This document shows positions 1 to 64,000 of a stretch of 64,000 nt of DNA, in pieces (position 1 is the stretch's first letter; each line of letters starts with the position of its first letter). The DNA is from Dictyoglomus turgidum DSM 6724 (GTDB taxonomy: Bacteria; Dictyoglomota; Dictyoglomia; Dictyoglomales; Dictyoglomaceae), in NCBI RefSeq assembly GCF_000021645.1, contig NC_011661.1, forward strand, positions 466,723 through 530,722, read 5' to 3'. The notes beneath the pieces were generated by a model. The model worked only from the letters and a program-made list of their open reading frames with translations. It was not told the DNA's origin and ran no database searches. A program made the position numbers and the translations under genes.

Positions 1-1040
1 CCATAGAGTGGAGTAGGATAGAACCCGAGGAAGGAAGGTTTGATGAGTCTGCTCTTGAAAGATATAGATCTATGCTTATTTCTTTGAGAAGGAGAAACAT
101 AGAGCCGTTTGTTACTTTGCATCACTTTACTAACCCCTTATGGATGGCCAAAAGGGGTGGATGGCTAAATCCAGATATTATTGATTATTATTTACGCTAT
201 GTAAAGAAGATTGTAAGTGAGTTTAAAGATCTAGTAAATTATTGGATGACCATAAATGAGCCCAATGCCTATGCTTTTATGGCATATCTTTATGGACAAT
301 TTCCACCCCAAGGAAAAAGTTTAATAAAGATGCTCCGAGTTTTGAATAACATGGCAAAGGCTCACGCTAAAGCCTATGAGGTTATCCATCAGATATCTCC
401 TGACGCAAAGGTAAGCATTGCCTATAATGTGATCTATTTTGAACCTAAAAACCCTAATTCTTTTATAGATAGAAAATTTGCTAATTTTGGGGATAGAATT
501 TACAATAGGGTATTCATAGAAACTCTTCTTACTGGGAAATTTTCCTCTCCCTTTATTAAAGAAGAAATTCCATACGCAAAGAATACCTTAGACTATCTTG
601 GAATAAACTATTACACTAGGATACTTATGGGGCTAAAGATGGGATCTCCTGAGGGAGAAACTTCAGATTTTGGTTGGGAGATTTATCCTGAGGGAATTTA
701 TAAAGTAGTAAAAAGATTTTACGGTTTAACAAAAAAGCCTATTTACATTACAGAAAATGGGATATCTGATGCCAAGGATGAAAAAAGACCAAAATATCTC
801 ATCTCTCACCTTATTCAGCTTCATAGAGCTATAGAGGAAGGAGTAGATGTGAGGGGATATTTCCATTGGTCATTGATGGACAATTTTGAGTGGGCTGAAG
901 GATTTTTACAAAGGTTTGGACTTTTTGAGACCGATTTTAATACCTTTGAGAGGAAATGGAGAGAAAGTGCCAGGATATATAGTGAGATTGCAAAAAACAA
1001 TGGAATAACAGAAGCTATGGAAGAAAAATTTCTTAAATAG
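1..1040 (+). CDS. GH1 beta-glucosidase, 3' part only
   Basis: This is the C-terminal part of a family 1 glycoside hydrolase, a retaining beta-glycosidase that releases beta-linked glucose or galactose from oligosaccharides. The reading frame is already open at base 3 (IEWSRIEPEEG), so the start lies outside the window and the ATG at base 72 is internal. The acid/base motif TINEPNAY lies near base 255 and the nucleophile motif YITENGIS near base 750; the C-terminal HWSLMDNFEWAEGF segment is also typical. About 345 residues are visible of a usual 430-450. No signal peptide can be judged. It overlaps the next, convergent gene by 8 bases. Family assignment is very secure; substrate is not. Confidence 0.96.
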   Translation, partial: IEWSRIEPEEGRFDESALERYRSMLISLRRRNIEPFVTLHHFTNPLWMAKRGGWLNPDIIDYYLRYVKKIVSEFKDLVNYWMTINEPNAYAFMAYLYGQFPPQGKSLIKMLRVLNNMAKAHAKAYEVIHQISPDAKVSIAYNVIYFEPKNPNSFIDRKFANFGDRIYNRVFIETLLTGKFSSPFIKEEIPYAKNTLDYLGINYYTRILMGLKMGSPEGETSDFGWEIYPEGIYKVVKRFYGLTKKPIYITENGISDAKDEKRPKYLISHLIQLHRAIEEGVDVRGYFHWSLMDNFEWAEGFLQRFGLFETDFNTFERKWRESARIYSEIAKNNGITEAMEEKFLK

Positions 1041-2040
1041 TATAGATTTTATCTTCGGGGATGTAATTTTTAACTTTTGAGGATATAAAATTTAAAAGTT
1101 CTTCTTTTGTGGAAGGAGAGTAAGTATAGGCATCTATATCCTCTACATAAGGGAAGAGAGTAATCTCATTTTCAAACTTTTTTCTCATCCTTTTTAAATA
1201 CTCCTTAGGAATTCTAAATACACCTATGGTGATATCTTGAATTTTAGATGCTGGTATTTCACTAAATATATAATCTATAAATTTTTTATAAATCTCTTTC
1301 CAATTTTCCACGAGTATTATAGGATCAAAGCTCAATCTTACTTTCCATCCATCATGAATTGCCCTCTTTATGGTATTTATCCTTAAAGAAAGATTCGGAG
1401 TTTTCTCATACCTTTCAATAATCTCTTGGGGAAGGAGGGTCCAGGCTAAGATAATATTAGGGGACGGCTTTAAATTTTTAATTGCCGTATAATTGACACT
1501 TTTTGTTCTCACTTCAAGAATTAGATTTTCTTTTGAATAAGCATAATTTACAAATCTGCTAAAAAAGGGCACTATTTCTTCCATAGCTAAAAGATCAGTC
1601 TCATAAGAAGGAGACAAATAAAGGGGATGTTTTTTAAGGATTTCATCTATCTCTTTAAAGTAATCTTCTATATTAACAAATATAACTATGTTAGCAGAAG
1701 AGTACATGCCCTTTAAGAAACAATAATCACAGTTGAAAATACAATTTACTATAAGATTGGCGTAATAAAAATATGGGTGTCCAAAATTTTGGCAAAGGGA
1801 TGATGCAGGGGAGAGGAATTTTTCTCTTTTTTTTGCAAGGATTAATTTTTTACTCAGCTCTTGTAATTTATAATTTTGTCTTGGCCTTGAAAATACCTCT
1901 TTATAATGGTTAACAGTGATTATTTGAGAATTGGGAAATTTTTTAAGGATCTCCTTAGTTATTTCATGAGATATTATCTCCTTTTCCACATATATATGGG
2001 AAAAGGGTTTAGAAAGTAAGGAAGTTCTTAAGCTTTTCAA
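1033..2040 (-). CDS. Spore photoproduct lyase-like radical SAM protein
   Basis: Residues 100-107 carry a CxxxCxxC motif (CIFNCDYC) that binds the [4Fe-4S] cluster of radical SAM enzymes, inside the NCxFxCxYCFLKG context typical of the SplB/COG1533 family. The later segments TLLPQEIIERYE and IGVFRIPKEYL also match that family. The 335 residues are close to the usual length. Classical members repair the thymine spore photoproduct with S-adenosylmethionine, but the family is also found in non-sporulating bacteria where its substrate is not settled. The start overlaps the end of the upstream phosphorylase-like gene by 32 bases, so the two are translationally linked and probably work together. Family is secure; DNA repair function is inferred. 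Confidence 0.85.
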   Translation of the reverse strand: MKSLRTSLLSKPFSHIYVEKEIISHEITKEILKKFPNSQIITVNHYKEVFSRPRQNYKLQELSKKLILAKKREKFLSPASSLCQNFGHPYFYYANLIVNCIFNCDYCFLKGMYSSANIVIFVNIEDYFKEIDEILKKHPLYLSPSYETDLLAMEEIVPFFSRFVNYAYSKENLILEVRTKSVNYTAIKNLKPSPNIILAWTLLPQEIIERYEKTPNLSLRINTIKRAIHDGWKVRLSFDPIILVENWKEIYKKFIDYIFSEIPASKIQDITIGVFRIPKEYLKRMRKKFENEITLFPYVEDIDAYTYSPSTKEELLNFISSKVKNYIPEDKIYTI

Positions 2041-2842
2041 AGTATTCTTTACCTTCCTTCTTTGAATTTACTTTTATATTTACAAACTCTTCTATTTCCT
2101 CAGGAATTTGTTTGTATCTTATAAGATATATTTTCAAAAGCTTTTTTAATTCTATCTCCATAGATCTTGTAAGATGTAAATTGCTTTTTAGCTTTTCTAA
2201 AATCTCTTTGATTTTTTTATCTTCTCTTCTTTGAAGATATTTTTCATTAAGAGTTAAAAGAGAATTAATAAAATTTTCTATCTTAAAGATATTTTTTATT
2301 ATAATTTCTTGAACCATTTTGGGATCAATCTTATCAAAATCTAAAAGGTCATACACTATTTTTATACAGTGAATGTTATGGGAATACAAAAAAGAAGAAG
2401 CGGCCTCAAAAAATCCTGCCCCCTCCATATCTACAATGTCCCCCTCTATCTCTTCTTGATGACATTTTCTTACAGGAAAATCAAAACTCTCAAGGGATGC
2501 TTCCTTCATATCGTGGCTAATTAAAATGTCAGGATAAAATGCTCTTTTAGAATTGTGGTTGATTATTTTATTACATAAGATTAAATCTCCTTTCGAGAAA
2601 CCACCGTCTTTTGCCCCACAAATACCTATATTTAATGCAATATCTTCATTTTTCCAGCCATATTTCGTTAATAAATAAGTAGTAGCTATAGCAGAGTTTA
2701 TATTACCTTCTCCGCTTATTATTAAAAAAATCTCATCTTTATTGAAAATTTGAAATTTTGATGAATCATTTAACTTTTTAAGATTGAAGTAGTCTATAAT
2801 AGGCTTTCCTTCAACATAAAAGGCGATAGTAATGTAGATCAT
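2009..2842 (-). CDS. Nucleoside phosphorylase / MTA-SAH nucleosidase-like protein
   Basis: The N-terminal 190 residues look like the PNP/UDP phosphorylase fold: NIGICGAKDGG (71-81) resembles the phosphate or ribose loop, and DIVDMEGAGFFEAA (135-148) is the conserved ribose-binding signature with its Met-Glu pair. The C-terminal 80 residues are charged and helical and are not part of the core fold. Enzymes of this fold cleave the N-glycosidic bond of nucleosides, including 5'-methylthioadenosine, S-adenosylhomocysteine and 5'-deoxyadenosine. The gene lies between a radical SAM gene (32-base overlap) and an Nramp gene (4-base overlap). A role in clearing 5'-deoxyadenosine or in nucleoside salvage next to the lyase is a reasonable inference. 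The exact reaction is unknown. Confidence 0.75.
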   Translation of the reverse strand: MIYITIAFYVEGKPIIDYFNLKKLNDSSKFQIFNKDEIFLIISGEGNINSAIATTYLLTKYGWKNEDIALNIGICGAKDGGFSKGDLILCNKIINHNSKRAFYPDILISHDMKEASLESFDFPVRKCHQEEIEGDIVDMEGAGFFEAASSFLYSHNIHCIKIVYDLLDFDKIDPKMVQEIIIKNIFKIENFINSLLTLNEKYLQRREDKKIKEILEKLKSNLHLTRSMEIELKKLLKIYLIRYKQIPEEIEEFVNIKVNSKKEGKEYFEKLKNFLTF

Positions 2843-4095
2843 AAGAAGCTAAGGAAAAGGGTTATATTTAGCAGAGTTACAATAATCCCGATGGTAATTA
2901 AGATAATATTATCTATCTTTGAGTTTTTAAATTTTCCCATAACTTTTTCCCAGGAAGTAAGCCTGATTAAAGAAAAGATAGTGAAAGGAAGTTGAATACT
3001 CAGCATTATTTGACTCCAGATTAATCCCTGAAAAGGATTAGAAATAAAAAATATTACAAAAAGTGCTCCTATTAAAGTAATTAATATTCCTATACGGGTA
3101 TGATTGTCTTTGACATCAAAAGGCTCATTAGACATTCCAGCCCATGTGCTTCCTCCTGCCATCCCTGCGGTCATGGAGGAAGAGAATCCTGAGAAGATAA
3201 GAGCAATAGCAAAGACGTATGAAGCAAGGTGTCCTAATAGGGGTTTCAAAGTTAAATAAGCTTGAGGAAGCTCTGTGATCAAAATACCATTTTTATAAAA
3301 GGCTTCTGCAGCAATAAGGATCATGGAGCTGTTTATTGCCCAGCCTACAAGCATTGCTCCAATGGTATCTAAGTATTCATATTTCAGTTGTTTTCTTATG
3401 ATGCTCTCATCTTCTAAATTCCATTGTCTGCTTTGGATAATCTCCGAATGCAAGAAAAGATTATGGGGCATAACTACAGCTCCTAAAACACTCATGATTA
3501 TGGGAATGGAATTTTGAGGAAAAGAAGGAATTATCCATCCTTGTATTGCACTTTTCCAATTTATTTTCACTAATGAAAGCTCAAAAAGAAAAGAAAGACC
3601 TATAAGAGATACAAAGCCAATAATATATTTCTCAATTTTTCTATAGCTATTAGAAAGTAGCATCAGTATTACCACAATAGTAGTAATGAATGCCCCTATA
3701 TTTATAGGAATGTTAAAAAGCATATTAAGCCCAATAGCAGCTCCTAATATCTCTGCAAGGGCAGTAGAGATAGAGGCAAGCATAGCAGTAACAAGGACAA
3801 AATAACGAAGAAATTTAGGGAAATATTTAGAGATAGCTTCTGAGAGACAAAGTCCTGTAGCAATTCCTAAGTGGGCTGCATTATGTTGTAAAAATATGAG
3901 CATTATGGTGGAGAGGGTTACCATCCAAAGTAATTTATACCCAAATTGCGATCCTGCTGCCATATTAGAGGCCCAATTACCAGGGTCAATAAACCCAACA
4001 GTTACTAAAAACCCAGGACCTATATATTTTAATATCTCAAGAGCTCCTAAAGTGGGCTTATGTCCTTTCAAAAATCTCTGCATAAATTTTCTCAT
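2839..4095 (-). CDS. mntH: Nramp-family divalent metal transporter (MntH-like)
   Basis: An integral membrane protein of 418 residues with about 11 hydrophobic segments. The two metal-binding motifs of the family are intact: DPGN at residues 37-40 in the first helix and MPHN at 209-212 in the sixth. Family members import Mn2+ or Fe2+ with protons. The start is uncertain: ATG at 4095 lies only about 5 bases after the predicted transcription start, while an in-frame ATG at 4083 would leave a short leader; neither has a clear ribosome site. It is the first gene of a leftward set with the phosphorylase-like and radical SAM genes. Those cluster proteins need iron, so iron or manganese supply fits. 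The CRISPR array ends 52 bases upstream on the same strand. Confidence 0.93.
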   Translation of the reverse strand: MRKFMQRFLKGHKPTLGALEILKYIGPGFLVTVGFIDPGNWASNMAAGSQFGYKLLWMVTLSTIMLIFLQHNAAHLGIATGLCLSEAISKYFPKFLRYFVLVTAMLASISTALAEILGAAIGLNMLFNIPINIGAFITTIVVILMLLSNSYRKIEKYIIGFVSLIGLSFLFELSLVKINWKSAIQGWIIPSFPQNSIPIIMSVLGAVVMPHNLFLHSEIIQSRQWNLEDESIIRKQLKYEYLDTIGAMLVGWAINSSMILIAAEAFYKNGILITELPQAYLTLKPLLGHLASYVFAIALIFSGFSSSMTAGMAGGSTWAGMSNEPFDVKDNHTRIGILITLIGALFVIFFISNPFQGLIWSQIMLSIQLPFTIFSLIRLTSWEKVMGKFKNSKIDNIILITIGIIVTLLNITLFLSFL

Positions 4096-4106
4096 ATATG
4101 ATATAG

Positions 4107-4135
4107 ATTTTATTACATAATTTTTCTCTTTGCAA
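4107..4135 (-). promoter_or_regulatory. Predicted sigma-A promoter of mntH
   Basis: On the minus strand TTGCAA (4130-4135) and TAAAAT (4107-4112) are separated by exactly 17 bases. Transcription would start near 4100, giving a nearly leaderless message. The promoter lies in the 52 bases between the last CRISPR repeat and the gene. Confidence 0.55.
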
Positions 4136-4147
4136 TTAATGACAGTG

Positions 4148-7100
4148 GTTTCAATCCCTTATAGGTACGCTACAAACAAGTCTGGGACGTGGTCGAACTT
4201 GTTGAGATTTTGAAGTTTCAATCCCTTATAGGTACGCTACAAACAGAGTGCCCGGGGTAGGCTTCTACCCCGGGAGATCCTGTTTCAATCCCTTATAGGT
4301 ACGCTACAAACTGGATGGATACATGGGTAGGCCAAAAAAATCTAACACGGTTTCAATCCCTTATAGGTACGCTACAAACCTCCTCGCTTTTTCTTCTTCT
4401 TTCTGTTTAATTTTGGTTTCAATCCCTTATAGGTACGCTACAAACTTGTGAATTCTGAAATGTATGTGTTCTCATTTCGTTGTTTCAATCCCTTATAGGT
4501 ACGCTACAAACCAATAGCTACGTCATAAACATCTTGGTCTGTCGCTGGTTTCAATCCCTTATAGGTACGCTACAAACTTTAAAGGAATAACTGCTTCTGC
4601 TCCTTTTTCCCCGAGTTTCAATCCCTTATAGGTACGCTACAAACTGCTTTGCCAAGTGTCTTTTACAAGCATATCCCAAAGGTTTCAATCCCTTATAGGT
4701 ACGCTACAAACAGCCGAAAAAGAATTCGACGAATATTTGGTAGAATTCGTTTCAATCCCTTATAGGTACGCTACAAACGTATACCCAATCCTCTTCTATG
4801 TGGAATTCCACGAGAGTTTCAATCCCTTATAGGTACGCTACAAACATGATCCTGAAATATGGCAGGAGATCCTCAAGGCAATGTTTCAATCCCTTATAGG
4901 TACGCTACAAACGAATACAAAGAGAAAAAGATGAACAGGCGGTCCAAAGTTTCAATCCCTTATAGGTACGCTACAAACTGTTTGAATGATACTGCTGCGG
5001 CAGACTACCCTGGTTGTTTCAATCCCTTATAGGTACGCTACAAACGTTTCCAAAGAATTTTTGGAAGGGGAGTGAAGAGAAGTTTCAATCCCTTATAGGT
5101 ACGCTACAAACGATGTCTGAAACATTTGCTGAAATGGAAGCAGCGGCGTTTCAATCCCTTATAGGTACGCTACAAACACGGAGACTGGACGATATCGGAG
5201 GCGTAGTATGGAAGGTTTCAATCCCTTATAGGTACGCTACAAACTTCTCCTTTAGAAGTTTTAGGAGAAGTTAAAGATGTGTTTCAATCCCTTATAGGTA
5301 CGCTACAAACATAACGGTTAAGGACTTAGGAGACGGTACTTACAAGTGTTTCAATCCCTTATAGGTACGCTACAAACCTGATGAAGAATACGAAAAACTC
5401 GAGGAGGAATTTTGTTTCAATCCCTTATAGGTACGCTACAAACGATGTCTGAAACATTTGCTGAAATGGAAGCAGCGGCGTTTCAATCCCTTATAGGTAC
5501 GCTACAAACCTCCAACCTCTTGTACATAAGAAAATACGGATACAGTTTCAATCCCTTATAGGTACGCTACAAACTGATAAGACGATCGAAAAATCAACAG
5601 AGGCACTTACGTTTCAATCCCTTATAGGTACGCTACAAACATTGATTCCTCCAAATTTTCCATTCAAACAAAAGAGGGTTTCAATCCCTTATAGGTACGC
5701 TACAAACCTCCCTCCTTCACGTTTATCTTGGCCTCAAGCCTTTGTTTCAATCCCTTATAGGTACGCTACAAACGAAGCCCGTGCTGACTCACGAAGAGCA
5801 TCCATGGCTGTTTCAATCCCTTATAGGTACGCTACAAACAGATGGAGAGAAGCTGTTTAAGTACGGCGTATGGGAGTTTCAATCCCTTATAGGTACGCTA
5901 CAAACAGAGACAAGTACTGTTATTTTGAAAAGAGGGATAAGGTTTCAATCCCTTATAGGTACGCTACAAACCGTGAAAAAGAGCCAGTAGCCGATTTTGA
6001 GGTTGCTATAGTTTCAATCCCTTATAGGTACGCTACAAACCACTTGTGGAAATCACGAGCCAGGGAGTCTCACTCCTGTTTCAATCCCTTATAGGTACGC
6101 TACAAACTTGAGGAAGTTTCCACAAAGAATAAAATCGGCGTAAGTTTCAATCCCTTATAGGTACGCTACAAACAGATGGAGAGAAGCTGTTTAAGTACGG
6201 CGTATGGGAGTTTCAATCCCTTATAGGTACGCTACAAACAAATTAGGATGTGATAAACTTACATCTCCACTTGACAGTTTCAATCCCTTATAGGTACGCT
6301 ACAAACTCCAACTTCTTGTGTAGGCTCATTTATTTCCTCCAAGGTTTCAATCCCTTATAGGTACGCTACAAACGGCTTTTCCATTGGCTGGCGCTAAAGC
6401 AAGATGGAAGTTTCAATCCCTTATAGGTACGCTACAAACTTAAGAAATTCATCCACATTTTTATAATGTTGGTTGGTTTCAATCCCTTATAGGTACGCTA
6501 CAAACGTAATTGAGAAGAATCGTTATGGAGACAAGGGTGTCAGTTTCAATCCCTTATAGGTACGCTACAAACAGATTTTGTAAATATCAACGAACCTGAA
6601 AAAATTTTTGTTTCAATCCCTTATAGGTACGCTACAAACAAAGTAGCCCCCACAACTTTTTGGAAATATCCCAGGGTTTCAATCCCTTATAGGTACGCTA
6701 CAAACACTTCATCTCTATCGATTACCAAAATATTTCCTATTTCGTTTCAATCCCTTATAGGTACGCTACAAACTAGCCAAAATCCTCATAAAAATCTGGG
6801 AAATCTTCTTTGTTTCAATCCCTTATAGGTACGCTACAAACTACTTTTTATCAACCAGACCGAACCAAAACTACTCCTGTTTCAATCCCTTATAGGTACG
6901 CTACAAACTTTACTCATCCTCAAATTCATAGGAAAGGAGGTGAAGTTTCAATCCCTTATAGGTACGCTACAAACTTAAACTAAAAATCATCGGGCAAATC
7001 TGGCAAATTAGTTTCAATCCCTTATAGGTACGCTACAAACTCAATACCCACTGCCCCAATAGTTTGAAAACAGGAAAGTTTCAATCCCTTATAGGTACGC

Positions 7101-7702
7101 TACAAACGTAAATAAACCATCCAACCATGAATTACTAGAAAATGTTTCAATCCCTTATAGGTACGCTACAAACGCAAAGAAGAAAGGCATTTCTATTTCA
7201 AGGGTTGCTTGTTTCAATCCCTTATAGGTACGCTACAAACTTTCTATGTTATCAAATATACTCCTTGCCCTTCAGCTTGTTTCAATCCCTTATAGGTACG
7301 CTACAAACATGTTATATAAGGAGATAAAATGAACAACGATGAATGTTTCAATCCCTTATAGGTACGCTACAAACGAAACCTTACTTCAAGCCTGTCTCCA
7401 TAACGTCCATGTTTCAATCCCTTATAGGTACGCTACAAACTTTCTTTTAATTCGATATATAATTTCGCAAAATCTAAGTTTCAATCCCTTATAGGTACGC
7501 TACAAACGAAATTTTGGCTGTTTCTACAAGAAAAGTAATAAGAAGTTTCAATCCCTTATAGGTACGCTACAAACCTTCAATGGGATGCTTTTGTAGGTTT
7601 GCAAGTGCAAGTTTCAATCCCTTATAGGTACGCTACAAACCCGTAAAAAGGGCAAAAAAGCTACCGCTTAAAATTAACTACCCTTATAGGTACGCTACAA
7701 TT
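4148..7702 (-). CRISPR. CRISPR array, 53 intact 30-base repeats plus one degenerate
   Basis: On the plus strand each repeat begins GTTTCAATCC, continues CTTATAGGTA and ends CGCTACAAAC (30 bases). I counted 53 identical copies, starting at 4148, 4215, 4282 and so on to 7611, plus a degenerate copy at 7673-7702. Spacers are mostly 35-38 bases. Read on the minus strand the repeat ends ATTGAAAC, the usual 8-base handle of type I-B and type III systems, and a good promoter lies just right of the array. I therefore infer leftward transcription with the leader on the right. Two spacers occur twice (5112-5147 = 5444-5479; 5840-5875 = 6174-6209). No cas gene is in the window, so the processing and effector proteins must be elsewhere. 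Confidence 0.98.
7673..7702 (-). repeat. Degenerate terminal CRISPR repeat
   Basis: Only the central 20 bases (7681-7700) match the repeat exactly. The outer 8 bases that would form the ATTGAAAC handle, and the 2 bases at the leader junction, are altered. The spacer between it and the last intact repeat is about 32 bases, shorter than the others. If the array is transcribed leftward this is the leader-proximal repeat, where new spacers would normally be inserted. Confidence 0.85.
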
Positions 7703-8035
7703 TTGAGGATAATATAGCATAAAAAGAATAAGATGTAAAGAGGTATGGAATGGAAAATTTATAGGTCTGTCGATCCCCCGGGGTTTAGGGGGTTATTGGG
7801 GGTCGACGAAGAAATAAGCTTTTAAGAATAAAATTAAAAACTTTTAAATGAAGTATTTAAGAAGATTTTAGAGAGATTCTACTCAGAAAAGTTAGAAAAT
7901 TTTTATGAAATTGAGTAATAATGAGGTTTTTCTTTAAAAATTTGCTTTGATTTTTTGTTACAATTTCTGTCGATCTTAAAAAGTTTAGATAAAATAATGT
8001 TTTTGTTGAATGGTATTATGTAACAAATTTAAAGC
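7703..8035. other. Gene-free CRISPR flank (probable leader) with an inverted repeat and a duplicated motif
   Basis: No credible gene lies here. A GC-rich inverted repeat has arms 7769-7779 (GTCGATCCCCC) and 7798-7807 (GGGGGTCGAC), striking in such AT-rich DNA. The motif CTGTCGATC, seven bases, GTTTAG occurs twice, at 7767-7788 and 7967-7988, exactly 200 bases apart. The rest is A/T-rich. I infer that this is the leader of the array, with the inverted repeat as a possible binding site for adaptation proteins or IHF-like factors. Confidence 0.5.
7711..7739 (-). promoter_or_regulatory. Predicted promoter of the CRISPR array
   Basis: On the minus strand TTTACA (7734-7739) and TATATT (7711-7716) have a 17-base spacer. 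Transcription would start near 7704, at the edge of the degenerate repeat, and run leftward through the array. This supports placing the leader on the right side. Confidence 0.6.
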
Positions 8036-8071
8036 CTACCAGCTGAGATGAGTTTATGCCTCAGCTGGTAG
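8036..8071 (-). terminator. Strong hairpin downstream of the small-gene cassette
   Basis: A perfect 12-base stem (CTACCAGCTGAG at 8036-8047 with its complement at 8060-8071) encloses a 12-base loop. It lies directly after the stop codon of the YvrJ-like gene. The following T-run on the minus strand is weak, so it could also act as a stability hairpin. Confidence 0.55.
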
Positions 8072-8080
8072 ATTATAAAG

Positions 8081-8239
8081 TTAGGAAGAAGTTTTTCCTG
8101 AGAGATTAAGTATTGCTTGAGACAATTCATTTATTGCTTTTGTAAGATTTTCAAGTCTTGTTTCTATTCTTATAAGAAGGATCAAGGAAACCACAATGGG
8201 AAATCCTAAATTACTTATAAGTTGAGTGATGTCAGTCAT
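8081..8239 (-). CDS. YvrJ-family small membrane protein (holin-like)
   Basis: A 52-residue protein starting MTDITQLISN. One hydrophobic helix (about residues 11-24, LGFPIVVSLILLIR) is followed by an amphipathic helix (RIETRLENLTKAINELSQAI). This is the standard layout of the YvrJ family, which resembles small phage holins. GGAGGTGT precedes the ATG at a good distance. It follows the M15 peptidase gene with almost no gap, so it is the last gene of a leftward operon. A holin-like partner for that peptidase is possible but not shown; the biological role of YvrJ proteins is unknown. Confidence 0.8.
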   Translation of the reverse strand: MTDITQLISNLGFPIVVSLILLIRIETRLENLTKAINELSQAILNLSGKTSS

Positions 8240-8241
8240 TT

Positions 8242-8574
8242 TTACACCTCCATATGGATATACTTTTTTAATTTATCGATCTTTACATAAGAAAATCCAA
8301 GTTTTTGCGCCATTTCGTAGGCTTTTTCAATATCATTGCAGGTTATATCACATGCCATTCCTTTCATATGTTTTGAATTTGGAACTCCTTTAACTTCCTT
8401 GTTATGCTTCTCACATCTATATCCGCTAGTAATTTTTATTTTTAGCCCACTGGCAATTAATTTTTCCAAATTTTCCAAAAGAGTGGGATGAAGCATTACT
8501 TTATTACAACATGGACATTCAAAATCCTTCAAATAAAAGTTTTTGGATACTTTTATCTCATTTATCCTAAGCAT
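8242..8574 (-). CDS. M15-family peptidase (D-Ala-D-Ala carboxypeptidase / endolysin type)
   Basis: A 110-residue single-domain protein. SKHMKGMACD at 67-76 is the SxHxxGxAxD zinc motif (His69, Asp76) and the C-terminal IHMEV supplies the third ligand (His107), as in the M15A/YcbK-like peptidases. A CxCC cluster at residues 20-23 lies in the N-terminal substrate-recognition part. Enzymes of this family cut peptidoglycan stem peptides. It has no signal peptide, so it would need a holin or lysis to reach the wall. It overlaps the upstream zinc-ribbon gene by 8 bases and is followed at once by the YvrJ-like gene. Such a pair looks like a phage lysis cassette, but no other phage genes are present. 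Confidence 0.88.
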   Translation of the reverse strand: MLRINEIKVSKNFYLKDFECPCCNKVMLHPTLLENLEKLIASGLKIKITSGYRCEKHNKEVKGVPNSKHMKGMACDITCNDIEKAYEMAQKLGFSYVKIDKLKKYIHMEV

Positions 8575-8797
8575 TTTTATCCTCCCTATGTTCCATGCTT
8601 AAAATAATCTTTGATATGAGAAGGGGAAGAAATTGCTTTTCTAAAAAAGTAGGAAAGCATTCTGGACATATTGGATTTTCGTCTATGAAAAATATGAAAT
8701 TTTTCTTTTTACCACAGATTTTACAAGTGTAGGCAGGAAAAGCTTGGTAGAGGAAACTAAATTTGAATTGTACCTTTTTAATAATGCTCTCTAACAT
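8567..8797 (-). CDS. Small zinc-ribbon protein of unknown function
   Basis: A 76-residue protein with two CxxC pairs (CKIC at 25-28 and CPEC at 44-47), spaced as in a zinc ribbon. The C-terminal part is hydrophobic (FLPLLISKIILS) and could lie along a membrane. I recognise no named family. It overlaps the M15 peptidase gene and has a good ribosome site (GGGAGG), so it is translated as part of the cassette. Confidence 0.6.
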   Translation of the reverse strand: MLESIIKKVQFKFSFLYQAFPAYTCKICGKKKNFIFFIDENPICPECFPTFLEKQFLPLLISKIILSMEHREDKNA

Positions 8798-8816
8798 GGA
8801 TTTTCCTCCCTTTTAA

Positions 8817-8839
8817 TGGGGCGGATTCTCTCCGCCCCA
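8817..8839 (-). promoter_or_regulatory. GC-rich hairpin between DUF2922 and zinc-ribbon genes
   Basis: TGGGGCGGA (8817-8825) and TCCGCCCCA (8831-8839) form a 9-base stem with a 5-base loop. It lies between two genes of the same leftward operon, in the position of a partial terminator. It would make the first two genes more abundant than the last three. On the plus strand it is followed by a T-rich stretch. Confidence 0.5.
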
Positions 8840-8853
8840 AGTTTTATTTTTTA

Positions 8854-9084
8854 TTAGTCATAATAATCACTTATATTGGTCTCTATTACTCTTGCATCAA
8901 CTTTTTCTACCAAGTCTCCTGATCTTCCTTGGAATATATTTTGGCTTATAATAATATCCATAGCATTTAATATTTCTTGCTCCGTTATATTGTCCTTAGG
9001 TTCTGGAACTCTTATAGTAAAATTGCTTCCACCGCTGTCTTTAAAGATCATTCTTATGTATCTTCTTGAACTATAGGTTGCCAT
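8854..9084 (-). CDS. DUF2922-family small protein
   Basis: A 76-residue protein matching the DUF2922 pattern: a short N-terminal strand region (RYIRMIFKDSGG), then FTIRVPEPKDNIT, then the helix EILNAMDIIISQNIFQ and a final Asp/Val-rich strand. The family has no known function. In many Firmicutes DUF2922 and DUF1659 genes are neighbours, as here. A very strong ribosome site (AAAAGGAGGTG) suggests high expression. Confidence 0.82.
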   Translation of the reverse strand: MATYSSRRYIRMIFKDSGGSNFTIRVPEPKDNITEQEILNAMDIIISQNIFQGRSGDLVEKVDARVIETNISDYYD

Positions 9085-9119
9085 TTTTTCACCTCCTTTT
9101 AGGTTAATCTTTTAAAGAA

Positions 9120-9341
9120 TTAGGCTTCTATAATCTCTTCGTCATTGGTTCTTACTACTTTTACTACAGGATACTTTTGTAAACTTCCTAAAACTTGAGC
9201 AACAGTATATACTGCTTCATCAGTAGCATCGGGCTTTATATTGTTAAAACTTCTGTTTCTTAATACTGGATTTCCAGATTGAACCCCAATCTGCACTCTT
9301 AAGATGAGACGAGAATTGTAAGGTAAAGATTGTACTGGCAT
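9120..9341 (-). CDS. DUF1659-family small protein
   Basis: I place the start at the ATG at 9341 (MPVQSLPYNSRLILRVQ), 8 bases after a perfect AAAGGAGGTG site; a longer open frame upstream lacks any ribosome site. The 73 residues follow the DUF1659 pattern: a beta-rich N-terminus and the segment NIKPDATDEAVYTVAQVLGS, then a VVRTNDEEI end. The function of the family is unknown. It is the first gene of the leftward five-gene cassette and is divergent from the DUF4139 gene. Confidence 0.82.
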   Translation of the reverse strand: MPVQSLPYNSRLILRVQIGVQSGNPVLRNRSFNNIKPDATDEAVYTVAQVLGSLQKYPVVKVVRTNDEEIIEA

Positions 9342-9419
9342 TTTTTTCACCTCCTTTCTTTTTGATCTCCAATAAATAAATCCATGGGGTGGGTGACAAA
9401 AAGGAAAATTTTTATGTGA

Positions 9420-9425
9420 TATAAT
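9420..9425 (+). promoter_or_regulatory. Probable -10 box of the DUF4139 gene
   Basis: A perfect TATAAT lies 31 bases before the chosen ATG. No convincing -35 box sits at the right distance upstream, so only the -10 box is supported. Confidence 0.4.
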
Positions 9426-9456
9426 GAGGTTAAAAATTTTATGGGGGGTAGAAAAG

Positions 9457-10578
9457 ATGAAATATAAGCTTTTTATTTTAATTTTTTTGATTTTTATTAT
9501 TACCACTGTTTTTTCCCAAACTTCTCTTGTGGTTTATCAACAAAATATAGGTGTTTTTTCTTTTGATAAAGAAGTGGAGTTAAAAAAGGGATTAAACTTT
9601 GTTTCTCTTGAAGAAGTTGGAGGTAGCGTCTCTTATAATAATTTATTTGTTCTTTCCACTTTTGGAAATACTATAAGAGAGATTGTTTATCCCTCCTTAG
9701 GGGTTTGGATTGAAGCAAAAGAGGACACTAAAGACATTTTAAAAATTTATATTATAGTTCCCAATATTAAGTGGAGCTCCAATCATATGTTTTTGATTGA
9801 TGGAAATAAGATAAGATTTTTTACCGAGGTAATTATACAAAATTCATCAGATATGAACTTTCAAAAGGTTAAAATGGCTCTTCTTTTAGGAAGTTTAAGT
9901 ATGGAAAGAGATTCGTATGGTGTTTCAAAAATGTCTCCTCTTTTAGCTGAAGCTACACCTTCGTTACCAGAGGTAGAATCTATTGAGGGTTATAAACTTT
10001 TTGAGATTCCTGGTGAGTGGAGTATATCTCGGGGTGCTATAAAGCTAATTCCTCTTATTGATACGGTAGTAGAGGACCCTATTAAAAGATATGTGTTAGG
10101 ATATATGGGGAATATGAAAAATGTCTATATCCTCTGGAATATTGAGAATAAAAAAGAAAAAGGGCTTGGAATTCCAATTCCCTCAGGAAAAGTGAATATT
10201 TTTACTATGGAAAATGGCAGAGTTGTCTTCTTAGGTAGCGCCAATATTTCTGATGTATCGGAGGGAGAAAAGATAGAGGTTGTTCAGGGACAGGATTTTG
10301 ATCTTACTTCTGAAAGAAGGATCCTTGAGGAGAAAAAGAGGATAGAGGGTAAATATGAAATTACTGAAAGATCTGTTTCTATCATTATAAAAAATGCTAA
10401 GAAGGAAAAAGTTTTAGTAGAGGTTTGGGAGTATATTTCAGGAGACGAGATAGAAATAAAGAGTAGTAATTTTAGATATGAGAAGATAGATAAAAACAAT
10501 TTTAGGTTTTATGTAGAAGTGGAACCAGGTAAAAGTGCAGTTTTAAATTATACATGTAGTATTAGAAATTTGCGATAA
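9457..10578 (+). CDS. Secreted DUF4139-like protein
   Basis: The start at 9457 gives a clear signal peptide (MKYKLFILIFLIFIITTVFSQ) and follows a G-rich ribosome site; the 11 codons upstream in frame do not belong. The mature part is beta-rich. The C-terminal half contains the DUF4139 pattern: GIPIPSGKVNIF, then VFLGSANISDVSEGEKIEVVQGQDFDL, then an Ig-like domain ending in LNYTCSIR. Proteins of this family are exported and have no established function. It is divergent from the small-gene cassette and is followed by a separately promoted polyferredoxin. Confidence 0.75.
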   Translation: MKYKLFILIFLIFIITTVFSQTSLVVYQQNIGVFSFDKEVELKKGLNFVSLEEVGGSVSYNNLFVLSTFGNTIREIVYPSLGVWIEAKEDTKDILKIYIIVPNIKWSSNHMFLIDGNKIRFFTEVIIQNSSDMNFQKVKMALLLGSLSMERDSYGVSKMSPLLAEATPSLPEVESIEGYKLFEIPGEWSISRGAIKLIPLIDTVVEDPIKRYVLGYMGNMKNVYILWNIENKKEKGLGIPIPSGKVNIFTMENGRVVFLGSANISDVSEGEKIEVVQGQDFDLTSERRILEEKKRIEGKYEITERSVSIIIKNAKKEKVLVEVWEYISGDEIEIKSSNFRYEKIDKNNFRFYVEVEPGKSAVLNYTCSIRNLR

Positions 10579-10608
10579 AGCGATGTTCATTTTTTCCTAA
10601 TAATGAGT

Positions 10609-10614
10609 TATAAT
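10609..10614 (+). promoter_or_regulatory. -10 box placing the transcript start at the ATG (leaderless)
   Basis: TATAAT ends 7 bases before the ATG at 10622, so the message would begin at or within a base or two of the start codon. No ribosome site precedes that ATG. The -35 region (TTCATT, 17 bases upstream) is weak. Confidence 0.45.
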
Positions 10615-10621
10615 TTTTCTC

Positions 10622-11395
10622 ATGAAAAGGAGGCGATTTTTCAGCTTAAGAAGTTTATGGCAAACCATAAGCTTAATTGTTGTTAATTCCTATTTTTTAG
10701 CGCCTTGGGGCAAGTATATTCCTGTGCCAGTTTTTAATTGTTATTCTTGTCCTTTGGCAAATTTTGCATGTCCTATTGGTACTTTGCAGCATTTTATTGT
10801 TCTTCATAAATTTCCCTTTTTTACCTTAGGAGTTTTATTTCTTGCTGGCATTCTTTTAGGAAGATTTTTCTGTGGATGGATATGTCCTTTTGGATTTATT
10901 CAGGATCTTCTTTATAAAATTCCCACAAAAAAGCTTGCAATTGAGAATAAATTTGCTACTTTTATAAGATGGAGCATTTTTATAATTTTAGTGATAATTA
11001 TTCCCTATATAACCCTGGAGCCTTGGTTTTGTAAACTATGTCCTGCTGGAACCCTTGAGGCAGGTATTCCTCAAATACTTCTTCATCCTCCTTTAAGAAG
11101 TTTAATCGGATTTCTTTTTGGGATTAAAATCCTTATCCTCATAGGTTTTATTATCTCTAGTATATTTATCTCAAGACCTTTCTGCAGGTTTGTATGTCCT
11201 CTTGGAACGATTCTTTCTGTATTTAATAAGATTTCTTTTTATCATCTTGAGGTGAAACCAACCTGTCCGGAATGTAGCCTTTGTAAGCCTAAGTGTCCTA
11301 TAAATATTGAAGTGTATAAGGATCCAAATTCTCCTCATTGTATAAGATGTCATGAGTGTTTCTCCTGTGGACAGGTTAAATTGAAAATTAGATAA
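10622..11395 (+). CDS. Membrane-bound polyferredoxin (NapH/YccM-like 4Fe-4S protein)
   Basis: A 257-residue protein with about five hydrophobic segments and many cysteine motifs. Two CxxxCP repeats near membrane segments (CGWICPFG and CRFVCPLG) are the Fer4_5 signature of the NapH/NosR/RdxA group, and the C-terminus carries CPECSLCKPKCP and CIRCHECFSCG for two soluble-type [4Fe-4S] clusters. Extra CPLANFACPIG and CKLCPAG motifs lie in the loops. Such proteins pass electrons between the quinone or ferredoxin pool and a partner enzyme. No partner is encoded next door, so the electron acceptor is unknown. The ATG lies directly after a -10 box, suggesting leaderless translation. Confidence 0.85.
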   Translation: MKRRRFFSLRSLWQTISLIVVNSYFLAPWGKYIPVPVFNCYSCPLANFACPIGTLQHFIVLHKFPFFTLGVLFLAGILLGRFFCGWICPFGFIQDLLYKIPTKKLAIENKFATFIRWSIFIILVIIIPYITLEPWFCKLCPAGTLEAGIPQILLHPPLRSLIGFLFGIKILILIGFIISSIFISRPFCRFVCPLGTILSVFNKISFYHLEVKPTCPECSLCKPKCPINIEVYKDPNSPHCIRCHECFSCGQVKLKIR

Positions 11396-11411
11396 AAGAA
11401 GGTGAGATTTT

Positions 11412-12959
11412 ATGAGAATTACCTTTTATGGGGCTGCAGGGGAGGTTACTGGATCATGCTATCTTTTGGAAAATAATTTTAAATATCTTGTGGATTGTGG
11501 TATTTTTCAAGGGAGGTCAGAAAAAGAAAATGAAAATCCGTTTTTATTTGACCCTACGGAAATAAAAGCAGTTATTCTAACTCATGCCCATTTGGATCAC
11601 TCAGGAAGGATTCCTAAACTAGTTAAAGAAGGCTTTAAAGGTAGAATTTATGCTACTTACCCTACTATAGAGCTTTGTGAGATTCTTTGGCTTGATACTG
11701 TAAAGTTAATGAAGGAAGAAACAGAAAGGATAAATAGGAAAAATTTAAGATCAGGAAAGCCTCTTGTAGAACCCCTTTATACCGAAAAGGAAGTAGAGAT
11801 GGCAATGAAACTTTTTGAGCCAGTCCCCTATGATGAAATGGTAGATCTTTCTGATATAAAAATAAGGTTTAGAGATTCGGCTCACATATTGGGAGCTTCC
11901 TCTTTAGAGCTTTGGAGTAATGATACAAAAATTGTTTTTTCAGGAGATATAGGTCCTCAAAATAATGTAATGGAAGGACGGCCCTCTATTATTGAGGATG
12001 CTGATTATGTAGTTATAGAGTCTACCTATGGAGATAGATTGCACAAGACTTTAGAGGAGACTCGAGCAGAATTTGAAAAGGTAGTGCTTGATGCAATAAA
12101 TTCTCAGGGTAAAATTCTTATACCATCCTTTGTGGTAGATAGGGCTCAAAGGGTTATGTATGAGCTTATGCTCCTTTCCTATAAATATCCTTTTTTTTCT
12201 AAAATTCCCATATTTTTTGACAGTCCTATGGGCAAGAAAGTTACAGCGGTTTATGAAAAGCATAGCAATCTTCTTTCAGGAGAAATACAAAAGTATTTTC
12301 TTGAAGGAATAAATCCCTTTGAACTAAAAAATTTAAGATATTTGACAACTCCTGATGAGTCAAAAAGTATAAATGAGCTTGATACAGGGATTATTATTGC
12401 AGGGTCTGGAATGTGTACTGGAGGAAGAATTTTGCACCATCTAAAACATAATTTGTGGAAGGAAAATACTCATGTCATATTTGTGGGCTATCAAGCACAA
12501 GGAACCTTAGGAAGAAGGATTGTGGATGGAGAAAAAGTGGTTCATGTGATGGGAGAAGAAATTACTGTTAGAGCAAAAATTCATACTATAAATGGTTTTT
12601 CTGCTCATGCCGATCAAAAGGATCTTATAAAGTGGACAGAATATTTTAAAAATGATCCTATATTTTTAATAGTTCATGGAGAACCTCAAGCCTCTCAAGC
12701 CTTAAGTCAGCTATTGCAATTAAAAGGGAGGAAAACCATTGTCCCATCTTATACCCAGAGTTTAGATCTGGAAAAGAAAGAGATTATAGCGCCTAAAGTT
12801 GCTCCTTCTTTTGATATAGAATCTTTACTTGATGAGCTTAGTTCTTATATAACTCAGCTTAAAGCTTCTCCTATTCTTCAAGATTTAGAGAATTATTCTT
12901 TATTAAAATCTGCTCTTCATCTTTTAAAAGAGGTAAGTGATAGGAGTAAAAATTTATGA
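11412..12959 (+). CDS. Beta-CASP metallo-beta-lactamase-fold RNase
   Basis: A 515-residue protein of the COG1236 type. The metallo-beta-lactamase motif THAHLDHSG (57-65) binds two zinc ions, and later motifs match the beta-CASP insert: FDSPMGKKVTAVYEKH, GSGMCTGGRILHHLKH and TINGFSAHADQ. Enzymes of this group (CPSF-73, RNase J and bacterial YsgL/Ttha0252-type relatives) cut or degrade RNA. There is no N-terminal KH domain. The C-terminal 60 residues are helical. The gene follows the polyferredoxin by 16 bases and overlaps the M28 peptidase gene by 4 bases (ATGA), so the three may be co-transcribed. Confidence 0.92.
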   Translation: MRITFYGAAGEVTGSCYLLENNFKYLVDCGIFQGRSEKENENPFLFDPTEIKAVILTHAHLDHSGRIPKLVKEGFKGRIYATYPTIELCEILWLDTVKLMKEETERINRKNLRSGKPLVEPLYTEKEVEMAMKLFEPVPYDEMVDLSDIKIRFRDSAHILGASSLELWSNDTKIVFSGDIGPQNNVMEGRPSIIEDADYVVIESTYGDRLHKTLEETRAEFEKVVLDAINSQGKILIPSFVVDRAQRVMYELMLLSYKYPFFSKIPIFFDSPMGKKVTAVYEKHSNLLSGEIQKYFLEGINPFELKNLRYLTTPDESKSINELDTGIIIAGSGMCTGGRILHHLKHNLWKENTHVIFVGYQAQGTLGRRIVDGEKVVHVMGEEITVRAKIHTINGFSAHADQKDLIKWTEYFKNDPIFLIVHGEPQASQALSQLLQLKGRKTIVPSYTQSLDLEKKEIIAPKVAPSFDIESLLDELSSYITQLKASPILQDLENYSLLKSALHLLKEVSDRSKNL

Positions 12960-14224
12960 GAAAAATTAGTAAACTAATTGCTTTTTTAGTCATCTTACTA
13001 TTACTACTTTCTTCGATAAGATCAGATGTTAGGGGAGACTATGCTCTAATGGTTATAAGGGAGCTTTCTGGAGTAGAGTATAAAGGAAGGCAGGCAGGAA
13101 CTTTTGAGAACTTAAGAGCTTTGAAGTTTATTGAGAGAGAATTGAAGAAGTTAGGTTTGAAAGATGTTTTTTATCAAGAATTTCCTGTAGAGGTTTTTTA
13201 TTATGATGGAGCTCCTGAATTAGTTTTAAAGGGTAAGGGAAAAGTTTTGAAAAAGTATATTTATAGAAAAGATTTTAGGGATAGATTTTCAGGAAGCTAC
13301 GACTTAGAGGCAGAAATAAAGAATAATTTAAAGGATATAAAAGGTACCTTTTATTTTGTTAAGGATAGATATGCAGACAAGTATATTCTTTTGGCTCATG
13401 CCTATGGAGCAAAGGGAGTAATTCTTGGACTTCCCGAGGATAGGGCTGAGATTATACTACAAAAGTCTATGTTTTTTCTTAAGGAAGATTTGCCTGTAAT
13501 TTATATAACTCCTGAAGTTTTTGATGAGATATCAAATTATATGCATAGTGAAGGAAGACTTAAAGCTTATTATAGAATTAAGTATAAAAAAGAGATGGCA
13601 AAAGCATTTAATTTGTACTTTTTTATCCCTTCTTTGACAAAAACTGAAAAAACTATAGTTATCACTGCTCACGTGGATCATGTGGGGGAAGACTATGATG
13701 GTAGCTATTTTCCTGGGGCAAATGATAATGCATCGGGAGTTGGGGTACTTTTAGAGATAGCTAAGGAGATCTGGGAAAGAGGTAATTTTTCTCCCTATAA
13801 TCTTTTATTTTTAGTAACCAATGGGGAGGAGAAAGGTCTTCTTGGCTCGGAGTATTTTGTAGATTATCCTCCTATTCCTATGGATAATATAGTGTTAAAT
13901 ATAAATTTTGATTGTGTAGGAAAAGGCGAAAATCTTATTATAAGTTATAATACTTATGCAAGTAAATTAGTAAGTAATCTTAGGTTTACTAACAATAATC
14001 TGTATTTCGTAAGGGAGTATTATCTTAATGAATCGGATCAATATGCCTTTCATTTGTATGAGAAGCCATTTTTATTTTTCATAGCCATAGATAAAAATGA
14101 AGATATTCCAGATCTTCATAAAAAAACCGACACTGTTGACAAAATTTCAAAAAATATGCTCTCTTTTACTATAAATACCTTTTTTGAGATTCTTGATATT
14201 CTGTCCCATAATTCTTTAAATTAG
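12956..14224 (+). CDS. Secreted M28-family aminopeptidase
   Basis: An N-terminal hydrophobic helix (residues 8-20) marks export or membrane anchoring. A protease-associated-like region (about 120-200) precedes the catalytic domain. The zinc ligands of family M28 are visible: TAHVDHVG (238-244), GANDNASGVG (254-263, bridging Asp257), NGEEKGLLGS (catalytic Glu about 291), NFDCVGKG (Asp319) and DLHKKTDTVD near residue 396. It removes N-terminal amino acids from peptides outside the membrane. Coupled by a 4-base overlap to the RNase gene and followed by pstC after 53 bases with a possible promoter. Confidence 0.92.
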   Translation: MRKISKLIAFLVILLLLLSSIRSDVRGDYALMVIRELSGVEYKGRQAGTFENLRALKFIERELKKLGLKDVFYQEFPVEVFYYDGAPELVLKGKGKVLKKYIYRKDFRDRFSGSYDLEAEIKNNLKDIKGTFYFVKDRYADKYILLAHAYGAKGVILGLPEDRAEIILQKSMFFLKEDLPVIYITPEVFDEISNYMHSEGRLKAYYRIKYKKEMAKAFNLYFFIPSLTKTEKTIVITAHVDHVGEDYDGSYFPGANDNASGVGVLLEIAKEIWERGNFSPYNLLFLVTNGEEKGLLGSEYFVDYPPIPMDNIVLNINFDCVGKGENLIISYNTYASKLVSNLRFTNNNLYFVREYYLNESDQYAFHLYEKPFLFFIAIDKNEDIPDLHKKTDTVDKISKNMLSFTINTFFEILDILSHNSLN

Positions 14225-14277
14225 TTTTAAATTTTAAAAAGTAAAATTATAATAGGATAGAATAGTGAATAGGATAT

Positions 14278-15186
14278 ATGAGGAGAAATTTTGGGGATAT
14301 AATATTTAAAATAATAGCTATTTTGTCAAGCTTGATCTTAATTGCGCTTGTAGTCTTTCTGTTTATAGAACTTCTTATCTATTCCTTTCCTAGTATTGAG
14401 AAATTTGGAATTAAATTTTTAATTGAGAAAGTATGGGATCCTGTGGCTGAAAAATACGGTGCCCTTCCCGCTATTTACGGAACCCTTGTTACTTCTTTCC
14501 TTGCTCTTTTGATTGCTTTTCCTTTGAGTATAGGAATTGCAATTTTTATCTCTGAGCTTTCTCCTCCTCTTTTGCAGAGACCTCTTTCTTTTATTATTGA
14601 ACTTTTAGGGGCGATTCCAAGCCTTATATATGGAATGTGGGGACTTTTCTCTCTTGCCCCTTTGATTCAGCTTAAGGTTGGCCCTTTCTTGCAGAAGATT
14701 TTAGGATTTTTGCCCTTTTTTCAAGGTTATCCTATTGGAGTTGGATATTTAACTGCAAGTTTGGTTCTTTCTATAATGATAATTCCTACAATCTCTTCTC
14801 TTTCCAGGGAGATTTTAATGGCAGTTCCAAAGGATCAGAGAGAAGCAGGTTATGCCTTAGGAATGACAAAATGGGAAGTAATTTGGAGGGTAGTTCTTGG
14901 TAATGCAAGGTCAGGAGTTTTCGCAGCGGGGATATTAGGTCTTGGGAGGGCTCTTGGGGAAGCAGTAGCGGTTACAATGGTTATAGGTAATTTTTATGAT
15001 ATAGCTATATCTTTATTTTCTCCAGGAGTTACCATAACCAGTGTTATCATAAATGAATTTGCTGAAGCAACAGGAAAACTAAAGATTTCTGTTCTTATGG
15101 AACTTGCCCTCATACTCTTTTTGATTACTTTTTTAGTTATGGGTTTTGCTAGGTATTATATTCTTAAGAGGACTGAGAGAAGATGA
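14278..15186 (+). CDS. pstC: Phosphate ABC transporter permease PstC
   Basis: A 302-residue permease with six or more membrane helices. It shows the PstC pattern: IYGTLVTSFLALLIAFPLSIGIAIFISE, GAIPSLIYGMWGLF and the coupling helix LPQ-type segment REAGYALGMTKWEV, followed by GLGRALGEAVAVTMVIGN. It forms the membrane channel for phosphate with PstA. It overlaps pstA by 4 bases. No pstS (binding protein) gene precedes it, unlike most pst operons. An A/T-rich stretch with a TATAAT box lies just upstream. Confidence 0.96.
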   Translation: MRRNFGDIIFKIIAILSSLILIALVVFLFIELLIYSFPSIEKFGIKFLIEKVWDPVAEKYGALPAIYGTLVTSFLALLIAFPLSIGIAIFISELSPPLLQRPLSFIIELLGAIPSLIYGMWGLFSLAPLIQLKVGPFLQKILGFLPFFQGYPIGVGYLTASLVLSIMIIPTISSLSREILMAVPKDQREAGYALGMTKWEVIWRVVLGNARSGVFAAGILGLGRALGEAVAVTMVIGNFYDIAISLFSPGVTITSVIINEFAEATGKLKISVLMELALILFLITFLVMGFARYYILKRTERR

Positions 15187-16013
15187 GTTATAAAAAGAGA
15201 AAAGCTATAAACAAAATAATGTTATTTATAAGTATCTTAACCTTTTTTATAGGAGCTTTTTTTCTTTTTTGGATTCTTGGAGATATATTTTTGAAGGGTG
15301 TAAGGTATATTAACTTTAGAATGTTTTTGGAGCTTCCCAAACCACCTGGAGTTCCTGGAGGAGGAATCGGTAATGCCCTTTTAGGAACTTTTATTCTTAC
15401 CTTACTTGCAAGTATTATTGGTATTCCTCTTGGAATAATGGTAGGAGTCTATGTAAATGAATATGGAGCGGGAAGACTTGCTTGGTGGACTAAATTTCTT
15501 GCGGAGGTTTTAACAAGCTTTCCTACCATTATTATTGGTGTTTTTGTGTATCTTGTAGTGGTAGTTCCTATGAAATCTTTCTCGGCTCTTGCTGGTGGAA
15601 TAGCCTTATCAATCATTATGTTACCTATTGTTGCAAAAGCTGCCGACGAATCTATAAAAATGGTTCCAATATCTTTAAGGGAAGCTGCTTATGCTCTTGG
15701 TGTTCCTAAATGGAGAACTATTTTAAAGGTGGTAATTCCTTCTGCCTCAAGTGGAATTATTACAGGTATAATGATAGCTATAGCTAGGGCTATGGGCGAG
15801 ACTGCACCTTTACTTTTCACTTCTCTTAATAATGTTTACTGGAGTGTAAGTTTAACAAAGCCTATAGGAAGTCTTACAGTGACTATTTTTAACTATGCCA
15901 CATCTCCTTATGATGATTGGAGACATATGGCATATGCATCTGCTCTTGTTTTAGTATTTATTGTGTTAGTGTTAAATATTATTGCAAGGTTTTATGGAGG
16001 AAGGAAGAAATAG
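15183..16013 (+). CDS. pstA: Phosphate ABC transporter permease PstA
   Basis: A 276-residue partner of PstC with six predicted helices. Family motifs include GGIGNALLGTFILTLLAS, VLTSFPTIIIGVF and the coupling segment LREAAYALGVPKWRT followed by IARAMGETAPLLFT. It starts inside the end of pstC (ATGA overlap), typical of tight translational coupling. PstB follows after 20 bases. Confidence 0.96.
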   Translation: MSYKKRKAINKIMLFISILTFFIGAFFLFWILGDIFLKGVRYINFRMFLELPKPPGVPGGGIGNALLGTFILTLLASIIGIPLGIMVGVYVNEYGAGRLAWWTKFLAEVLTSFPTIIIGVFVYLVVVVPMKSFSALAGGIALSIIMLPIVAKAADESIKMVPISLREAAYALGVPKWRTILKVVIPSASSGIITGIMIAIARAMGETAPLLFTSLNNVYWSVSLTKPIGSLTVTIFNYATSPYDDWRHMAYASALVLVFIVLVLNIIARFYGGRKK

Positions 16014-16033
16014 ATTTAAGGGAGGAATAGAAG

Positions 16034-16792
16034 TTGGATAAAATAAGGGTTGAAAATCTCAATGCCTGGTTTGGAAATATGAGGGTTTTAAAGGATATTA
16101 GTCTTTCTATAAAAGAGAGACAAATTACTGCTATAATTGGACCCTCAGGATGTGGAAAGACTACCCTTTTGAGATGTTTTAATAGGCTTCATGAATTAAG
16201 TCCAGGGGCAAGGGTGGAGGGAAAAATATTTTTAGATGATCTAAACATATATAATAAAAATGTGGATCCTGTTATGGTGAGAAGAAGAATTGGAATGGTC
16301 TTTCAAAGACCTAATCTTTTTAATCATATGAACCTTTATGATAATGTGATTGCTGGATATATTCTTAATAATAAAAAATTGCCCAAGGAAGAATTGGATA
16401 AAATAGTAGAGGAGAGTTTAAAGCTGGCAGGAATTTGGGATGAGGTTAAAAACAGGCTTAAGGATTATCCTTCTGCCCTTTCTGGTGGTCAACAACAGAG
16501 AGTTTGTATTGCAAGAGCTCTTGCAGTAAAACCAGAGGTACTTCTTATGGATGAGCCTACATCAGCTCTTGATCCCATTTCTACTTACCGAATTGAGGAA
16601 ACTATAAAGGAGTTAAAAGAACATATAACTATAATCATTGTTACTCACAATATGCAACAGGCAGCAAGAGTTTCTGATTATACTGCCTTTATGTATATGG
16701 GGGAGTTAATTGAAGTAGGTCCAACCCCTCAGATATTTACTAATCCTAAGCAGAAGCTGACTGAAGATTACATTACAGGAAAGTTTGGCTAA
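16034..16792 (+). CDS. pstB: Phosphate ABC transporter ATPase PstB
   Basis: A 252-residue ATPase with Walker [10 protein letters not shown] (36-44), the PstB-type insert [10 protein letters not shown], signature LSGGQQQR and Walker [13 protein letters not shown]. The start is a TTG codon 8 bases after GGAGG; no ATG lies in a better position. It drives phosphate import with PstCA. Its TAA stop is directly followed by the stop codon of phoU on the other strand, so the two genes meet with no gap. Confidence 0.97.
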
Positions 16793-17449
16793 TTATTCGT
16801 GGAGTTCTTTTAATTCTCCCGTCTCCATGTAATATATTCTTTCAGCTACGTTGGTTACGTGGTCGGCAACTCTTTCTAAGAATCTTGCAATCATAAGTAG
16901 TCTTATTTGCTGCGGGGCAGTTTCAGGAGCGTGTTCTATTTCTTCTACAATTTCGTCATAAATTTTATAATAAGTTCTATCTATGGCATCATCTTGCTCA
17001 ACTACACTTATTATGAAGTTTACATCCCTATTTACAAAGGCTTCAAGGGAATCGCAAAGAATCTTTTCCACAAGCTCAAACATTTTTATTAAGGCTTCAT
17101 TAATGGGAAGAGAAGGCATTTTTATGAGTTCTATGGTAAATTTCGCTATATCAACACAATAATCTCCCATTCTTTCAATATCACTTATGATCTTCATGGC
17201 AGCAGCAATTACTCTTAGATCATGAGCCATAGGCTGTTGAAGGGCAAGAAGCTTTAAACATTTATCCTCAATATCCCAATTATATTTATCTACTATATCA
17301 TCCATTTCAATTACTTTCTTTGCTAATTCTTCATCTCTTTCTAAAAGCGCAGTTTTGCTATTTTCAAGCATTTGTTTTACCACATTCCCCATTTCTAATA
17401 ATGAATTCTCTAACTTTTTAAGCTCTTCTATAAAACTCTGCCTTAGCAA
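16793..17449 (-). CDS. phoU: Phosphate transport regulator PhoU
   Basis: A 218-residue helical protein with two PhoU repeats. The metal-binding motif E(D)xxxD appears as RMGDYCVDIAKF in the first half and RVADHVTNVAERI in the second. I choose the TTG start at 17449, preceded by GGAGGG, because it gives the standard length; the 36 codons further upstream have no ribosome site and include the promoter. PhoU restrains phosphate uptake by Pst and phosphate signalling. It is convergent with pstB rather than the last gene of the operon, and has its own promoter. No PhoR/PhoB pair is in the window. Confidence 0.94.
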   Translation of the reverse strand: MLRQSFIEELKKLENSLLEMGNVVKQMLENSKTALLERDEELAKKVIEMDDIVDKYNWDIEDKCLKLLALQQPMAHDLRVIAAAMKIISDIERMGDYCVDIAKFTIELIKMPSLPINEALIKMFELVEKILCDSLEAFVNRDVNFIISVVEQDDAIDRTYYKIYDEIVEEIEHAPETAPQQIRLLMIARFLERVADHVTNVAERIYYMETGELKELHE

Positions 17450-17480
17450 AACTTTCCCTCCTTTTTTAAAGCATTTAAAA

Positions 17481-17510
17481 ATTATAACAAAAAATTTTAC
17501 CCCTAAGCAA
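17481..17510 (-). promoter_or_regulatory. Predicted promoter of phoU
   Basis: On the minus strand TTGCTT (17505-17510) and TATAAT (17481-17486) have an 18-base spacer. Insertion-sequence debris begins only about 20 bases upstream, so distal control sites may have been lost. Confidence 0.5.
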
Positions 17511-17523
17511 CAAGATGTAGATT

Positions 17524-18149
17524 GTTGACCCCTGTAATCAGTATTATACCTCCTCAAACATTAGGACTAATCTTTGGTAAACCCAAATTTATTAGGCTGA
17601 TCATTCCCTTCTCTAACTCTTTTAGATCCTTCCAACCCTACTTGTTGCCTCACATAATTTTCTATATGAAATAGGTATTCGTTGCCTCATTAAAATTCTA
17701 TACGAAATCATTCTTCTCTTCCTTGTATCTGTGAGCCTTCCATAACTTTCCCCATGCTTTCTCTATATCCCTCTTTTATTTCTTCTATCTCTTCACATTC
17801 CAATACTCTCTCATAAGGGGTCTTTGGTTTATCATAACTCTTTATTACCTTACTACCTCTTCTTTCCTTCTTAACAAGCTTTACTACAGGAAGAAAAAAG
17901 TTTACAAATAATCTATAATACTGATAAAGCTCATTTAGAAATTTTAATTCTTTCTCTGTATTATACCTAAAATATCCTACAGCCCTTCTCACTACACTAT
18001 AATTCTTCTGTTCTACAAAACAATTATCATTTTTCCTATAAGACCTTGTCCTTGTAAAACTTATCCTTTCAGCCTTACAATACCTTAAAAGATGAGCATT
18101 GATAAATTCAGAGCCATTATCAGAATCTATACCTAAAAGAGGAAAGGGG
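17524..18149 (-). mobile_element. Insertion-sequence remnant (DDE transposase type)
   Basis: This stretch holds the end of a DDE transposase plus about 180 bases of non-coding flank. TGTAATCAGTATTA at 17533-17546, preceded by GACC, recurs at 36211-36224 inside the second insertion-sequence remnant, so both come from related elements. The other end of the element is missing; it is cut at about 18145 where a GH38 fragment begins. It cannot move on its own. Confidence 0.75.
17708..18149 (-). pseudogene. Truncated DDE transposase (integrase core)
   Basis: About 147 codons of the C-terminal half of an integrase-core transposase remain. PFPLLGIDSDNGSEF at the truncated front carries the second catalytic Asp, and DNCFVEQKNYSVVRRAVGY carries the catalytic Glu region; the tail YDKPKTPYERVLECEE is typical of ISNCY/IS481-like enzymes. 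The N-terminal half with the helix-turn-helix and first Asp is absent, so it is inactive. Confidence 0.85.
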
Positions 18150-18453
18150 ACTTGCCATATCTGCTAAAGGTCTATATGAATATGAGATAAAAGATGATGA
18201 AGAAAAAACCATTGCACTGACGTTAATTAGAGCTATAGGATGGCTCTCCAAGGAACTTCCATCAAGATATACGATAGCAGGACCTATTATTGAGACCCCT
18301 TCAGCTCAATGTCTAAGGAAACTTTATTTTGAATATGCTATTATTCCCTTTAAAGGAAGTTATGAGAATATTCTTAGAAATAGTTTAGATTTTATTGAGG
18401 ATATAAAAGTTTTTTATGGGGGAAAGTATCCCAAAAGTTTATTCTCTTTTTGA
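18145..18453 (+). pseudogene. C-terminal fragment of a GH38 alpha-mannosidase
   Basis: The plus frame reads RGLAISAKGLYEYEI, then IALTLIRAIGWLSK, AGPIIETPSAQCL and FEYAIIPF, which is the conserved C-terminal beta-domain of GH38 alpha-mannosidases. It ends in TGA after 102 codons. The catalytic N-terminal domains are missing and the fragment starts exactly where the transposase remnant on the other strand is cut. It is a relic of a larger glycosidase gene lost by rearrangement. Confidence 0.82.
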
Positions 18454-18486
18454 AGTAGATAAACTTATCAGAAATACAATTTAAAA

Positions 18487-18514
18487 ACCTCCCCAAAACA
18501 GATTTTGGGGAGGT
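18487..18514 (-). terminator. Rho-independent terminator after the lyase operon
   Basis: A 12-base stem (ACCTCCCCAAAA at 18487-18498 with 18503-18514) and a 4-base loop, followed on the minus strand by TTTTTAAA. It lies 10 bases after the stop of the large lyase subunit. Confidence 0.85.
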
Positions 18515-18524
18515 GAACTTTCAA

Positions 18525-19682
18525 TTAGGCACTTCTAAAAAACTTTGTTAAGACAAACTCTTTATGATTAAGTACTTCGGCACATGTTAGTTTCCCAGAA
18601 ATAACTCTCAATAAATAATTCCAAAGTTTTTCTCCTGCTTCATCTAAACTTTCTTCCAAAGTTAGAACTTTACTTACATCTACATCTATATGTTCACTCA
18701 TAGTACTTACAGTTTTAGGATTTCCTGATATCTTAATTACAGGAATAACAAGATTCCCTACCACATTTCCTTGCCCTGTAGGGAAAAGATGCACTACTGC
18801 CCCACCTGCAGCAAATAAAGTAATAGCCTCCGCCGCAGCGGAAGAGGTATTCATAAAATAAAGTCCTCTACCGGGAGGAGTTTCTGCCATCTCCAATACA
18901 CCATCTATTTGAGCCTTTCCAATTTTTTGAATATTTCCTAAAGCTTTTTCTTCTATACTACTTAATCCCCCTTTTATATTTCCTTCGGTAGGTTGAGATC
19001 CCAAAAGATCTACCCCTTCATTTTTTATAAATTCTTGATACTCATTAAACATATCCCAAAATCTCTGTCTTTGTTTCTCATCTTTAATTCTCTGAGCAAT
19101 AATATGCTCTCCTCCTGTTAATTCAGACGTTTCTCCAAAAAGAACTGTCCCTCCATAAGAAAGTAATTTCTCAACAACTTTTCCTACAGTAGGATTTGCA
19201 GCAAGCCCTGAAGTAGTATCCGATTCTCCACACTTAATACTCATTACAAGTTCTGAGATATCAACCTCTTCTCTTTCTATTTCAGAGGCATCTTGGACTA
19301 GTTTCATAGCAACTCTGGAAGCTCTTTCGATAGTCCTTAAATCACCGTAACCTTCAATATAAAATGCCTCTACAGGTTTTCCGGTTTTAGAAATTCCTTC
19401 TGCAATCTTATTTGCCCAATTTTCTTCTATTCCAATTACTATAGCAGAAGCTATGTTGGGATTAGCCCCAGTTCCTATCATGGTGCGAAAAAAAAGATCC
19501 AAGTCTCTACCAAATTGAAGTCTTCCATAAGGATGAGTAACAGGAAGTGTACCGGAGATTAACTTACAAATTCCTTCCACTGCGGTATTAGATATATCAT
19601 CCACAGATATTATTGCCACATAATTTCTAACTCCTACTCTACCATCTGGTCTTCTATAACCTTTAAAAGTTATTCTTTCCAT
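18525..19682 (-). CDS. UxaA/SuyB-family lyase, large subunit (candidate sulfolactate sulfo-lyase)
   Basis: A 385-residue protein of the UxaA/GarD C-terminal family. The opening GYRRPDGRVGVRNYVAII and the segments MSIKCGESDTTSGLAANP, FGETSELTGGEH and AGGAVVHLFPTGQGN are the family landmarks. In altronate dehydratase this domain is fused to a small SAF domain, but here the two are separate genes of 385 and 93 residues, the arrangement and sizes described for SuyB and SuyA. SuyAB eliminates sulfite from (R)-3-sulfolactate to give pyruvate. I start at the ATG at 19682, 5 bases after GGAGGTGG, rather than the GTG three codons earlier. The linked sugar pathway supports a sulfolactate substrate, but a sugar-acid dehydratase cannot be excluded. 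Confidence 0.8.
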   Translation of the reverse strand: MERITFKGYRRPDGRVGVRNYVAIISVDDISNTAVEGICKLISGTLPVTHPYGRLQFGRDLDLFFRTMIGTGANPNIASAIVIGIEENWANKIAEGISKTGKPVEAFYIEGYGDLRTIERASRVAMKLVQDASEIEREEVDISELVMSIKCGESDTTSGLAANPTVGKVVEKLLSYGGTVLFGETSELTGGEHIIAQRIKDEKQRQRFWDMFNEYQEFIKNEGVDLLGSQPTEGNIKGGLSSIEEKALGNIQKIGKAQIDGVLEMAETPPGRGLYFMNTSSAAAEAITLFAAGGAVVHLFPTGQGNVVGNLVIPVIKISGNPKTVSTMSEHIDVDVSKVLTLEESLDEAGEKLWNYLLRVISGKLTCAEVLNHKEFVLTKFFRSA

Positions 19683-19684
19683 TT

Positions 19685-19966
19685 TTACCACCTCCTACTT
19701 TTTATATTATGAATATGCACATGTTCTCCCTTTTTAATTTCTTTTACTGCCTCACCTATTACTTCTCCATATTTGATGATCAAATCCTTCTCCGATAAAT
19801 CTTGAAGAGCAATTTTATGCCCTAAGGGAATATCGTCCAAGGCTTCTAATTCTATCCATTTACCTCCTTCTAAGTAATATCCTTTCACTTTCTCCCCTTT
19901 TTTTATATCTGCTACTGCAACCCCCACGTTATCCTTTTCATGATGGACTAAAAATTTATGATTCAT
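19685..19966 (-). CDS. UxaA/SuyA-family SAF-domain protein, small lyase subunit
   Basis: A 93-residue SAF domain (MNHKFLVHHEKDNVGVAVADIKKG). The motifs DNVGVA and DDIPLGHKIALQDL are those of the N-terminal domain of altronate and galactarate dehydratases, where the domain shapes the active site. Its gene ends 2 bases before the large subunit and begins 2 bases after the GntR gene, so gntR, small and large subunits form one leftward transcript. GGAGG precedes the ATG. Free-standing SAF subunits of this size match SuyA. Confidence 0.85.
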   Translation of the reverse strand: MNHKFLVHHEKDNVGVAVADIKKGEKVKGYYLEGGKWIELEALDDIPLGHKIALQDLSEKDLIIKYGEVIGEAVKEIKKGEHVHIHNIKSRRW

Positions 19967-19968
19967 AC

Positions 19969-20652
19969 TTATCTAACCTCCTTTATTTCTGATTTCTCAA
20001 GATAGTTTTTTAAAGCTACTTCCTTTGTATTTCTTATGTGGAGTTTCATATACTCTTCAGCAAGATTAGGATTCCTTTCTTCCAATGCTTTAAGTATGTT
20101 TTTATGTTCTCTGAGAGATTCTTCTGCTCTTCCTAGAATATTTACAGAGCTTGCCATAAGAAGTCTTATTTGGCTTCTAATATTCTCGAGAAATCTAAAT
20201 AGCCTTTTGTTTTTACTCTTGTTCCAAATAGTTTTGTGGAATTTTTCATCAATATCTGAATATTTTTTCAGTTTGCCCTGAGCTATAAATTTTTCTCCTT
20301 CCTCTAAAAGTTCTTTTAGCTCTTTTAATGTTTCCTCATCTAAGTTTTCACAAAATTTTCTTACTGCAAATCCTTCTAAAACCTCTCTTAATTCATAAAT
20401 CTCAATAGCATCTTCAATATCAATTCTTGCCACAAACATCCCTTTTCTTGGAATGTTTTCTACTAAACCTTCCCTTTCCAATCTTACTAAAGCTTCCTTT
20501 ACAGGGGTTCTGCTTACTTTTAGCTCTTCACTCAACATATCTACTGTTAGCTTTGTTCCTGAAGGGAACTGTCCAGAGATTATTGCTTCTCTAATACTTT
20601 CATAAACTTTTATAGATATGAGTGATTCTTCGATAGGCTCTAAGCTTTTCAT
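19969..20652 (-). CDS. GntR-family (FadR subgroup) transcription regulator
   Basis: A 227-residue regulator. The N-terminal winged helix (YESIREAIISGQFPSGTKLT ... SRTPVKEALVRLEREGL) is typical of GntR, and the all-helical C-terminal domain (YELREVLEGFAVRKF ... HKTIWNKSKNKRL ... EHKNILKALEERN) is an FCD domain with the usual metal-binding Asp/His positions. It is divergent from the aldehyde dehydrogenase gene and leads the SuyAB-like operon. Palindromes ATTTTAAATTTAAAAT and a near copy lie exactly inside the -10/-35 spacers of both divergent promoters, so it very likely represses both arms and responds to a pathway acid. Confidence 0.92.
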   Translation of the reverse strand: MKSLEPIEESLISIKVYESIREAIISGQFPSGTKLTVDMLSEELKVSRTPVKEALVRLEREGLVENIPRKGMFVARIDIEDAIEIYELREVLEGFAVRKFCENLDEETLKELKELLEEGEKFIAQGKLKKYSDIDEKFHKTIWNKSKNKRLFRFLENIRSQIRLLMASSVNILGRAEESLREHKNILKALEERNPNLAEEYMKLHIRNTKEVALKNYLEKSEIKEVR

Positions 20653-20689
20653 TTTTTCTCCCTCTTTTCTATATTTTAATTTATTTCAA

Positions 20690-20718
20690 ATTATACATTT
20701 TAAATTTAAAATTTTCAA
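20690..20718 (-). promoter_or_regulatory. Promoter of gntR-suyAB-like operon with operator in its spacer
   Basis: On the minus strand TTGAAA (20713-20718) and TATAAT (20690-20695) are 17 bases apart. The perfect 16-base palindrome ATTTTAAATTTAAAAT (20697-20712) fills that spacer. A bound GntR dimer would block RNA polymerase. Confidence 0.75.
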
Positions 20719-20719
20719 C

Positions 20720-20748
20720 TTGACATTTTAAATTTAAACTGATAAAAT
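20720..20748 (+). promoter_or_regulatory. Promoter of the aldehyde dehydrogenase operon with operator in its spacer
   Basis: TTGACA (20720-20725) and TAAAAT (20743-20748) are 17 bases apart. A near-copy of the neighbouring palindrome, ATTTTAAATTTAAACT (20725-20740), lies in the spacer. ACATTTTAAATTTAAA is a direct repeat at 20695-20710 and 20723-20738, 28 bases apart. Confidence 0.75.
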
Positions 20749-20784
20749 TTTTTGCAAAAAGAAAAGTAAAAGGGGAGCGTAAAA

Positions 20785-22179
20785 ATGGTAAAAACGATAA
20801 ATGTTTATAATCCTTATGATGGAACTATTGTAGAGACTATTCCTGAGTCAACTCTTGAGGACGTAGATAGAGCTATAGAAAAAGCTGAAAAAGGCAAAAA
20901 AATTATGGCTGAGATGAGTCTATTTGAAAGATCTGAAATCCTTAGAAAAACTGCAGAAATAATAGAAAAAAATAAAGAAGATTTTGCATCAACCTTGGTT
21001 AAAGAAGTCGGAAAGACGATAAAAGAAGCAAGAATTGAAGTAAGAAGGGCTGTTGAAATTTTTAAATTGGCAAGTGAGGAGGCTAAAAGAATTCATGGAG
21101 AGACTCTTCCTTTTGATAGTATTCCAAATGGAGAAAAAAGAGTAGGTTATTTCATAAGAGTTCCTGTGGGTATTATAGCTGCAATAACCCCTTTTAATGT
21201 TCCTTTAGTTCTCGCCTCTCATAAAATTGCTCCTGCCATAGCAGGAGGAAATTCCATCGTATTTAAACCTTCTACAATAACTCCTTTGGCAGATATTAAA
21301 TTAGCAAAGGCACTTATAGAAGCAGGACTTCCTGAAGAAGCTATAAATGTAGTGGTAGGACCTGGAAGTACTGTTGGAAATGCTATTGTAAAAGATCCAC
21401 GGATAAGAATGATAAGCTTTACAGGAAGTAAAGATGTGGGTATGGAGATACTCAAAAACGCTGGCTTGAAAAAAATTAGCTTAGAGCTTGGTTCTAACTC
21501 TGCTTTAATCCTTTCCAAAAATGGAGACATTTCTTCTGCAGTTTCTGCTACTATTAAAGGTGGATATGCTGTAGCAGGGCAGGTTTGCATCTCTGTACAG
21601 AGAGTTTTTGTCCAAAAAGAAATATATGATGAATACTTAGAAAAATTAATTGAAGGAGTGAGAAATATTAAAGTAGGAGACCCTATGAAAGAAGATACTG
21701 ATATGGGACCAGTAATTAGCGAAGAATCCGCAAAAAGAATAGAAGAATGGATAAAAGAGGCTGTAGATATGGGAGCAAAGGTAGTTTTTGGAGGTAAAAG
21801 AGAAAAAACATTATTTGAACCCACTGTAGTAATAAATGTTCCCACAGAGGCAAAACTATTTTCAAAAGAAGTTTTTGGCCCTGTTGTAGTTGTCAATTCC
21901 TTTAATAAGCTTTCTGAGGCTATTGAGATGGCTAATAATTCGGAGTACGGTCTTCAAGCTGGTATCTTTACAAACGATATTGAAGAGGCTTTTTACGCTA
22001 TCAAGAAATTAGAAGTTGGGGGAGTAATGATAAATGATGCTCCTTCCTATAGAGCAGATTTTATGCCTTATGGTGGAGTTAAGGGAAGTGGCATTGGAAG
22101 AGAAGGAGTTAAGTACGCTTTAGAAGAGATGACAGAAATAAAAACTGTTTGCTTTAACTTGAGAGGAGGTGTAGAATGA
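20785..22179 (+). CDS. NAD(P)-dependent aldehyde dehydrogenase (lactaldehyde / sulfolactaldehyde type)
   Basis: A 464-residue aldehyde dehydrogenase. Catalytic residues are visible: Asn138 (TPFNVPL), Glu234 (LELGSN) and Cys268 (AGQVCIS), plus the GxTxxG turn FTGSKDVG near 212-219. The sequence looks most like archaeal lactaldehyde dehydrogenases. It would oxidise a C3 aldehyde to the acid with NAD+ or NADP+ in the cytoplasm. The gene opens the operon controlled by GntR and overlaps the transaldolase gene by 4 bases, so its substrate should be the aldolase product. In the sulfoquinovose reading this is sulfolactaldehyde oxidised to sulfolactate. Family is certain; substrate is inferred from context. 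Confidence 0.92.
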
Positions 22180-22820
22180 AGCTTTTTCTTGATACTGCTA
22201 ATATCCAAGAAATAAAGGAAGCTTGGAGTTTAGGAATTATTGATGGTGTAACTACAAATCCTACTCATATCTCTAAGGAAAATAAAAAATTTAGAGAGCT
22301 TATAGAAGAAATTTGTTCTATAGTAGATGGTCCTATAAGTGTGGAGGCTGTGAGCCTTAAAGCTGAAGAAATTGTTAGAGAGGCAGAGGAATTATCTAAA
22401 ATCTCTCCTAATATTGTAGTTAAAATTCCAGCAATAAAAGAAGGAATAAAAGCTGCAAAAATCCTTTCTGAAAAAGGTATAAAAACAAATATTACACTTG
22501 TTTTTTCTCCCTCTCAAGCTCTTTTAGCGGGAAAGGTAGGAGCTACTTATGTAAGCCCATTTGTAGGTAGACTCAATGATATTAGTGAAGAGGGAATAAA
22601 TTTAGTGGCAGATATAAAGAAAATATATTCTAATTATGGCTTTAAAACTCAAATAATTGTTTCCGCTATTAGAAATCCTATGCATGTGGTAAAAGCTGCT
22701 TTGATTGGTGCTGATGTGGCAACCATGAGATTTGATATCTTAATGTCTCTTTTCAGACATCCAATGACTGACCTTGGATTAGAACAATTTTTAAAAGATT
22801 GGGAAAAGGTTCCTAAGTAA
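22176..22820 (+). CDS. Transaldolase / fructose-6-phosphate aldolase-family protein
   Basis: A 214-residue TIM-barrel protein of the short transaldolase family. The Schiff-base lysine is Lys83 ([10 protein letters not shown]), and [27 protein letters not shown] and [12 protein letters not shown] are family motifs. Several positions usually conserved in ordinary transaldolases differ: TNPTH replaces TNPTL (His31), SAIRN replaces ASIRH (Asn167), and ATMRFDI (Arg185) lies in a loop that is normally ATVPY/ATIPF. A positively charged residue there could contact a negatively charged sugar tail. The tight coupling with the aldehyde dehydrogenase suggests cleavage of a ketose to a C3 aldehyde. A role like SftT in sulfo-transaldolase pathways is inferred. 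Confidence 0.85.
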
Positions 22821-22825
22821 AAAAA

Positions 22826-24079
22826 ATGTTTAGTTATTACCTTCCATATGGCAAAAATAAAATAGAGATTATAATTCCATATAAGGCTGATATTCTTGAG
22901 CCTAAAAGGGTAAAGACTAATAAATCTAAAGATTTGTTGATCTATGAGGCCTTAGATAATCCTTTAGGTCTTAATTCTTTATCTGTTTTTTTAAAATCTA
23001 AAAATAATATAGCTATCAGCATAGAAGATGATACTCGGCCTATAAATAATAAGGAGATTCTTAGAATTTTATTTAATTATCTTCGTGAAAAAGAAATTAA
23101 AGGTAAAAATATAAAAATTATAGTAGCTACAGGTCTCCATCAGGATAAAACACTTTATGATTTCTCGGATATAAGTTATGATTTTTCTGTTGAAGTAATA
23201 AAGCATGATCCTGATAAAGGTTTGATCTTTTTAGAAGATGAAAATTTAGAAAGGGTAGGAATTAATAAAGAATTTATAGAAGCAGATGCAAGAATTATAA
23301 TAGGAGATGTTGTTCCTCATCAAATTTTTGGATTTTCAGGTCCTCCTAAAAGTATAATTCCAGGACTTGCTGATAGAGAGACTATAAACAAGACTCATAA
23401 ACAAGTACTTTTTCATGAGCTTAAAGCTGGCATTGAAGATAACATAGTTTTAAAGTGGGTTGTTAATTTTAGCAAGAAAATTCCCAACATTTTCTCTATT
23501 AATCTCATCCAAGATGTAGAAAAAAATATAATAAATGTTATAGCTGGAGAAATAACAGAATCATTTAAAAAGGCAATAGAAAAATCAAAAGAACTATATT
23601 GTATAGAGGTTAGCAAAGAGTACGATGTAGTGATCACATCTCCAGGAGGCTATCCTGAAGATCAAGACTTATATCAAACTCAAAAAGCATTTAGACATGC
23701 CAGTTATATTACAAAAGAGGGAGGAAAAATCATAGTCTTTGCTCCTTGCTCAAGAGGATGGGGCTCTGAAGACTTTAAAAGAATAACAGAAGAGCTATAT
23801 GACGTTGACAAAACAATAGAAGAGCTTAAATTCAATTTTTCGGTTGGTAAACATAAACTTTTATTTTTTCTAGAACTTGCTAAAAAATACAAGCTATATC
23901 TGTATAGTGACTATGACTTTTCAAAAAATATATCTCGTTTTGTTACTGGAGTTACAAGTACAGATCTCGCAGAGATCTTAAATCAAGAAGATAAAAATAT
24001 AGCAATATTGTATGGAGGAAACTTTTTGGTACCTGTATTAAAAAAATCTAAGGGGGGTGAAATAAGTTACATAGCTTAA
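22826..24079 (+). CDS. LarA-family nickel-pincer 2-hydroxyacid racemase (DUF2088)
   Basis: A 417-residue LarA homologue. Conserved features are DDTRP (68-72), ATGLH (101-105), a VPHQIFGFSG segment (His165), the lysine that carries the nickel-pincer cofactor in PKSIIPG (Lys175), and His191. LarA enzymes invert 2-hydroxyacids such as lactate. It needs the LarB/C/E cofactor system, not in this window. Its position directly after an aldehyde dehydrogenase that makes a 2-hydroxyacid and in the same regulon as a stereospecific lyase suggests it inverts that acid. In the sulfoquinovose reading it would turn (S)- into (R)-sulfolactate, a reaction I do not know to be assigned to this family. The ribosome site is weak. 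Confidence 0.9.
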   Translation: MFSYYLPYGKNKIEIIIPYKADILEPKRVKTNKSKDLLIYEALDNPLGLNSLSVFLKSKNNIAISIEDDTRPINNKEILRILFNYLREKEIKGKNIKIIVATGLHQDKTLYDFSDISYDFSVEVIKHDPDKGLIFLEDENLERVGINKEFIEADARIIIGDVVPHQIFGFSGPPKSIIPGLADRETINKTHKQVLFHELKAGIEDNIVLKWVVNFSKKIPNIFSINLIQDVEKNIINVIAGEITESFKKAIEKSKELYCIEVSKEYDVVITSPGGYPEDQDLYQTQKAFRHASYITKEGGKIIVFAPCSRGWGSEDFKRITEELYDVDKTIEELKFNFSVGKHKLLFFLELAKKYKLYLYSDYDFSKNISRFVTGVTSTDLAEILNQEDKNIAILYGGNFLVPVLKKSKGGEISYIA

Positions 24080-24139
24080 ACAATAAAAGTTTTTTTAAAA
24101 AGTTTCAGAAAATAAAAGATTCTAAGGGGGGTTATAAAA

Positions 24140-25441
24140 ATGAGAAATAAAATAGGTTTTCTCTTGATATCATTAATTTTAATCCTAAGTTTTGTTCTGG
24201 CCCAAGCAACACCTTATAAAACTACAATAAATGTATTGGTTTGGGATGATGCTCATACTAAAGCTGTGAAAAGTTTAATTCCAGAATTTGAAAAAGTAAC
24301 AGGTATTAAGGTTAATTTTGTAGCGCTTCCTACCCGATCTGTACTTGAAAAAGCAGCTGTAGGTATATCTTTAGATAGAACAGATTATGACTTAGTTGCT
24401 GTTGATGAACCCTTTGTTCCCCAATTTGGAGAACTGTTAATTCCTTATACTTTATGGCCTAAAGGTAGGGTTTTTGAAAAAGTAGATTTAAAAGACATTG
24501 TGGAAGGAGCTGTTAACGCTGCTATCTGGGAGGGAACTCCACGAGGCTTGCCTATAAATGGTAATGTTTATGTTTATATATACAGAAAAGATTTATTTGA
24601 AGATCCCAAAAATAAAGAGGAATTTAAGAAAGAATATGGTTACGAATTAAATCCACCAAATACTTTTAAAGAGCTTTTGGATGTTTCAAGATTCTTCTCT
24701 AAGAAACCCAATATGTATGGTTTTGGACCATTTACTATAAAAGCTGAGGGGGTAACAGCAGAAGCAGTATTCATTATGTCCTCCTTCGGGACAGATATTC
24801 TTAAAGCAAGTGGAAAAACTGTAAGATTAGTTCTTGATAAGAAAAAAGCTGTAGAGGCTATAAAATTCTATAAAGATCTTTTAGAAACAGCACCTCCAGG
24901 TAAACTTTCTTTTGGACACACAGAGAGAATTCAAGCATTTAACATGGGACAAATTGCAGTAATGTTTCAATGGCCTGCTTTAATTCCAAATCATGAAGAT
25001 CCAAAACAGTCCTTAGTAGCGGGGAAAATTGGTTATATTGTTCCACCCGCAGGTCCTGCAAGAAGAGTTGCTGTTACGGGATGTTGGATTCTTGGAATTC
25101 CAAAGGCATCTAAGAATAAGACAGCAGCTGCAGAATTTGCTTATTGGTGGGCTTCAAAAGAGGCAGGGAAGAAGCTTATAGAGGCAGGAATGTCTCCTGT
25201 TAGAAAGGATCTTCTTTCTGATCCAGACTTACAAAAGACAAGAAAATGGTATCAAGCTACTTTAGAAGCCTTTAAATATGGAATAAGTAGGCCAAGATTT
25301 AAAGATTACGCAAAAGTATCAGAAGTAATTCAAGTTTACTGGACAAAAGGTATAAGTGGAGAACTAACCCCGGAACAAGCAGTAGATTCTATGTATAATG
25401 AAATATACAAGATACTAAAGGAGGGGGGCTATGTTCAGTAG
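24140..25441 (+). CDS. Sugar ABC transporter substrate-binding protein
   Basis: A 433-residue family 1 binding protein with a signal peptide (about residues 1-23, ending VLAQA). The opening INVLVWDDAHTKAVKSLIPEFEKVTGIKV and later MGQIAVMFQWPAL and ASKEAGKKLI are typical of carbohydrate-binding proteins. GGGGGG precedes the ATG. Two permease genes follow; no ATPase is present, so a shared MsiK/UgpC-type ATPase must serve. Context suggests it binds the glycoside hydrolysed by the GH31 enzyme. Substrate cannot be read from sequence. Confidence 0.93.
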   Translation: MRNKIGFLLISLILILSFVLAQATPYKTTINVLVWDDAHTKAVKSLIPEFEKVTGIKVNFVALPTRSVLEKAAVGISLDRTDYDLVAVDEPFVPQFGELLIPYTLWPKGRVFEKVDLKDIVEGAVNAAIWEGTPRGLPINGNVYVYIYRKDLFEDPKNKEEFKKEYGYELNPPNTFKELLDVSRFFSKKPNMYGFGPFTIKAEGVTAEAVFIMSSFGTDILKASGKTVRLVLDKKKAVEAIKFYKDLLETAPPGKLSFGHTERIQAFNMGQIAVMFQWPALIPNHEDPKQSLVAGKIGYIVPPAGPARRVAVTGCWILGIPKASKNKTAAAEFAYWWASKEAGKKLIEAGMSPVRKDLLSDPDLQKTRKWYQATLEAFKYGISRPRFKDYAKVSEVIQVYWTKGISGELTPEQAVDSMYNEIYKILKEGGYVQ

Positions 25442-26339
25442 AGAAAGTAAAATTGGCGGGGCAAAGCCCCGCCACCTAATAAATAATATCATATTTCTCG
25501 GCCCTACTATTACATTTCTAACTTTAATGTTAATTTATCCTTTAATATATTCTTTTTATATGTCCCTTCATAAATGGGAACTTACACAAACTAATCCTCC
25601 TTCCTTTGTTGGTTTTGGAAATTATCTAAATCTTTTTAAAGATCCTCTTTTCTGGCATGCTTTAAAAATTCAGATAATCTTTGTTTGTACTGCTATTCCT
25701 TTAGAATTAATTATAGGGCTTTTAATTGCATTGCTTTTTCAAGTAGAATTTAAGGGTAATAGTATCATGAGAACTTTACTTCTTCTTCCCTTTTTTATTC
25801 TTCCATCACTTTCAGGAACAACCTGGAGATTTATTCTTCACCCTACATATGGAGTTTTTGGAGCCATTTATAGATTTTTGGGGAAAAAGCCTGTAGACTG
25901 GTTAAGTAATGGAACATTAACATTTATTGCTGTTATACTCCAAGACATATGGAGAACATGGCCTTTTATGTTTATAACTTTATATGCTGCTTTATCAAAT
26001 TTCCCTCAAGAGCTTAAAGAGGCTGCAGCTATTGATGGTGCAAACAAATTTCAAATCTTTTTCCGCATCATTCTTCCTCTTTTAGTTCCCGCAATAATAG
26101 TTGCAGTTTTTTTAAGATTAATTGATGCCTTGAGAATTTTCTCGGAAGTCTACGTAATGACGGAAGGTGGACCGGGTAATGCAACTACTTTTTTATCAAT
26201 CTTTATTTATAAAAATGCCTTTAGATTTTTTGACATGGGATATGCAAATGCTGCGGGTTATGTATTAACTACTATTGCTATGATTGTAAGTGCAATTGGA
26301 CTCACAAGAATATTTAGTAGGGAAGTCTATGAATATTGA
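25431..26339 (+). CDS. Sugar ABC transporter permease (MalF type)
   Basis: A 302-residue permease with six helices. The EAA loop is ELKEAAAIDGANKFQIFFRIILPLL. The start at 25431 overlaps the binding-protein gene by 11 bases and has a very good ribosome site (AAAGGAGGGGGGC). The first 20 codons contain a 9-base GC-rich hairpin, so the N-terminus IGGAKPRH is partly encoded by the hairpin. Works with the following permease to import the sugar. Confidence 0.94.
   Translation: MFSRESKIGGAKPRHLINNIIFLGPTITFLTLMLIYPLIYSFYMSLHKWELTQTNPPSFVGFGNYLNLFKDPLFWHALKIQIIFVCTAIPLELIIGLLIALLFQVEFKGNSIMRTLLLLPFFILPSLSGTTWRFILHPTYGVFGAIYRFLGKKPVDWLSNGTLTFIAVILQDIWRTWPFMFITLYAALSNFPQELKEAAAIDGANKFQIFFRIILPLLVPAIIVAVFLRLIDALRIFSEVYVMTEGGPGNATTFLSIFIYKNAFRFFDMGYANAAGYVLTTIAMIVSAIGLTRIFSREVYEY
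25454..25474 (+). promoter_or_regulatory. GC-rich hairpin inside the first codons of the permease
   Basis: TGGCGGGGC (25454-25462) and GCCCCGCCA (25466-25474) form a perfect 9-base stem with an AAA loop. It begins 23 bases after the permease start codon and stands out in A/T-rich DNA. It may stabilise the upstream binding-protein message or slow translation of the permease. Confidence 0.6.
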
Positions 26340-26348
26340 GGTGATAAT

Positions 26349-27173
26349 GTGAGAAAAAAATTAATTAAAAGCTTAATATTTATTCTGGCATCGGTTATAC
26401 TCATAATTGAGCTTTTTCCTGTAATATTACTCTTTCTAACAAGTATAAAAACAAACATGGCTATTTGGACTTCACCCACCCCGTTTCACCCTTTCAAACC
26501 AACAATAGAACAATACGTAGGAGTATTTCGAGAAACAACCTTTTTTAAGAATATTTTTAACAGTACTTATATAGCTCTCTGGACAACCTTCCTCTCAGTA
26601 TTAGGCGGCTCTTTAGCTTCTTATGCTTTAGCAAGATTCCCTTTAAAAAAGAGAAGAGAAATAAGTATGGGAATAATATTTACTAGAATGATACCTCAGA
26701 TTGCTTTAGCAGTGCCTATTTATTACTTGTTTAGAAGAATAGGATTATTAGATACTTACACTGGAATGATTTTAGCTCATACAACTTTCAATCTTCCATA
26801 TGTAGTCTGGCTTCTTTTGCCCTTTTTCCAACAAATTCCTAAGGAATTTGAAGAGGCAGCTTTAATTGATGGTTGTTCCCATGTAAAAGTATTCACTAAA
26901 ATATTTCTTCCTTTAGCGTCTTCAGGCATTATTGTTGCAATAATATTCTGTTTCTTAGGATCATGGAATGACTTTATATATACCTTGGTTCTAAGTAATG
27001 TTAAAACTACAACTGCTCCTATGTTAGTTACAACTTTTGTAGGGATGTATGCTCCTGAAGTAGGCAAAATGAGTGCTGCTGGGATTTTAATAATTTTGCC
27101 TGTTTTTATACTCGCATTAGTATTACAAAGATACATTATCATGGGGCTTTCGGGAGGAGGTATAAAAGGATAG
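26349..27173 (+). CDS. Sugar ABC transporter permease (MalG type)
   Basis: A 274-residue permease with six helices, starting at GTG after GAGGTGAT. The EAA loop is EFEEAALIDGCSHVKVFTKIFLPLASSG, and the WNDFIYTLVLS segment is typical of MalG-like proteins. It pairs with the preceding permease. The GH31 gene starts immediately after its stop codon. Confidence 0.94.
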   Translation: MRKKLIKSLIFILASVILIIELFPVILLFLTSIKTNMAIWTSPTPFHPFKPTIEQYVGVFRETTFFKNIFNSTYIALWTTFLSVLGGSLASYALARFPLKKRREISMGIIFTRMIPQIALAVPIYYLFRRIGLLDTYTGMILAHTTFNLPYVVWLLLPFFQQIPKEFEEAALIDGCSHVKVFTKIFLPLASSGIIVAIIFCFLGSWNDFIYTLVLSNVKTTTAPMLVTTFVGMYAPEVGKMSAAGILIILPVFILALVLQRYIIMGLSGGGIKG

Positions 27174-29447
27174 ATGTATATAAAAGTAAAAAGATTAAGG
27201 GAATACAAAATTGAGAATGGAATCTTTTCAGGGATCTTAGAGTTAGAAGATCAAACACTCTTAGGAATAAAAATAACATTATATGAAAATAACATTTGGA
27301 GATTACAAATTTATAGCGATAAAGATAAAACTTCAAATATTAATCTCCCTACAAAATCTATAGAAATAAAAAGAGAAGATGAACTGATTAAATTGTCCGG
27401 AATACAAACAGAGCTTATAATTCTTTCTGAGCCTTTTTTCTTTGGTTTTAAGAAGGGTGATAAATTAGTACTCTCTTTAGATAATCATAGAAATGTAGGG
27501 CTACTTCATTTAACTCCCCCTTTAGCTAAAAAAGAAAGAGGATTTTGTGGCACTTTTTCTTTAAGTTATGAGGAAAAAATATTTGGATTAGGGGAATTCT
27601 TTACACCTTGTGAAAAACATTCCCAATTCTTAGAAATATGGGTAAATGATGCTTATGGGACTTTTACACAAAGAGCATATAAGCCTCTCCCTTTTCTTTG
27701 GAGCACAAGAGGGTGGGGTATTTTATTCAATACTAGTTATAAGACAAGGCACTATATAGCTTATCCCTATAAAAATCTTGTAGGGTATTACTGGGAAGAT
27801 CTTTCTTCTAATTTAGATCTCTTTATATTTTTAGGTAAAGATCCTAAGGAAATCATACAAAAATATCATGCAGTTACAGGAGAACCTGAAATTCCACCGT
27901 TTTGGAGCTTTGGACTTTGGATTTCTCGTTGCTATTATTGGAATGAAGAGGAAGTTTTAAAAGTAGCAAGAACTTTAAGGGAAAAAAATATACCTTGTGA
28001 CGTTATAAATTTAGATGGAAGAGCTTGGCTTAGACATGGATATCAGACTGATTTTCAATGGGATTTAGAAAGATTTCCTGATCCTAAGCGACTAATCTCA
28101 GAATTAAAAGAATTAGGATTCAAAATTTGTCTATGGGAAAATCCATATATTTCAGAGAAATCGCCACTTTTTAAAGAAGCAGAGGAAAAAGGGTTTTTTC
28201 TTAGGGACTTAAAAGGTAATATAAAGAAAATTAAATGGGTACCTGAAGAATTTCAAGGACTTCATAATCCTCCATTAGCAGGTATCGTAGATTTGACAAA
28301 TCCTAAGGCAAAAGAGTGGTATAAAGATCTTCATAGACCTCTCCTTAGAATGGGAGTAGATACTTTTAAAACAGATTTTGGAGAAGAAATTCCCGAGGAT
28401 GTAATTGCATATAATGGAATGAGAGGAGACGAATTGCATAATTATTATGCTTTTCTATATAACCAGACAGTTTATGAGGTGGTAAAAGAAGAAAAAGGAG
28501 AAGGAATTGTTTGGGGAAGATCGGGTTATATAGGATCTCACAAAATTCCAGTACAATGGGCAGGAGATACAGAGAGCTCTTATGAAGGAATGTTTACATC
28601 TCTAAGAGGTGGCTTAAGTTATATGCTCTCTGGGGGGAATTTATTATGGGCTCATGATCTTGGTGGATTCTATGGAGCAAAACCTAATAGTAAACTCTAT
28701 ATAAGATGGGCTGAATTTGCTTTGCTCAATTCTCTAACAAGAGCTCATGGTACTACCCCAAGAGAACCATGGGAGTTTGGAAAAGAAGCAGAAGTTGTTT
28801 TCAAAAAATTTACATATCTTAGGTACTCTCTCCTTTTTTATCTTTATTCCTTTGCAGTCTTAGGGAAGAAAACCTCTGTTCCTGTTATGCGTCCCCTAAT
28901 ATTAGAATTTCCTGATGACTATTTATCACCATTTATAGAAGATGAGTATCTTTTAGGCGAAGATCTTTTGATAGCTCCAGTATTTAAAGAGGAAGATGAA
29001 AGAATTGTTTATCTTCCTCCTGGCATTTGGTATAGTTTTTGGGAGAAGGAACGTTTTGAGGGAGGTAAAGTTTATAATTTAACTGTAGCTTTGCATAGAA
29101 TACCAATTTTTGTAAGAGAAGGGGCAATTATACCAAGATTATTAAAAATAGGAAGAAACACTGAGGAAATTAAGGACTTACTCATAGAAGTATGGTTTCC
29201 TAAAAATCAACAAATAAAAAATTTCTATTCTCCTTTTGGTGAGCTAAGTGTAAATTATAAATACGTTGACAAAGACTATTTATATATCCAAGTAAAAAAT
29301 GCTACTGAACATAAGAACATTTATTTACATGTTTTAGGAATAAATGAGGTTAAACACTTAGAACCTTTAGAAGAGTACAAAATTACTCCTTATGGCTTAG
29401 TTTTAAAACTCAAAGATCAAACTACTAATGTTCTGATAGAATTTTAA
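27174..29447 (+). CDS. GH31 alpha-glycosidase (YicI-like; candidate sulfoquinovosidase or alpha-xylosidase)
   Basis: A 757-residue GH31 enzyme. The nucleophile is Asp401 (FKTDFGEE) and the acid/base is Asp465 (QWAGD). The region ICLWENPYISEKSPLFKEAEEKG closely resembles E. coli YicI, an alpha-xylosidase. No signal peptide, so it acts on imported glycosides. GH31 also includes sulfoquinovosidases (YihQ, SftG). The Arg-x-x-Trp sulfonate pocket reported for YihQ is not evident in the matching place (HGYQTDFQW), though an Arg pair lies just before it (DGRAWLRHG). Context points to a sulfoquinovoside, sequence alone more to a YicI-like enzyme. The ATG directly abuts the previous stop codon. Confidence 0.9.
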   Translation: MYIKVKRLREYKIENGIFSGILELEDQTLLGIKITLYENNIWRLQIYSDKDKTSNINLPTKSIEIKREDELIKLSGIQTELIILSEPFFFGFKKGDKLVLSLDNHRNVGLLHLTPPLAKKERGFCGTFSLSYEEKIFGLGEFFTPCEKHSQFLEIWVNDAYGTFTQRAYKPLPFLWSTRGWGILFNTSYKTRHYIAYPYKNLVGYYWEDLSSNLDLFIFLGKDPKEIIQKYHAVTGEPEIPPFWSFGLWISRCYYWNEEEVLKVARTLREKNIPCDVINLDGRAWLRHGYQTDFQWDLERFPDPKRLISELKELGFKICLWENPYISEKSPLFKEAEEKGFFLRDLKGNIKKIKWVPEEFQGLHNPPLAGIVDLTNPKAKEWYKDLHRPLLRMGVDTFKTDFGEEIPEDVIAYNGMRGDELHNYYAFLYNQTVYEVVKEEKGEGIVWGRSGYIGSHKIPVQWAGDTESSYEGMFTSLRGGLSYMLSGGNLLWAHDLGGFYGAKPNSKLYIRWAEFALLNSLTRAHGTTPREPWEFGKEAEVVFKKFTYLRYSLLFYLYSFAVLGKKTSVPVMRPLILEFPDDYLSPFIEDEYLLGEDLLIAPVFKEEDERIVYLPPGIWYSFWEKERFEGGKVYNLTVALHRIPIFVREGAIIPRLLKIGRNTEEIKDLLIEVWFPKNQQIKNFYSPFGELSVNYKYVDKDYLYIQVKNATEHKNIYLHVLGINEVKHLEPLEEYKITPYGLVLKLKDQTTNVLIEF

Positions 29448-29463
29448 GGAGGAAAAGTAAAAA

Positions 29464-30783
29464 ATGCTTAAATTAGGATTTTTAGGAGTGACTCAAAAGA
29501 CTTTTAAAAGTCAAAAAGAAGATATTTATAACAGATCTATAGATGTATTATTGAAACTTTCCCAAAAACTTTCTTTTGAACTAATATACTCTCCATCTCT
29601 CATAGAGGATCCTTTTATATTGCAGAAAATTTTAGAGGAATGGCAAGACAAAATTGATTTTCTCTTGTTTCAAACTACAACTTTTGCGGGAGGTTTTTTA
29701 GGAGAAATATTGGCAAAGTCAGATTTACCTGTAATTTTCTGGGCTATCCCAGAACTAGAGATAAAGGGAAATCTCAAATGGAATTCTCTATGTTCTCTAA
29801 ATTTCTTTGCAAGTCTAATTAAAAAATTTAATCCTAAGAAAAAATTTGATTGGATATATACATTTCCTGAAGAAGAAAATAAAGAGCTCATAGAAATACT
29901 GAAAGTGTTAAAAATACTAAAAAATCTTAAGAGTCTGAAAATAATTCATTTAGTAGGAACTGCTCCTGGTTTCTTTAATTTAGAAGTTTCTTATGAATTA
30001 TTAAAATCTAAATTTGGAATTGAAATTAAGAATTATCCTTCCCTTGATATTATTGTAGAAATTATAAAATCTTTAGACAAAAATGAATTAGAAAAAACAA
30101 AAGAAGAAATTAAAAAAATTATAAACATTCCAATAGAGGAGAAATGGTTAGATGAAGGGTTAAAAATTGCAATAGCTCTAGAAGAACTTGCTAAAAAAGA
30201 GAATGCAAAAGCTATTGCTTCCCGATGTTGGCCCGATTTTAGAGAAACTTTGTCTATATTTCCTTGTTTCAGCTTTGCAATTGTTTCAGAAAAGATTCCC
30301 GTTTCCTGTGAAGGAGATATATTAAGTGCCTTAGGAATGTATATATTGAAAGAAATTTCAGAAAAGCCAACATCTGTTTTAGATTTAGTCTATTATGATA
30401 ATAAGAGTATAATTCTCTGGCATTGTGGAAATACATCACTTTCCCTTACAAAGCCTCCTATAAGTTTAGACTATCAATTTAATCATCCAGGAATGGGATC
30501 AACTATTGATAGTAAATTCAAAGAAGGAGAGGTAACTTTATTCTCCTTTAACCAAGACTTGAAAAATGCTTTAATCTTTTCTGGAAAAATTTCCTATCCC
30601 TTCGAGAGCAAATTTAAAGGAAGCTTTGCATACATAACAGACTTACCTATAAAGCCAAGGGAATTATTTGATACTATAGTGAAAGAGGGTTTTCCTCATC
30701 ACTTGGTACTCTCTTACGGGAATTTTGTGGCTTTGATAAAAAAAGTTTTATATTGGTTAGAAATTCCAAGTATAACTTTTTAA
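29464..30783 (+). CDS. L-fucose/L-arabinose isomerase-family protein
   Basis: A 439-residue protein. The C-terminal domain shows family landmarks: AIASRCWPDF near residue 254, IPVSCEGDILSALGMYIL, LWHCGNTSLSL near residue 320 and the late HHLVLSYGN. The N-terminal part has the alternating strand-helix pattern of the fucose isomerase domain (FLLFQTTTFAGGFLGEILAKSDLPVIFW). Such enzymes interconvert aldoses and ketoses with a Mn2+ centre. It is the last gene of the GntR operon, so the substrate should be the sugar released by the GH31 enzyme and the product the ketose cut by the transaldolase. In the sulfoquinovose reading it equals SftI. It is not a close match to classical fucose isomerase, which is longer. 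Confidence 0.82.
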   Translation: MLKLGFLGVTQKTFKSQKEDIYNRSIDVLLKLSQKLSFELIYSPSLIEDPFILQKILEEWQDKIDFLLFQTTTFAGGFLGEILAKSDLPVIFWAIPELEIKGNLKWNSLCSLNFFASLIKKFNPKKKFDWIYTFPEEENKELIEILKVLKILKNLKSLKIIHLVGTAPGFFNLEVSYELLKSKFGIEIKNYPSLDIIVEIIKSLDKNELEKTKEEIKKIINIPIEEKWLDEGLKIAIALEELAKKENAKAIASRCWPDFRETLSIFPCFSFAIVSEKIPVSCEGDILSALGMYILKEISEKPTSVLDLVYYDNKSIILWHCGNTSLSLTKPPISLDYQFNHPGMGSTIDSKFKEGEVTLFSFNQDLKNALIFSGKISYPFESKFKGSFAYITDLPIKPRELFDTIVKEGFPHHLVLSYGNFVALIKKVLYWLEIPSITF

Positions 30784-31361
30784 ATTTTACCAAAAGATTC
30801 CAATCTTAACTGGCAAAATTCTACATAATCGATATCTTCCACTTTAGTAATGGTGGGGTTCTCTCCACAAATAGGTCAGGATCTATCCTTAGGAACTTTC
30901 ACTATGTGGAAACTTCCCTCTAAGGCGTTAAAGATTAAGAGTCTGTTGTAAAAAGTTCTCCTATACCCAAAATATATTTTAAAACTTCATTAGCTTGAAT
31001 TATTCCTATTATTCCTGCGGTAGTACCTAAAATTCCTGCCTCTTGACAGCTGGGTATCAGACCTGGAGGGGGAGGAGAAGGGAAAATGCAACGATAGCAA
31101 GCACTTTTACCAGGCAAAATAGTAATCACCTGACCATCGAATCTTAATATACCTCCGTGGACCAAAGGCTTACTCAACAAAATACAGGCATCATTTACTA
31201 AGTATCGGGTAGGAAAATTATCAGATCCATAATAGTAGGGAACAACTTCCACATCGGGATTTATCGCATTAATTATGTCTTTTGCAGATTCTACCTTCTA
31301 CTTCGGGTAAAATAATTTGTTGTCTTGAAGATCTTTCTATCTGATCTTCTCTTAATAACAT
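30780..31361 (-). pseudogene. MoeB/ThiF-type E1 adenylyltransferase, deleted and frameshifted
   Basis: The front (LLREDQIERSSRQQIILPEVEG) is the N-terminus of a ThiF/MoeB/HesA enzyme that adenylates and thiolates a sulfur-carrier protein. It then jumps to residues after the ATP-binding site (KDIINAINPDVEVVPYYYGSDNF ... GKSACYRCIFPSPPPPG ... GILGTTAGIIGIIQANEVLK), so about 100 residues with the GxGGLG loop are deleted. A frameshift follows at about 30945 and an in-frame TGA replaces one zinc cysteine in the C-terminal CPICGENPTI motif. The end overlaps the isomerase stop on the other strand. It cannot work. Confidence 0.85.
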
Positions 31362-31644
31362 CTTATTATCCCTCCCGCTATAGCTAGAATTATAGAAAAC
31401 TCATCACCATCTTTTAGTGGGGTCTTTTCCATTTCTAAAAAGCGAATATATCTTCTTCGTTCACATAGATGTTAATAAATCTTCTTAAATTGCCATTTCC
31501 ATCACAGAGTCTTTCTTTAATATCTGGAAATTTTTTATCTAAGTTTTCAATGAGTTCTTGAATGTTTCTTGCCTCTATTTACACTTCATTTTTGTTATCA
31601 GTATATTTTAGTAAAGGATTAGTAATTCTAACTTTGATAGACAT
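31352..31644 (-). pseudogene. MoaD/ThiS-family sulfur carrier, broken
   Basis: The frame starts MSIKVRITNPLLKYTDNKNEV after a strong GGAGG site and continues [18 protein letters not shown] and [13 protein letters not shown], then after a frameshift LKDGDEFSIILAIAGG. That is a complete beta-grasp carrier with the Gly-Gly that receives sulfur. An in-frame TAA after residue 21 and one frameshift near 31440 disable it. Five residues (IIRCY) follow the Gly-Gly, as in carriers that need protease trimming. It lies between the E1-like and threonine-synthase-like remnants. Confidence 0.8.
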
Positions 31645-32506
31645 TTTCCACCTCCAGACTTAATTTTTCTTCAAAAGAGGAAAGATTTGGCTTTATTTTT
31701 ACTATCTCTCCAAGTTTATCCAAGACTACTTCTTGAGTTTTTAAGCCATTACCCGTTATACAGATCACAATAGATTCATCCTTAGATATTATTCCTTGCT
31801 CAATAAGTTTCTTGGCTACTCCTAAAGTAACTCCTCTTGCAGTCTCTGTAAAAATCCCCTTTGTGGACGCTAAAAGTTTTATTGTCTCAACCACCTCTTC
31901 ATCAGAGACACTTTCTGCCCATACTCCTTCTGCATAATAGGGGCGAAGATTAATGTTTACAAAAGCCCACTTGTATTTTTGTGAAATTTCTGTACATAAT
32001 CTATTTACTTGGTCATAGTTCCCTTCTACAGCTATTACTCTTGGTTTGTACACAAGGCTTGCTACTATCTTGCCTGTCTCAAGATTTGCAGGAATAAAAA
32101 TATAACTCTTAAGTTTTGCAATGGCAGCCTGAGCAGATACAGAGTTTGCTAAATTCCCAGTAGAGGTACAGGCAACAGTATCAAATCCAAATTCCTTAAC
32201 CTTTGAAAGTGCCACTGCTACAACTCTTTAACCCCTAAAACCTTTTCCAAATTCCTTGTTCTTATCAATGGGGTAAAGCCTGAATATAATCCATCAGTAG
32301 GCTCTCCATCTATGGGCAAAAGCTCTTTATAACGCCAAAGATTCTTTGGTCTTTTTGAAATGATATCTTTATTAAGCACCTTTTTTTATTTCCTCATAAT
32401 CATATTCCACCTCCAAAGGGCCAAAACAATCTTCACAAAAATATAAAGGCTCTTTTTGATATGTTTTACCACACTCTACACACTTTAAACCCTTAACATA
32501 ACTCAT
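31628..32506 (-). pseudogene. Threonine synthase-like PLP enzyme, lacking the PLP-lysine segment
   Basis: From the ATG at 32506: a zinc-ribbon N-terminus (CVECGKTY, CEDCFGPLE), a frameshift at about 32390, then LWRYKELLPI, SGFTPLIRTRNLEKVLGVKEL. The next about 20 residues, which should hold the pyridoxal-phosphate lysine, are deleted. The frame resumes with VAVALSKVKEFGFDTVACTSTGNLANS, a clear threonine synthase/cysteine synthase-like core, to the normal end. In operons with a sulfur carrier such enzymes make cysteine or homocysteine from a carrier thiocarboxylate. It overlaps the carrier remnant by 17 bases. Confidence 0.85.
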
Positions 32507-32524
32507 TTTCTAATCCCTCCTTCC

Positions 32525-33982
32525 TTATTTCAATTTTTTGACTTTTATGGAAAAATAATTATTTACTCTTTTAATTTCTAAAATTTCTTGCCCATTATTT
32601 TCTAAGCTCCTAGGAACATTTCCTATGGGTTCTCCATCATCAAGAAATATTTCCACCATATCTCCAACATTAAGATTTTCTAAAAATAGCTTTGCCTTCA
32701 CATAATTTATGGGGCAAGGAATTCCCTTCTTCACTCTCTTCAGATTTTCTCGTTGGAAAATTAAAGTTTGAATCCATGTTTTTATATAACTCTTTTATAT
32801 GTTCAAAAAACTCTTTTGCATAAGAGAGCTTTTCTTTTCTCTCCTCTAAGGAGGTTTCTTCCTTTAATAGAGATCTTGCTGAGAAAAGTAGAGCTTTTTT
32901 AATTTTTTGAGGAGAATAGTCTTCCTTCTCTGCTTCTTCCAGGGTTATTTTTGCATCATGAAGGTCTGCCTCTATCATGTCCAAAACTCCCGCTCTACAT
33001 TCTCCAGGGCCTATTCCTGCTAAAGGGAATTCTTCTTCTCTTCCCCAATCTATATAGGAAATCTCTATTCTCCTCATAGGGGGAACATAACTATATTCCT
33101 CCAAAAGCTCATATATCTTTTTCTCTCTATTATCAAGAAATTCGTAGATCTCGTCATCTTCTTTAACTTCTTCTTCTATCTTCTCTAAGAAACTCTTTAA
33201 AAAAAGAGGAACATTTTTAGCAGGGATTAATTCCCACTTCTTTTGCTAATCTTGTAAGTTCCCTTCTCTTCTTCCTCCTAAAAGAAACATATAGAAGGGA
33301 ACAGATCTACCATAAACTCTTATTACCAAGCCATAAAAGGCAATTTTTCCTATGGGATGTTGTCCACAGGCATTGGGACAACCATTAATTTTAATATCCA
33401 ATTTGTTAAAAACCTTTTTACCAATAAATTCCTCTACTACCTTTTCAAGCTCCTTGGCAAGTCCCACAGAATTACACAAACCCAAATTACATGTCAAAGC
33501 ACCCTTACATACAGTAATGTTCAGTAAAGTTTTGGGATATAAAAAGTCTGTAAAAATAGTTTTTAATCTTGAAAAAAAGCTTATAAAGATCTTTCTTCCT
33601 TACCCAGGCAATTATCAGATTCTGGTTCTGAGAAGTGCGAAATTATATTCCTTCAAACTCCTGCTCTAAATCCGCCAACGCATGAATCTTTTCTGCAGAT
33701 ATATCTCCTCGAAGAATGCGAAGTTCTATGAAGGCAAAACCCTTCTGTTTTTTGAGAGTAAACATTATATTTTAAGAACTCTTTATAATCTTCCTCTTCC
33801 CCATTAGGAATCTCCTCGTCTATTTCTTCTCTCTCCTGAAGATCAATTTTTCTTAATACGACATACTCCTCTTTTAATCTTCTAAACTCATCTCTATAAA
33901 GCTTCTTAAGCTCTTCTATTCCTATGTCTTCTATTAAAAATCTTAAACGATTGTGATGCTTATTGCGTCTGAATTTTATCAT
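32525..33982 (-). pseudogene. Ferredoxin-dependent sulfite/nitrite reductase with C-terminal TusA domain, truncated and frameshifted
   Basis: Pieces in order on the minus strand: RNKHHNRLRFLIEDIGIEELKK (linker of the two half-domains), EFLKYNVYSQK, a frame change, then TCNLGLCNSVGLAKELEK and INGCPNACGQHPIG, the siroheme/[4Fe-4S] cysteines of sulfite and nitrite reductases. Next come FLKSFLEKIEEE, ELLEEYSYVPPMRR with a helical nucleotidyltransferase-associated-like segment, and finally GIPCPINYVKAKLFLENL, a TusA-type sulfur-transfer domain (32525-32734). At least three frameshifts and one stop break it, and the N-terminal half is missing. The intact ancestor would have reduced sulfite and passed the sulfur to the carrier system next door. 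Confidence 0.85.
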
Positions 33983-34030
33983 AAGAAAGAATATTTTAAA
34001 AGTATTTTATATTATGAAGATAAAAAGTAT

Positions 34031-34068
34031 TGAAACGTTTCCAAAATATTTTTTGTGTGATATAACAC
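34031..34068 (+). promoter_or_regulatory. Two palindromes upstream of the GAF/HD-GYP gene
   Basis: GAAACGTTTC (34032-34041) resembles a LacI/CcpA-type operator core. GTGTGATATAACAC (34055-34068) is a second palindrome that contains a TATAAC -10-like box. Both lie 35-75 bases before the start codon at 34105. Confidence 0.4.
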
Positions 34069-34104
34069 CAATTTGTGTATTTTCTTTTCAGGAGGTTGAC
34101 TTTT

Positions 34105-34449
34105 ATGAAGGAGGTCTCAACGGAGAGGTTAAATCGTGCTCTTTCTCTTTTAAGTAAGGTAAACCAAAACCTTTTGAAAATTGAAAGGGAAGAGGAAGTA
34201 TTTAGTAAAGTTCCAAGGATCATAGAAAATATAGAAGGGTATATAGTTTGCATACTTATTATATCTTCCAAAGATTCTCCATTTAAAGTAGTACTAAAAA
34301 TGAAAGACCCTGTTATTGTAGAAGGGTTTGAAAATATTATAAAGGAATGTAGCGGTGTTCTTCCTAAATCTTTGATCAGCAAAATTAATGAGAAAAAGAT
34401 AAGCTCCGCTATATTTTCTTTCCCATGTATTTTAAGGATGAATGGATAG
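34105..34449 (+). pseudogene. GAF-domain N-terminal fragment split from the HD-GYP protein
   Basis: Starts at the ATG after AGGAGG and reads RLNRALSLLSKVNQNLLKIEREEEVF, then a GAF-like IEGYIVCILIISSKD. At about 34420 the reading changes; the next frame continues FPMYFKDEWIGIFILFTP, the rest of a GAF domain, and a second change at a C-run near 34471-34476 leads into the HD-GYP frame. Two frameshifts therefore separate this part from its catalytic domain. As written it stops after 114 residues. Confidence 0.65.
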
Positions 34450-35611
34450 GAATTTTTATACTTTTTACTCCCCCCTCCAGAGTGAAGAAGAATTCAGAAT
34501 TCTAAAGGATCTTTCTGAGGACCTCTCTTATGTGATCTATTCTTTAAGAGTGAGAGAGGAAAAGGAGAAAATAAACAAAGCTTATGAAACAATATTCAAA
34601 ATCTCACCTATAGGACTCATAGAGGTAGATCTTTCAGAAATAAAAAATTTCATGAAAGAACTTCTTAATGAGAAATTAGATTTTCCTTCAGAAGAAGAGT
34701 TCCTTCAGTTCTTTGAAGAATTTATGAAAAAGTTAAGAATTATAAGAATGAACGAAGAAGTGTACAAAATTTTTGAAATTGAGGATAGAACTGATGCTGA
34801 AAAGAACAGAGTAGGGTTTATAAAAAATAACTTAGAAATTCTGAAAGAAAATTTATTTTATATTAGTCTTCCTCCTCTTCTATATGAACGGGAAATAACA
34901 ATATATACTTTAAAGAAGAATAAAAAGACATTGAAAATAAGAGCAGTCCCCTTCCCTGGCTGTGAGGAAGAGCCTTCCCATGTTATCCTTGTTATTATGG
35001 ATATTACAGAAGAAAAAGAAAGTATTCAAAAGATTAATAGACTCCTAAATCAAGTAGTAGAAACCCTCGCAGAGATAGTAGAGAAGAGAGATCCTTATAC
35101 CGCAGGACATCAGAAGAGAGTAGCAAAACTTGCATTTTTCATTGGAAAAGAGATGGGGCTTTCTGAAGAAAAATTAAAGGGCCTCTACATGGCAGGACTT
35201 CTTCATGATATAGGAAAGATTGCTGTCCCTACAGATATATTAAATAAGCCTGGAAAATTGGATCCTATTGAATTTGAACTTATAAAGAAGCATCCAGAAG
35301 TAGGCTATGAGATACTAAAGAATATAGAATTTCCATACCCTGTTGCTGAAATAGTTCTTGAGCATCATGAAAGAATTAATGGGTCAGGTTATCCTAAAGG
35401 ACTGAAAGATGGTGATATATTAATTGAGGCAAGGATACTTGCTGTTTCGGATGTGGTAGAGGCCATGTCTTCTCACCGTCCATATCGTCCTGCCTTTCCT
35501 CTTGAAACTGCTCTAAGGGAAATCTCAGAAAAGAAAGGAATTCTTTATGATGAAGAGGTGGTAGACGCTTGTATAAAACTATTTAAAGAAAAGAATTTTA
35601 GGTTTGAATAG
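34442..35611 (+). CDS. PAS-like/HD-GYP cyclic-di-GMP phosphodiesterase
   Basis: A 389-residue protein. Residues 45-200 resemble a PAS sensor ending in VILVIMDITEEKE. The HD-GYP domain has HQKRVA, HDIGKIAVP (about 254-262) and HHERINGSGYP (about 307-317), so all metal ligands and the GYP motif are intact and it should hydrolyse cyclic di-GMP. No membrane helix is seen. The start codon overlaps the end of the GAF fragment, so translation could re-initiate there. Whether the GAF-less product is made or the whole is a pseudogene is uncertain. Confidence 0.82.
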   Translation: MDRNFYTFYSPLQSEEEFRILKDLSEDLSYVIYSLRVREEKEKINKAYETIFKISPIGLIEVDLSEIKNFMKELLNEKLDFPSEEEFLQFFEEFMKKLRIIRMNEEVYKIFEIEDRTDAEKNRVGFIKNNLEILKENLFYISLPPLLYEREITIYTLKKNKKTLKIRAVPFPGCEEEPSHVILVIMDITEEKESIQKINRLLNQVVETLAEIVEKRDPYTAGHQKRVAKLAFFIGKEMGLSEEKLKGLYMAGLLHDIGKIAVPTDILNKPGKLDPIEFELIKKHPEVGYEILKNIEFPYPVAEIVLEHHERINGSGYPKGLKDGDILIEARILAVSDVVEAMSSHRPYRPAFPLETALREISEKKGILYDEEVVDACIKLFKEKNFRFE

Positions 35612-36540
35612 AGGCACTTGGTATAGACATAGATACCACTTTTAAGGAATAAAGATAAATTCTTTGTAAATAGACCATATTGGGAGAGAAGAAAATAAAT
35701 TAGTAGAGATTAACATTTCATAAGGAGTTTTACCATCCATACCTATACCAAAGCTTGGTCTTACCATATTCCATCATATCCATAAGATATTTAGCTTCTT
35801 TCACTTCCTATACAAAACTCTTGTCCGTTGTCTTTCTCAACCACAGAGCAACAAAGATGATAAAGGAGAAGCCATTCATATTGAGGAAGATTGTATTTAA
35901 TCATGTGCTTATACACATCAGGAGGGAGAGAATTTTTATCAAGAAGATGTTTAGTATCCAGCTTTTCAGGGTTCTTCTTACGGTTTTTCTTGATATACCA
36001 AGGATTTTAGCAGTTTTAGATATGTTGCAATTATTTTGTTGATAGAATTTGATCTTTGTCTCCCCTCCTTTGGGAAAGGAGTAAGAAAATTATACCAAGG
36101 AGAAGGGATACAGCCTCAATTCTTTTTATCTTCTTTATTATTCCTAATATTCTTCATACTGGTACCTGTCTCCATATACCTAATATGGTGAATACTCTTA
36201 GGAACTGACCTGTAATCAGTATTAAAAAAGAATACCTCTTTTACCTCTATCAGAAAAGAGCAAGGAAGTTTTTTCTCTTCCTATTCAAGTTAACTTAGCT
36301 GGTTCCTTCATAAATGAAGAGTTCTTTCTTTTGCAATTCCTATAGGAGGTAGAGCCTTACCTGTTCTCAACACATCTTTACTCCTTCCTATTGATAGCTA
36401 ATGAAATTCCTTACGAATAAGAAGATGTATTTCATCATAAGGTTAAAGGGGAAATTAATATTTCCACTAATATTTTTGTGAGAGGATATATTTCAGAGGA
36501 GAGATAAGCTGGGAGCTTTACAGAGAAAGGTCAGGTGGTA
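35612..36540 (-). mobile_element. Second insertion-sequence remnant with decayed transposase
   Basis: On the minus strand about 35640-36047 three frames give pieces of an integrase-type transposase: the helix-turn-helix ISKTAKILGISRKTVRRTL, then DNGQEF near a catalytic Asp, then GMDGKTPYEML at the C-terminus, with stops and deletions between. From 36060 to 36480 there is no gene; TGTAATCAGTATTA at 36211-36224 matches the first remnant at 17533-17546. The region fills the gap between the HD-GYP and short-chain dehydrogenase genes. Confidence 0.7.
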
Positions 36541-36574
36541 TAATAAAAAATTAAGGACATTAGGAGGATAAAAT

Positions 36575-37282
36575 ATGGCGGGGATTCTTACTGGAAGAAG
36601 AATGGTTATTACAGGGGCATCAAGGGGTGTTGGTTTTGAAATATGTAAGTTATTCCTTAAAGAGGGAGCAAGTATAATTGGTGTAGGAAAGGATGAGAAA
36701 AGGTTAAAAGAAGCAGAGAAATTTTTAAAAGAGATTGGAGATTTCGAAGGGGTAGTTGCTGATTTGGAGGATGAGAATTTTACATCAAAGATAGTAGAAA
36801 AGGTAGAAAAAAAGTGGAATGCTTTGGACATATTGTTTAACAATGCAGGAGTTATGCTATCTTATGGTGGATTTTTGGAGGAAAGTGATGAAATTTTTGA
36901 AAAAACTATGGGGGTCAACCTTTATGCTCCTTATAAACTTGTAAAGGCATTAATTCCCTTCTTACTTAAAGGGAAAGAGCCAAGGATTATTAATACAAGT
37001 TCTGGGGCTGGCACTTTTGATGATATAAGGAAAAAATATGACATTGCAAGTTATAGGTTAAGTAAGTTTGCCTTGAATGGTTTTACCGTTATTCTTGCTA
37101 ATGAGCTTAAGGATAAAGTAGCGGTGAATGCTTTTGATCCAGGATGGGTAAAGACAGACTTAGGAGGACCGAATGCTCCTGGATTGCCTGAAGATTCTGC
37201 AAAGGGCGCTCTCGCTGTAGTGACTTTACCTTTTGAAATAACAGGAAAATTTTTTAAAGATGGCAAAGAGATAAACTTTTAA
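36575..37282 (+). CDS. Short-chain dehydrogenase/reductase
   Basis: A 235-residue SDR. NAD(P)-binding GASRGVG (14-20), NNAGV near residue 90, the catalytic Ser in NTSSGAG and the YRLSK active-site Tyr/Lys are in place. FDPGWVKTDLGGPNAP is typical of the substrate loop. AGGAGG precedes the ATG. It stands alone between insertion-sequence debris and a hypothetical gene. Substrate unknown. Confidence 0.93.
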   Translation: MAGILTGRRMVITGASRGVGFEICKLFLKEGASIIGVGKDEKRLKEAEKFLKEIGDFEGVVADLEDENFTSKIVEKVEKKWNALDILFNNAGVMLSYGGFLEESDEIFEKTMGVNLYAPYKLVKALIPFLLKGKEPRIINTSSGAGTFDDIRKKYDIASYRLSKFALNGFTVILANELKDKVAVNAFDPGWVKTDLGGPNAPGLPEDSAKGALAVVTLPFEITGKFFKDGKEINF

Positions 37283-37326
37283 TTTTGCAAATGTATTAAA
37301 TTAAGTAGGGGAAGGGGATATTTTTT

Positions 37327-38322
37327 ATGAAATTTCCTTTGGGGCAGGAAATTTATAAAAGGACACCAGTCTACCTTATAAACCTAAAAGAGCTTATATC
37401 CTGGTTTAGGCTTGAAAGGTTTAATGGTGTATTGGTAGAAGAAGTGTCAAATGTTAATACTCAAGTTCTTGTTTATGATGGCATAATTCCTAAGGCTTTT
37501 ACGGAAAGAAATGGGGAGATATTGGCTGAAGATAGTAATGCAATAGAGATATTTGTAAATGATTATTTGGCAAGGAACGGATTTTTATCTCTCTTTTCTT
37601 ATGATAAGGAATTAATACCTCCTTTATTAATTTTGTACTTTTCAACTCCTAATATTTTTCGTGAAGAAAGTTATCTATTTATTCCTGAAAGGTTAATTGA
37701 GGAGAGTAAAAAAGAAAATAGCATTTCTCATATTTTGATTGAAAATTCTGAAGATAAAGTTCATTTTCTTTTTTATGATGGAAAGTTTAAAGGATATTAT
37801 TCGGAAAAGGATGGAATTATTAAAGAGGATATAAGTTTTCTTTCTGAGTTGTTTAATAAAAGTGATTCTTTTATTAGTTTTTATCAAATATCTTGTGGAG
37901 AATTTCATAAGTTAAATATTCCTTCCTTAAAATTTTCTTTCATTGAAGAGGAAATAACCAAATGGGTAGAAAAACTTTTAGAGTATGTCAATTTTATTAT
38001 GAGATATTATGAAAGTCATGGTATGTATATTGAGAATACTAATAAAATTTTGGATGGACTCAATATTTTATGTAGTTCATTAGTGTGTTTAGATAACAAA
38101 TTTATTATTAAAAAAGAGATAATGGGAAGTTATGAGGAAGTTGAAGGAGAAATCGTGGAGGTTATAAGGAGAATAAATAGAGAGCTTTCAGATCTTTGGG
38201 GAGAGAAATTTGTACATCAAAAGTACATTCAGGGATATAAAAAGTTTATTGAGGAATATAAAAATGATAAGAAAATAATAGAACTTCTTGATAGAATAAA
38301 TCCAGAAAATATTGAATTTTAG
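37327..38322 (+). CDS. Hypothetical protein, DUF4388/PATAN-like opening
   Basis: A 331-residue soluble protein that I do not recognise with certainty. The first 80 residues (RLERFNGVLVEEVS ... VLVYDGIIPKAFTE) resemble the start of DUF4388/PATAN modules, which sense or bind in bacterial regulatory networks; a clear DUF4388 gene starts at the window end. The C-terminal 130 residues are helical. It is followed by a membrane protein gene after 16 bases, so the two form an operon. Confidence 0.6.
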   Translation: MKFPLGQEIYKRTPVYLINLKELISWFRLERFNGVLVEEVSNVNTQVLVYDGIIPKAFTERNGEILAEDSNAIEIFVNDYLARNGFLSLFSYDKELIPPLLILYFSTPNIFREESYLFIPERLIEESKKENSISHILIENSEDKVHFLFYDGKFKGYYSEKDGIIKEDISFLSELFNKSDSFISFYQISCGEFHKLNIPSLKFSFIEEEITKWVEKLLEYVNFIMRYYESHGMYIENTNKILDGLNILCSSLVCLDNKFIIKKEIMGSYEEVEGEIVEVIRRINRELSDLWGEKFVHQKYIQGYKKFIEEYKNDKKIIELLDRINPENIEF

Positions 38323-38338
38323 GGGGAGGGGAAGTATT

Positions 38339-39109
38339 ATGAGTATGAGTTTAGAAAGAAGGATTTCCATTTTCTTTCTTATTCTTTTTATGGTTCCTTT
38401 TTTAATCTTTTTGTCTATAGAGGGTAAACTTTTAAAAAATGAATCTCTATATCCTCTCTTTTACCAGATAGCAGAAATCCTTTCCTTAATTATTGCTATT
38501 TATTATTTTTCAAAAATTGGGAGAGTATGGCGTGGATGGCTGGGTTGGCTTTTTGTTGTTTTAAGCTTGGTGCTGCTTTTTATTGCAGACTCCATATGGA
38601 ATTTTTATGCCATATTTAAAGGGGAGGAAGCACCTTTTCCTGGAATATCTGATATTTTCTATATGCTTTTTTATGTATTTGCTTTTGTCTTTCTTATTTA
38701 TTTTATAAGGCTTTTGAGGCTTGAGTTTGATGTTTCAGAGAAGTTTTTAATTCTTTTAATTTCTCTAATATTTCTTGTCCTTTTGGTGCAAGGTATTTTA
38801 ATTCCCGTGTTAAGGTCTCAAGAAATGACAATTTTAAGTAAAATCTTAAATATATTTTATATTGTAGGAGATTTTATCCTCATAATTCTTGCCTTTATGT
38901 TAATAGTAAAACTTTGGGGTGGGAAGGTCGCAAAAAACTATTCTTACTTTATTCTTGCTGTTTCTTTGACTACCATTGCAGATATTTTATTTGTCTATAT
39001 TTTTAGAGATTATGGAATCTCCAATTGGGCGGATATATTTTATCTTGCTTCTTTCTTACTTCTTGCTTATTCGATTGTAAGAGAGAGTTTGCTCCATATT
39101 TCTAAATGA
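38339..39109 (+). CDS. Hypothetical 7-8 helix membrane protein
   Basis: A 256-residue protein, almost entirely membrane-spanning. I start at the ATG at 38339, after GGGAGGGG. The segment PFPGISDIFYMLFYVFAF resembles the seven-helix sensor part of some GGDEF/EAL signalling proteins (a P-x-x-x-D-x-F-Y motif), repeated as NWADIFYLASFLLLAY. No output domain follows. Probably a membrane sensor or partner of the upstream protein; function unknown. Confidence 0.7.
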   Translation: MSMSLERRISIFFLILFMVPFLIFLSIEGKLLKNESLYPLFYQIAEILSLIIAIYYFSKIGRVWRGWLGWLFVVLSLVLLFIADSIWNFYAIFKGEEAPFPGISDIFYMLFYVFAFVFLIYFIRLLRLEFDVSEKFLILLISLIFLVLLVQGILIPVLRSQEMTILSKILNIFYIVGDFILIILAFMLIVKLWGGKVAKNYSYFILAVSLTTIADILFVYIFRDYGISNWADIFYLASFLLLAYSIVRESLLHISK

Positions 39110-39130
39110 TTATTAAAAGAGGGGGATAAA

Positions 39131-40441
39131 ATGAGAAAGATTTTAATAATTTTTTTAATGGTTTTGCTTTTCACCATCATTTATGCTCAGGAAGATGAGA
39201 AGGCAATTTCAGAAAAATTTATCTATCTTCTTGTAAGTGGTAGGTATGAAGAGGCAAGAGATTTTTTCGACCCTTCTGTAAAATCTATGATTTCTGTTGA
39301 AAAATTGGAAGAATTATGGAAATCCCTTGAAAAACAAGTGGGGGATTTTAGGAGCATATTAGGATATAGGACGGAAGGATCAGGAGTATATAGAATAGTT
39401 TTTGTTACTTGCGAGTTTAATCTTATGGATGTGGATATAAGGCTTGTTTTTGCTAATAAAAAAATAGTGGGTATGTTTTTCCAGCCTGCGCCTCCTCGCA
39501 AGTCCTATACTCCTCCATCTTATGTAGATGTTAATTCTTTTGTAGAAAAAGACATTAAGATTGGAAAAGAATTTTCTCTTCCTGGAAAACTGGTAATTCC
39601 GAAGGGAAAAGGTCCTTTTCCAGTAGTTATTTTAGTCCATGGGAGTGGACCCAATGATATGGATGAAACCATAGGGCCCAATAAGCCTTTTAGGGATATT
39701 GCTTGGGGACTTGGAACCTTAGGTATAGCAACCTTAAGGTATGATAAAAGAACAAAGATTTACCCAGAAAAATTTAGTGAATATAAAGATGGGTTTACAG
39801 TTTGGGAAGAGGTAATAGAGGATGTACTTTTTGTTATAGAATTTTTGAAAACTCAAGAAGAGATTGATAGTAACAAGATATTTATCTTGGGGCATAGTCT
39901 TGGAGGAATGCTTGCTCCAAGAATTGCAACTTACACCAAAGATGTAACAGGATTAATAATAATGGCAGGTCCTACAAGATCTCTTGAAGACTTAATTCTT
40001 GCTCAAACAGAGTATCTCTTTGGTATTGATGGAACTATTGATGAAAAAGAGAAGGCTCAACTTGAGATTATAAAAGGTGAAATTCAAAAAATCAAAGATC
40101 CGGATGTTTCTAAGAAATATCCACTAAGTTTTATGATTCTTGGAGCGCCTGTAAAATATTGGGCAGATCTTAAAAGTTATGATCCTGTTCTTACCCTTTC
40201 AAGCTTAGAGATTCCTGCATTAATTCTTCAGGGAGAAAGGGATTATCAAGTAACTTTAAAAGATTTTGAAGGGTGGAGCAAGCTTTCTCCTTTTGAGAGA
40301 ATTACTTTAAAAACCTATCCTAAGCTAAATCATCTATTTATGGAAGGAGAGGAAAAAAGCATTCCTCAAGAGTATTATGTGGAAAGCCATATTCCTGAGT
40401 ATGTGATAAAAGATATTGCCAATTGGATAAAATCATTTTAG
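39131..40441 (+). CDS. Secreted DUF3887 plus alpha/beta-hydrolase esterase
   Basis: A 436-residue protein with a signal peptide (about residues 1-20). Residues 22-125 match DUF3887 (KFIYLLVSGRYEEARDFFDPSVK). The alpha/beta-hydrolase domain has VHGSGPNDMDE (oxyanion loop), GHSLGGMLA (nucleophile Ser), and a C-terminal YPKLNHLFMEGE with the catalytic His. LILQGERDYQV holds the Asp. It probably hydrolyses esters outside the membrane. Length and order match known DUF3887-hydrolases in Firmicutes. Confidence 0.9.
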   Translation: MRKILIIFLMVLLFTIIYAQEDEKAISEKFIYLLVSGRYEEARDFFDPSVKSMISVEKLEELWKSLEKQVGDFRSILGYRTEGSGVYRIVFVTCEFNLMDVDIRLVFANKKIVGMFFQPAPPRKSYTPPSYVDVNSFVEKDIKIGKEFSLPGKLVIPKGKGPFPVVILVHGSGPNDMDETIGPNKPFRDIAWGLGTLGIATLRYDKRTKIYPEKFSEYKDGFTVWEEVIEDVLFVIEFLKTQEEIDSNKIFILGHSLGGMLAPRIATYTKDVTGLIIMAGPTRSLEDLILAQTEYLFGIDGTIDEKEKAQLEIIKGEIQKIKDPDVSKKYPLSFMILGAPVKYWADLKSYDPVLTLSSLEIPALILQGERDYQVTLKDFEGWSKLSPFERITLKTYPKLNHLFMEGEEKSIPQEYYVESHIPEYVIKDIANWIKSF

Positions 40442-40463
40442 GGGGAGGAAATTACTCCTCCCC
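40442..40463. terminator. Bidirectional terminator between convergent genes
   Basis: GGGGAGGA (40442-40449) and TCCTCCCC (40456-40463) form an 8-base stem with a 6-base loop. It fills the 23 bases between the esterase and GH127 stop codons. A short T-run follows on the plus strand. Confidence 0.75.
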
Positions 40464-40464
40464 T

Positions 40465-42318
40465 TTATGCCTTTCTTATCCATACCTGCATAGGACCCTG
40501 TTCTCTATTTGCCCATGCATAATAGGGTATTAAGGTAAATTCTATCTCAATTCTTTTTGAGTTAAGGACCTTTTTAGGTAGGTATAAATTCTTTTTCCAC
40601 AGATCCTTCTCAGGAATATATCCTTTTCCTTTTATAGTTACGACTCCTTTAAGTATTTCCGAATATATTGGGACGAGGTCTTTTTCTATATCTACTTCTA
40701 AATCACATATAGGGAAATTGTTATCTATTTGCTCTATGCAATAAACAATAGGGCCTCTTTTTACCGCAATTTTTCCAATATTGTCTTTTACTTTTGGATT
40801 AGAAACTATAATTTCTGGCTTCATATCTAAACTTATTCTTATATTATCTCCTTTTTTCCAATCCCTTTCTATCTTTGCATAACCATTTACTATTTGTGGT
40901 TCTTCATCTTTATGGTTTACAAATATGGAATATCCTTTTGCCCAACCAGGGACTCTTAAAAAGAGTGAGAAGTGAGCATCACTATTTATTGTTATATCAA
41001 TCTCTCCATCCCATGGATAATTGGTTTTTACTTCCATTTCTATAATACTGTTATTCCATTCAATTTTGGCTTTATTGGGTGTATATAAATGAAGCCATAT
41101 ACCTTCATAAGATTTTGTGTACACATATCCTGGAAGGCTTGCAATAAGCCTTGCAATGTTAGGAGGACAACAGGCACAGGCAAACCATTTTTGTCTTCTA
41201 TGCTTTCCATTATCAGCAAGAGGATTTACATAAAAGTAATGCATACCGTCCAAGGAGATTCCTGAAAGTAATCCATTGTAAAGGGTTTGTTCCATGATAT
41301 CTGCAAATCTACCTTCGGGTATGGCAAAGAGCATTCGGTAGTTCCACATGAAGCTTGCAATGGCTGCACAGGTCTCTGCATAAGCTGTTTCATTGGGAAG
41401 CTCATACTCTTCTCCAAAGGATTCTCCTTCGTATCTTGCTCCAGCACCTCCTGTGATATACATCTTTCTTTCAGTAAAGTTTCTCCAAAGTCTCTCTAAG
41501 GCATTTAGTATGGAGATATCACCAATCTCTAAGTAGAGATCTGTAGCTCCACAGTTTAAGTAAAGGGATCTTACTGCATGACCTACTATCTCATCCAAAT
41601 CTCTAAAAGGCTTATGATCTATGTGATATAAATCTCCTCCGACAAGACCTTTTCCTCTTTCATCTATAAAGAATTTTGCTAAATTTAAGTACCTATAGTC
41701 TCTTGTTTCTAGGAAAAGTTCCACAAGTGCCATCTCAATTTCAGGATGTCCACTAGTACCTTCTCTTTTCCCAGGACCAAAAACCGAGTCAATATGATCT
41801 GCAAACTTTATTGCTACTTCAAGTAGATTGGTTTTCCCTGTTGCTCGGTGATGGGCTACAGCTGCTTGAATAAGATGTCCTGCGCAGTATAACTCGTGCA
41901 TATCCTTAAGGTTTGTCCATCTTTCCTTTTTTCTTTCAAAGGTAAAATAGGTGTCTAAATATCCATCCTCATCTTGAGCCAATTTAATCTCTTCAATTAC
42001 CTGATCCAATAGTTTGTCTAAGTCGTCGTCCCATTCCCATATTAAAGTATAGGATACTGCTTCAATCCATTTATAAACATCAGTATCGTTAAAGAAAAAC
42101 CCAAAATAATCTCCTTGGGTTTTCCCTGCAGCTCTTCTAAAATTAAAAAGCCTTTGAGTCTGCTCCAAAAGTTCGTATTGGGTTGGTATGGTGATTTCTT
42201 TTATGGTTCTTAATCTTTCTGCAAGAAGCCCATCGGTAAAGCTTACTTCTGATATGGCTACAGGGAGTAGCTTTGAATAGGGACTATTTGTGGTATTTAT
42301 AATGAAAGTATCGGGCAT
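40465..42318 (-). CDS. GH127 beta-L-arabinofuranosidase (DUF1680)
   Basis: A 617-residue protein with no signal peptide. Landmarks of GH127 include GQTDGYLDTYF-like DEDGYLDTYFTFER, GGAGARYEGESFGEEYELPN, AYAETCAAIASFMWN and KWFACACCPPNIARLIASL, where the Cys pair and Glu bind the active-site zinc. It releases beta-linked L-arabinofuranose from plant-type oligosaccharides inside the cell. It lies 20 bases after a GntR-family gene and is probably controlled by the operator at 43254-43274. Confidence 0.93.
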   Translation of the reverse strand: MPDTFIINTTNSPYSKLLPVAISEVSFTDGLLAERLRTIKEITIPTQYELLEQTQRLFNFRRAAGKTQGDYFGFFFNDTDVYKWIEAVSYTLIWEWDDDLDKLLDQVIEEIKLAQDEDGYLDTYFTFERKKERWTNLKDMHELYCAGHLIQAAVAHHRATGKTNLLEVAIKFADHIDSVFGPGKREGTSGHPEIEMALVELFLETRDYRYLNLAKFFIDERGKGLVGGDLYHIDHKPFRDLDEIVGHAVRSLYLNCGATDLYLEIGDISILNALERLWRNFTERKMYITGGAGARYEGESFGEEYELPNETAYAETCAAIASFMWNYRMLFAIPEGRFADIMEQTLYNGLLSGISLDGMHYFYVNPLADNGKHRRQKWFACACCPPNIARLIASLPGYVYTKSYEGIWLHLYTPNKAKIEWNNSIIEMEVKTNYPWDGEIDITINSDAHFSLFLRVPGWAKGYSIFVNHKDEEPQIVNGYAKIERDWKKGDNIRISLDMKPEIIVSNPKVKDNIGKIAVKRGPIVYCIEQIDNNFPICDLEVDIEKDLVPIYSEILKGVVTIKGKGYIPEKDLWKKNLYLPKKVLNSKRIEIEFTLIPYYAWANREQGPMQVWIRKA

Positions 42319-42338
42319 AGTTTTACCTCCTTATCTTA

Positions 42339-43025
42339 TTAACGATACCTTTTTTCAATCTCTTCTTGCCAGATTTTGTAAAACCTATCAATTAATAAAC
42401 TGATTTTGTTTAGATCTTTATTTTTTATAGCTTCAAATAACTCTCGATGATAAGAATAAGTTTTTTCTGCGAATACTGGATTCTCTTGTGGATCAATCCA
42501 TGAAAGATAAATATTTTTTAAGCCATCTAAAAAACTAAACAGGAATTTATTATTAGAAAATTGGTAAATTGTACTATAGTAATTCCAAATTTCTTCTAAG
42601 CCTGAATCCCCTCTTCTTATTGCTTCTTCAAGAGTTGTTAATAACTTTTCCAGTCTACTAAGTTTTTCTGGATCGATATTTTTTAATGTTTCCTCAATTG
42701 CTAATTTTTCTAAAACTTTTCTTACTTTTAATGTCTCTAATAATCTCTCTTTTTCTTGTAAATCAATATGCAAGACTAAATAAGAAAAATCTGGCCCTAA
42801 GGGATTTTTAATGAATATTCCACTCCCTGGCTTTACTTCTATTAAATTTAGCCCCTCCATTACTCTTATGGCCTCTCTGAGTAGAGGCCTGCTTACTTTA
42901 AGGGCTTTTGAGAGATCTCTCTCTGAGGGCAGTCTATCTCCAACCTTTAAATTTTGAGAGTTTACATATTCCATAATGGCTTTTATTATACTTTCTGTGA
43001 GCTTTGTTCTTGTTACAGGCTTCAT
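42339..43025 (-). CDS. GntR-family (FadR/FCD) regulator of the GH127 operon
   Basis: A 228-residue regulator with winged helix (LTESIIKAIMEYVNSQNLKV ... SRPLLREAIRVMEGLNLI) and FCD-type helical domain. The TGGTCATACCA core of the operator at 43254-43274 matches the FadR-family pattern. It precedes the GH127 gene and follows a broken binding-protein gene, so it probably represses its own operon. Confidence 0.9.
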   Translation of the reverse strand: MKPVTRTKLTESIIKAIMEYVNSQNLKVGDRLPSERDLSKALKVSRPLLREAIRVMEGLNLIEVKPGSGIFIKNPLGPDFSYLVLHIDLQEKERLLETLKVRKVLEKLAIEETLKNIDPEKLSRLEKLLTTLEEAIRRGDSGLEEIWNYYSTIYQFSNNKFLFSFLDGLKNIYLSWIDPQENPVFAEKTYSYHRELFEAIKNKDLNKISLLIDRFYKIWQEEIEKRYR

Positions 43026-43095
43026 TTTAAACCTCCTTTAAATGTTTTCTTACTTGATGTCTGAGAATATTCTGCTTCTGGAATAAGTGTGAATT

Positions 43096-43191
43096 CTACT
43101 GTGCATACTTTATAACTACAACTTCTGCTGATGGACTTACAAAAACTAAACTAACAATGAGAATCAAAAGAATTAATAATACTCTTTTCAT
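43096..43191 (-). pseudogene. Amputated sugar-binding protein (signal peptide only)
   Basis: A 31-codon frame starts after a G-rich ribosome site and encodes a signal peptide (MKRVLLILLILIVSLVFVS) followed by AEVVVIKYAQ, the usual first strand of ABC sugar-binding proteins. It then stops. Everything after that strand is missing and the GntR gene follows. A former importer of this operon has been deleted. Confidence 0.7.
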
Positions 43192-43253
43192 CTTTGATCC
43201 CCCTTCCTAAAAGTTTACTAAAAAGGAAATTTTTAATTTCACCTCCTTATTGG

Positions 43254-43309
43254 TAAAGTGGTCATACCACTTTAGGTTTAAGTATACCTTAAAAAATTTT
43301 TTTTGTCAA
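43254..43309 (-). promoter_or_regulatory. Promoter and GntR operator of the GH127 operon
   Basis: On the minus strand TTGACA (43304-43309) and TATACT (43281-43286) have a 17-base spacer. TAAAGTGG (43254-43261) and CCACTTTA (43267-43274) form a perfect 8-base inverted repeat around the start site, with a GTGGTCATACCAC core. This is a textbook repressor position for the FadR-type regulator encoded downstream. Confidence 0.8.
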
Positions 43310-43405
43310 GAAAAGGAATAAAGAGAATATTTAGGAATGTGAACTTCTCACAGAGCTAAAAAGGGGCAGTTTCAAAACGTATTGCAGAATACAAGTATTT
43401 TAGTT

Positions 43406-43438
43406 AGAGAAGGGCATTTAAGCCCTTCTCTTTTTGTT
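43406..43438. terminator. Hairpin after the GH42 gene
   Basis: AGAGAAGGGC (43406-43415) pairs with GCCCTTCTCT (43422-43431), followed by TTTTGTTTT on the plus strand. It lies directly after the GH42 stop. The rest of 43310-43405 holds nothing I can identify. Confidence 0.6.
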
Positions 43439-45490
43439 TTACCCCTCAAGGATTAAAACCTCTCTTGGGTGAATATCAATTAAGCCTTCAAATTCTTTTC
43501 CTGAAAGTAAATCTTTTCTCTTAGAACCTATATTTATAGTTTTTATTTCTTCCGTGTGGTTTAGTACAAAGGTAAAAGTTTTTCCATCTTTTACCCTTTG
43601 AGTTATTTCTAATCCATATGGAACATCTTTTAAGATAGGCTCTATATTATGTGTTTTTGATAAATATTTTACAAATTCTTTCAAAAAATCCTTCGATGGG
43701 AATGTGCCAATATAGTACGCATATCCTTCCCCATATTTGTTTACCGTTATACACGGATATCCTTGATAATAATCTTTACTGTAAACTCCAATGGCTTTAG
43801 CATTATTACTTTCCAAGTGAATTACGTCAAATACTAAATTGCATTCATACTTTTCTTTTGAAAATTCTTTTTTGAACTCATCTTGTATTATAATTTCATT
43901 TTTCATTTCAGGAGGAAGGGCATCAAATTCTTCTACCCAAATTCCAAGAACATCTCTTAAAGGCTTAGGATATCCACCAATATAAACTAAATCATTTTCA
44001 TTTACAAGTCCACTTAAGGTTGTGGTTATAAAAATTCCACCTTTTCTAACATAATTCTTTATTTTTTCTGCCCATTCTTCTTTTACCATATATAAAAGAG
44101 GAGCAACAATTAATTTATATTTTTCAAAGTTGTCTTCTACTCCTATCACATCCACCCCTAAGGTATTTTCAAAGATGGCTCTAAAATATTTTTCAACTCC
44201 TTCTACATAATTTATGGCAGTACTTGGACCTTGAGAATTTTCAAGAGCCCACCAATTTTCCCAATCAAAAACTACCGCTGTTTGAGATTTTACTCTACTT
44301 CCAAGGATAGTATCTCCTAATTTTTTAAGTTCTTCCCCTAATTCTTTTACTTCTTTAAAAACCCTTGTATTTTCGTGTCCTGCATGAGATATTACCGCAC
44401 CATGGAATTTTTCTGGTCCACCCCTTGATTGTCTTAACTGAAAGAACATTACAGTATCTGCTCCTTGTGCTATGGCCTGATAGCTCTGAAGCCTCATTAC
44501 TTTTGGCCTTTTTATATAGCAGTAAGGTTGCCAGTTAGTTTGGCTTGGGGTTTGTTCCATAAGCATAAAGGGTTCACCTTGCTTTAATCCCCTCATAAGG
44601 GAGTGCCTAAAGGCGATGTTTACGTAATCATCGGTAAGGTATGGATAACTATCCCAGGAAACTACATCCATATGTTTTGCCCATTCAAAGTAATTAAGGG
44701 GTTTAAAGGCACCCATAAGATTTGTGGTTACAGGTATATTAGGGTTATATTTTTTGATGATATTGTATTCGTTGAGATAACATTCTAAGATACTTTCCGA
44801 CATAAAGCGATAATAATCAAGAACCATTCCTTGGGCTACTGTGGATAATTTTCCTGTCCACCAATGATGAAACATTACGCTTCTTAGAGTAGGTGCATTA
44901 ATCTCATTCCAATCATAAAAGGTCTGACTCCAGAAGGTAGTGTACCATCTTTTGTTAAGTTCTTCTAAGGTTCCATATTTCTTTTTTAGCCAATCTCTAA
45001 ATTCCTTCACACAATTTTCACAGAAACAATAAGTCCCATATTCGTTAGCTATATGCCATGCTACTATTCCTGGATGGTTAGCATATCTTTCGGCAAGTTT
45101 TTCTACAAGTTTTCCTGCAAAATACCTATATATTTTGCTGTTAGGACAAAAATTTACTCTTCCTCCATGTTCTCTCTTATGCCCGTTAATGTCCACAGGA
45201 AGAATTTCAGGATATTTTACCGACATCCAATGGGGTTGAGAAGCTGTTGAAGTTGCAAGACATATATGAATACCATTTTCCCATAAATTGTTTATGATTT
45301 CATCAAGCATAGAGAAGTCATATATATCTTCTGATGGTTGTAAAAGTGCCCAGGAGAAAACGTTCACTGTGGCAATATTTATGTTTGCAAGCTTAAAAAG
45401 TCTTACATCTTCTTTCCATACTTCTTTGTCCCATTGCTCAGGATTGTAGTCTCCACCATACCAAATGTAGGGCAGTTTCGGATTTATCAT
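43439..45490 (-). CDS. GH42 beta-galactosidase
   Basis: A 683-residue GH42 enzyme starting YGGDYNPEQW. Acid/base Glu150 is in WHIANEYG, and the nucleophile Glu lies in FMLMEQTPSQ near residue 318. The structural zinc cysteines are visible (NFCPNS at 115 and CFCENC at 155-160). There is no signal peptide, so it acts on imported galactosides. It ends an operon with an ABC importer; a LacI gene precedes that operon. Substrate could be lactose, galactan or beta-galactosides in general. Confidence 0.95.
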   Translation of the reverse strand: MINPKLPYIWYGGDYNPEQWDKEVWKEDVRLFKLANINIATVNVFSWALLQPSEDIYDFSMLDEIINNLWENGIHICLATSTASQPHWMSVKYPEILPVDINGHKREHGGRVNFCPNSKIYRYFAGKLVEKLAERYANHPGIVAWHIANEYGTYCFCENCVKEFRDWLKKKYGTLEELNKRWYTTFWSQTFYDWNEINAPTLRSVMFHHWWTGKLSTVAQGMVLDYYRFMSESILECYLNEYNIIKKYNPNIPVTTNLMGAFKPLNYFEWAKHMDVVSWDSYPYLTDDYVNIAFRHSLMRGLKQGEPFMLMEQTPSQTNWQPYCYIKRPKVMRLQSYQAIAQGADTVMFFQLRQSRGGPEKFHGAVISHAGHENTRVFKEVKELGEELKKLGDTILGSRVKSQTAVVFDWENWWALENSQGPSTAINYVEGVEKYFRAIFENTLGVDVIGVEDNFEKYKLIVAPLLYMVKEEWAEKIKNYVRKGGIFITTTLSGLVNENDLVYIGGYPKPLRDVLGIWVEEFDALPPEMKNEIIIQDEFKKEFSKEKYECNLVFDVIHLESNNAKAIGVYSKDYYQGYPCITVNKYGEGYAYYIGTFPSKDFLKEFVKYLSKTHNIEPILKDVPYGLEITQRVKDGKTFTFVLNHTEEIKTINIGSKRKDLLSGKEFEGLIDIHPREVLILEG

Positions 45491-45565
45491 AAAAAATACC
45501 TCCTCGTTTTTTTTATATATGATTATTATGATAGAGCAAAGTATGTTTTGATGTAAAGCTTTTCT

Positions 45566-46381
45566 TTATTGTTTCATGGAACCTAAGATGCTTTGTATAA
45601 AGTAATTTTGTAAGGTAAAGAATACAATAATCATTGGTAAAGTAGCTATAACTACAGCAGTCATTATTACGCCAAAATCTGGCGTGTAGCCAGAGGCTAA
45701 TGTGGATATAAGTAAGGTCATAGTTTTCTTCTCTTCGCTCTGTAGAATTACTAAGGGCCAAAGGTAAGAATTCCAGCTATTCATAAATGCCCAAATAGCA
45801 CCTGCTGCATAAGCAGATCTCATAGAAGGAAAAACAATAGAGAAAAATATTTGTAATTCGTTTGCTCCATCAACTCTTGCTGCCATGATAATTTCTTTTG
45901 GATACATCTTGAAATTTTGTCTAAAGAAGAAGATAAGGAATACTGAGGAAAGCATGGGTAGGATAACTCCCCAATGGGAGTCAATAAGATTGAAGGAGGT
46001 CATCAATTTAAAGAGTGGAACCATGAGAGCTGCAAAGGGAATCATCAGGGTTCCAAGGATTATAGAGTATATTTTTTCTCTAATGTTGGATGCATAGATT
46101 TCAAATCCATAGGCTGCTAAGGAGGAAATCAATAAAGCACCCACAGTAACTATTAATGATATCTTTAGAGAATTTATGAGAATTTTTCCTAAATTATAAC
46201 TTGCTAAAAGATTTTGAAAATTTTCTAATAGATTGTTTCCAAAAGTAAACTTGCCTCTCAAAATATCTACTGATTTATTAGTAGTTCCGATGATCATCCA
46301 TATAAATGGAAAAAGAGAGATAAAAGATACTATTATGAGAAATAAATAAGTAAAAATAGTACTTGTTTTTAACCTTTTCAT
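45566..46381 (-). CDS. Sugar ABC transporter permease (MalG type), GH42 operon
   Basis: A 271-residue permease with six helices and the EAA loop MAARVDGANELQIFFSIVFPSM. It overlaps the upstream permease by 4 bases and precedes the GH42 gene by 75 bases. The WNSYLWPLVIL segment is typical. Works with the preceding permease; again no ATPase is encoded nearby. Confidence 0.94.
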   Translation of the reverse strand: MKRLKTSTIFTYLFLIIVSFISLFPFIWMIIGTTNKSVDILRGKFTFGNNLLENFQNLLASYNLGKILINSLKISLIVTVGALLISSLAAYGFEIYASNIREKIYSIILGTLMIPFAALMVPLFKLMTSFNLIDSHWGVILPMLSSVFLIFFFRQNFKMYPKEIIMAARVDGANELQIFFSIVFPSMRSAYAAGAIWAFMNSWNSYLWPLVILQSEEKKTMTLLISTLASGYTPDFGVIMTAVVIATLPMIIVFFTLQNYFIQSILGSMKQ

Positions 46382-47277
46382 TCTCTTTCACCTACCGTTC
46401 TTAATTGGATGAAGGATAAAATAGCAACAATTAAAACTAAAATATAAGAGACTGCTGAGGCATAACCAAAGTTTGGTGCATACTTAAAGCAAATATTATA
46501 AATATATACCGAAGGAGTAAGAAGTGAGTTTCCTGGTCCTACACTTGATCCGGTAACTACACCTGCTGCAAGGTTCATAGGTTCATCAAAAAGTTGTAAA
46601 GTACCTATAGTGGACATTATAGATGTAAATATGATAATTGGTTTGAGCAGAGGAATAGTGATTTTAAAAAATTGAACAGATTTGTTTGCACCATCTATTT
46701 CTGCTGCTTCATATATCTCGGTAGGGATGTTTTGAAGGCCAGCAAGATAAAAAATCATATTATAGCCTGTCCATCTCCATGTAAGCGCAAAAATTAAAGT
46801 TACCTTTGCCCAAAAAGGATCCAAAAGCCATGGAATAGGCTTAGATATTAGTCCTAAGGAGATTAAAAATCTATTTATCAGGCCGTCGGTGGTAAACATC
46901 ATTTTAAAAAGCACTGTATAAGCTACTAAAGAGGTTACTGCAGGAAGAAAAATAGCGGTTCTAAAAAATCCATTAAACTTTATCTTCTGATTATTCAATA
47001 TGACAGCAAGAATTAAAGCTAAGAAAAGCATTATAGGAACTTGAATTATTAAAATGATAAGAGTGTTTTTAAGAGCAAGGATAAAATTTGAGTCTTTAAT
47101 TAGTCTTAGGTAATTTCCAAAGCCGACAAAAGTTTGAACTATTCCTCTTGTGGTAAAAGTAGAAAGATATAAAGAGTAAAAAATAGGATATAAAAGAAAA
47201 AGAGTTAATAAGAATAAAGCAAATATGACAAATAACCATCCCCATAGGTCAAGATATCTTTTATATGTAATTTTCAT
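46378..47277 (-). CDS. Sugar ABC transporter permease (MalF type), GH42 operon
   Basis: A 299-residue permease with six helices. The EAA loop is EIYEAAEIDGANKSVQFFKITIPLLKP. It lies 53 bases after the binding-protein gene, with two overlapping hairpins between them, and overlaps the next permease by 4 bases. Confidence 0.94.
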   Translation of the reverse strand: MKITYKRYLDLWGWLFVIFALFLLTLFLLYPIFYSLYLSTFTTRGIVQTFVGFGNYLRLIKDSNFILALKNTLIILIIQVPIMLFLALILAVILNNQKIKFNGFFRTAIFLPAVTSLVAYTVLFKMMFTTDGLINRFLISLGLISKPIPWLLDPFWAKVTLIFALTWRWTGYNMIFYLAGLQNIPTEIYEAAEIDGANKSVQFFKITIPLLKPIIIFTSIMSTIGTLQLFDEPMNLAAGVVTGSSVGPGNSLLTPSVYIYNICFKYAPNFGYASAVSYILVLIVAILSFIQLRTVGERE

Positions 47278-47285
47278 TTTTTAAA

Positions 47286-47324
47286 TTCCCCCCTTTTGGA
47301 AAGGGGGAAGTTTAAACTTCCCCC
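47286..47324 (-). promoter_or_regulatory. Two competing hairpins between binding-protein and permease genes
   Basis: A perfect 22-base palindrome (arms GGGGGAAGTTT/AAACTTCCCCC, 47303-47324) overlaps a second hairpin (TTCCCCC/GGGGGAA arms, 47286-47309). Only one can form at a time. Such structures usually protect binding-protein mRNA and lower permease expression. Confidence 0.65.
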
Positions 47325-47330
47325 CAAATA

Positions 47331-48596
47331 TTACTTACCTATGGTATTCTTAAGTTGTTCTTCTGCTTTTTTGAGAGCTTCATCAATTGTCAATTTCCCA
47401 TTGTACACATCAGGCATTACTCCCATTATAGCTGCATCTGCTTCATAGGTGTAAAGTCCAAAATTAATAGCAGGAACCTTCCTCATCCATGTAGAGAAGT
47501 AGGTGAATACTTTTTGATTTCCAAAGAATGGATCAGCTGCAGTATAGGCGGATCCTCTTTGAGCAGGCAGCCATGTTCCTACAGCTCCTCTTTCAATTAA
47601 TATCTTCTGATAGAAATCCACATCTTTTGCATATATTTGTTTTAAGAAGTCTATAGCTACGTCTCTATACCTGGAGTTTTGGAGCACATACCAACTAGAT
47701 CCACCAAGGTTAGACGCATTTACTGCTCCAGGAACGTTAAGTCTTGGAATAGGAAGTACGCCCCATTTACCAGATTGATCTTTTGCAGCCTTAATAGAAC
47801 CTATGATCCATACTCCGGTGATTACAGAAGCAACCTCACCACTATTAAAAGATGCAACCCATTCATTCCATCCGCTAACTTCTTTTGATATTCCAGAATC
47901 TCTTAGAGTCTTGTAAAGTTTTACAGCTTCTTTTAGTACTTCGTTATTGGATATGGTGATATTTCCATCTTTATCAAAGTACCAGCTTCCAGCGGAGTGC
48001 AATAATATTCTCATTAATCCTCCATCAAATGGATCTCCAGATATCATGTATTTTCCAGTTTTTTGTTTTAAAGTTCTTCCGATTTCTATGAATTTTTCCC
48101 AAGTTATATTTTGAAGTTTTGCTGGATCAAGTCCTGCTTGTTTGAAGTAATCTCTTCTATAGAACCAACCTGTAACTCCTGAGTCAAAAGGAACACCATA
48201 TACTCTTCCTTTTACAGTCATAAGTTGTACTTTATATGGGGCAAATTCTTTATAGTTGAAATGGTTAGTAAGATCTGCAAAGGCACCTGGATAAGAGGTT
48301 AAATATTTTTGGGCATTGTAGTCTTCTATTAATACTATTTCTGGGAGATTAGTTTTTACTCCAGAGGCAAGAACAGTATTTAATTTTTGCTCTACATCTG
48401 CTTTAGCCATACTTACTATATCAAAATCTACATTAGGATTAATTTTCTTATATCTTTGTGCAGCTTCTTGCATTATTGGGATGTTAAAGTTAGGATCCCA
48501 TGCCCATATGGTGATTTTTGGTTTCTCCTGAGCCCCGCCAATACTTAAAAGAACTAAAACGAATAAAGTAATTAGAATAATTGAAAATTTTTTCAT
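47331..48596 (-). CDS. Sugar ABC transporter substrate-binding protein, GH42 operon
   Basis: A 421-residue family 1 binding protein with a signal peptide (about residues 1-22, ending GGAQ). ITIWAWDPNFNIPIMQEAAQRYKKINPNVDFDIV is the usual opening. ADPFFGNQKVF and PDVYNGKLTIDEAL are near the C-terminus. First gene of a leftward operon with two permeases and the GH42 beta-galactosidase, so it probably binds galactosides. An upstream LacI-type regulator is on the same strand. Confidence 0.93.
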   Translation of the reverse strand: MKKFSIILITLFVLVLLSIGGAQEKPKITIWAWDPNFNIPIMQEAAQRYKKINPNVDFDIVSMAKADVEQKLNTVLASGVKTNLPEIVLIEDYNAQKYLTSYPGAFADLTNHFNYKEFAPYKVQLMTVKGRVYGVPFDSGVTGWFYRRDYFKQAGLDPAKLQNITWEKFIEIGRTLKQKTGKYMISGDPFDGGLMRILLHSAGSWYFDKDGNITISNNEVLKEAVKLYKTLRDSGISKEVSGWNEWVASFNSGEVASVITGVWIIGSIKAAKDQSGKWGVLPIPRLNVPGAVNASNLGGSSWYVLQNSRYRDVAIDFLKQIYAKDVDFYQKILIERGAVGTWLPAQRGSAYTAADPFFGNQKVFTYFSTWMRKVPAINFGLYTYEADAAIMGVMPDVYNGKLTIDEALKKAEEQLKNTIGK

Positions 48597-48676
48597 ACCT
48601 CACTCCCCCTTAAAAGATTTTGAAAAGAGAAAATTGAAAATTTTTGACTTTAAACTTTTTTAAAGTATCACCTCCC

Positions 48677-49684
48677 TTAGATAGTACTTTTTCTTATTAC
48701 TAACTCTTCAGGAATTACAATTTTTAGAACCACATCATAGGGATTAATAATTCTGTTATATAAGTGATCTACTGCTACTTTGCCAAGAGTTTCTCTAAAT
48801 ACCCTTACAGTGGTCAATGGAGGATCTAAATGTTGAGCTATATCTATATCATCATTTCCCACAATAGATATATCTTCTGGAATTCTTAATCCCTCTTCTT
48901 TAATAGCTCTTATAGCCCCAATAGCAGAATGATCGTTGGTGCAATATACGGCTGTGAATTTTTTTCCTTTTTCTAAAAGTTTTTTCATGGCTCTATAACC
49001 ACCTTCTGGCAATAAATCACTATATTCAATAAGGTCTGGATCTATAGGATTTCCCATTCTTTCTAAGGTAAAGATAAAGCCTGCTGCTCTTTGAACTACA
49101 TCATATTGATCTTGAGGCCCATCAATAAAGGCAATTTTTTTGTGTTTTTCTAAGAGAAATTTGGCGACTTTACATGCTCCGTCAAAGGCATCAGTAGTTA
49201 TACAATCTACCTCCAATTCAGGGAAATAGTCTTCCATTACTACTGAGGGTATGGATAATTTTAGTATTTCTTCTACTAATTTAGCGTTGGATAAATTTAC
49301 TAAGAGTAGGGCGTCTACCTTTAGGCTTTTAACTTTTGAAACCACTTCTCTAATTTTATCGTCGGTGTTTTGAACTACTGTGTATATTAATCTTCCCCCT
49401 AATTCTTCAGTTCTTTTTTGCGCTCCTCTTAATATGGCTGAGAAGTAAACGTTTTGAGTAGGATCGTTTTCCAGTTCCCTTATTACAAATCCTACTGTCC
49501 CAAGAGTACCTCTCCTTTTTATCTCCATTTCATATCCTAATGTAATTGCAGCTTTTAACACTTTTTCTTTTATTTCTTCGTTTACATTGTCTGCCTTATT
49601 CAATACTCTTGATACAGTTCCTACAGAGACTCCTGCCTTTTTAGCTATATCGCTTATGGTTACTTTCTTTTTACTTCTTGACAT
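48677..49684 (-). CDS. LacI-family transcription regulator
   Basis: A 335-residue LacI protein. The DNA-binding part is TISDIAKKAGVSVGTVSRVLN (9-29), followed by a hinge and a periplasmic-binding-like sensor domain (VCTNDHSAIGAIRAIKEEGLRIPEDISIVGNDDID). It is just upstream of the GH42 operon on the same strand, separated by 80 bases. A probable repressor that responds to a galactoside. It is divergent from the TusA-type gene, whose promoter carries an A/T palindrome, so it might also touch that promoter. Confidence 0.94.
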   Translation of the reverse strand: MSRSKKKVTISDIAKKAGVSVGTVSRVLNKADNVNEEIKEKVLKAAITLGYEMEIKRRGTLGTVGFVIRELENDPTQNVYFSAILRGAQKRTEELGGRLIYTVVQNTDDKIREVVSKVKSLKVDALLLVNLSNAKLVEEILKLSIPSVVMEDYFPELEVDCITTDAFDGACKVAKFLLEKHKKIAFIDGPQDQYDVVQRAAGFIFTLERMGNPIDPDLIEYSDLLPEGGYRAMKKLLEKGKKFTAVYCTNDHSAIGAIRAIKEEGLRIPEDISIVGNDDIDIAQHLDPPLTTVRVFRETLGKVAVDHLYNRIINPYDVVLKIVIPEELVIRKSTI

Positions 49685-49848
49685 CTATGTCACCCCTCTA
49701 CTTTAAAATTATAAAAAATTTTTATGAAAAATTCAATAGAATTTTTAAGTTATTTTTAATGAAAATTTCATGAATATTTTTATCGAACATTTTACTTCTA
49801 AATATTTTAATCTAATTTTTATCAAATTTTATTAATTATATTAATATC

Positions 49849-49898
49849 TTGACTAATTAAATAAGCATATTTATAATATATCGTTAAAGTTTTAACGA
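49849..49898 (+). promoter_or_regulatory. Promoter and palindrome of the sulfur-relay operon
   Basis: TTGACT (49849-49854) and TATAAT (49872-49877) have a 17-base spacer. The palindrome TCGTTAAA-GT-TTTAACGA (49881-49898) covers the start site. The 190 bases upstream are A/T-rich with nothing else recognisable. A repressor or an RNA hairpin at this point would control the whole operon. Confidence 0.75.
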
Positions 49899-49915
49899 TT
49901 TGGAGGTGATTTTTT

Positions 49916-50152
49916 ATGGATGTAAAACCTAACTATACCCTTGACGTGAGAGGAGAGGTTTGTCCAGTTCCTGATGTGGAAACCAAAAGAAAGCTGAAGA
50001 CAATGCAGTCTGGAGAGATTCTTGAGGTTCTTATTGATTATCCTCTCTCTAAGGAAAGGATTCCTCAAGGGATTAAAGAGGTAGGAGGAGAAGTTTTGGC
50101 TATTGAGGAAATAGGACCAAGCGAATGGAGAATTCTCATTAAGAAATTATAA
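49916..50152 (+). CDS. TusA-family sulfur carrier
   Basis: A 78-residue TusA/SirA-like protein. The CPxP motif (CPVP, Cys16) is the persulfide-bearing site, and DVRGEVCPVPDVETKRKLKTMQSGEILEV is the family core. TGGAGGTGAT precedes the ATG. TusA carries sulfur between sulfurtransferases. It opens an operon with a YeeE/YedE transporter and DsrEFH-like proteins, so it most likely accepts sulfur brought in by that transporter. Confidence 0.93.
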   Translation: MDVKPNYTLDVRGEVCPVPDVETKRKLKTMQSGEILEVLIDYPLSKERIPQGIKEVGGEVLAIEEIGPSEWRILIKKL

Positions 50153-50182
50153 GTAAAATTAACTAAAGGGGAGGGATTATAA

Positions 50183-51175
50183 ATGATTTGGCAAGGTTTA
50201 ATAGTGGGTATTCTTTTTGGCGTAGTTTTGCAGAGATCAAGGATGTGCTTTAACTCTGCTATAAGGGATATTAAGTTTAATAAAGACAATTACCTTGCTA
50301 AGATGGCTGCTGTAGCTATTCTTTTAGAAACCCTTGGTTTTCATCTTGTGGCGTCTTTGGGATGGATAAAGCTTAACCCTCTTCCCTTTATTCCATTGGC
50401 TCAAATTATAGGTGGATTTTTATTTGGAATGGGTATGGTTCTTGCAGGTGGATGCGCCAGTGGTGTGACTTATAGAATTGGAGAGGGATACATTACTGCA
50501 ATTTTAGCGGGTCTTTCCTTTGGAGTTACTGCCGCAGCAGTGAGAGGTGGGGTCTTGAATTTTGTTAATTCTTGGTTTGGATCTCCTATTACTGTAACTA
50601 TGCAAGATCCAGGTATATACAACGCAGTAGAAGGAAAGGTTAGTCCAACTATTGCAAATGTTTTTGGTATTAATCCCTGGATTGTAGCTATTATTTTTGC
50701 AATTCTTCTTGCTGTTTATATTTGGGGCACTAAGACTACCGAAAGGCAAGTTTCGGGATTAAACTGGCTTACAGGTGGAATTGCCCTTGGAGTTGTAGGG
50801 ATCCTTGGATATTTATCTCAAAAGACTTATGCCCTTGGGATTACTGGTGGATGGGTAAATCTTTTGAAAGGTACTGTAGCAGGAGTTCCCTATAATTGGA
50901 TTGGAATGGAGGTTCTTGGAATAATTATAGGTGCATTTATATCTGCTGTTGCTTCTAAGGAATTTAAATTAAGAGTTCCCAAGGATCCAAAGACATATTT
51001 ACAAGTTATTCTTGGTGGGATCTTGATGGGTTTTGGAGCAGGGGTTGCTGCTGGTTGTAATATAGGTCATATATTATCTGGACTCCCCCATCTTGCTTTG
51101 AGTTCTATCCTTGCTACAATCTTTTTTGTACTTGGTAATTGGTTCATGTATTGGTATTTATATGCAAGAAAATAG
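50183..51175 (+). CDS. YeeE/YedE (TsuA-type) sulfur-compound transporter
   Basis: A 330-residue membrane protein. Cys22 (RSRMCFNSA), Cys91 (AGGCASGVTYRIGEG) and Cys292 (AAGCNIGHILSGLPH) match the conserved cysteines of the TsuA thiosulfate transporter family, whose structure is known. About nine hydrophobic segments. It probably brings thiosulfate or a similar sulfur species to the TusA protein encoded just upstream. Selenium use by relatives (YedE) is an alternative; no selenium genes are nearby. Confidence 0.92.
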   Translation: MIWQGLIVGILFGVVLQRSRMCFNSAIRDIKFNKDNYLAKMAAVAILLETLGFHLVASLGWIKLNPLPFIPLAQIIGGFLFGMGMVLAGGCASGVTYRIGEGYITAILAGLSFGVTAAAVRGGVLNFVNSWFGSPITVTMQDPGIYNAVEGKVSPTIANVFGINPWIVAIIFAILLAVYIWGTKTTERQVSGLNWLTGGIALGVVGILGYLSQKTYALGITGGWVNLLKGTVAGVPYNWIGMEVLGIIIGAFISAVASKEFKLRVPKDPKTYLQVILGGILMGFGAGVAAGCNIGHILSGLPHLALSSILATIFFVLGNWFMYWYLYARK

Positions 51176-51187
51176 GAGGTTAAGATT

Positions 51188-51541
51188 ATGTATATTGTTA
51201 TTCAAGTAAATGTTCCACCTTATACCTATGAGGATTTGGATACAGCTATTCATCTTGCAGAAGCAGCACTTAAAAGGGGTCATAAAGTATCCATCTTCTT
51301 GTTTGCCGATTCAGTGCTTTCGATAAACTCAAAGGTAAAACCTTTAAGGGTTGATAGGAATATTCCTTTGAAGATGAAAGAACTTTCTGAAAAGGGAGTT
51401 GAAATACATATTTGTGGCCTTTGTGCTGAGTATAGAGGTATTAGTTCTGAGAATGCTGTAGAAGGTCCAAAATTCTCTGGTGTTCCAGAGATGGCTTCTT
51501 TAATATTTAATGCAGACAGATATGTAAACTTGATGCCGTAA
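51188..51541 (+). CDS. DsrE/TusD-family sulfur-relay protein
   Basis: A 117-residue DsrE fold protein. IQVNVPPYTYEDLDTAIHLAEAALKRGHKVSIFLFADSV is the usual opening and HICGLCAEYRGIS carries Cys76 and Cys79, near the DsrE/TusD active cysteine. In TusBCD or DsrEFH complexes this subunit takes persulfide sulfur from TusA. Next to DsrF- and DsrH-like genes. Confidence 0.87.
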   Translation: MYIVIQVNVPPYTYEDLDTAIHLAEAALKRGHKVSIFLFADSVLSINSKVKPLRVDRNIPLKMKELSEKGVEIHICGLCAEYRGISSENAVEGPKFSGVPEMASLIFNADRYVNLMP

Positions 51542-51555
51542 GGGAGGAAATATTT

Positions 51556-51915
51556 ATGAAAAGAGTTCTCTTTGTAGTTTACCAGAGTCCAGCTGGATCT
51601 ATATGGGTAAATGAGGCACTAAGAAGTGCCTTTGGTATGTATGGAGAAGATCTGGAGCCTTCTATTCTCTTTATGGAAGATGCAGTGGTAGCAGTAAATA
51701 AAAATACCCATCCTGAAAATTTAGGGTGTCTCTCTTTGAGTATGTCCTTTAAATATCTTGAAAGATATGGAACTCCAATTTATGTAGTGAAAGAAGATTT
51801 GGAAAAGAGAAAAATAAAAGAAGAAGATGTTGAGCCCACATGGAAAGCAAAGATTATATCTCAGAATGAAGTTTCAGAATTTATCCATTCCTTTGATAGG
51901 GTAATAATCTTCTAA
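51556..51915 (+). CDS. DsrF/TusC-family sulfur-relay protein
   Basis: A 119-residue protein with the DsrF/TusC pattern VVYQSPAGSIWVNEALRSAFGMYGED and ILFMEDAVVAVNKNTHPEN. It has no conserved catalytic Cys and would be a structural subunit of a DsrEFH-like complex. Coupled by 14-15-base gaps to its neighbours. Ends VIIF. Confidence 0.82.
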   Translation: MKRVLFVVYQSPAGSIWVNEALRSAFGMYGEDLEPSILFMEDAVVAVNKNTHPENLGCLSLSMSFKYLERYGTPIYVVKEDLEKRKIKEEDVEPTWKAKIISQNEVSEFIHSFDRVIIF

Positions 51916-51929
51916 AGGGGTGAAAAGAT

Positions 51930-52208
51930 ATGGCATTAATAATTATAAAGAAAAGTCCAAGGGAAGAAATTAGTAAAAGAATTATAGAACTTGCAGTAGA
52001 GGGAGACACTATTCTTTTTGTTCAGGATGGGGTTTTATATGCTATAGATGAGACTACAAAAGAGTTTATTAAAAGTGGAGTTTCAGTTTTTGCTTTAAAA
52101 GAGGATTTAGAAGCAAGGGGATATTCTGAGAGTTTAAGCCTTTTCCCTTGTATAGACTATGAAGGATGGGTAGAATTAATAGAAAAGAATGAAAAAATAA
52201 TTTCGTAG
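51930..52208 (+). CDS. DsrH/TusB-family sulfur-relay protein
   Basis: A 92-residue protein with the DsrH/TusB opening ALIIIKKSPREEISKRI, EGDTILFVQDGVLYAI and ALKEDLEARGY. Together with the two preceding genes it completes a DsrEFH-like set. Cys134-type residues of other DsrH proteins are not obvious; a lone Cys sits late in the sequence (SLFPCIDYEG). Confidence 0.85.
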   Translation: MALIIIKKSPREEISKRIIELAVEGDTILFVQDGVLYAIDETTKEFIKSGVSVFALKEDLEARGYSESLSLFPCIDYEGWVELIEKNEKIIS

Positions 52209-52222
52209 GAGGATTAAAGGGG

Positions 52223-53614
52223 ATGGAAAAGTTTGATGTGATATTTTTAGGGGCAGGATCTGGAGGTTATGTGGGAGCTATAAGGGCAGCAGACTTAGGG
52301 AAAAAGGTATGTATCATTGAGGCAAGGGAGCTTGGTGGGACTTGTCTGAATAGAGGTTGTATTCCTACTAAGGCTCTTCTAAAGAGTGCAGAGGTATTTC
52401 GTACCGTAAAGGAAGCAAAAACTTTTGGTGTAAATGTAGACTCTTATTCTTTTGATGTAAATGGTATCTACTCTTGGAAGGAAAATGTAGTAAAAAAACT
52501 TGTATCAGGGGTTGAATACTTGTTAAAGTCAAGAAAAGTAGTAATAAAAAAGGGAAGAGGTAGAATAATTGACAATGAAACAGTAGAAATAGAAACTTCC
52601 GAAGGTAAAGAAATAGTTCAAGGAGAAAATATTGTAATTGCTACAGGCTCAGAACCAGCTATGATTCCTACCTTTAAAATTGATGGAAAAAATGTCTTAA
52701 CTTCTGATGATGCTTTGACTCTTGGAGAAATACCTAAGGATATAGTAATCATAGGAGCAGGTGCTATTGGTATTGAATTTGCAACCTTTTATAGTACTTT
52801 TGGTACTAAGGTTACCATAGTAGAAATGATGCCTCAAGTAGTTCCAACTTTGAAGGATAAAAAAGTAGCAAATTACCTTCAGAGAATATTAAACAAAAAA
52901 GGTATTGAGGTTAAGGTAGGAGCAAAAATAGAAAGTGTGGAAGTAAAAGATGGAAAAGTTTATTCTACTTTATCTACAGGAGAAGTTTTGGAGAGCGAAA
53001 AGGTTTTAGTTTCCATAGGAAGAAAATTAAATTCAGACAATATAGGGCTTGAAAACATAGGAGTTAATGTGGATAGGGGAAGAATAGTAGTGGATGAATA
53101 TCTAAGGACAAATGTTAAAAATGTATATGCTATAGGTGATGTTATAGGTGGACTTTTGCTTGCTCACAAGGCAATGAAGGAAGGAGAAGTAGTAGCAGAG
53201 ATCATTGCAGGAGAAAATAAAAAGATGGATTATAGAGTAGTACCCTGGGCCATATTCTCATCTCCAGAAATTGCAGCCTGTGGTCTTACCGAGGAAGAGG
53301 CAAAAGAACAAGGTATAGATGTAATAACAGGAGAATTTCCATTTTCTGCTAATGGAAAAGCAGTATCCATGAATGCTACCGATGGTTTTGTAAAGGTGGT
53401 TGCAAGAAAAGAAGATAAAGTAATAATAGGAGCTCAAATTATAGGCCCTGAGGCTTCAGTAATGATCGCTGAACTTGCCCTTGCTATACAAAATAATCTG
53501 ACCCTTGATGATGTAGCGGATACTATTCATACTCATCCCACACTACCCGAAGCTATAATGGAGGCTGTAAAAGTGCCCCTTGGGAGTGTGGTACATATTT
53601 ACTTAAGGAGATAA
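52223..53614 (+). CDS. lpd: Dihydrolipoamide dehydrogenase-type flavoprotein
   Basis: A 463-residue class I disulfide oxidoreductase. FAD-binding GAGSGGYVGAIRAADLG (10-26), the redox disulfide GGTCLNRGCIP (Cys41, Cys46), NAD-binding GAGAIGIEFATFY and the C-terminal HTHPTLPEAIMEA (catalytic His/Glu) are all present. Sits last in the TusA-DsrEFH operon, with no 2-oxoacid dehydrogenase gene near. In other sulfur oxidisers and sHdr loci similar flavoproteins act on lipoate-bound sulfur, so a role in the relay is plausible. Confidence 0.93.
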   Translation: MEKFDVIFLGAGSGGYVGAIRAADLGKKVCIIEARELGGTCLNRGCIPTKALLKSAEVFRTVKEAKTFGVNVDSYSFDVNGIYSWKENVVKKLVSGVEYLLKSRKVVIKKGRGRIIDNETVEIETSEGKEIVQGENIVIATGSEPAMIPTFKIDGKNVLTSDDALTLGEIPKDIVIIGAGAIGIEFATFYSTFGTKVTIVEMMPQVVPTLKDKKVANYLQRILNKKGIEVKVGAKIESVEVKDGKVYSTLSTGEVLESEKVLVSIGRKLNSDNIGLENIGVNVDRGRIVVDEYLRTNVKNVYAIGDVIGGLLLAHKAMKEGEVVAEIIAGENKKMDYRVVPWAIFSSPEIAACGLTEEEAKEQGIDVITGEFPFSANGKAVSMNATDGFVKVVARKEDKVIIGAQIIGPEASVMIAELALAIQNNLTLDDVADTIHTHPTLPEAIMEAVKVPLGSVVHIYLRR

Positions 53615-53628
53615 TTTTAAAAATTTTT

Positions 53629-53699
53629 TTTCGGACCCCTTGACAATTTTTAAAGTTGTGTTAAAATTATAATTGCCACAGGCATCAAGGGGTCCGAAA
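53629..53699 (+). promoter_or_regulatory. Strong promoter inside a 15-base inverted repeat
   Basis: TTTCGGACCCCTTGA (53629-53643) and its exact complement TCAAGGGGTCCGAAA (53685-53699) are 41 bases apart. Between them lies a promoter: TTGACA (53640-53645), 16 bases, TAAAAT (53662-53667). The left arm contains most of the -35 box and the right arm the 5' part of the RNA. Only transcripts entering from lpd could form the full hairpin. Confidence 0.75.
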
Positions 53700-53917
53700 G
53701 GCTCCTGAGTGCACTTGGCTGGGACTAAGTAAGTCCCGGAGGCTCAAGGAAAGGTAAGGGGTAAAAACCCTTACTAAGTACTTGAGATCTAGAAAGTAAC
53801 AGGGGTATTGATAAAGCTCGGTACCTCTGTGAAATCTGGAAGAATCTGGGATGAAAGGTCTCAGAGGGTGCAAGGGAGAGGCTGAGTAGGGTCCGTTGAG
53901 CCTGTGGCACCTTTTTT
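53675..53917 (+). ncRNA. Structured non-coding RNA, about 240 nt, family not assigned
   Basis: The transcript would start near 53675. Its ends pair: GCCACAGGC (53675-53683) with GCCTGTGGC (53900-53908), extended by TCAA/TTGA, and a T-run (53912-53917) follows directly, so the closing helix also acts as terminator. Inside I find GGGACT/AGTCCC, CTCAAG/CTTGAG around GTAAGGG/CCCTTAC, CAGGGGTA/TACCTCTG and CTGGGA/TCTCAG hairpins. No open frame spans it. It does not show the conserved cores of SRP RNA, RNase P RNA or tmRNA. 6S RNA or a lineage-specific regulatory RNA are the remaining ideas. Confidence 0.75.
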
Positions 53918-54254
53918 ATTGGGAACTTTTGAAATGGATATTATCATATCTTTGGGAAGAAGGGACTTCTTTTTTGTATGCACTCTCTGAGGAGAGAATA
54001 TTTCTATAGAGGGGAAAGGAATTAAAATTTCTCAATCTCAGCCTATTTTCCTTTATGATTGCCAAAATATCAACCTTTTTTATAAATTCTTGCTCTTAAT
54101 GTAGAGATGAGTGTATTGCCTTGACAGGAATTACTAATTGGGAGAGGTTTTGTGAAAAGGTCATTATAGAAAATTGTATAATGGAGACAAGGTCAGCAGG
54201 GATTAGTTCTTATGATAAAATTGATGATATAGATTTTCAGATCCTTGTACATGT
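53918..54254. other. Gene-free stretch with a small hairpin and an old coding fragment
   Basis: AAGAAG/CTTCTT (53957-53971) followed by T residues is a weak terminator. An open frame from 54100 to the TGA at 54256-54258 (LTGITNWERFCEKVIIENC ... DIDFQILVHV) has no good start or ribosome site; its TGA overlaps the ATG of the next gene in the ATGA manner. It looks like the end of a lost, once coupled upstream gene. Confidence 0.4.
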
Positions 54255-54653
54255 ATGATTAATTATCTTTTTTGGATTATTTCATCAGGGATAACGATAT
54301 ATTTACTCCTCTACTCAAGAGGTTTTTATCTAAAGGTCTTTTCTTTTCTAATGCGGGATTTTTATCTTATAAATGTGATAGATAAGTTTTTATTTATTGC
54401 TCTTTCTTTTATTGCTCTTGGTTTTATTGTTTATCTTGAGAGTTTTTATAGAAAGAATAAGAAAGTTTTTTATAAGTTCTTGCTTATAACGGGGATCCAG
54501 TTAATAATTTTGTTTGTTTTTCAATTTACCCCTTATTTACTCTTTGGAATAGTGCTGTCTTATAAGGAAATTTTCTTTTTGATATTGGAAATAATTCTTG
54601 GCGGATTTTTTATAGGAATTTATATCTCTAATCAACGATACCGCATTTTATAG
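54255..54653 (+). CDS. Hypothetical small membrane protein (four helices)
   Basis: A 132-residue protein with four hydrophobic segments (about residues 3-24, 43-62, 72-97 and 104-126). No family recognised. No clear ribosome site; the start overlaps the end of an upstream coding relic, suggesting it was once translated by coupling. It may still be expressed weakly. Function unknown. Confidence 0.55.
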   Translation: MINYLFWIISSGITIYLLLYSRGFYLKVFSFLMRDFYLINVIDKFLFIALSFIALGFIVYLESFYRKNKKVFYKFLLITGIQLIILFVFQFTPYLLFGIVLSYKEIFFLILEIILGGFFIGIYISNQRYRIL

Positions 54654-54766
54654 CTATTAAATTTTTTATAAAACTAAAACTTCTTTATACTCATTTTTTA
54701 AGGGACCAATTTTGACCCCTATATTTTTTATTATATGGTTAGCCTAAAATTTGGAGGTGAAGGTTT

Positions 54767-55261
54767 ATGAAGAGGTACTCTAAAATTTTTCTTAGTGCTT
54801 TTTTAACTTTAGTCCTTCTTTTTAGCCTTAATTTTGCTCAAACAAGTCCTAAGATTTACATTAACAAAATAAACAGTCCAGATGGTGGATTAATTGAGCC
54901 TGCAAGAGCAAAACTAATTGATATCTTGATGTCTAAGGGATATGTGGTTACAGGAAATAAGGATGAAGCAAACTATATGCTTGATCTTATAATTGTAAGC
55001 GCAAACAGTAGAAGAAGTTTTAATTGGGTGTTTCTTATTTTACCTATATGGCCTATAGTTCCAATTACTACAGTTCAAGGAGAGGCAGTAGTAGCTGTAA
55101 GAGTATTTGATCAACAGGGAAATGAAGTATTATTTGACCAAACTGGAGTTGTGAAAAATGGAATGTGGTTTTTCGGAGATTTTGTCTCAGGAAGCTCTGT
55201 AATAAAAGGAGCAGTAATTGATTGTATAAATATTCTTACCTTCAGGATGAATTTGAGGTAA
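54767..55261 (+). CDS. Secreted or membrane-anchored hypothetical protein
   Basis: A 164-residue protein with a signal peptide (residues 1-25, ending NFAQ). LIEPARAKLIDILMSKGYVVTGNKDEANYMLDLIIVSA resembles a domain seen in outer-surface lipoproteins that assemble into complexes. It has a central hydrophobic patch (WVFLILPIWPIVPI). TTGGAGGTGAAGG precedes the ATG. A terminator follows. Function unknown. Confidence 0.7.
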   Translation: MKRYSKIFLSAFLTLVLLFSLNFAQTSPKIYINKINSPDGGLIEPARAKLIDILMSKGYVVTGNKDEANYMLDLIIVSANSRRSFNWVFLILPIWPIVPITTVQGEAVVAVRVFDQQGNEVLFDQTGVVKNGMWFFGDFVSGSSVIKGAVIDCINILTFRMNLR

Positions 55262-55275
55262 TTAATTAAGCTTTA

Positions 55276-55310
55276 AGAGGAAGGCAGCAATGCCTCCCTC
55301 TTTTATTTTT
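55276..55310 (+). terminator. Rho-independent terminator
   Basis: AGAGGAAGGCA (55276-55286) pairs with TGCCTCCCTCT (55291-55301), one A-C mismatch, followed by TTTATTTTT. The 190 bases after it, up to the next gene, are A/T-rich; TATACT near 55467 may be the -10 box of that gene. Confidence 0.8.
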
Positions 55311-55497
55311 AGTTTATAGAAATAATTTCTTTTTGCGTAAAAATTGCCGTTTTAAAATATCCTTAGTTAATTCTTAATAAACCTTTATATGTCTTCATTC
55401 TATCAGGTTTTAGGCTTTATGAAATTAATTTTTAGGACATATTTTTAAACTTTTATCAACATGGTATACTTAATTAAAAATAAGTGGGAGGTGTCTT

Positions 55498-56655
55498 ATG
55501 AGGAAGAAAAGTATTCTTTTTGTGATCCTAACCATAACTCTTTTATTTTTGATGATTGCTAATTTAGGAGCTCAGACTAAAAAAGTAAGACTTAGTATTA
55601 TAGATGTGGCAGGTAATTTACAATTAACAAAAACAGCCATTGAAGCTTTTAAAAAAGCTCATCCCGATTTAATCGAAGATATCGAATATCTTAAAGCTAC
55701 AGCTCCAGAACTTCCAGCAAAGATAAAGGCACAGCAAATGGCAGGAAATGTTACAACTACTATGGTGCTTACTGGATATGATGCTATGGCTTCTGGTCTT
55801 GAAATGGATCTTTGGGAGAACATTTACCCCACTTATAAACAATATTTTCCAAACTTAGAAAGTAGATATTTACCTGGAGCAAAAGCTGCTTTTGATCTTT
55901 TTAAAGGTTATGGAATAGTAGTAACCTATTGTCCTGGTGGTCCTATGTTTACTTATAATCCTGAGAAGGTTAAAAGGGTTCCACAAACTGCCGAAGAATT
56001 ACTTGAATGGGCTAAGCAAAATCCAGGAAAGTTTATGTATGCAAGACCTGCTAATTCTGGACCTGGAAGAGCTTTCTTGCAGGGTTTACCTTATATTCTT
56101 GGAGATAAGAATCCAAAGGATCCTAAAACTTGGGAAAAGACATGGGCATACCTTAAAGAGCTTGATAAATATATAGATTATTATCCTACAGGGACAGCTA
56201 TAACTTTTAGAGAATTAGCGGAAGGTACAAGATGGATTATAGCAAGCCATCTTGGTTGGGATATGAATCAAAGAATATTGGGTGTGATTCCTTCAAATTT
56301 TAAGGCATTTTTCTTAAAGAATACTACTTGGGTTACAGATGCCCACTTCATGTGTATGCCTAAGGGGCTTGATGAGGCAAGAAAGAGAGCTACACTACAA
56401 CTTATGTCATGGCTTTTGAGGGCTGAGATGCAAGCACTAACCTATGATGATGGCTATTTTTATCCTGGCCCTGCAATTAAGGGTGTACCATTAAGTGCTG
56501 CTCCAAAGGAGACTCAGGATAAGATAAAAGCAGCCATGAGAACAGAGTATGAAAGGGCTATAAAGGAATTTCCATCAACCACACAACTTGGTGCAAAGGA
56601 GCTTGTAGAAGCATTTGATATGTGGGATAGAATGATAGGAGCAAAGGTTAAGTAA
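55498..56655 (+). CDS. ABC transporter substrate-binding protein (YnjB-like)
   Basis: A 385-residue binding protein with signal peptide (about 1-25, ending LGAQ). VRLSIIDVAGNLQLTKTAIEAFKKAHPDLIEDIEYLKATAPELPAKIKAQQM and GRAFLQGLPYILGDKNPKDPKTW are typical of the YnjB/COG4134 type. First gene of a complete importer. Relatives take thiamine-like, polyamine or phosphonate-type ligands; the substrate cannot be named. GGGAGGTG precedes the ATG. Confidence 0.88.
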   Translation: MRKKSILFVILTITLLFLMIANLGAQTKKVRLSIIDVAGNLQLTKTAIEAFKKAHPDLIEDIEYLKATAPELPAKIKAQQMAGNVTTTMVLTGYDAMASGLEMDLWENIYPTYKQYFPNLESRYLPGAKAAFDLFKGYGIVVTYCPGGPMFTYNPEKVKRVPQTAEELLEWAKQNPGKFMYARPANSGPGRAFLQGLPYILGDKNPKDPKTWEKTWAYLKELDKYIDYYPTGTAITFRELAEGTRWIIASHLGWDMNQRILGVIPSNFKAFFLKNTTWVTDAHFMCMPKGLDEARKRATLQLMSWLLRAEMQALTYDDGYFYPGPAIKGVPLSAAPKETQDKIKAAMRTEYERAIKEFPSTTQLGAKELVEAFDMWDRMIGAKVK

Positions 56656-56718
56656 AAGATAAATTGACGAGTAAGGAGGGGGGTAAAAGAAAAAATCTTG
56701 GAAATATAGGGGGCAAAA

Positions 56719-57825
56719 ATGAGGGAATTTAATGAGCTTAGAATTACAGGATTAAATAAATATTATGGAAACAAAAAGGTTGTAGATAATTTTAATCTGA
56801 CGATTAAAAATGGAGAATTTGTAACCTTATTAGGTCCTTCTGGCTCTGGTAAATCCACTGTTTTAAATTGTATTGCTGGATTAGTTCCTATAGATGGAGG
56901 GAGTATTTATATTGATGATGAATGTCTTGATGATGGAAAGAAATTTGTTCCTCCTGAAAGAAGAAATTTTGGGATGGTATTTCAAAATTATGCTTTATTT
57001 CCTCACTTAAGCGTTTTTGATAATGTTGCTTTTGGTTTAAAATTGAGAAAACTACCTAAGGATATAGTTAAAGAAAAAGTTATAGATGCCTTAAAAATGG
57101 TCCATTTAGAGGAGCATATCAACAAATACCCAAGACAGCTTTCAGGAGGAGAACAGCAAAGAGTTGCTCTTGCAAGATGTATTGTAATGGAACCAAGGGT
57201 GATGCTTCTTGATGAGCCTTTATCTAATTTAGATGCCCTTTCAAGAATTGAAATGAGATATGAGCTCAAAGCTCTGCATGAGAGATTGAAAATAACTACA
57301 ATTTATGTTACTCATGATCAGCAAGAAGCTTTAGCTTTATCCGACAGAATTGTAGTGCTTAATAAAGGTAAAATTCAGCAAATAGGAACTCCTGAAGAAA
57401 TTTATTCTTACCCTGCTAACTTATTTGTGGCAAATTTTTTGGGATTTAGAAATATCTGGGAGGTAAAGATTTCAAGATTTGAAGGAGATAGAGAAGTTCA
57501 TATTAATTTGGGGAATATAAATCTAAAAGCTATTCTTCATGAGAAATACAAAGTCCATGTAAGAAATATCTTTGAAAACAATAAAAAACCATATATATCT
57601 GTAAGACCTGAAGATATAGAGTTAGGAGAAGGTCCAGAAAACAATATAGAAGTAAAGATTGATGTTATAGAATATTTAGGACAACATAAGCAGTTTTGGG
57701 GCATAACTTCTGATGGAATAAATATAGAAATTTCTAAGGATGCAGATATAAGTCTAAAACCTGGAGATAATGTGAAAATCTGGATACCTCCTGAAAGAAT
57801 TCTCGTCTTCTCCGGGGAGGATTAA
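56719..57825 (+). CDS. ABC transporter ATPase (PotA/FbpC type)
   Basis: A 368-residue ATPase. Walker A GPSGSGKST (about 38-46), signature LSGGEQQR and Walker B MLLDEPLSNLDAL are intact, and the C-terminal 120 residues form a TOBE regulatory domain (SVRPEDIELGEG). Unlike the sugar importers in the window this one has its own ATPase. It follows the binding-protein gene by 63 bases. Confidence 0.94.
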   Translation: MREFNELRITGLNKYYGNKKVVDNFNLTIKNGEFVTLLGPSGSGKSTVLNCIAGLVPIDGGSIYIDDECLDDGKKFVPPERRNFGMVFQNYALFPHLSVFDNVAFGLKLRKLPKDIVKEKVIDALKMVHLEEHINKYPRQLSGGEQQRVALARCIVMEPRVMLLDEPLSNLDALSRIEMRYELKALHERLKITTIYVTHDQQEALALSDRIVVLNKGKIQQIGTPEEIYSYPANLFVANFLGFRNIWEVKISRFEGDREVHINLGNINLKAILHEKYKVHVRNIFENNKKPYISVRPEDIELGEGPENNIEVKIDVIEYLGQHKQFWGITSDGINIEISKDADISLKPGDNVKIWIPPERILVFSGED

Positions 57826-57828
57826 ACT

Positions 57829-58686
57829 ATGGGAAAACGTAATATTATTACTATACTCTTGTTTCTGCTCCCTGCCTTTTTTTATTTATCCTTCCTGTTT
57901 ATTTATCCTTTTTTATATGGACTAAATCTTAGTTTAACTGATGAAAAGGGCAATTTTACTTTAGAAAATTTTATACGCTTTTTTAGTGATCCTTGGGATG
58001 CTAATACCATATGGATTACATTAAAAATAGCCATTCCTGCTACTTTGTTAAGCATATTGATTGCTATACCTCTTGCTTATTATATGAGGCATGGAGTAAG
58101 AGGCGAAAAATTTGTTACCTTGTTGCTGATTCTTCCTATAACCTTAGGAAGTGTATTTATTGCTGAAGGTATGCTTACTTATATGGGACCTAATGGATGG
58201 TTGAATAAACTTTTGATGTTTTTAAGAATTACTGATAAACCTGTGAAATTGACCCATAATTATTGGGGGGTTTTGATAGCTCTTATTATTCAAGGTTTTC
58301 CTTTTGTCTTTCTTATGCTTCTTGGTTATATCTCCGGTATAGATCCTAATTTGGAGAAGGCTGCAAGTGTGCTTGGAGCAAACAGGTGGCATATATTTTG
58401 GAAAGTTATACTTCCTCTATGGCTTCCTGGGATTACTATGGCTATGTCTTTAAATTTTGTGATGAATTTTACAGTTTTTCCTTCTGCGGTACTTCTGGGC
58501 CAGCCTTCTGGACCTACAAGGGTAATATCTATTTCCGCTTTTCAATGGGCTTTTGAAAAATTTAATTTTCATATGTCTTCAGCTGTGGCTATAATTATGG
58601 GGATAGTAGAGCTAATATTTATACTTATTGTCATGTTTATTAGGCAAGGATTATACAGAGGCTCTACAGTAGCAGGAAAAGGATAG
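57829..58686 (+). CDS. ABC transporter permease (PotB-like)
   Basis: A 285-residue permease with six helices. The EAA loop is NLEKAASVLGANRWHIFWKVILPLWLPG. It starts 4 bases after the ATPase stop. LTYMGPNGWLNKLLMFLRI lies between helices 3 and 4. Confidence 0.93.
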   Translation: MGKRNIITILLFLLPAFFYLSFLFIYPFLYGLNLSLTDEKGNFTLENFIRFFSDPWDANTIWITLKIAIPATLLSILIAIPLAYYMRHGVRGEKFVTLLLILPITLGSVFIAEGMLTYMGPNGWLNKLLMFLRITDKPVKLTHNYWGVLIALIIQGFPFVFLMLLGYISGIDPNLEKAASVLGANRWHIFWKVILPLWLPGITMAMSLNFVMNFTVFPSAVLLGQPSGPTRVISISAFQWAFEKFNFHMSSAVAIIMGIVELIFILIVMFIRQGLYRGSTVAGKG

Positions 58687-58696
58687 GGGGAGTAAA

Positions 58697-59509
58697 ATGA
58701 AAAGAATGGGTTTATCAAAAGCACTTTTTTGGTTTACTATAATAGTATATTCTTTTAATATTCTTGGGATTATACTTACTGTAGTCTTAAACTCTTTAAG
58801 TAAAGAGTGGTATGGAGAATTATTTCCCAAAATATTTACCTTTGAATGGTACGCCTATATGGCAAGAGAACATGATCTTCCTCAACTTCTTTACGCCACT
58901 TTCATAGTAGCGATCTCAGTGGCTTTAATAGCTCTAATAATTGGACTTCCTACAGCCTATGTTTTAGCAAGATATGATTTTAGACTCAAAAATGTAATCT
59001 TATCCTTTTTATTACTTCCTATGTTGATTCCTCCAATGACCTATGGCATCCCTCTTGCTGCACTACTTTATAAATTGAGACTTGCAACAAAACTCTCTGG
59101 GGTTATACTTGCAAACCTTGTGCCGGTAGTCCCCTATGTAACTCTAATTTTGACGCCTTTTATTGAACAGATAGATATTAGTTATGAGTCTGCAGCAAGA
59201 ATTTTAGGAGCTAATAGGTTTCAGACATTTTTTAAAGTACTTCTTCCTTTAATAATACCAGGAATTTTTACTTCTGCTCTTTTGTCTATTGTAAGAACAA
59301 TTGCTATGTTTGAGTTAACCTTTTTAGTAGCAGGCCCCAAGTCTCAAACGGTAGTAGTAGCCCTTTATTACGATGCTTATGCTGCTGGAACTCGTCCGCC
59401 CCAAGCTATTGATGCTCTTGCAGTGGTATATTTCTTGATTACTATGACCTTTCTTGTGATTGCTTTAAGGTTTGCAAGTCCTACTCAGTTTGTTTATAGA
59501 GGAAAATAG
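58697..59509 (+). CDS. ABC transporter permease (PotC-like)
   Basis: A 270-residue permease with six helices and the EAA loop SYESAARILGANRFQTFFKVLLPLIIPG. Starts after GGGGGAG and ends the operon. A terminator hairpin immediately follows. Confidence 0.93.
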   Translation: MKRMGLSKALFWFTIIVYSFNILGIILTVVLNSLSKEWYGELFPKIFTFEWYAYMAREHDLPQLLYATFIVAISVALIALIIGLPTAYVLARYDFRLKNVILSFLLLPMLIPPMTYGIPLAALLYKLRLATKLSGVILANLVPVVPYVTLILTPFIEQIDISYESAARILGANRFQTFFKVLLPLIIPGIFTSALLSIVRTIAMFELTFLVAGPKSQTVVVALYYDAYAAGTRPPQAIDALAVVYFLITMTFLVIALRFASPTQFVYRGK

Positions 59510-59537
59510 GGGGAACAAAATCCAAAGTTCCCCCTTT
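59509..59537 (+). terminator. Rho-independent terminator of the YnjB-like ABC operon
   Basis: GGGGGAAC (59509-59516) and GTTCCCCC (59527-59534) make an 8-base stem, followed by TTT. The next 155 bases have no gene; ATKEELARELGATRSAFF near 59643-59696 is a short coding-like relic ending in TAA. Confidence 0.8.
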
Positions 59538-59692
59538 AGAAGTTATATACCATTTATTTTAGAGTTTCTACAGGCTAAGGTAATTGTTACATTATCCTCT
59601 TTTGTAGGGACAGTCCTCCATTTAACAACGAATTTATAGGCGACAAAAGAAGAGTTAGCAAGAGAATTAGGAGCAACAAGATCTGCTTTTTT

Positions 59693-60856
59693 TTAAAAGT
59701 AATCCCAACAAAAGGTTGGATATTCTGGGAATAGATTATTGAATTTATGAAGAGAATTAAAATTATTGACCTCTATGTATCCAAGCTCATAAGCTTTTTG
59801 AGATGAAATGGTTCCTGCAATTATCTGAGATAAAATATTTATATTGAGTTCTATCTCGGGTTCTAAATTTTCTTTTTTCTCTAATTTTACTTTTCCATTT
59901 TCTATTTCTATTTCCCATATGCCATGATTCCAGTTAGCATGCTCGTCTTTAATTTTTATTACAATCTTATCTTTTATATTCTCATCATATTTTAACGAGG
60001 AAAGAGCTTTTTCCACATCAATGACCCTTATCATAAAAGTTGGTTCAACAAGACATTCACCTCTTGGATTTGGAAGAATGAAAGGTAAAAGGTCATTGAG
60101 AGGAACGGTCCATTCAACTTCTTCTATGGTCATGGCTTGTCTTGAAAAAAGGCTTAAAAATCCTCTATAGGCAGAGTTATTCAGGCATATCATTTCTCTA
60201 ACCACAACTTTGTTTATATTTGTCTTTTCTACACTATAAAGAAGATATCCTTCTATATCTTTGTCCTCATAGATGTAAAGATAGGTTAAAGTACGAGTTC
60301 TAAAAATTATACTTTCCCATCTTTCTTCAGTTCTTTTTATGGTACCTGAAAAATTTTTAGAGTGTTTGTCATATACAGGTTTTATAATTTTCCAGTCTTC
60401 AAGAGGTATCCTTTTTACTTTTTCCATCTCAGAAAATTTAGGTATAGAGTAGGTTTTTATTTTATATCTTTTTTGGAATCCTCCAAGCTCCCAACCAAAG
60501 TTTCTGTAAAATTCAAAAGAAAAGGGATATAAAGAAGAAAAAGCACTACCACTTTCCTTAGAGATTCTTATAGACTCTTTTAGTAGATAATGTACATAAT
60601 TTTTGCCTCTTTTTTCTGGGAAAGTTGCCACTCCCCCTATTCCTGAAAAAGAAAAAAGCTCTCCTCTTACATAACCCTCCATAGGGATGATATTTAAGGC
60701 TGAAACTAATCTATTATTTTCAATGGCTCCTATACAATTTCTTATGCTCTTTTCATTTACCCATGTGCTTACCTGCTCATAGGGAAAAGCAAAAGATTGG
60801 CTCCAAAGCTCAATTAATTCATCCATATAAGAAGGATTTAATCTTATGATCTCCAT
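59693..60856 (-). CDS. Eis-like GNAT acetyltransferase
   Basis: I start at the ATG at 60856, directly after GGGAGGGATAAAG. The N-terminal GNAT domain has SFSGIGGVATFPEKRGKNYVHYLLKESI (acetyl-CoA loop) and SLYPFSFEFYRNFGWELGG. The rest forms a second GNAT-like half and a SCP2-like C-terminal domain (EIELNINILSQIIAGTIS), the layout of Eis enhanced-intracellular-survival acetyltransferases. Substrate unknown; Eis relatives acetylate amines. It ends the pair with a GH18 gene, 2 bases after that gene's stop. Confidence 0.9.
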   Translation of the reverse strand: MEIIRLNPSYMDELIELWSQSFAFPYEQVSTWVNEKSIRNCIGAIENNRLVSALNIIPMEGYVRGELFSFSGIGGVATFPEKRGKNYVHYLLKESIRISKESGSAFSSLYPFSFEFYRNFGWELGGFQKRYKIKTYSIPKFSEMEKVKRIPLEDWKIIKPVYDKHSKNFSGTIKRTEERWESIIFRTRTLTYLYIYEDKDIEGYLLYSVEKTNINKVVVREMICLNNSAYRGFLSLFSRQAMTIEEVEWTVPLNDLLPFILPNPRGECLVEPTFMIRVIDVEKALSSLKYDENIKDKIVIKIKDEHANWNHGIWEIEIENGKVKLEKKENLEPEIELNINILSQIIAGTISSQKAYELGYIEVNNFNSLHKFNNLFPEYPTFCWDYF

Positions 60857-60858
60857 CT

Positions 60859-61977
60859 TTATCCCTCCCAAAATTTTTGGTGAATGAGCTTTACTAAGGT
60901 ATGTCCCTTGAAGGGATAGTCTTGAGTTACCTCCCAGAACATGATTCCCCCAAGATTATTCTTGATCACATAATTGCATTTTTCTAAAATAGATTCTTCA
61001 TCGTCATAGGAGTACATAATTTTTTCTTTTGGATTCCAAAGCCAAGGAACTTTTGCATACTTATCTCTGAACTTGATGTAGTTGGGGTCATTTTCAATAA
61101 CTCCCTTTATGAAAAAGAAGGGGTTACTTCCTGAAGGATGATCCTCGTTATCAAATATTCCATAAGGGATTCCTTTTACTTTTGCAAAAAGTCCATTATG
61201 TCCATCATCTTCACATATCCATCCTTTTCCATAAAAAGGTACCCCAAGAACAATCTTCTCTGGAGGTATGCCAAATTTTAAATACTCCTTCACTGCAAAA
61301 TCACAATTTGCCCTTTCTCTACTTTTTTCATCAGGGTCTTTAGGATTTCCATAAAGGGGAGAATGATGGTTAGTATATTTGTCCCATATACCATGAAAGT
61401 CGTAGGTCATAAGGTTTATGAAATCAAGAAATATGTGGTATTTATCTGGTTCTGTATTATGGATTTGAGTATAACTTGCTGGTGCTGCTATGGTAAGGAG
61501 ATAATTCTCGTTTTCTTCTTTTAGTACGTCTCTTAAAGTCTTTAAAAGTAGGGTAAAATTTTCTTTATCTTCAGGACGAGCTTTATTAGTAGGAAGTCCT
61601 CCACTCACAGGAAATTCCCAGTCAATATCTACCCCGTCAAGATTAAATTCTTTTACTAATTCTAAAGCGCTTTTTGCAAATTTTTTCCTATTTTCCTCAT
61701 TTAATGCTACATCAGAAAATTCTCCAGAATCTGTCCATCCCCCTACAGAAATCAACACCTTTACATCTCTATACTCTTTTTTATATTCTTTTATCTTTTC
61801 CATGTTGGAATAAAAAAGATCTTCCTCAATGGGATGTAATTTTCCCTCTACGATTTTGGCGAAGGCATAATTTATGTGAGTTAGAAGTTTCCAAGGAATA
61901 TCTTCTACGGAGTAATTTAGGTATTCATCCTTTACTTTCCACTCGGGGAAGTAGGCAATTATTCTTTTTGGAGACAT
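60859..61977 (-). CDS. Cytoplasmic GH18 chitinase-like glycosidase
   Basis: I start at the ATG at 61977 after AAGGGAGG; the 15 codons upstream have no ribosome site. The catalytic motif DGVDIDWE (114-121) supplies the acid/base Glu, and KVLISVGGW (73-81) and NLMTYDFHGIWD are family motifs. There is no signal peptide, so it acts on imported chito-oligosaccharides or another N-acetylglucosamine-containing molecule. About 372 residues, normal for a single-domain GH18. Paired with an Eis-like acetyltransferase, suggesting amino-sugar chemistry. Confidence 0.93.
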   Translation of the reverse strand: MSPKRIIAYFPEWKVKDEYLNYSVEDIPWKLLTHINYAFAKIVEGKLHPIEEDLFYSNMEKIKEYKKEYRDVKVLISVGGWTDSGEFSDVALNEENRKKFAKSALELVKEFNLDGVDIDWEFPVSGGLPTNKARPEDKENFTLLLKTLRDVLKEENENYLLTIAAPASYTQIHNTEPDKYHIFLDFINLMTYDFHGIWDKYTNHHSPLYGNPKDPDEKSRERANCDFAVKEYLKFGIPPEKIVLGVPFYGKGWICEDDGHNGLFAKVKGIPYGIFDNEDHPSGSNPFFFIKGVIENDPNYIKFRDKYAKVPWLWNPKEKIMYSYDDEESILEKCNYVIKNNLGGIMFWEVTQDYPFKGHTLVKLIHQKFWEG

Positions 61978-62113
61978 TTGTAAACCTCCCTTATAAAATG
62001 TTAATCTTATTTTAACACACATTCTCTTAATTTTTATTTTACTTTAAATGCTATTTAAATTTTATTGTATATGCTCTAATCTGGAAGAAAAATTTGAAAG
62101 GGGGTCTCTAAGG

Positions 62114-63727
62114 ATGAAAATGGATAGAATTATTTCTAAAGCACTGCTACTCTCAGTTCTGATCCTAACTTTTGTTTTCTTTTCCTCTCCTTTAGGGATA
62201 GCTCTTCAGTCTTCCTCCTCCCTTTACAAAGGGAAACCTGTAAAATATATTTTTTGGTTTATTGGAGATGGAATGGGTTTAAATCATGTTTATTTAACTG
62301 AGACTTTTCTTAGTAGAAATTCTCAGTCTCCCTCTATTCAAAAATTAAGTTTTACTCAATTTCCCAATACGGGATTGATGACTACTTATGCGGCCGATAG
62401 CTATATTACCGACTCCGCTTCTGCTATTACTGCTATGGCTTCAGGAAAAAAGACCAATGATGGAGTAATTAATATGGATCCTCAACTTAAGTTTAAGTAT
62501 AAGACTGTAGCTGAAACAGCAAGGGATTTAGGGTATAAGGTAGGAGTTTTGACCAGTGTCTCTATAGATCATGCAACTCCTGCAGGTATGTATGCTCATC
62601 AACCAAGTAGAAATAAATATTATGAAATAGCTCTTGAACTTTTTGAGAGTAAATTTGATTATTTTGGAGGAGGAGGTTTCTTGCAGCCAAAAGGAAAGGA
62701 TGGAAAGCAAAAGGATGTATATGAAATAGCAAAGGAGAAGGGATACAGAATTGTGGATAAGATTGATGAGTTTTGGAAGTTAAGAAAAGGAGACAGTAAA
62801 GTAGTTGCCATAAATCCAATATTAGACTCTTCCAAGGCATTACCCTATGCAATAAACCGCTTGAGAGGAATAGATATGGGACTTTCTCTTGCAGACTTTA
62901 CAAGAAAAGCTATAGAACTCTTAGACAATCCTAATGGTTTCTTCATAATGGTAGAGGGTGGAAAGATAGATTGGGCTGCTCATGCTAATGATGCTGCTAC
63001 GGTCATTTATGATGTTTTAGATTTCAATGAGGCTATAAAGGTGGCATTAGAATTTTATAAGAAGAAGCCTTTTGAGACACTAATCATTGTAACCGCAGAT
63101 CATGAAACAGGCGGTTTGAGTATAGGTTATGCTGGAACAAGATATGAAATTTACCCCGAAGTTCTTTCTTACCAAAAGATATCCTACGATGAGTTTTCAA
63201 AGATAGTTAATGATTATAGAGGTAGGGTAAAGAAAGAAGAAGCTAAACTTTCTGATCTTCTTCCTCAAATTAAGGAGTATTTTGGACTTGAGGTGCTGAG
63301 CCCTGAAGTTAAGAAGGAGCTTGAAAATAAGGCAAAATCTGGAGACAAAGAGGCAAAAATTAGGTTGCAACTTGCTCTAAATGATATGGAACTTGATGAG
63401 CTTGAAAAAGCTTTCAGACTTTCCATGATGGATCCTAAGGAAAGACCAAATGATTATAAGACATATCTCTTATATGGTGGATATGATCCTTTAACGGTAA
63501 CTATAACTCATATCCTAAATCAAAAAGCTGGAATATCTTGGACTTCCTATTCTCATACTGGTATGCCTGTTCCTGTATATGCTGTTGGTGTTGGATCCTA
63601 TATTTTTGCTGGATATTATGACAATACCGATCTTTACAAAAAACTCATGAGTTTAATAGGAGCAGATCCCTATAAAGATAATACTCTTTCCTTGGCTAAC
63701 ATTAAAGAATTAGCATTAAGCAAGTAA
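62114..63727 (+). CDS. phoA: Secreted alkaline phosphatase
   Basis: A 537-residue alkaline phosphatase from the ATG at 62114. A signal peptide covers residues 1-32. Metal and active-site motifs: FWFIGDGMG (Asp52), YITDSASAITAMASG (nucleophile Ser101), EGGKIDWAAHANDA and VTADHETGG. An inserted charged helical stretch (KKELENKAKSGDKEAKIRLQ) is not part of the core. It removes phosphate from organic esters outside the cell. The pst system at 14-17 kb would import the product. Confidence 0.95.
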   Translation: MKMDRIISKALLLSVLILTFVFFSSPLGIALQSSSSLYKGKPVKYIFWFIGDGMGLNHVYLTETFLSRNSQSPSIQKLSFTQFPNTGLMTTYAADSYITDSASAITAMASGKKTNDGVINMDPQLKFKYKTVAETARDLGYKVGVLTSVSIDHATPAGMYAHQPSRNKYYEIALELFESKFDYFGGGGFLQPKGKDGKQKDVYEIAKEKGYRIVDKIDEFWKLRKGDSKVVAINPILDSSKALPYAINRLRGIDMGLSLADFTRKAIELLDNPNGFFIMVEGGKIDWAAHANDAATVIYDVLDFNEAIKVALEFYKKKPFETLIIVTADHETGGLSIGYAGTRYEIYPEVLSYQKISYDEFSKIVNDYRGRVKKEEAKLSDLLPQIKEYFGLEVLSPEVKKELENKAKSGDKEAKIRLQLALNDMELDELEKAFRLSMMDPKERPNDYKTYLLYGGYDPLTVTITHILNQKAGISWTSYSHTGMPVPVYAVGVGSYIFAGYYDNTDLYKKLMSLIGADPYKDNTLSLANIKELALSK

Positions 63728-63734
63728 AATTTTA

Positions 63735-63760
63735 GGGGAGGGCTCTCCCTCCCCCTTTTT
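63735..63760 (+). terminator. Rho-independent terminator of the alkaline phosphatase gene
   Basis: GGGGAGGG (63735-63742), loop CTCT, CCCTCCCC (63747-63754), then CTTTTT. Confidence 0.9.
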
Positions 63761-63776
63761 GAAGGAGGGATTTTAT

Positions 63777-64000
63777 ATGATTATTGAAGGATATTTGGAG
63801 ATTTTTGATCTTCTTATGTTGATAAGTTTTCTCTCCTACTCTAATAAAAGTGGTATTCTTATGTTGGGGGTGAATCATAATGAGGGTGTCATATTTTTTA
63901 ATAATGGAAATATAGTAGATGCTTTTATAGATGGAAAGCAAGGTGAAGAAGCTCTAATGCATCTTGTTTTAAATTACCCTGTGTTGAGCTTTAGTTTTTA
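63777..64000 (+). CDS. DUF4388 (PATAN-like) protein, 5' part only
   Basis: Starts MIIEGYLEIFDLLMLISFLSYS after GAAGGAGGG and runs off the window. SGILMLGVNHNEGVIFFNNGNIVDAFIDGKQGEEALMHL is the DUF4388 pattern, seen in regulatory and gliding-type proteins. 74 residues visible. Weak resemblance to the start of the hypothetical protein at 37.3 kb. Confidence 0.8.
   Translation, partial: MIIEGYLEIFDLLMLISFLSYSNKSGILMLGVNHNEGVIFFNNGNIVDAFIDGKQGEEALMHLVLNYPVLSFSF

Follow-up and report, generated by a model that had tools for sequence, protein, structure and literature searches.

The structured RNA encoded at positions 53674-53909 on the forward strand of the window, here the whole 64,000-nucleotide stretch of Dictyoglomus turgidum DSM 6724 DNA that was analysed, is with virtual certainty a Dictyoglomi-1 RNA. 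An Rfam scan matched this segment to RF01703 ("Dictyoglomi-1") over model positions 1-236, with 245.5 bits (E-value 1.7e-56) for a gathering cut-off of 150 bits. The match is full-length, the consensus structure and the phylum are the same, and no essential difference separates the locus from the catalogued family. The locus is thus a real feature and not a new class, contrary to one of the proposals of the preliminary description, in which novelty was to be given up if Rfam already held the family; the RF01703 match rules this proposal out. Weinberg et al. 2010 (PMC2864571) introduced Dictyoglomi-1, earlier named dct-1, among their candidate noncoding RNAs and placed it in Dictyoglomi; the main text of that paper assigns it no function. 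A full-text search of one literature collection for the name Dictyoglomi-1 returned this paper alone, and no RNA-seq literature on Dictyoglomus was found among the matches listed.

Given the 2010 description of the family and its Rfam entry, the locus is no discovery and has low interest as such; its interest is moderate as that of an orphan structured RNA, strongly conserved, for which a testable structural idea can be put forward. Two gains were made here: explanations by housekeeping RNAs are largely excluded, and a recurring motif reported earlier has received a concrete, testable structural reading as part of four putative bulged-G modules. This bulged-G reading, an inverted repeat over the promoter, a 181-nt form in a second genus and the two-copy status are absent from the Rfam match and from the 2010 main text.

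Fold, promoter and probable terminator

The minimum free energy of the RNA is -117 kcal/mol, compared with -70.5 +/- 4.5 in shuffled sequences, and 0 of 200 shuffles folded as well (Table 1). Its G+C content is 51%, against 34% for the whole window, and ranks top among the 236-nt stretches sampled in the window. The long-range pairing of the two ends described earlier was recovered, across 20 bp with one A bulge and one G-G mismatch, but the four internal hairpins were replaced by a different architecture, that of RF01703: a long interrupted rod leading to a three-way junction with two hairpins, in which internal loops, four in number, are the recurrent features. In seven full-length sequences, standard pairs were found in 97.3% of cells, against 28.8-50.1% with slid partners, and two-sided changes affected 20 base pairs, a number reached in none of 500 shuffles (8.3 +/- 1.9), which backs the fold. 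The terminal stem is neither supported nor refuted by covariation, because it is almost invariant; it is supported by conservation, energy and its presence in the short form. Its near-invariance, which would suit protein docking, could also have its cause in RNA-RNA assembly or in a constraint at the DNA level.

The promoter (TTGACA-16-TAAAAT) has 11 of the 12 consensus bases and ends 6 nt upstream of the RNA; the hexamers, the 16-nt spacing and a TGCC start recur in all 7 Dictyoglomaceae genomes. On the other side, a T-run begins 2 nt past the closing helix, and a T-run occurs at most about 10 nt downstream in every copy with an assembled 3' end. This near-consensus promoter, the strong fold and the T-run agree with the earlier view of a stand-alone structured RNA gene having a strong promoter and a terminator, with a U-run after the closing helix.

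An inverted repeat extends over the promoter. If transcription ran through from the gene upstream, the upstream arm of the repeat would, by prediction, sequester the terminal stem's 5' strand and so open the native closing helix. The 15-nt repeat also occurs at the orthologous locus of another genome (G002) and not elsewhere, and a 9-nt form was found at copy b. A general switch based on this repeat was rejected as a family feature because the repeat is confined to the lpd locus of two genomes. There it might protect against read-through RNA, or be simply a local duplication.

Table 1. Features of the Dictyoglomi-1 locus and its upstream region (window positions)
Feature	Positions	Strand	Remarks
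Sulfur-transfer cluster	49916-53614		TusA, Sulf_transp (YeeE-like), DsrE, DsrE, DsrH, dihydrolipoyl-dehydrogenase-like protein
Upstream arm TTTCGGACCCCTTGA	53629-53643	+	Perfect 15-nt inverted repeat of 53685-53699; overlaps -35 box
-35 hexamer TTGACA	53640-53645	+	TTGACA in full-length-type copies; TTGATT in short 181-nt copies
-10 hexamer TAAAAT	53662-53667	+	16-nt spacer; TATAAT in short-form copies
Dictyoglomi-1 RNA (RF01703), full length	53674-53909	+	245.5 bits; fold z -10.4; covariation
Terminal stem, 5' strand UGCCACAGGC-A-UCAA-G-GGGUCC	53674-53695	+	Nearly unchanged in all copies, including the 181-nt form
Putative bulged-G loop 1, GAA strand (GAAA)	53696-53699	+	Opposite 53884-53888
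Putative bulged-G loop 2, AGUA strand (AAGUAA)	53727-53732	+	Overlaps first ACTAAGTA
Putative bulged-G loop 3, GAA strand (GAAA)	53749-53752	+	
Putative bulged-G loop 3, AGUA strand (AAGUA)	53776-53780	+	Inside second ACTAAGTA
Putative bulged-G loop 4, AGUA strand (AAGUA)	53794-53798	+	
Putative bulged-G loop 4, GAA strand (GAAA)	53831-53834	+	
Putative bulged-G loop 2, GAA strand (GAAA)	53853-53856	+	
Putative bulged-G loop 1, AGUA strand (GAGUA)	53884-53888	+	
Terminal stem, 3' strand GGGUCCGUUGAGCCUGUGGCA	53889-53909	+	Near-invariant
T-run, probable terminator	53912-53917	+	Directly after closing helix; long closing stem as hairpin

Bulged-G signature of the internal loops

At the sequence level, the bulged-G (sarcin-ricin / loop E) module is marked by GAA facing AGUA. 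Judged by this signature, the four internal loops of Dictyoglomi-1 are putative modules of this type: in all four loops of the present copy, GAAA faces (A/G)AGUA in register with flanking Watson-Crick pairs, the register being less exact in loop 2 because this copy has one extra A there. The motif ACTAAGTA, noticed earlier as occurring twice, lies exactly at 53724 and 53773, and this repetition is explained: the first copy contains the AGUA strand of loop 2, the second that of loop 3. Among 500 dinucleotide shuffles of Dictyoglomi-1, 496 were devoid of any loop of this type and 4 had one. The number of such loops differs among sequences, with four here, two to three in the other full-length copies and one in the 181-nt form; the 181-nt form has an altered loop 3, and loop 1 is poorly kept beyond the two closest species. 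In 23S and 5S rRNA, bulged-G (sarcin-ricin, loop E) modules likewise place AGUA opposite GAA beside a regular helix, whereas in Dictyoglomi-1 this sequence signature is repeated four times in one 236-nt non-ribosomal RNA.

Copies, distribution and gene neighbourhood

A search of 386 genomes returned matches in the Dictyoglomaceae only. By combining the family search with the promoter and start pattern, Dictyoglomi-1 was detected in all 7 genomes of this family that were searched, one of them with a contig-end fragment, and in none of the 379 others spread over the domain, under strict filters with which weak matches are lost. Four genomes have two copies, and a single copy was found in G001, G003 and G006 (draft assemblies). 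In the genome of the window (G000), the second copy is located at C1:100057-100291 on the reverse strand and is 73% identical. One genome (G004) has the shortened form of 181 nt without the second hairpin, which at about 54% identity keeps the terminal stem unchanged, down to its A bulge, G-G mismatch and tandem G-U. With 61-62 bits, these short copies fall below the Rfam cut-off, and the RF01703 model could be widened to include a form that it misses although the terminal stem is whole. The two 181-nt copies (L010, 264-444; L007, 1501-1681) are 98% identical to each other.

Beyond cellular genomes, no Dictyoglomi-1 match was obtained in the phage and plasmid collections. A 17-nt core pattern was shared with six viral contigs, but no RNA was found in them by our own model (6 of 6 checked) or by Rfam in the five scanned, and these pattern matches look like chance. 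Separately, two pattern hits with one mismatch (L116 and L120) do not extend into the RNA and resemble coding sequence.

Upstream of the RNA, the window contains a compact sulfur-transfer cluster (Table 1). The lpd gene adjoining the RNA shares 90% identity with an lpd gene of a Dictyoglomus metagenome-assembled genome, and the RNA has its own promoter. Synteny with lpd is not general, since two other Dictyoglomus-like lpd contigs (L012 and L025) have no RNA near lpd; a third (L011) is uninformative because it ends 40 bases after lpd. Downstream, positions 53896-54255 contain the decayed, fragmented remnant of a gene for an HD-domain protein, which in G002 is intact and directly follows the RNA (L095:8228-8704). 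Elsewhere, the downstream gene is, as judged from sequence, glycoside-hydrolase-like (copy b) or DUF362-like (G006). Since the neighbouring genes differ between loci and the promoter is kept, a trans-acting RNA is favoured over a leader, and Dictyoglomi-1 probably acts in trans. That the RNA serves the downstream gene as a riboswitch or another cis-regulatory leader is highly improbable: a question mark stands under cis-regulatory and switch in the 2010 table (PMC2864571), and a T-run follows the closing stem, but the downstream genes vary as described, the T-run is preceded by the near-invariant closing stem itself, and no alternative antiterminator was seen. At some distance from the RNA, the window also contains a CRISPR array (4148-7640) with 53 repeats matching CRISPR-DR2 (RF01315).

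Possible role and housekeeping RNAs

Models of 6S, SRP, RNase P and tmRNA gave no match over 53300-54200 even at E<=10, which confirms the earlier statement that the cores of SRP RNA, RNase P RNA, tmRNA and riboswitches are lacking. SRP RNA, tmRNA and RNase P RNA were each matched elsewhere in the same genome, as was a separate 6S RNA (RF00013; C1:1039815-1039990, 48 bits, cut-off 46.4), and housekeeping identities are largely excluded for this reason. Dictyoglomi-1 is similar to 6S RNA in size, paired ends and organization as a stand-alone gene, but has no large single-stranded central bubble in its fold, which contains only small internal loops and the three-way junction. The idea of a divergent 6S RNA, also raised in the preliminary description, therefore finds no support. 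Two 6S RNAs are present in some bacteria, and the length, the paired ends and the own promoter would suit a second one serving as an RNA polymerase decoy; with the genome's 6S match lying elsewhere, and neither an open bubble nor an RF00013 match at the locus, we regard this as very unlikely.

Conservation peaks in the helices and in the GAA/AGUA internal loops, and hairpin-loop sequences drift, a pattern that favours a protein-bound structural RNA over a base-pairing regulator. An antisense regulator of mRNAs, which the independent promoter and terminator would recall, as in many trans-acting small RNAs, is accordingly the least probable of the readings weighed here, since almost every base belongs to a helix or a structured loop, no conserved single-stranded seed was found and hairpin loops vary between copies. 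As a tentative reading, which we prefer without giving it even confidence, Dictyoglomi-1 would be a scaffold or a decoy. The RNA, one of two genomic copies, would be transcribed from its own promoter, ended by the closing stem plus the U-run, and would act in trans as a structural protein-binding RNA with the shape of a rigid forked rod. One or more proteins might then dock at the near-invariant terminal stem and the repeated bulged-G modules, in the setting of a lineage-specific ribonucleoprotein or of a decoy.

The main rival to this protein-bound scaffold or decoy is self-assembly, in which the rod would dock onto its own copies through its bulged-G modules, with the near-invariant stem as the RNA-RNA interface. 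Certain large ornate RNAs of bacteria and phages have been described as docking onto themselves, tertiary contacts are commonly built on bulged-G modules, and the high G+C content of a rigid rod, as well as the two copies per genome, would fit. Yet neither a kissing loop nor a loop-receptor pair was found to be conserved, hairpin loops differ between copies and the 181-nt form is without one hairpin arm, which makes self-assembly unlikely. A somewhat less doubtful idea, although still an improbable one, is that of a lineage-specific housekeeping RNA with an unprecedented mechanism, in which the rod would be a platform that offers several bulged-G modules, one after another, to proteins or to its own copies, in an RNA that is found across the Dictyoglomaceae and usually in two copies per genome.
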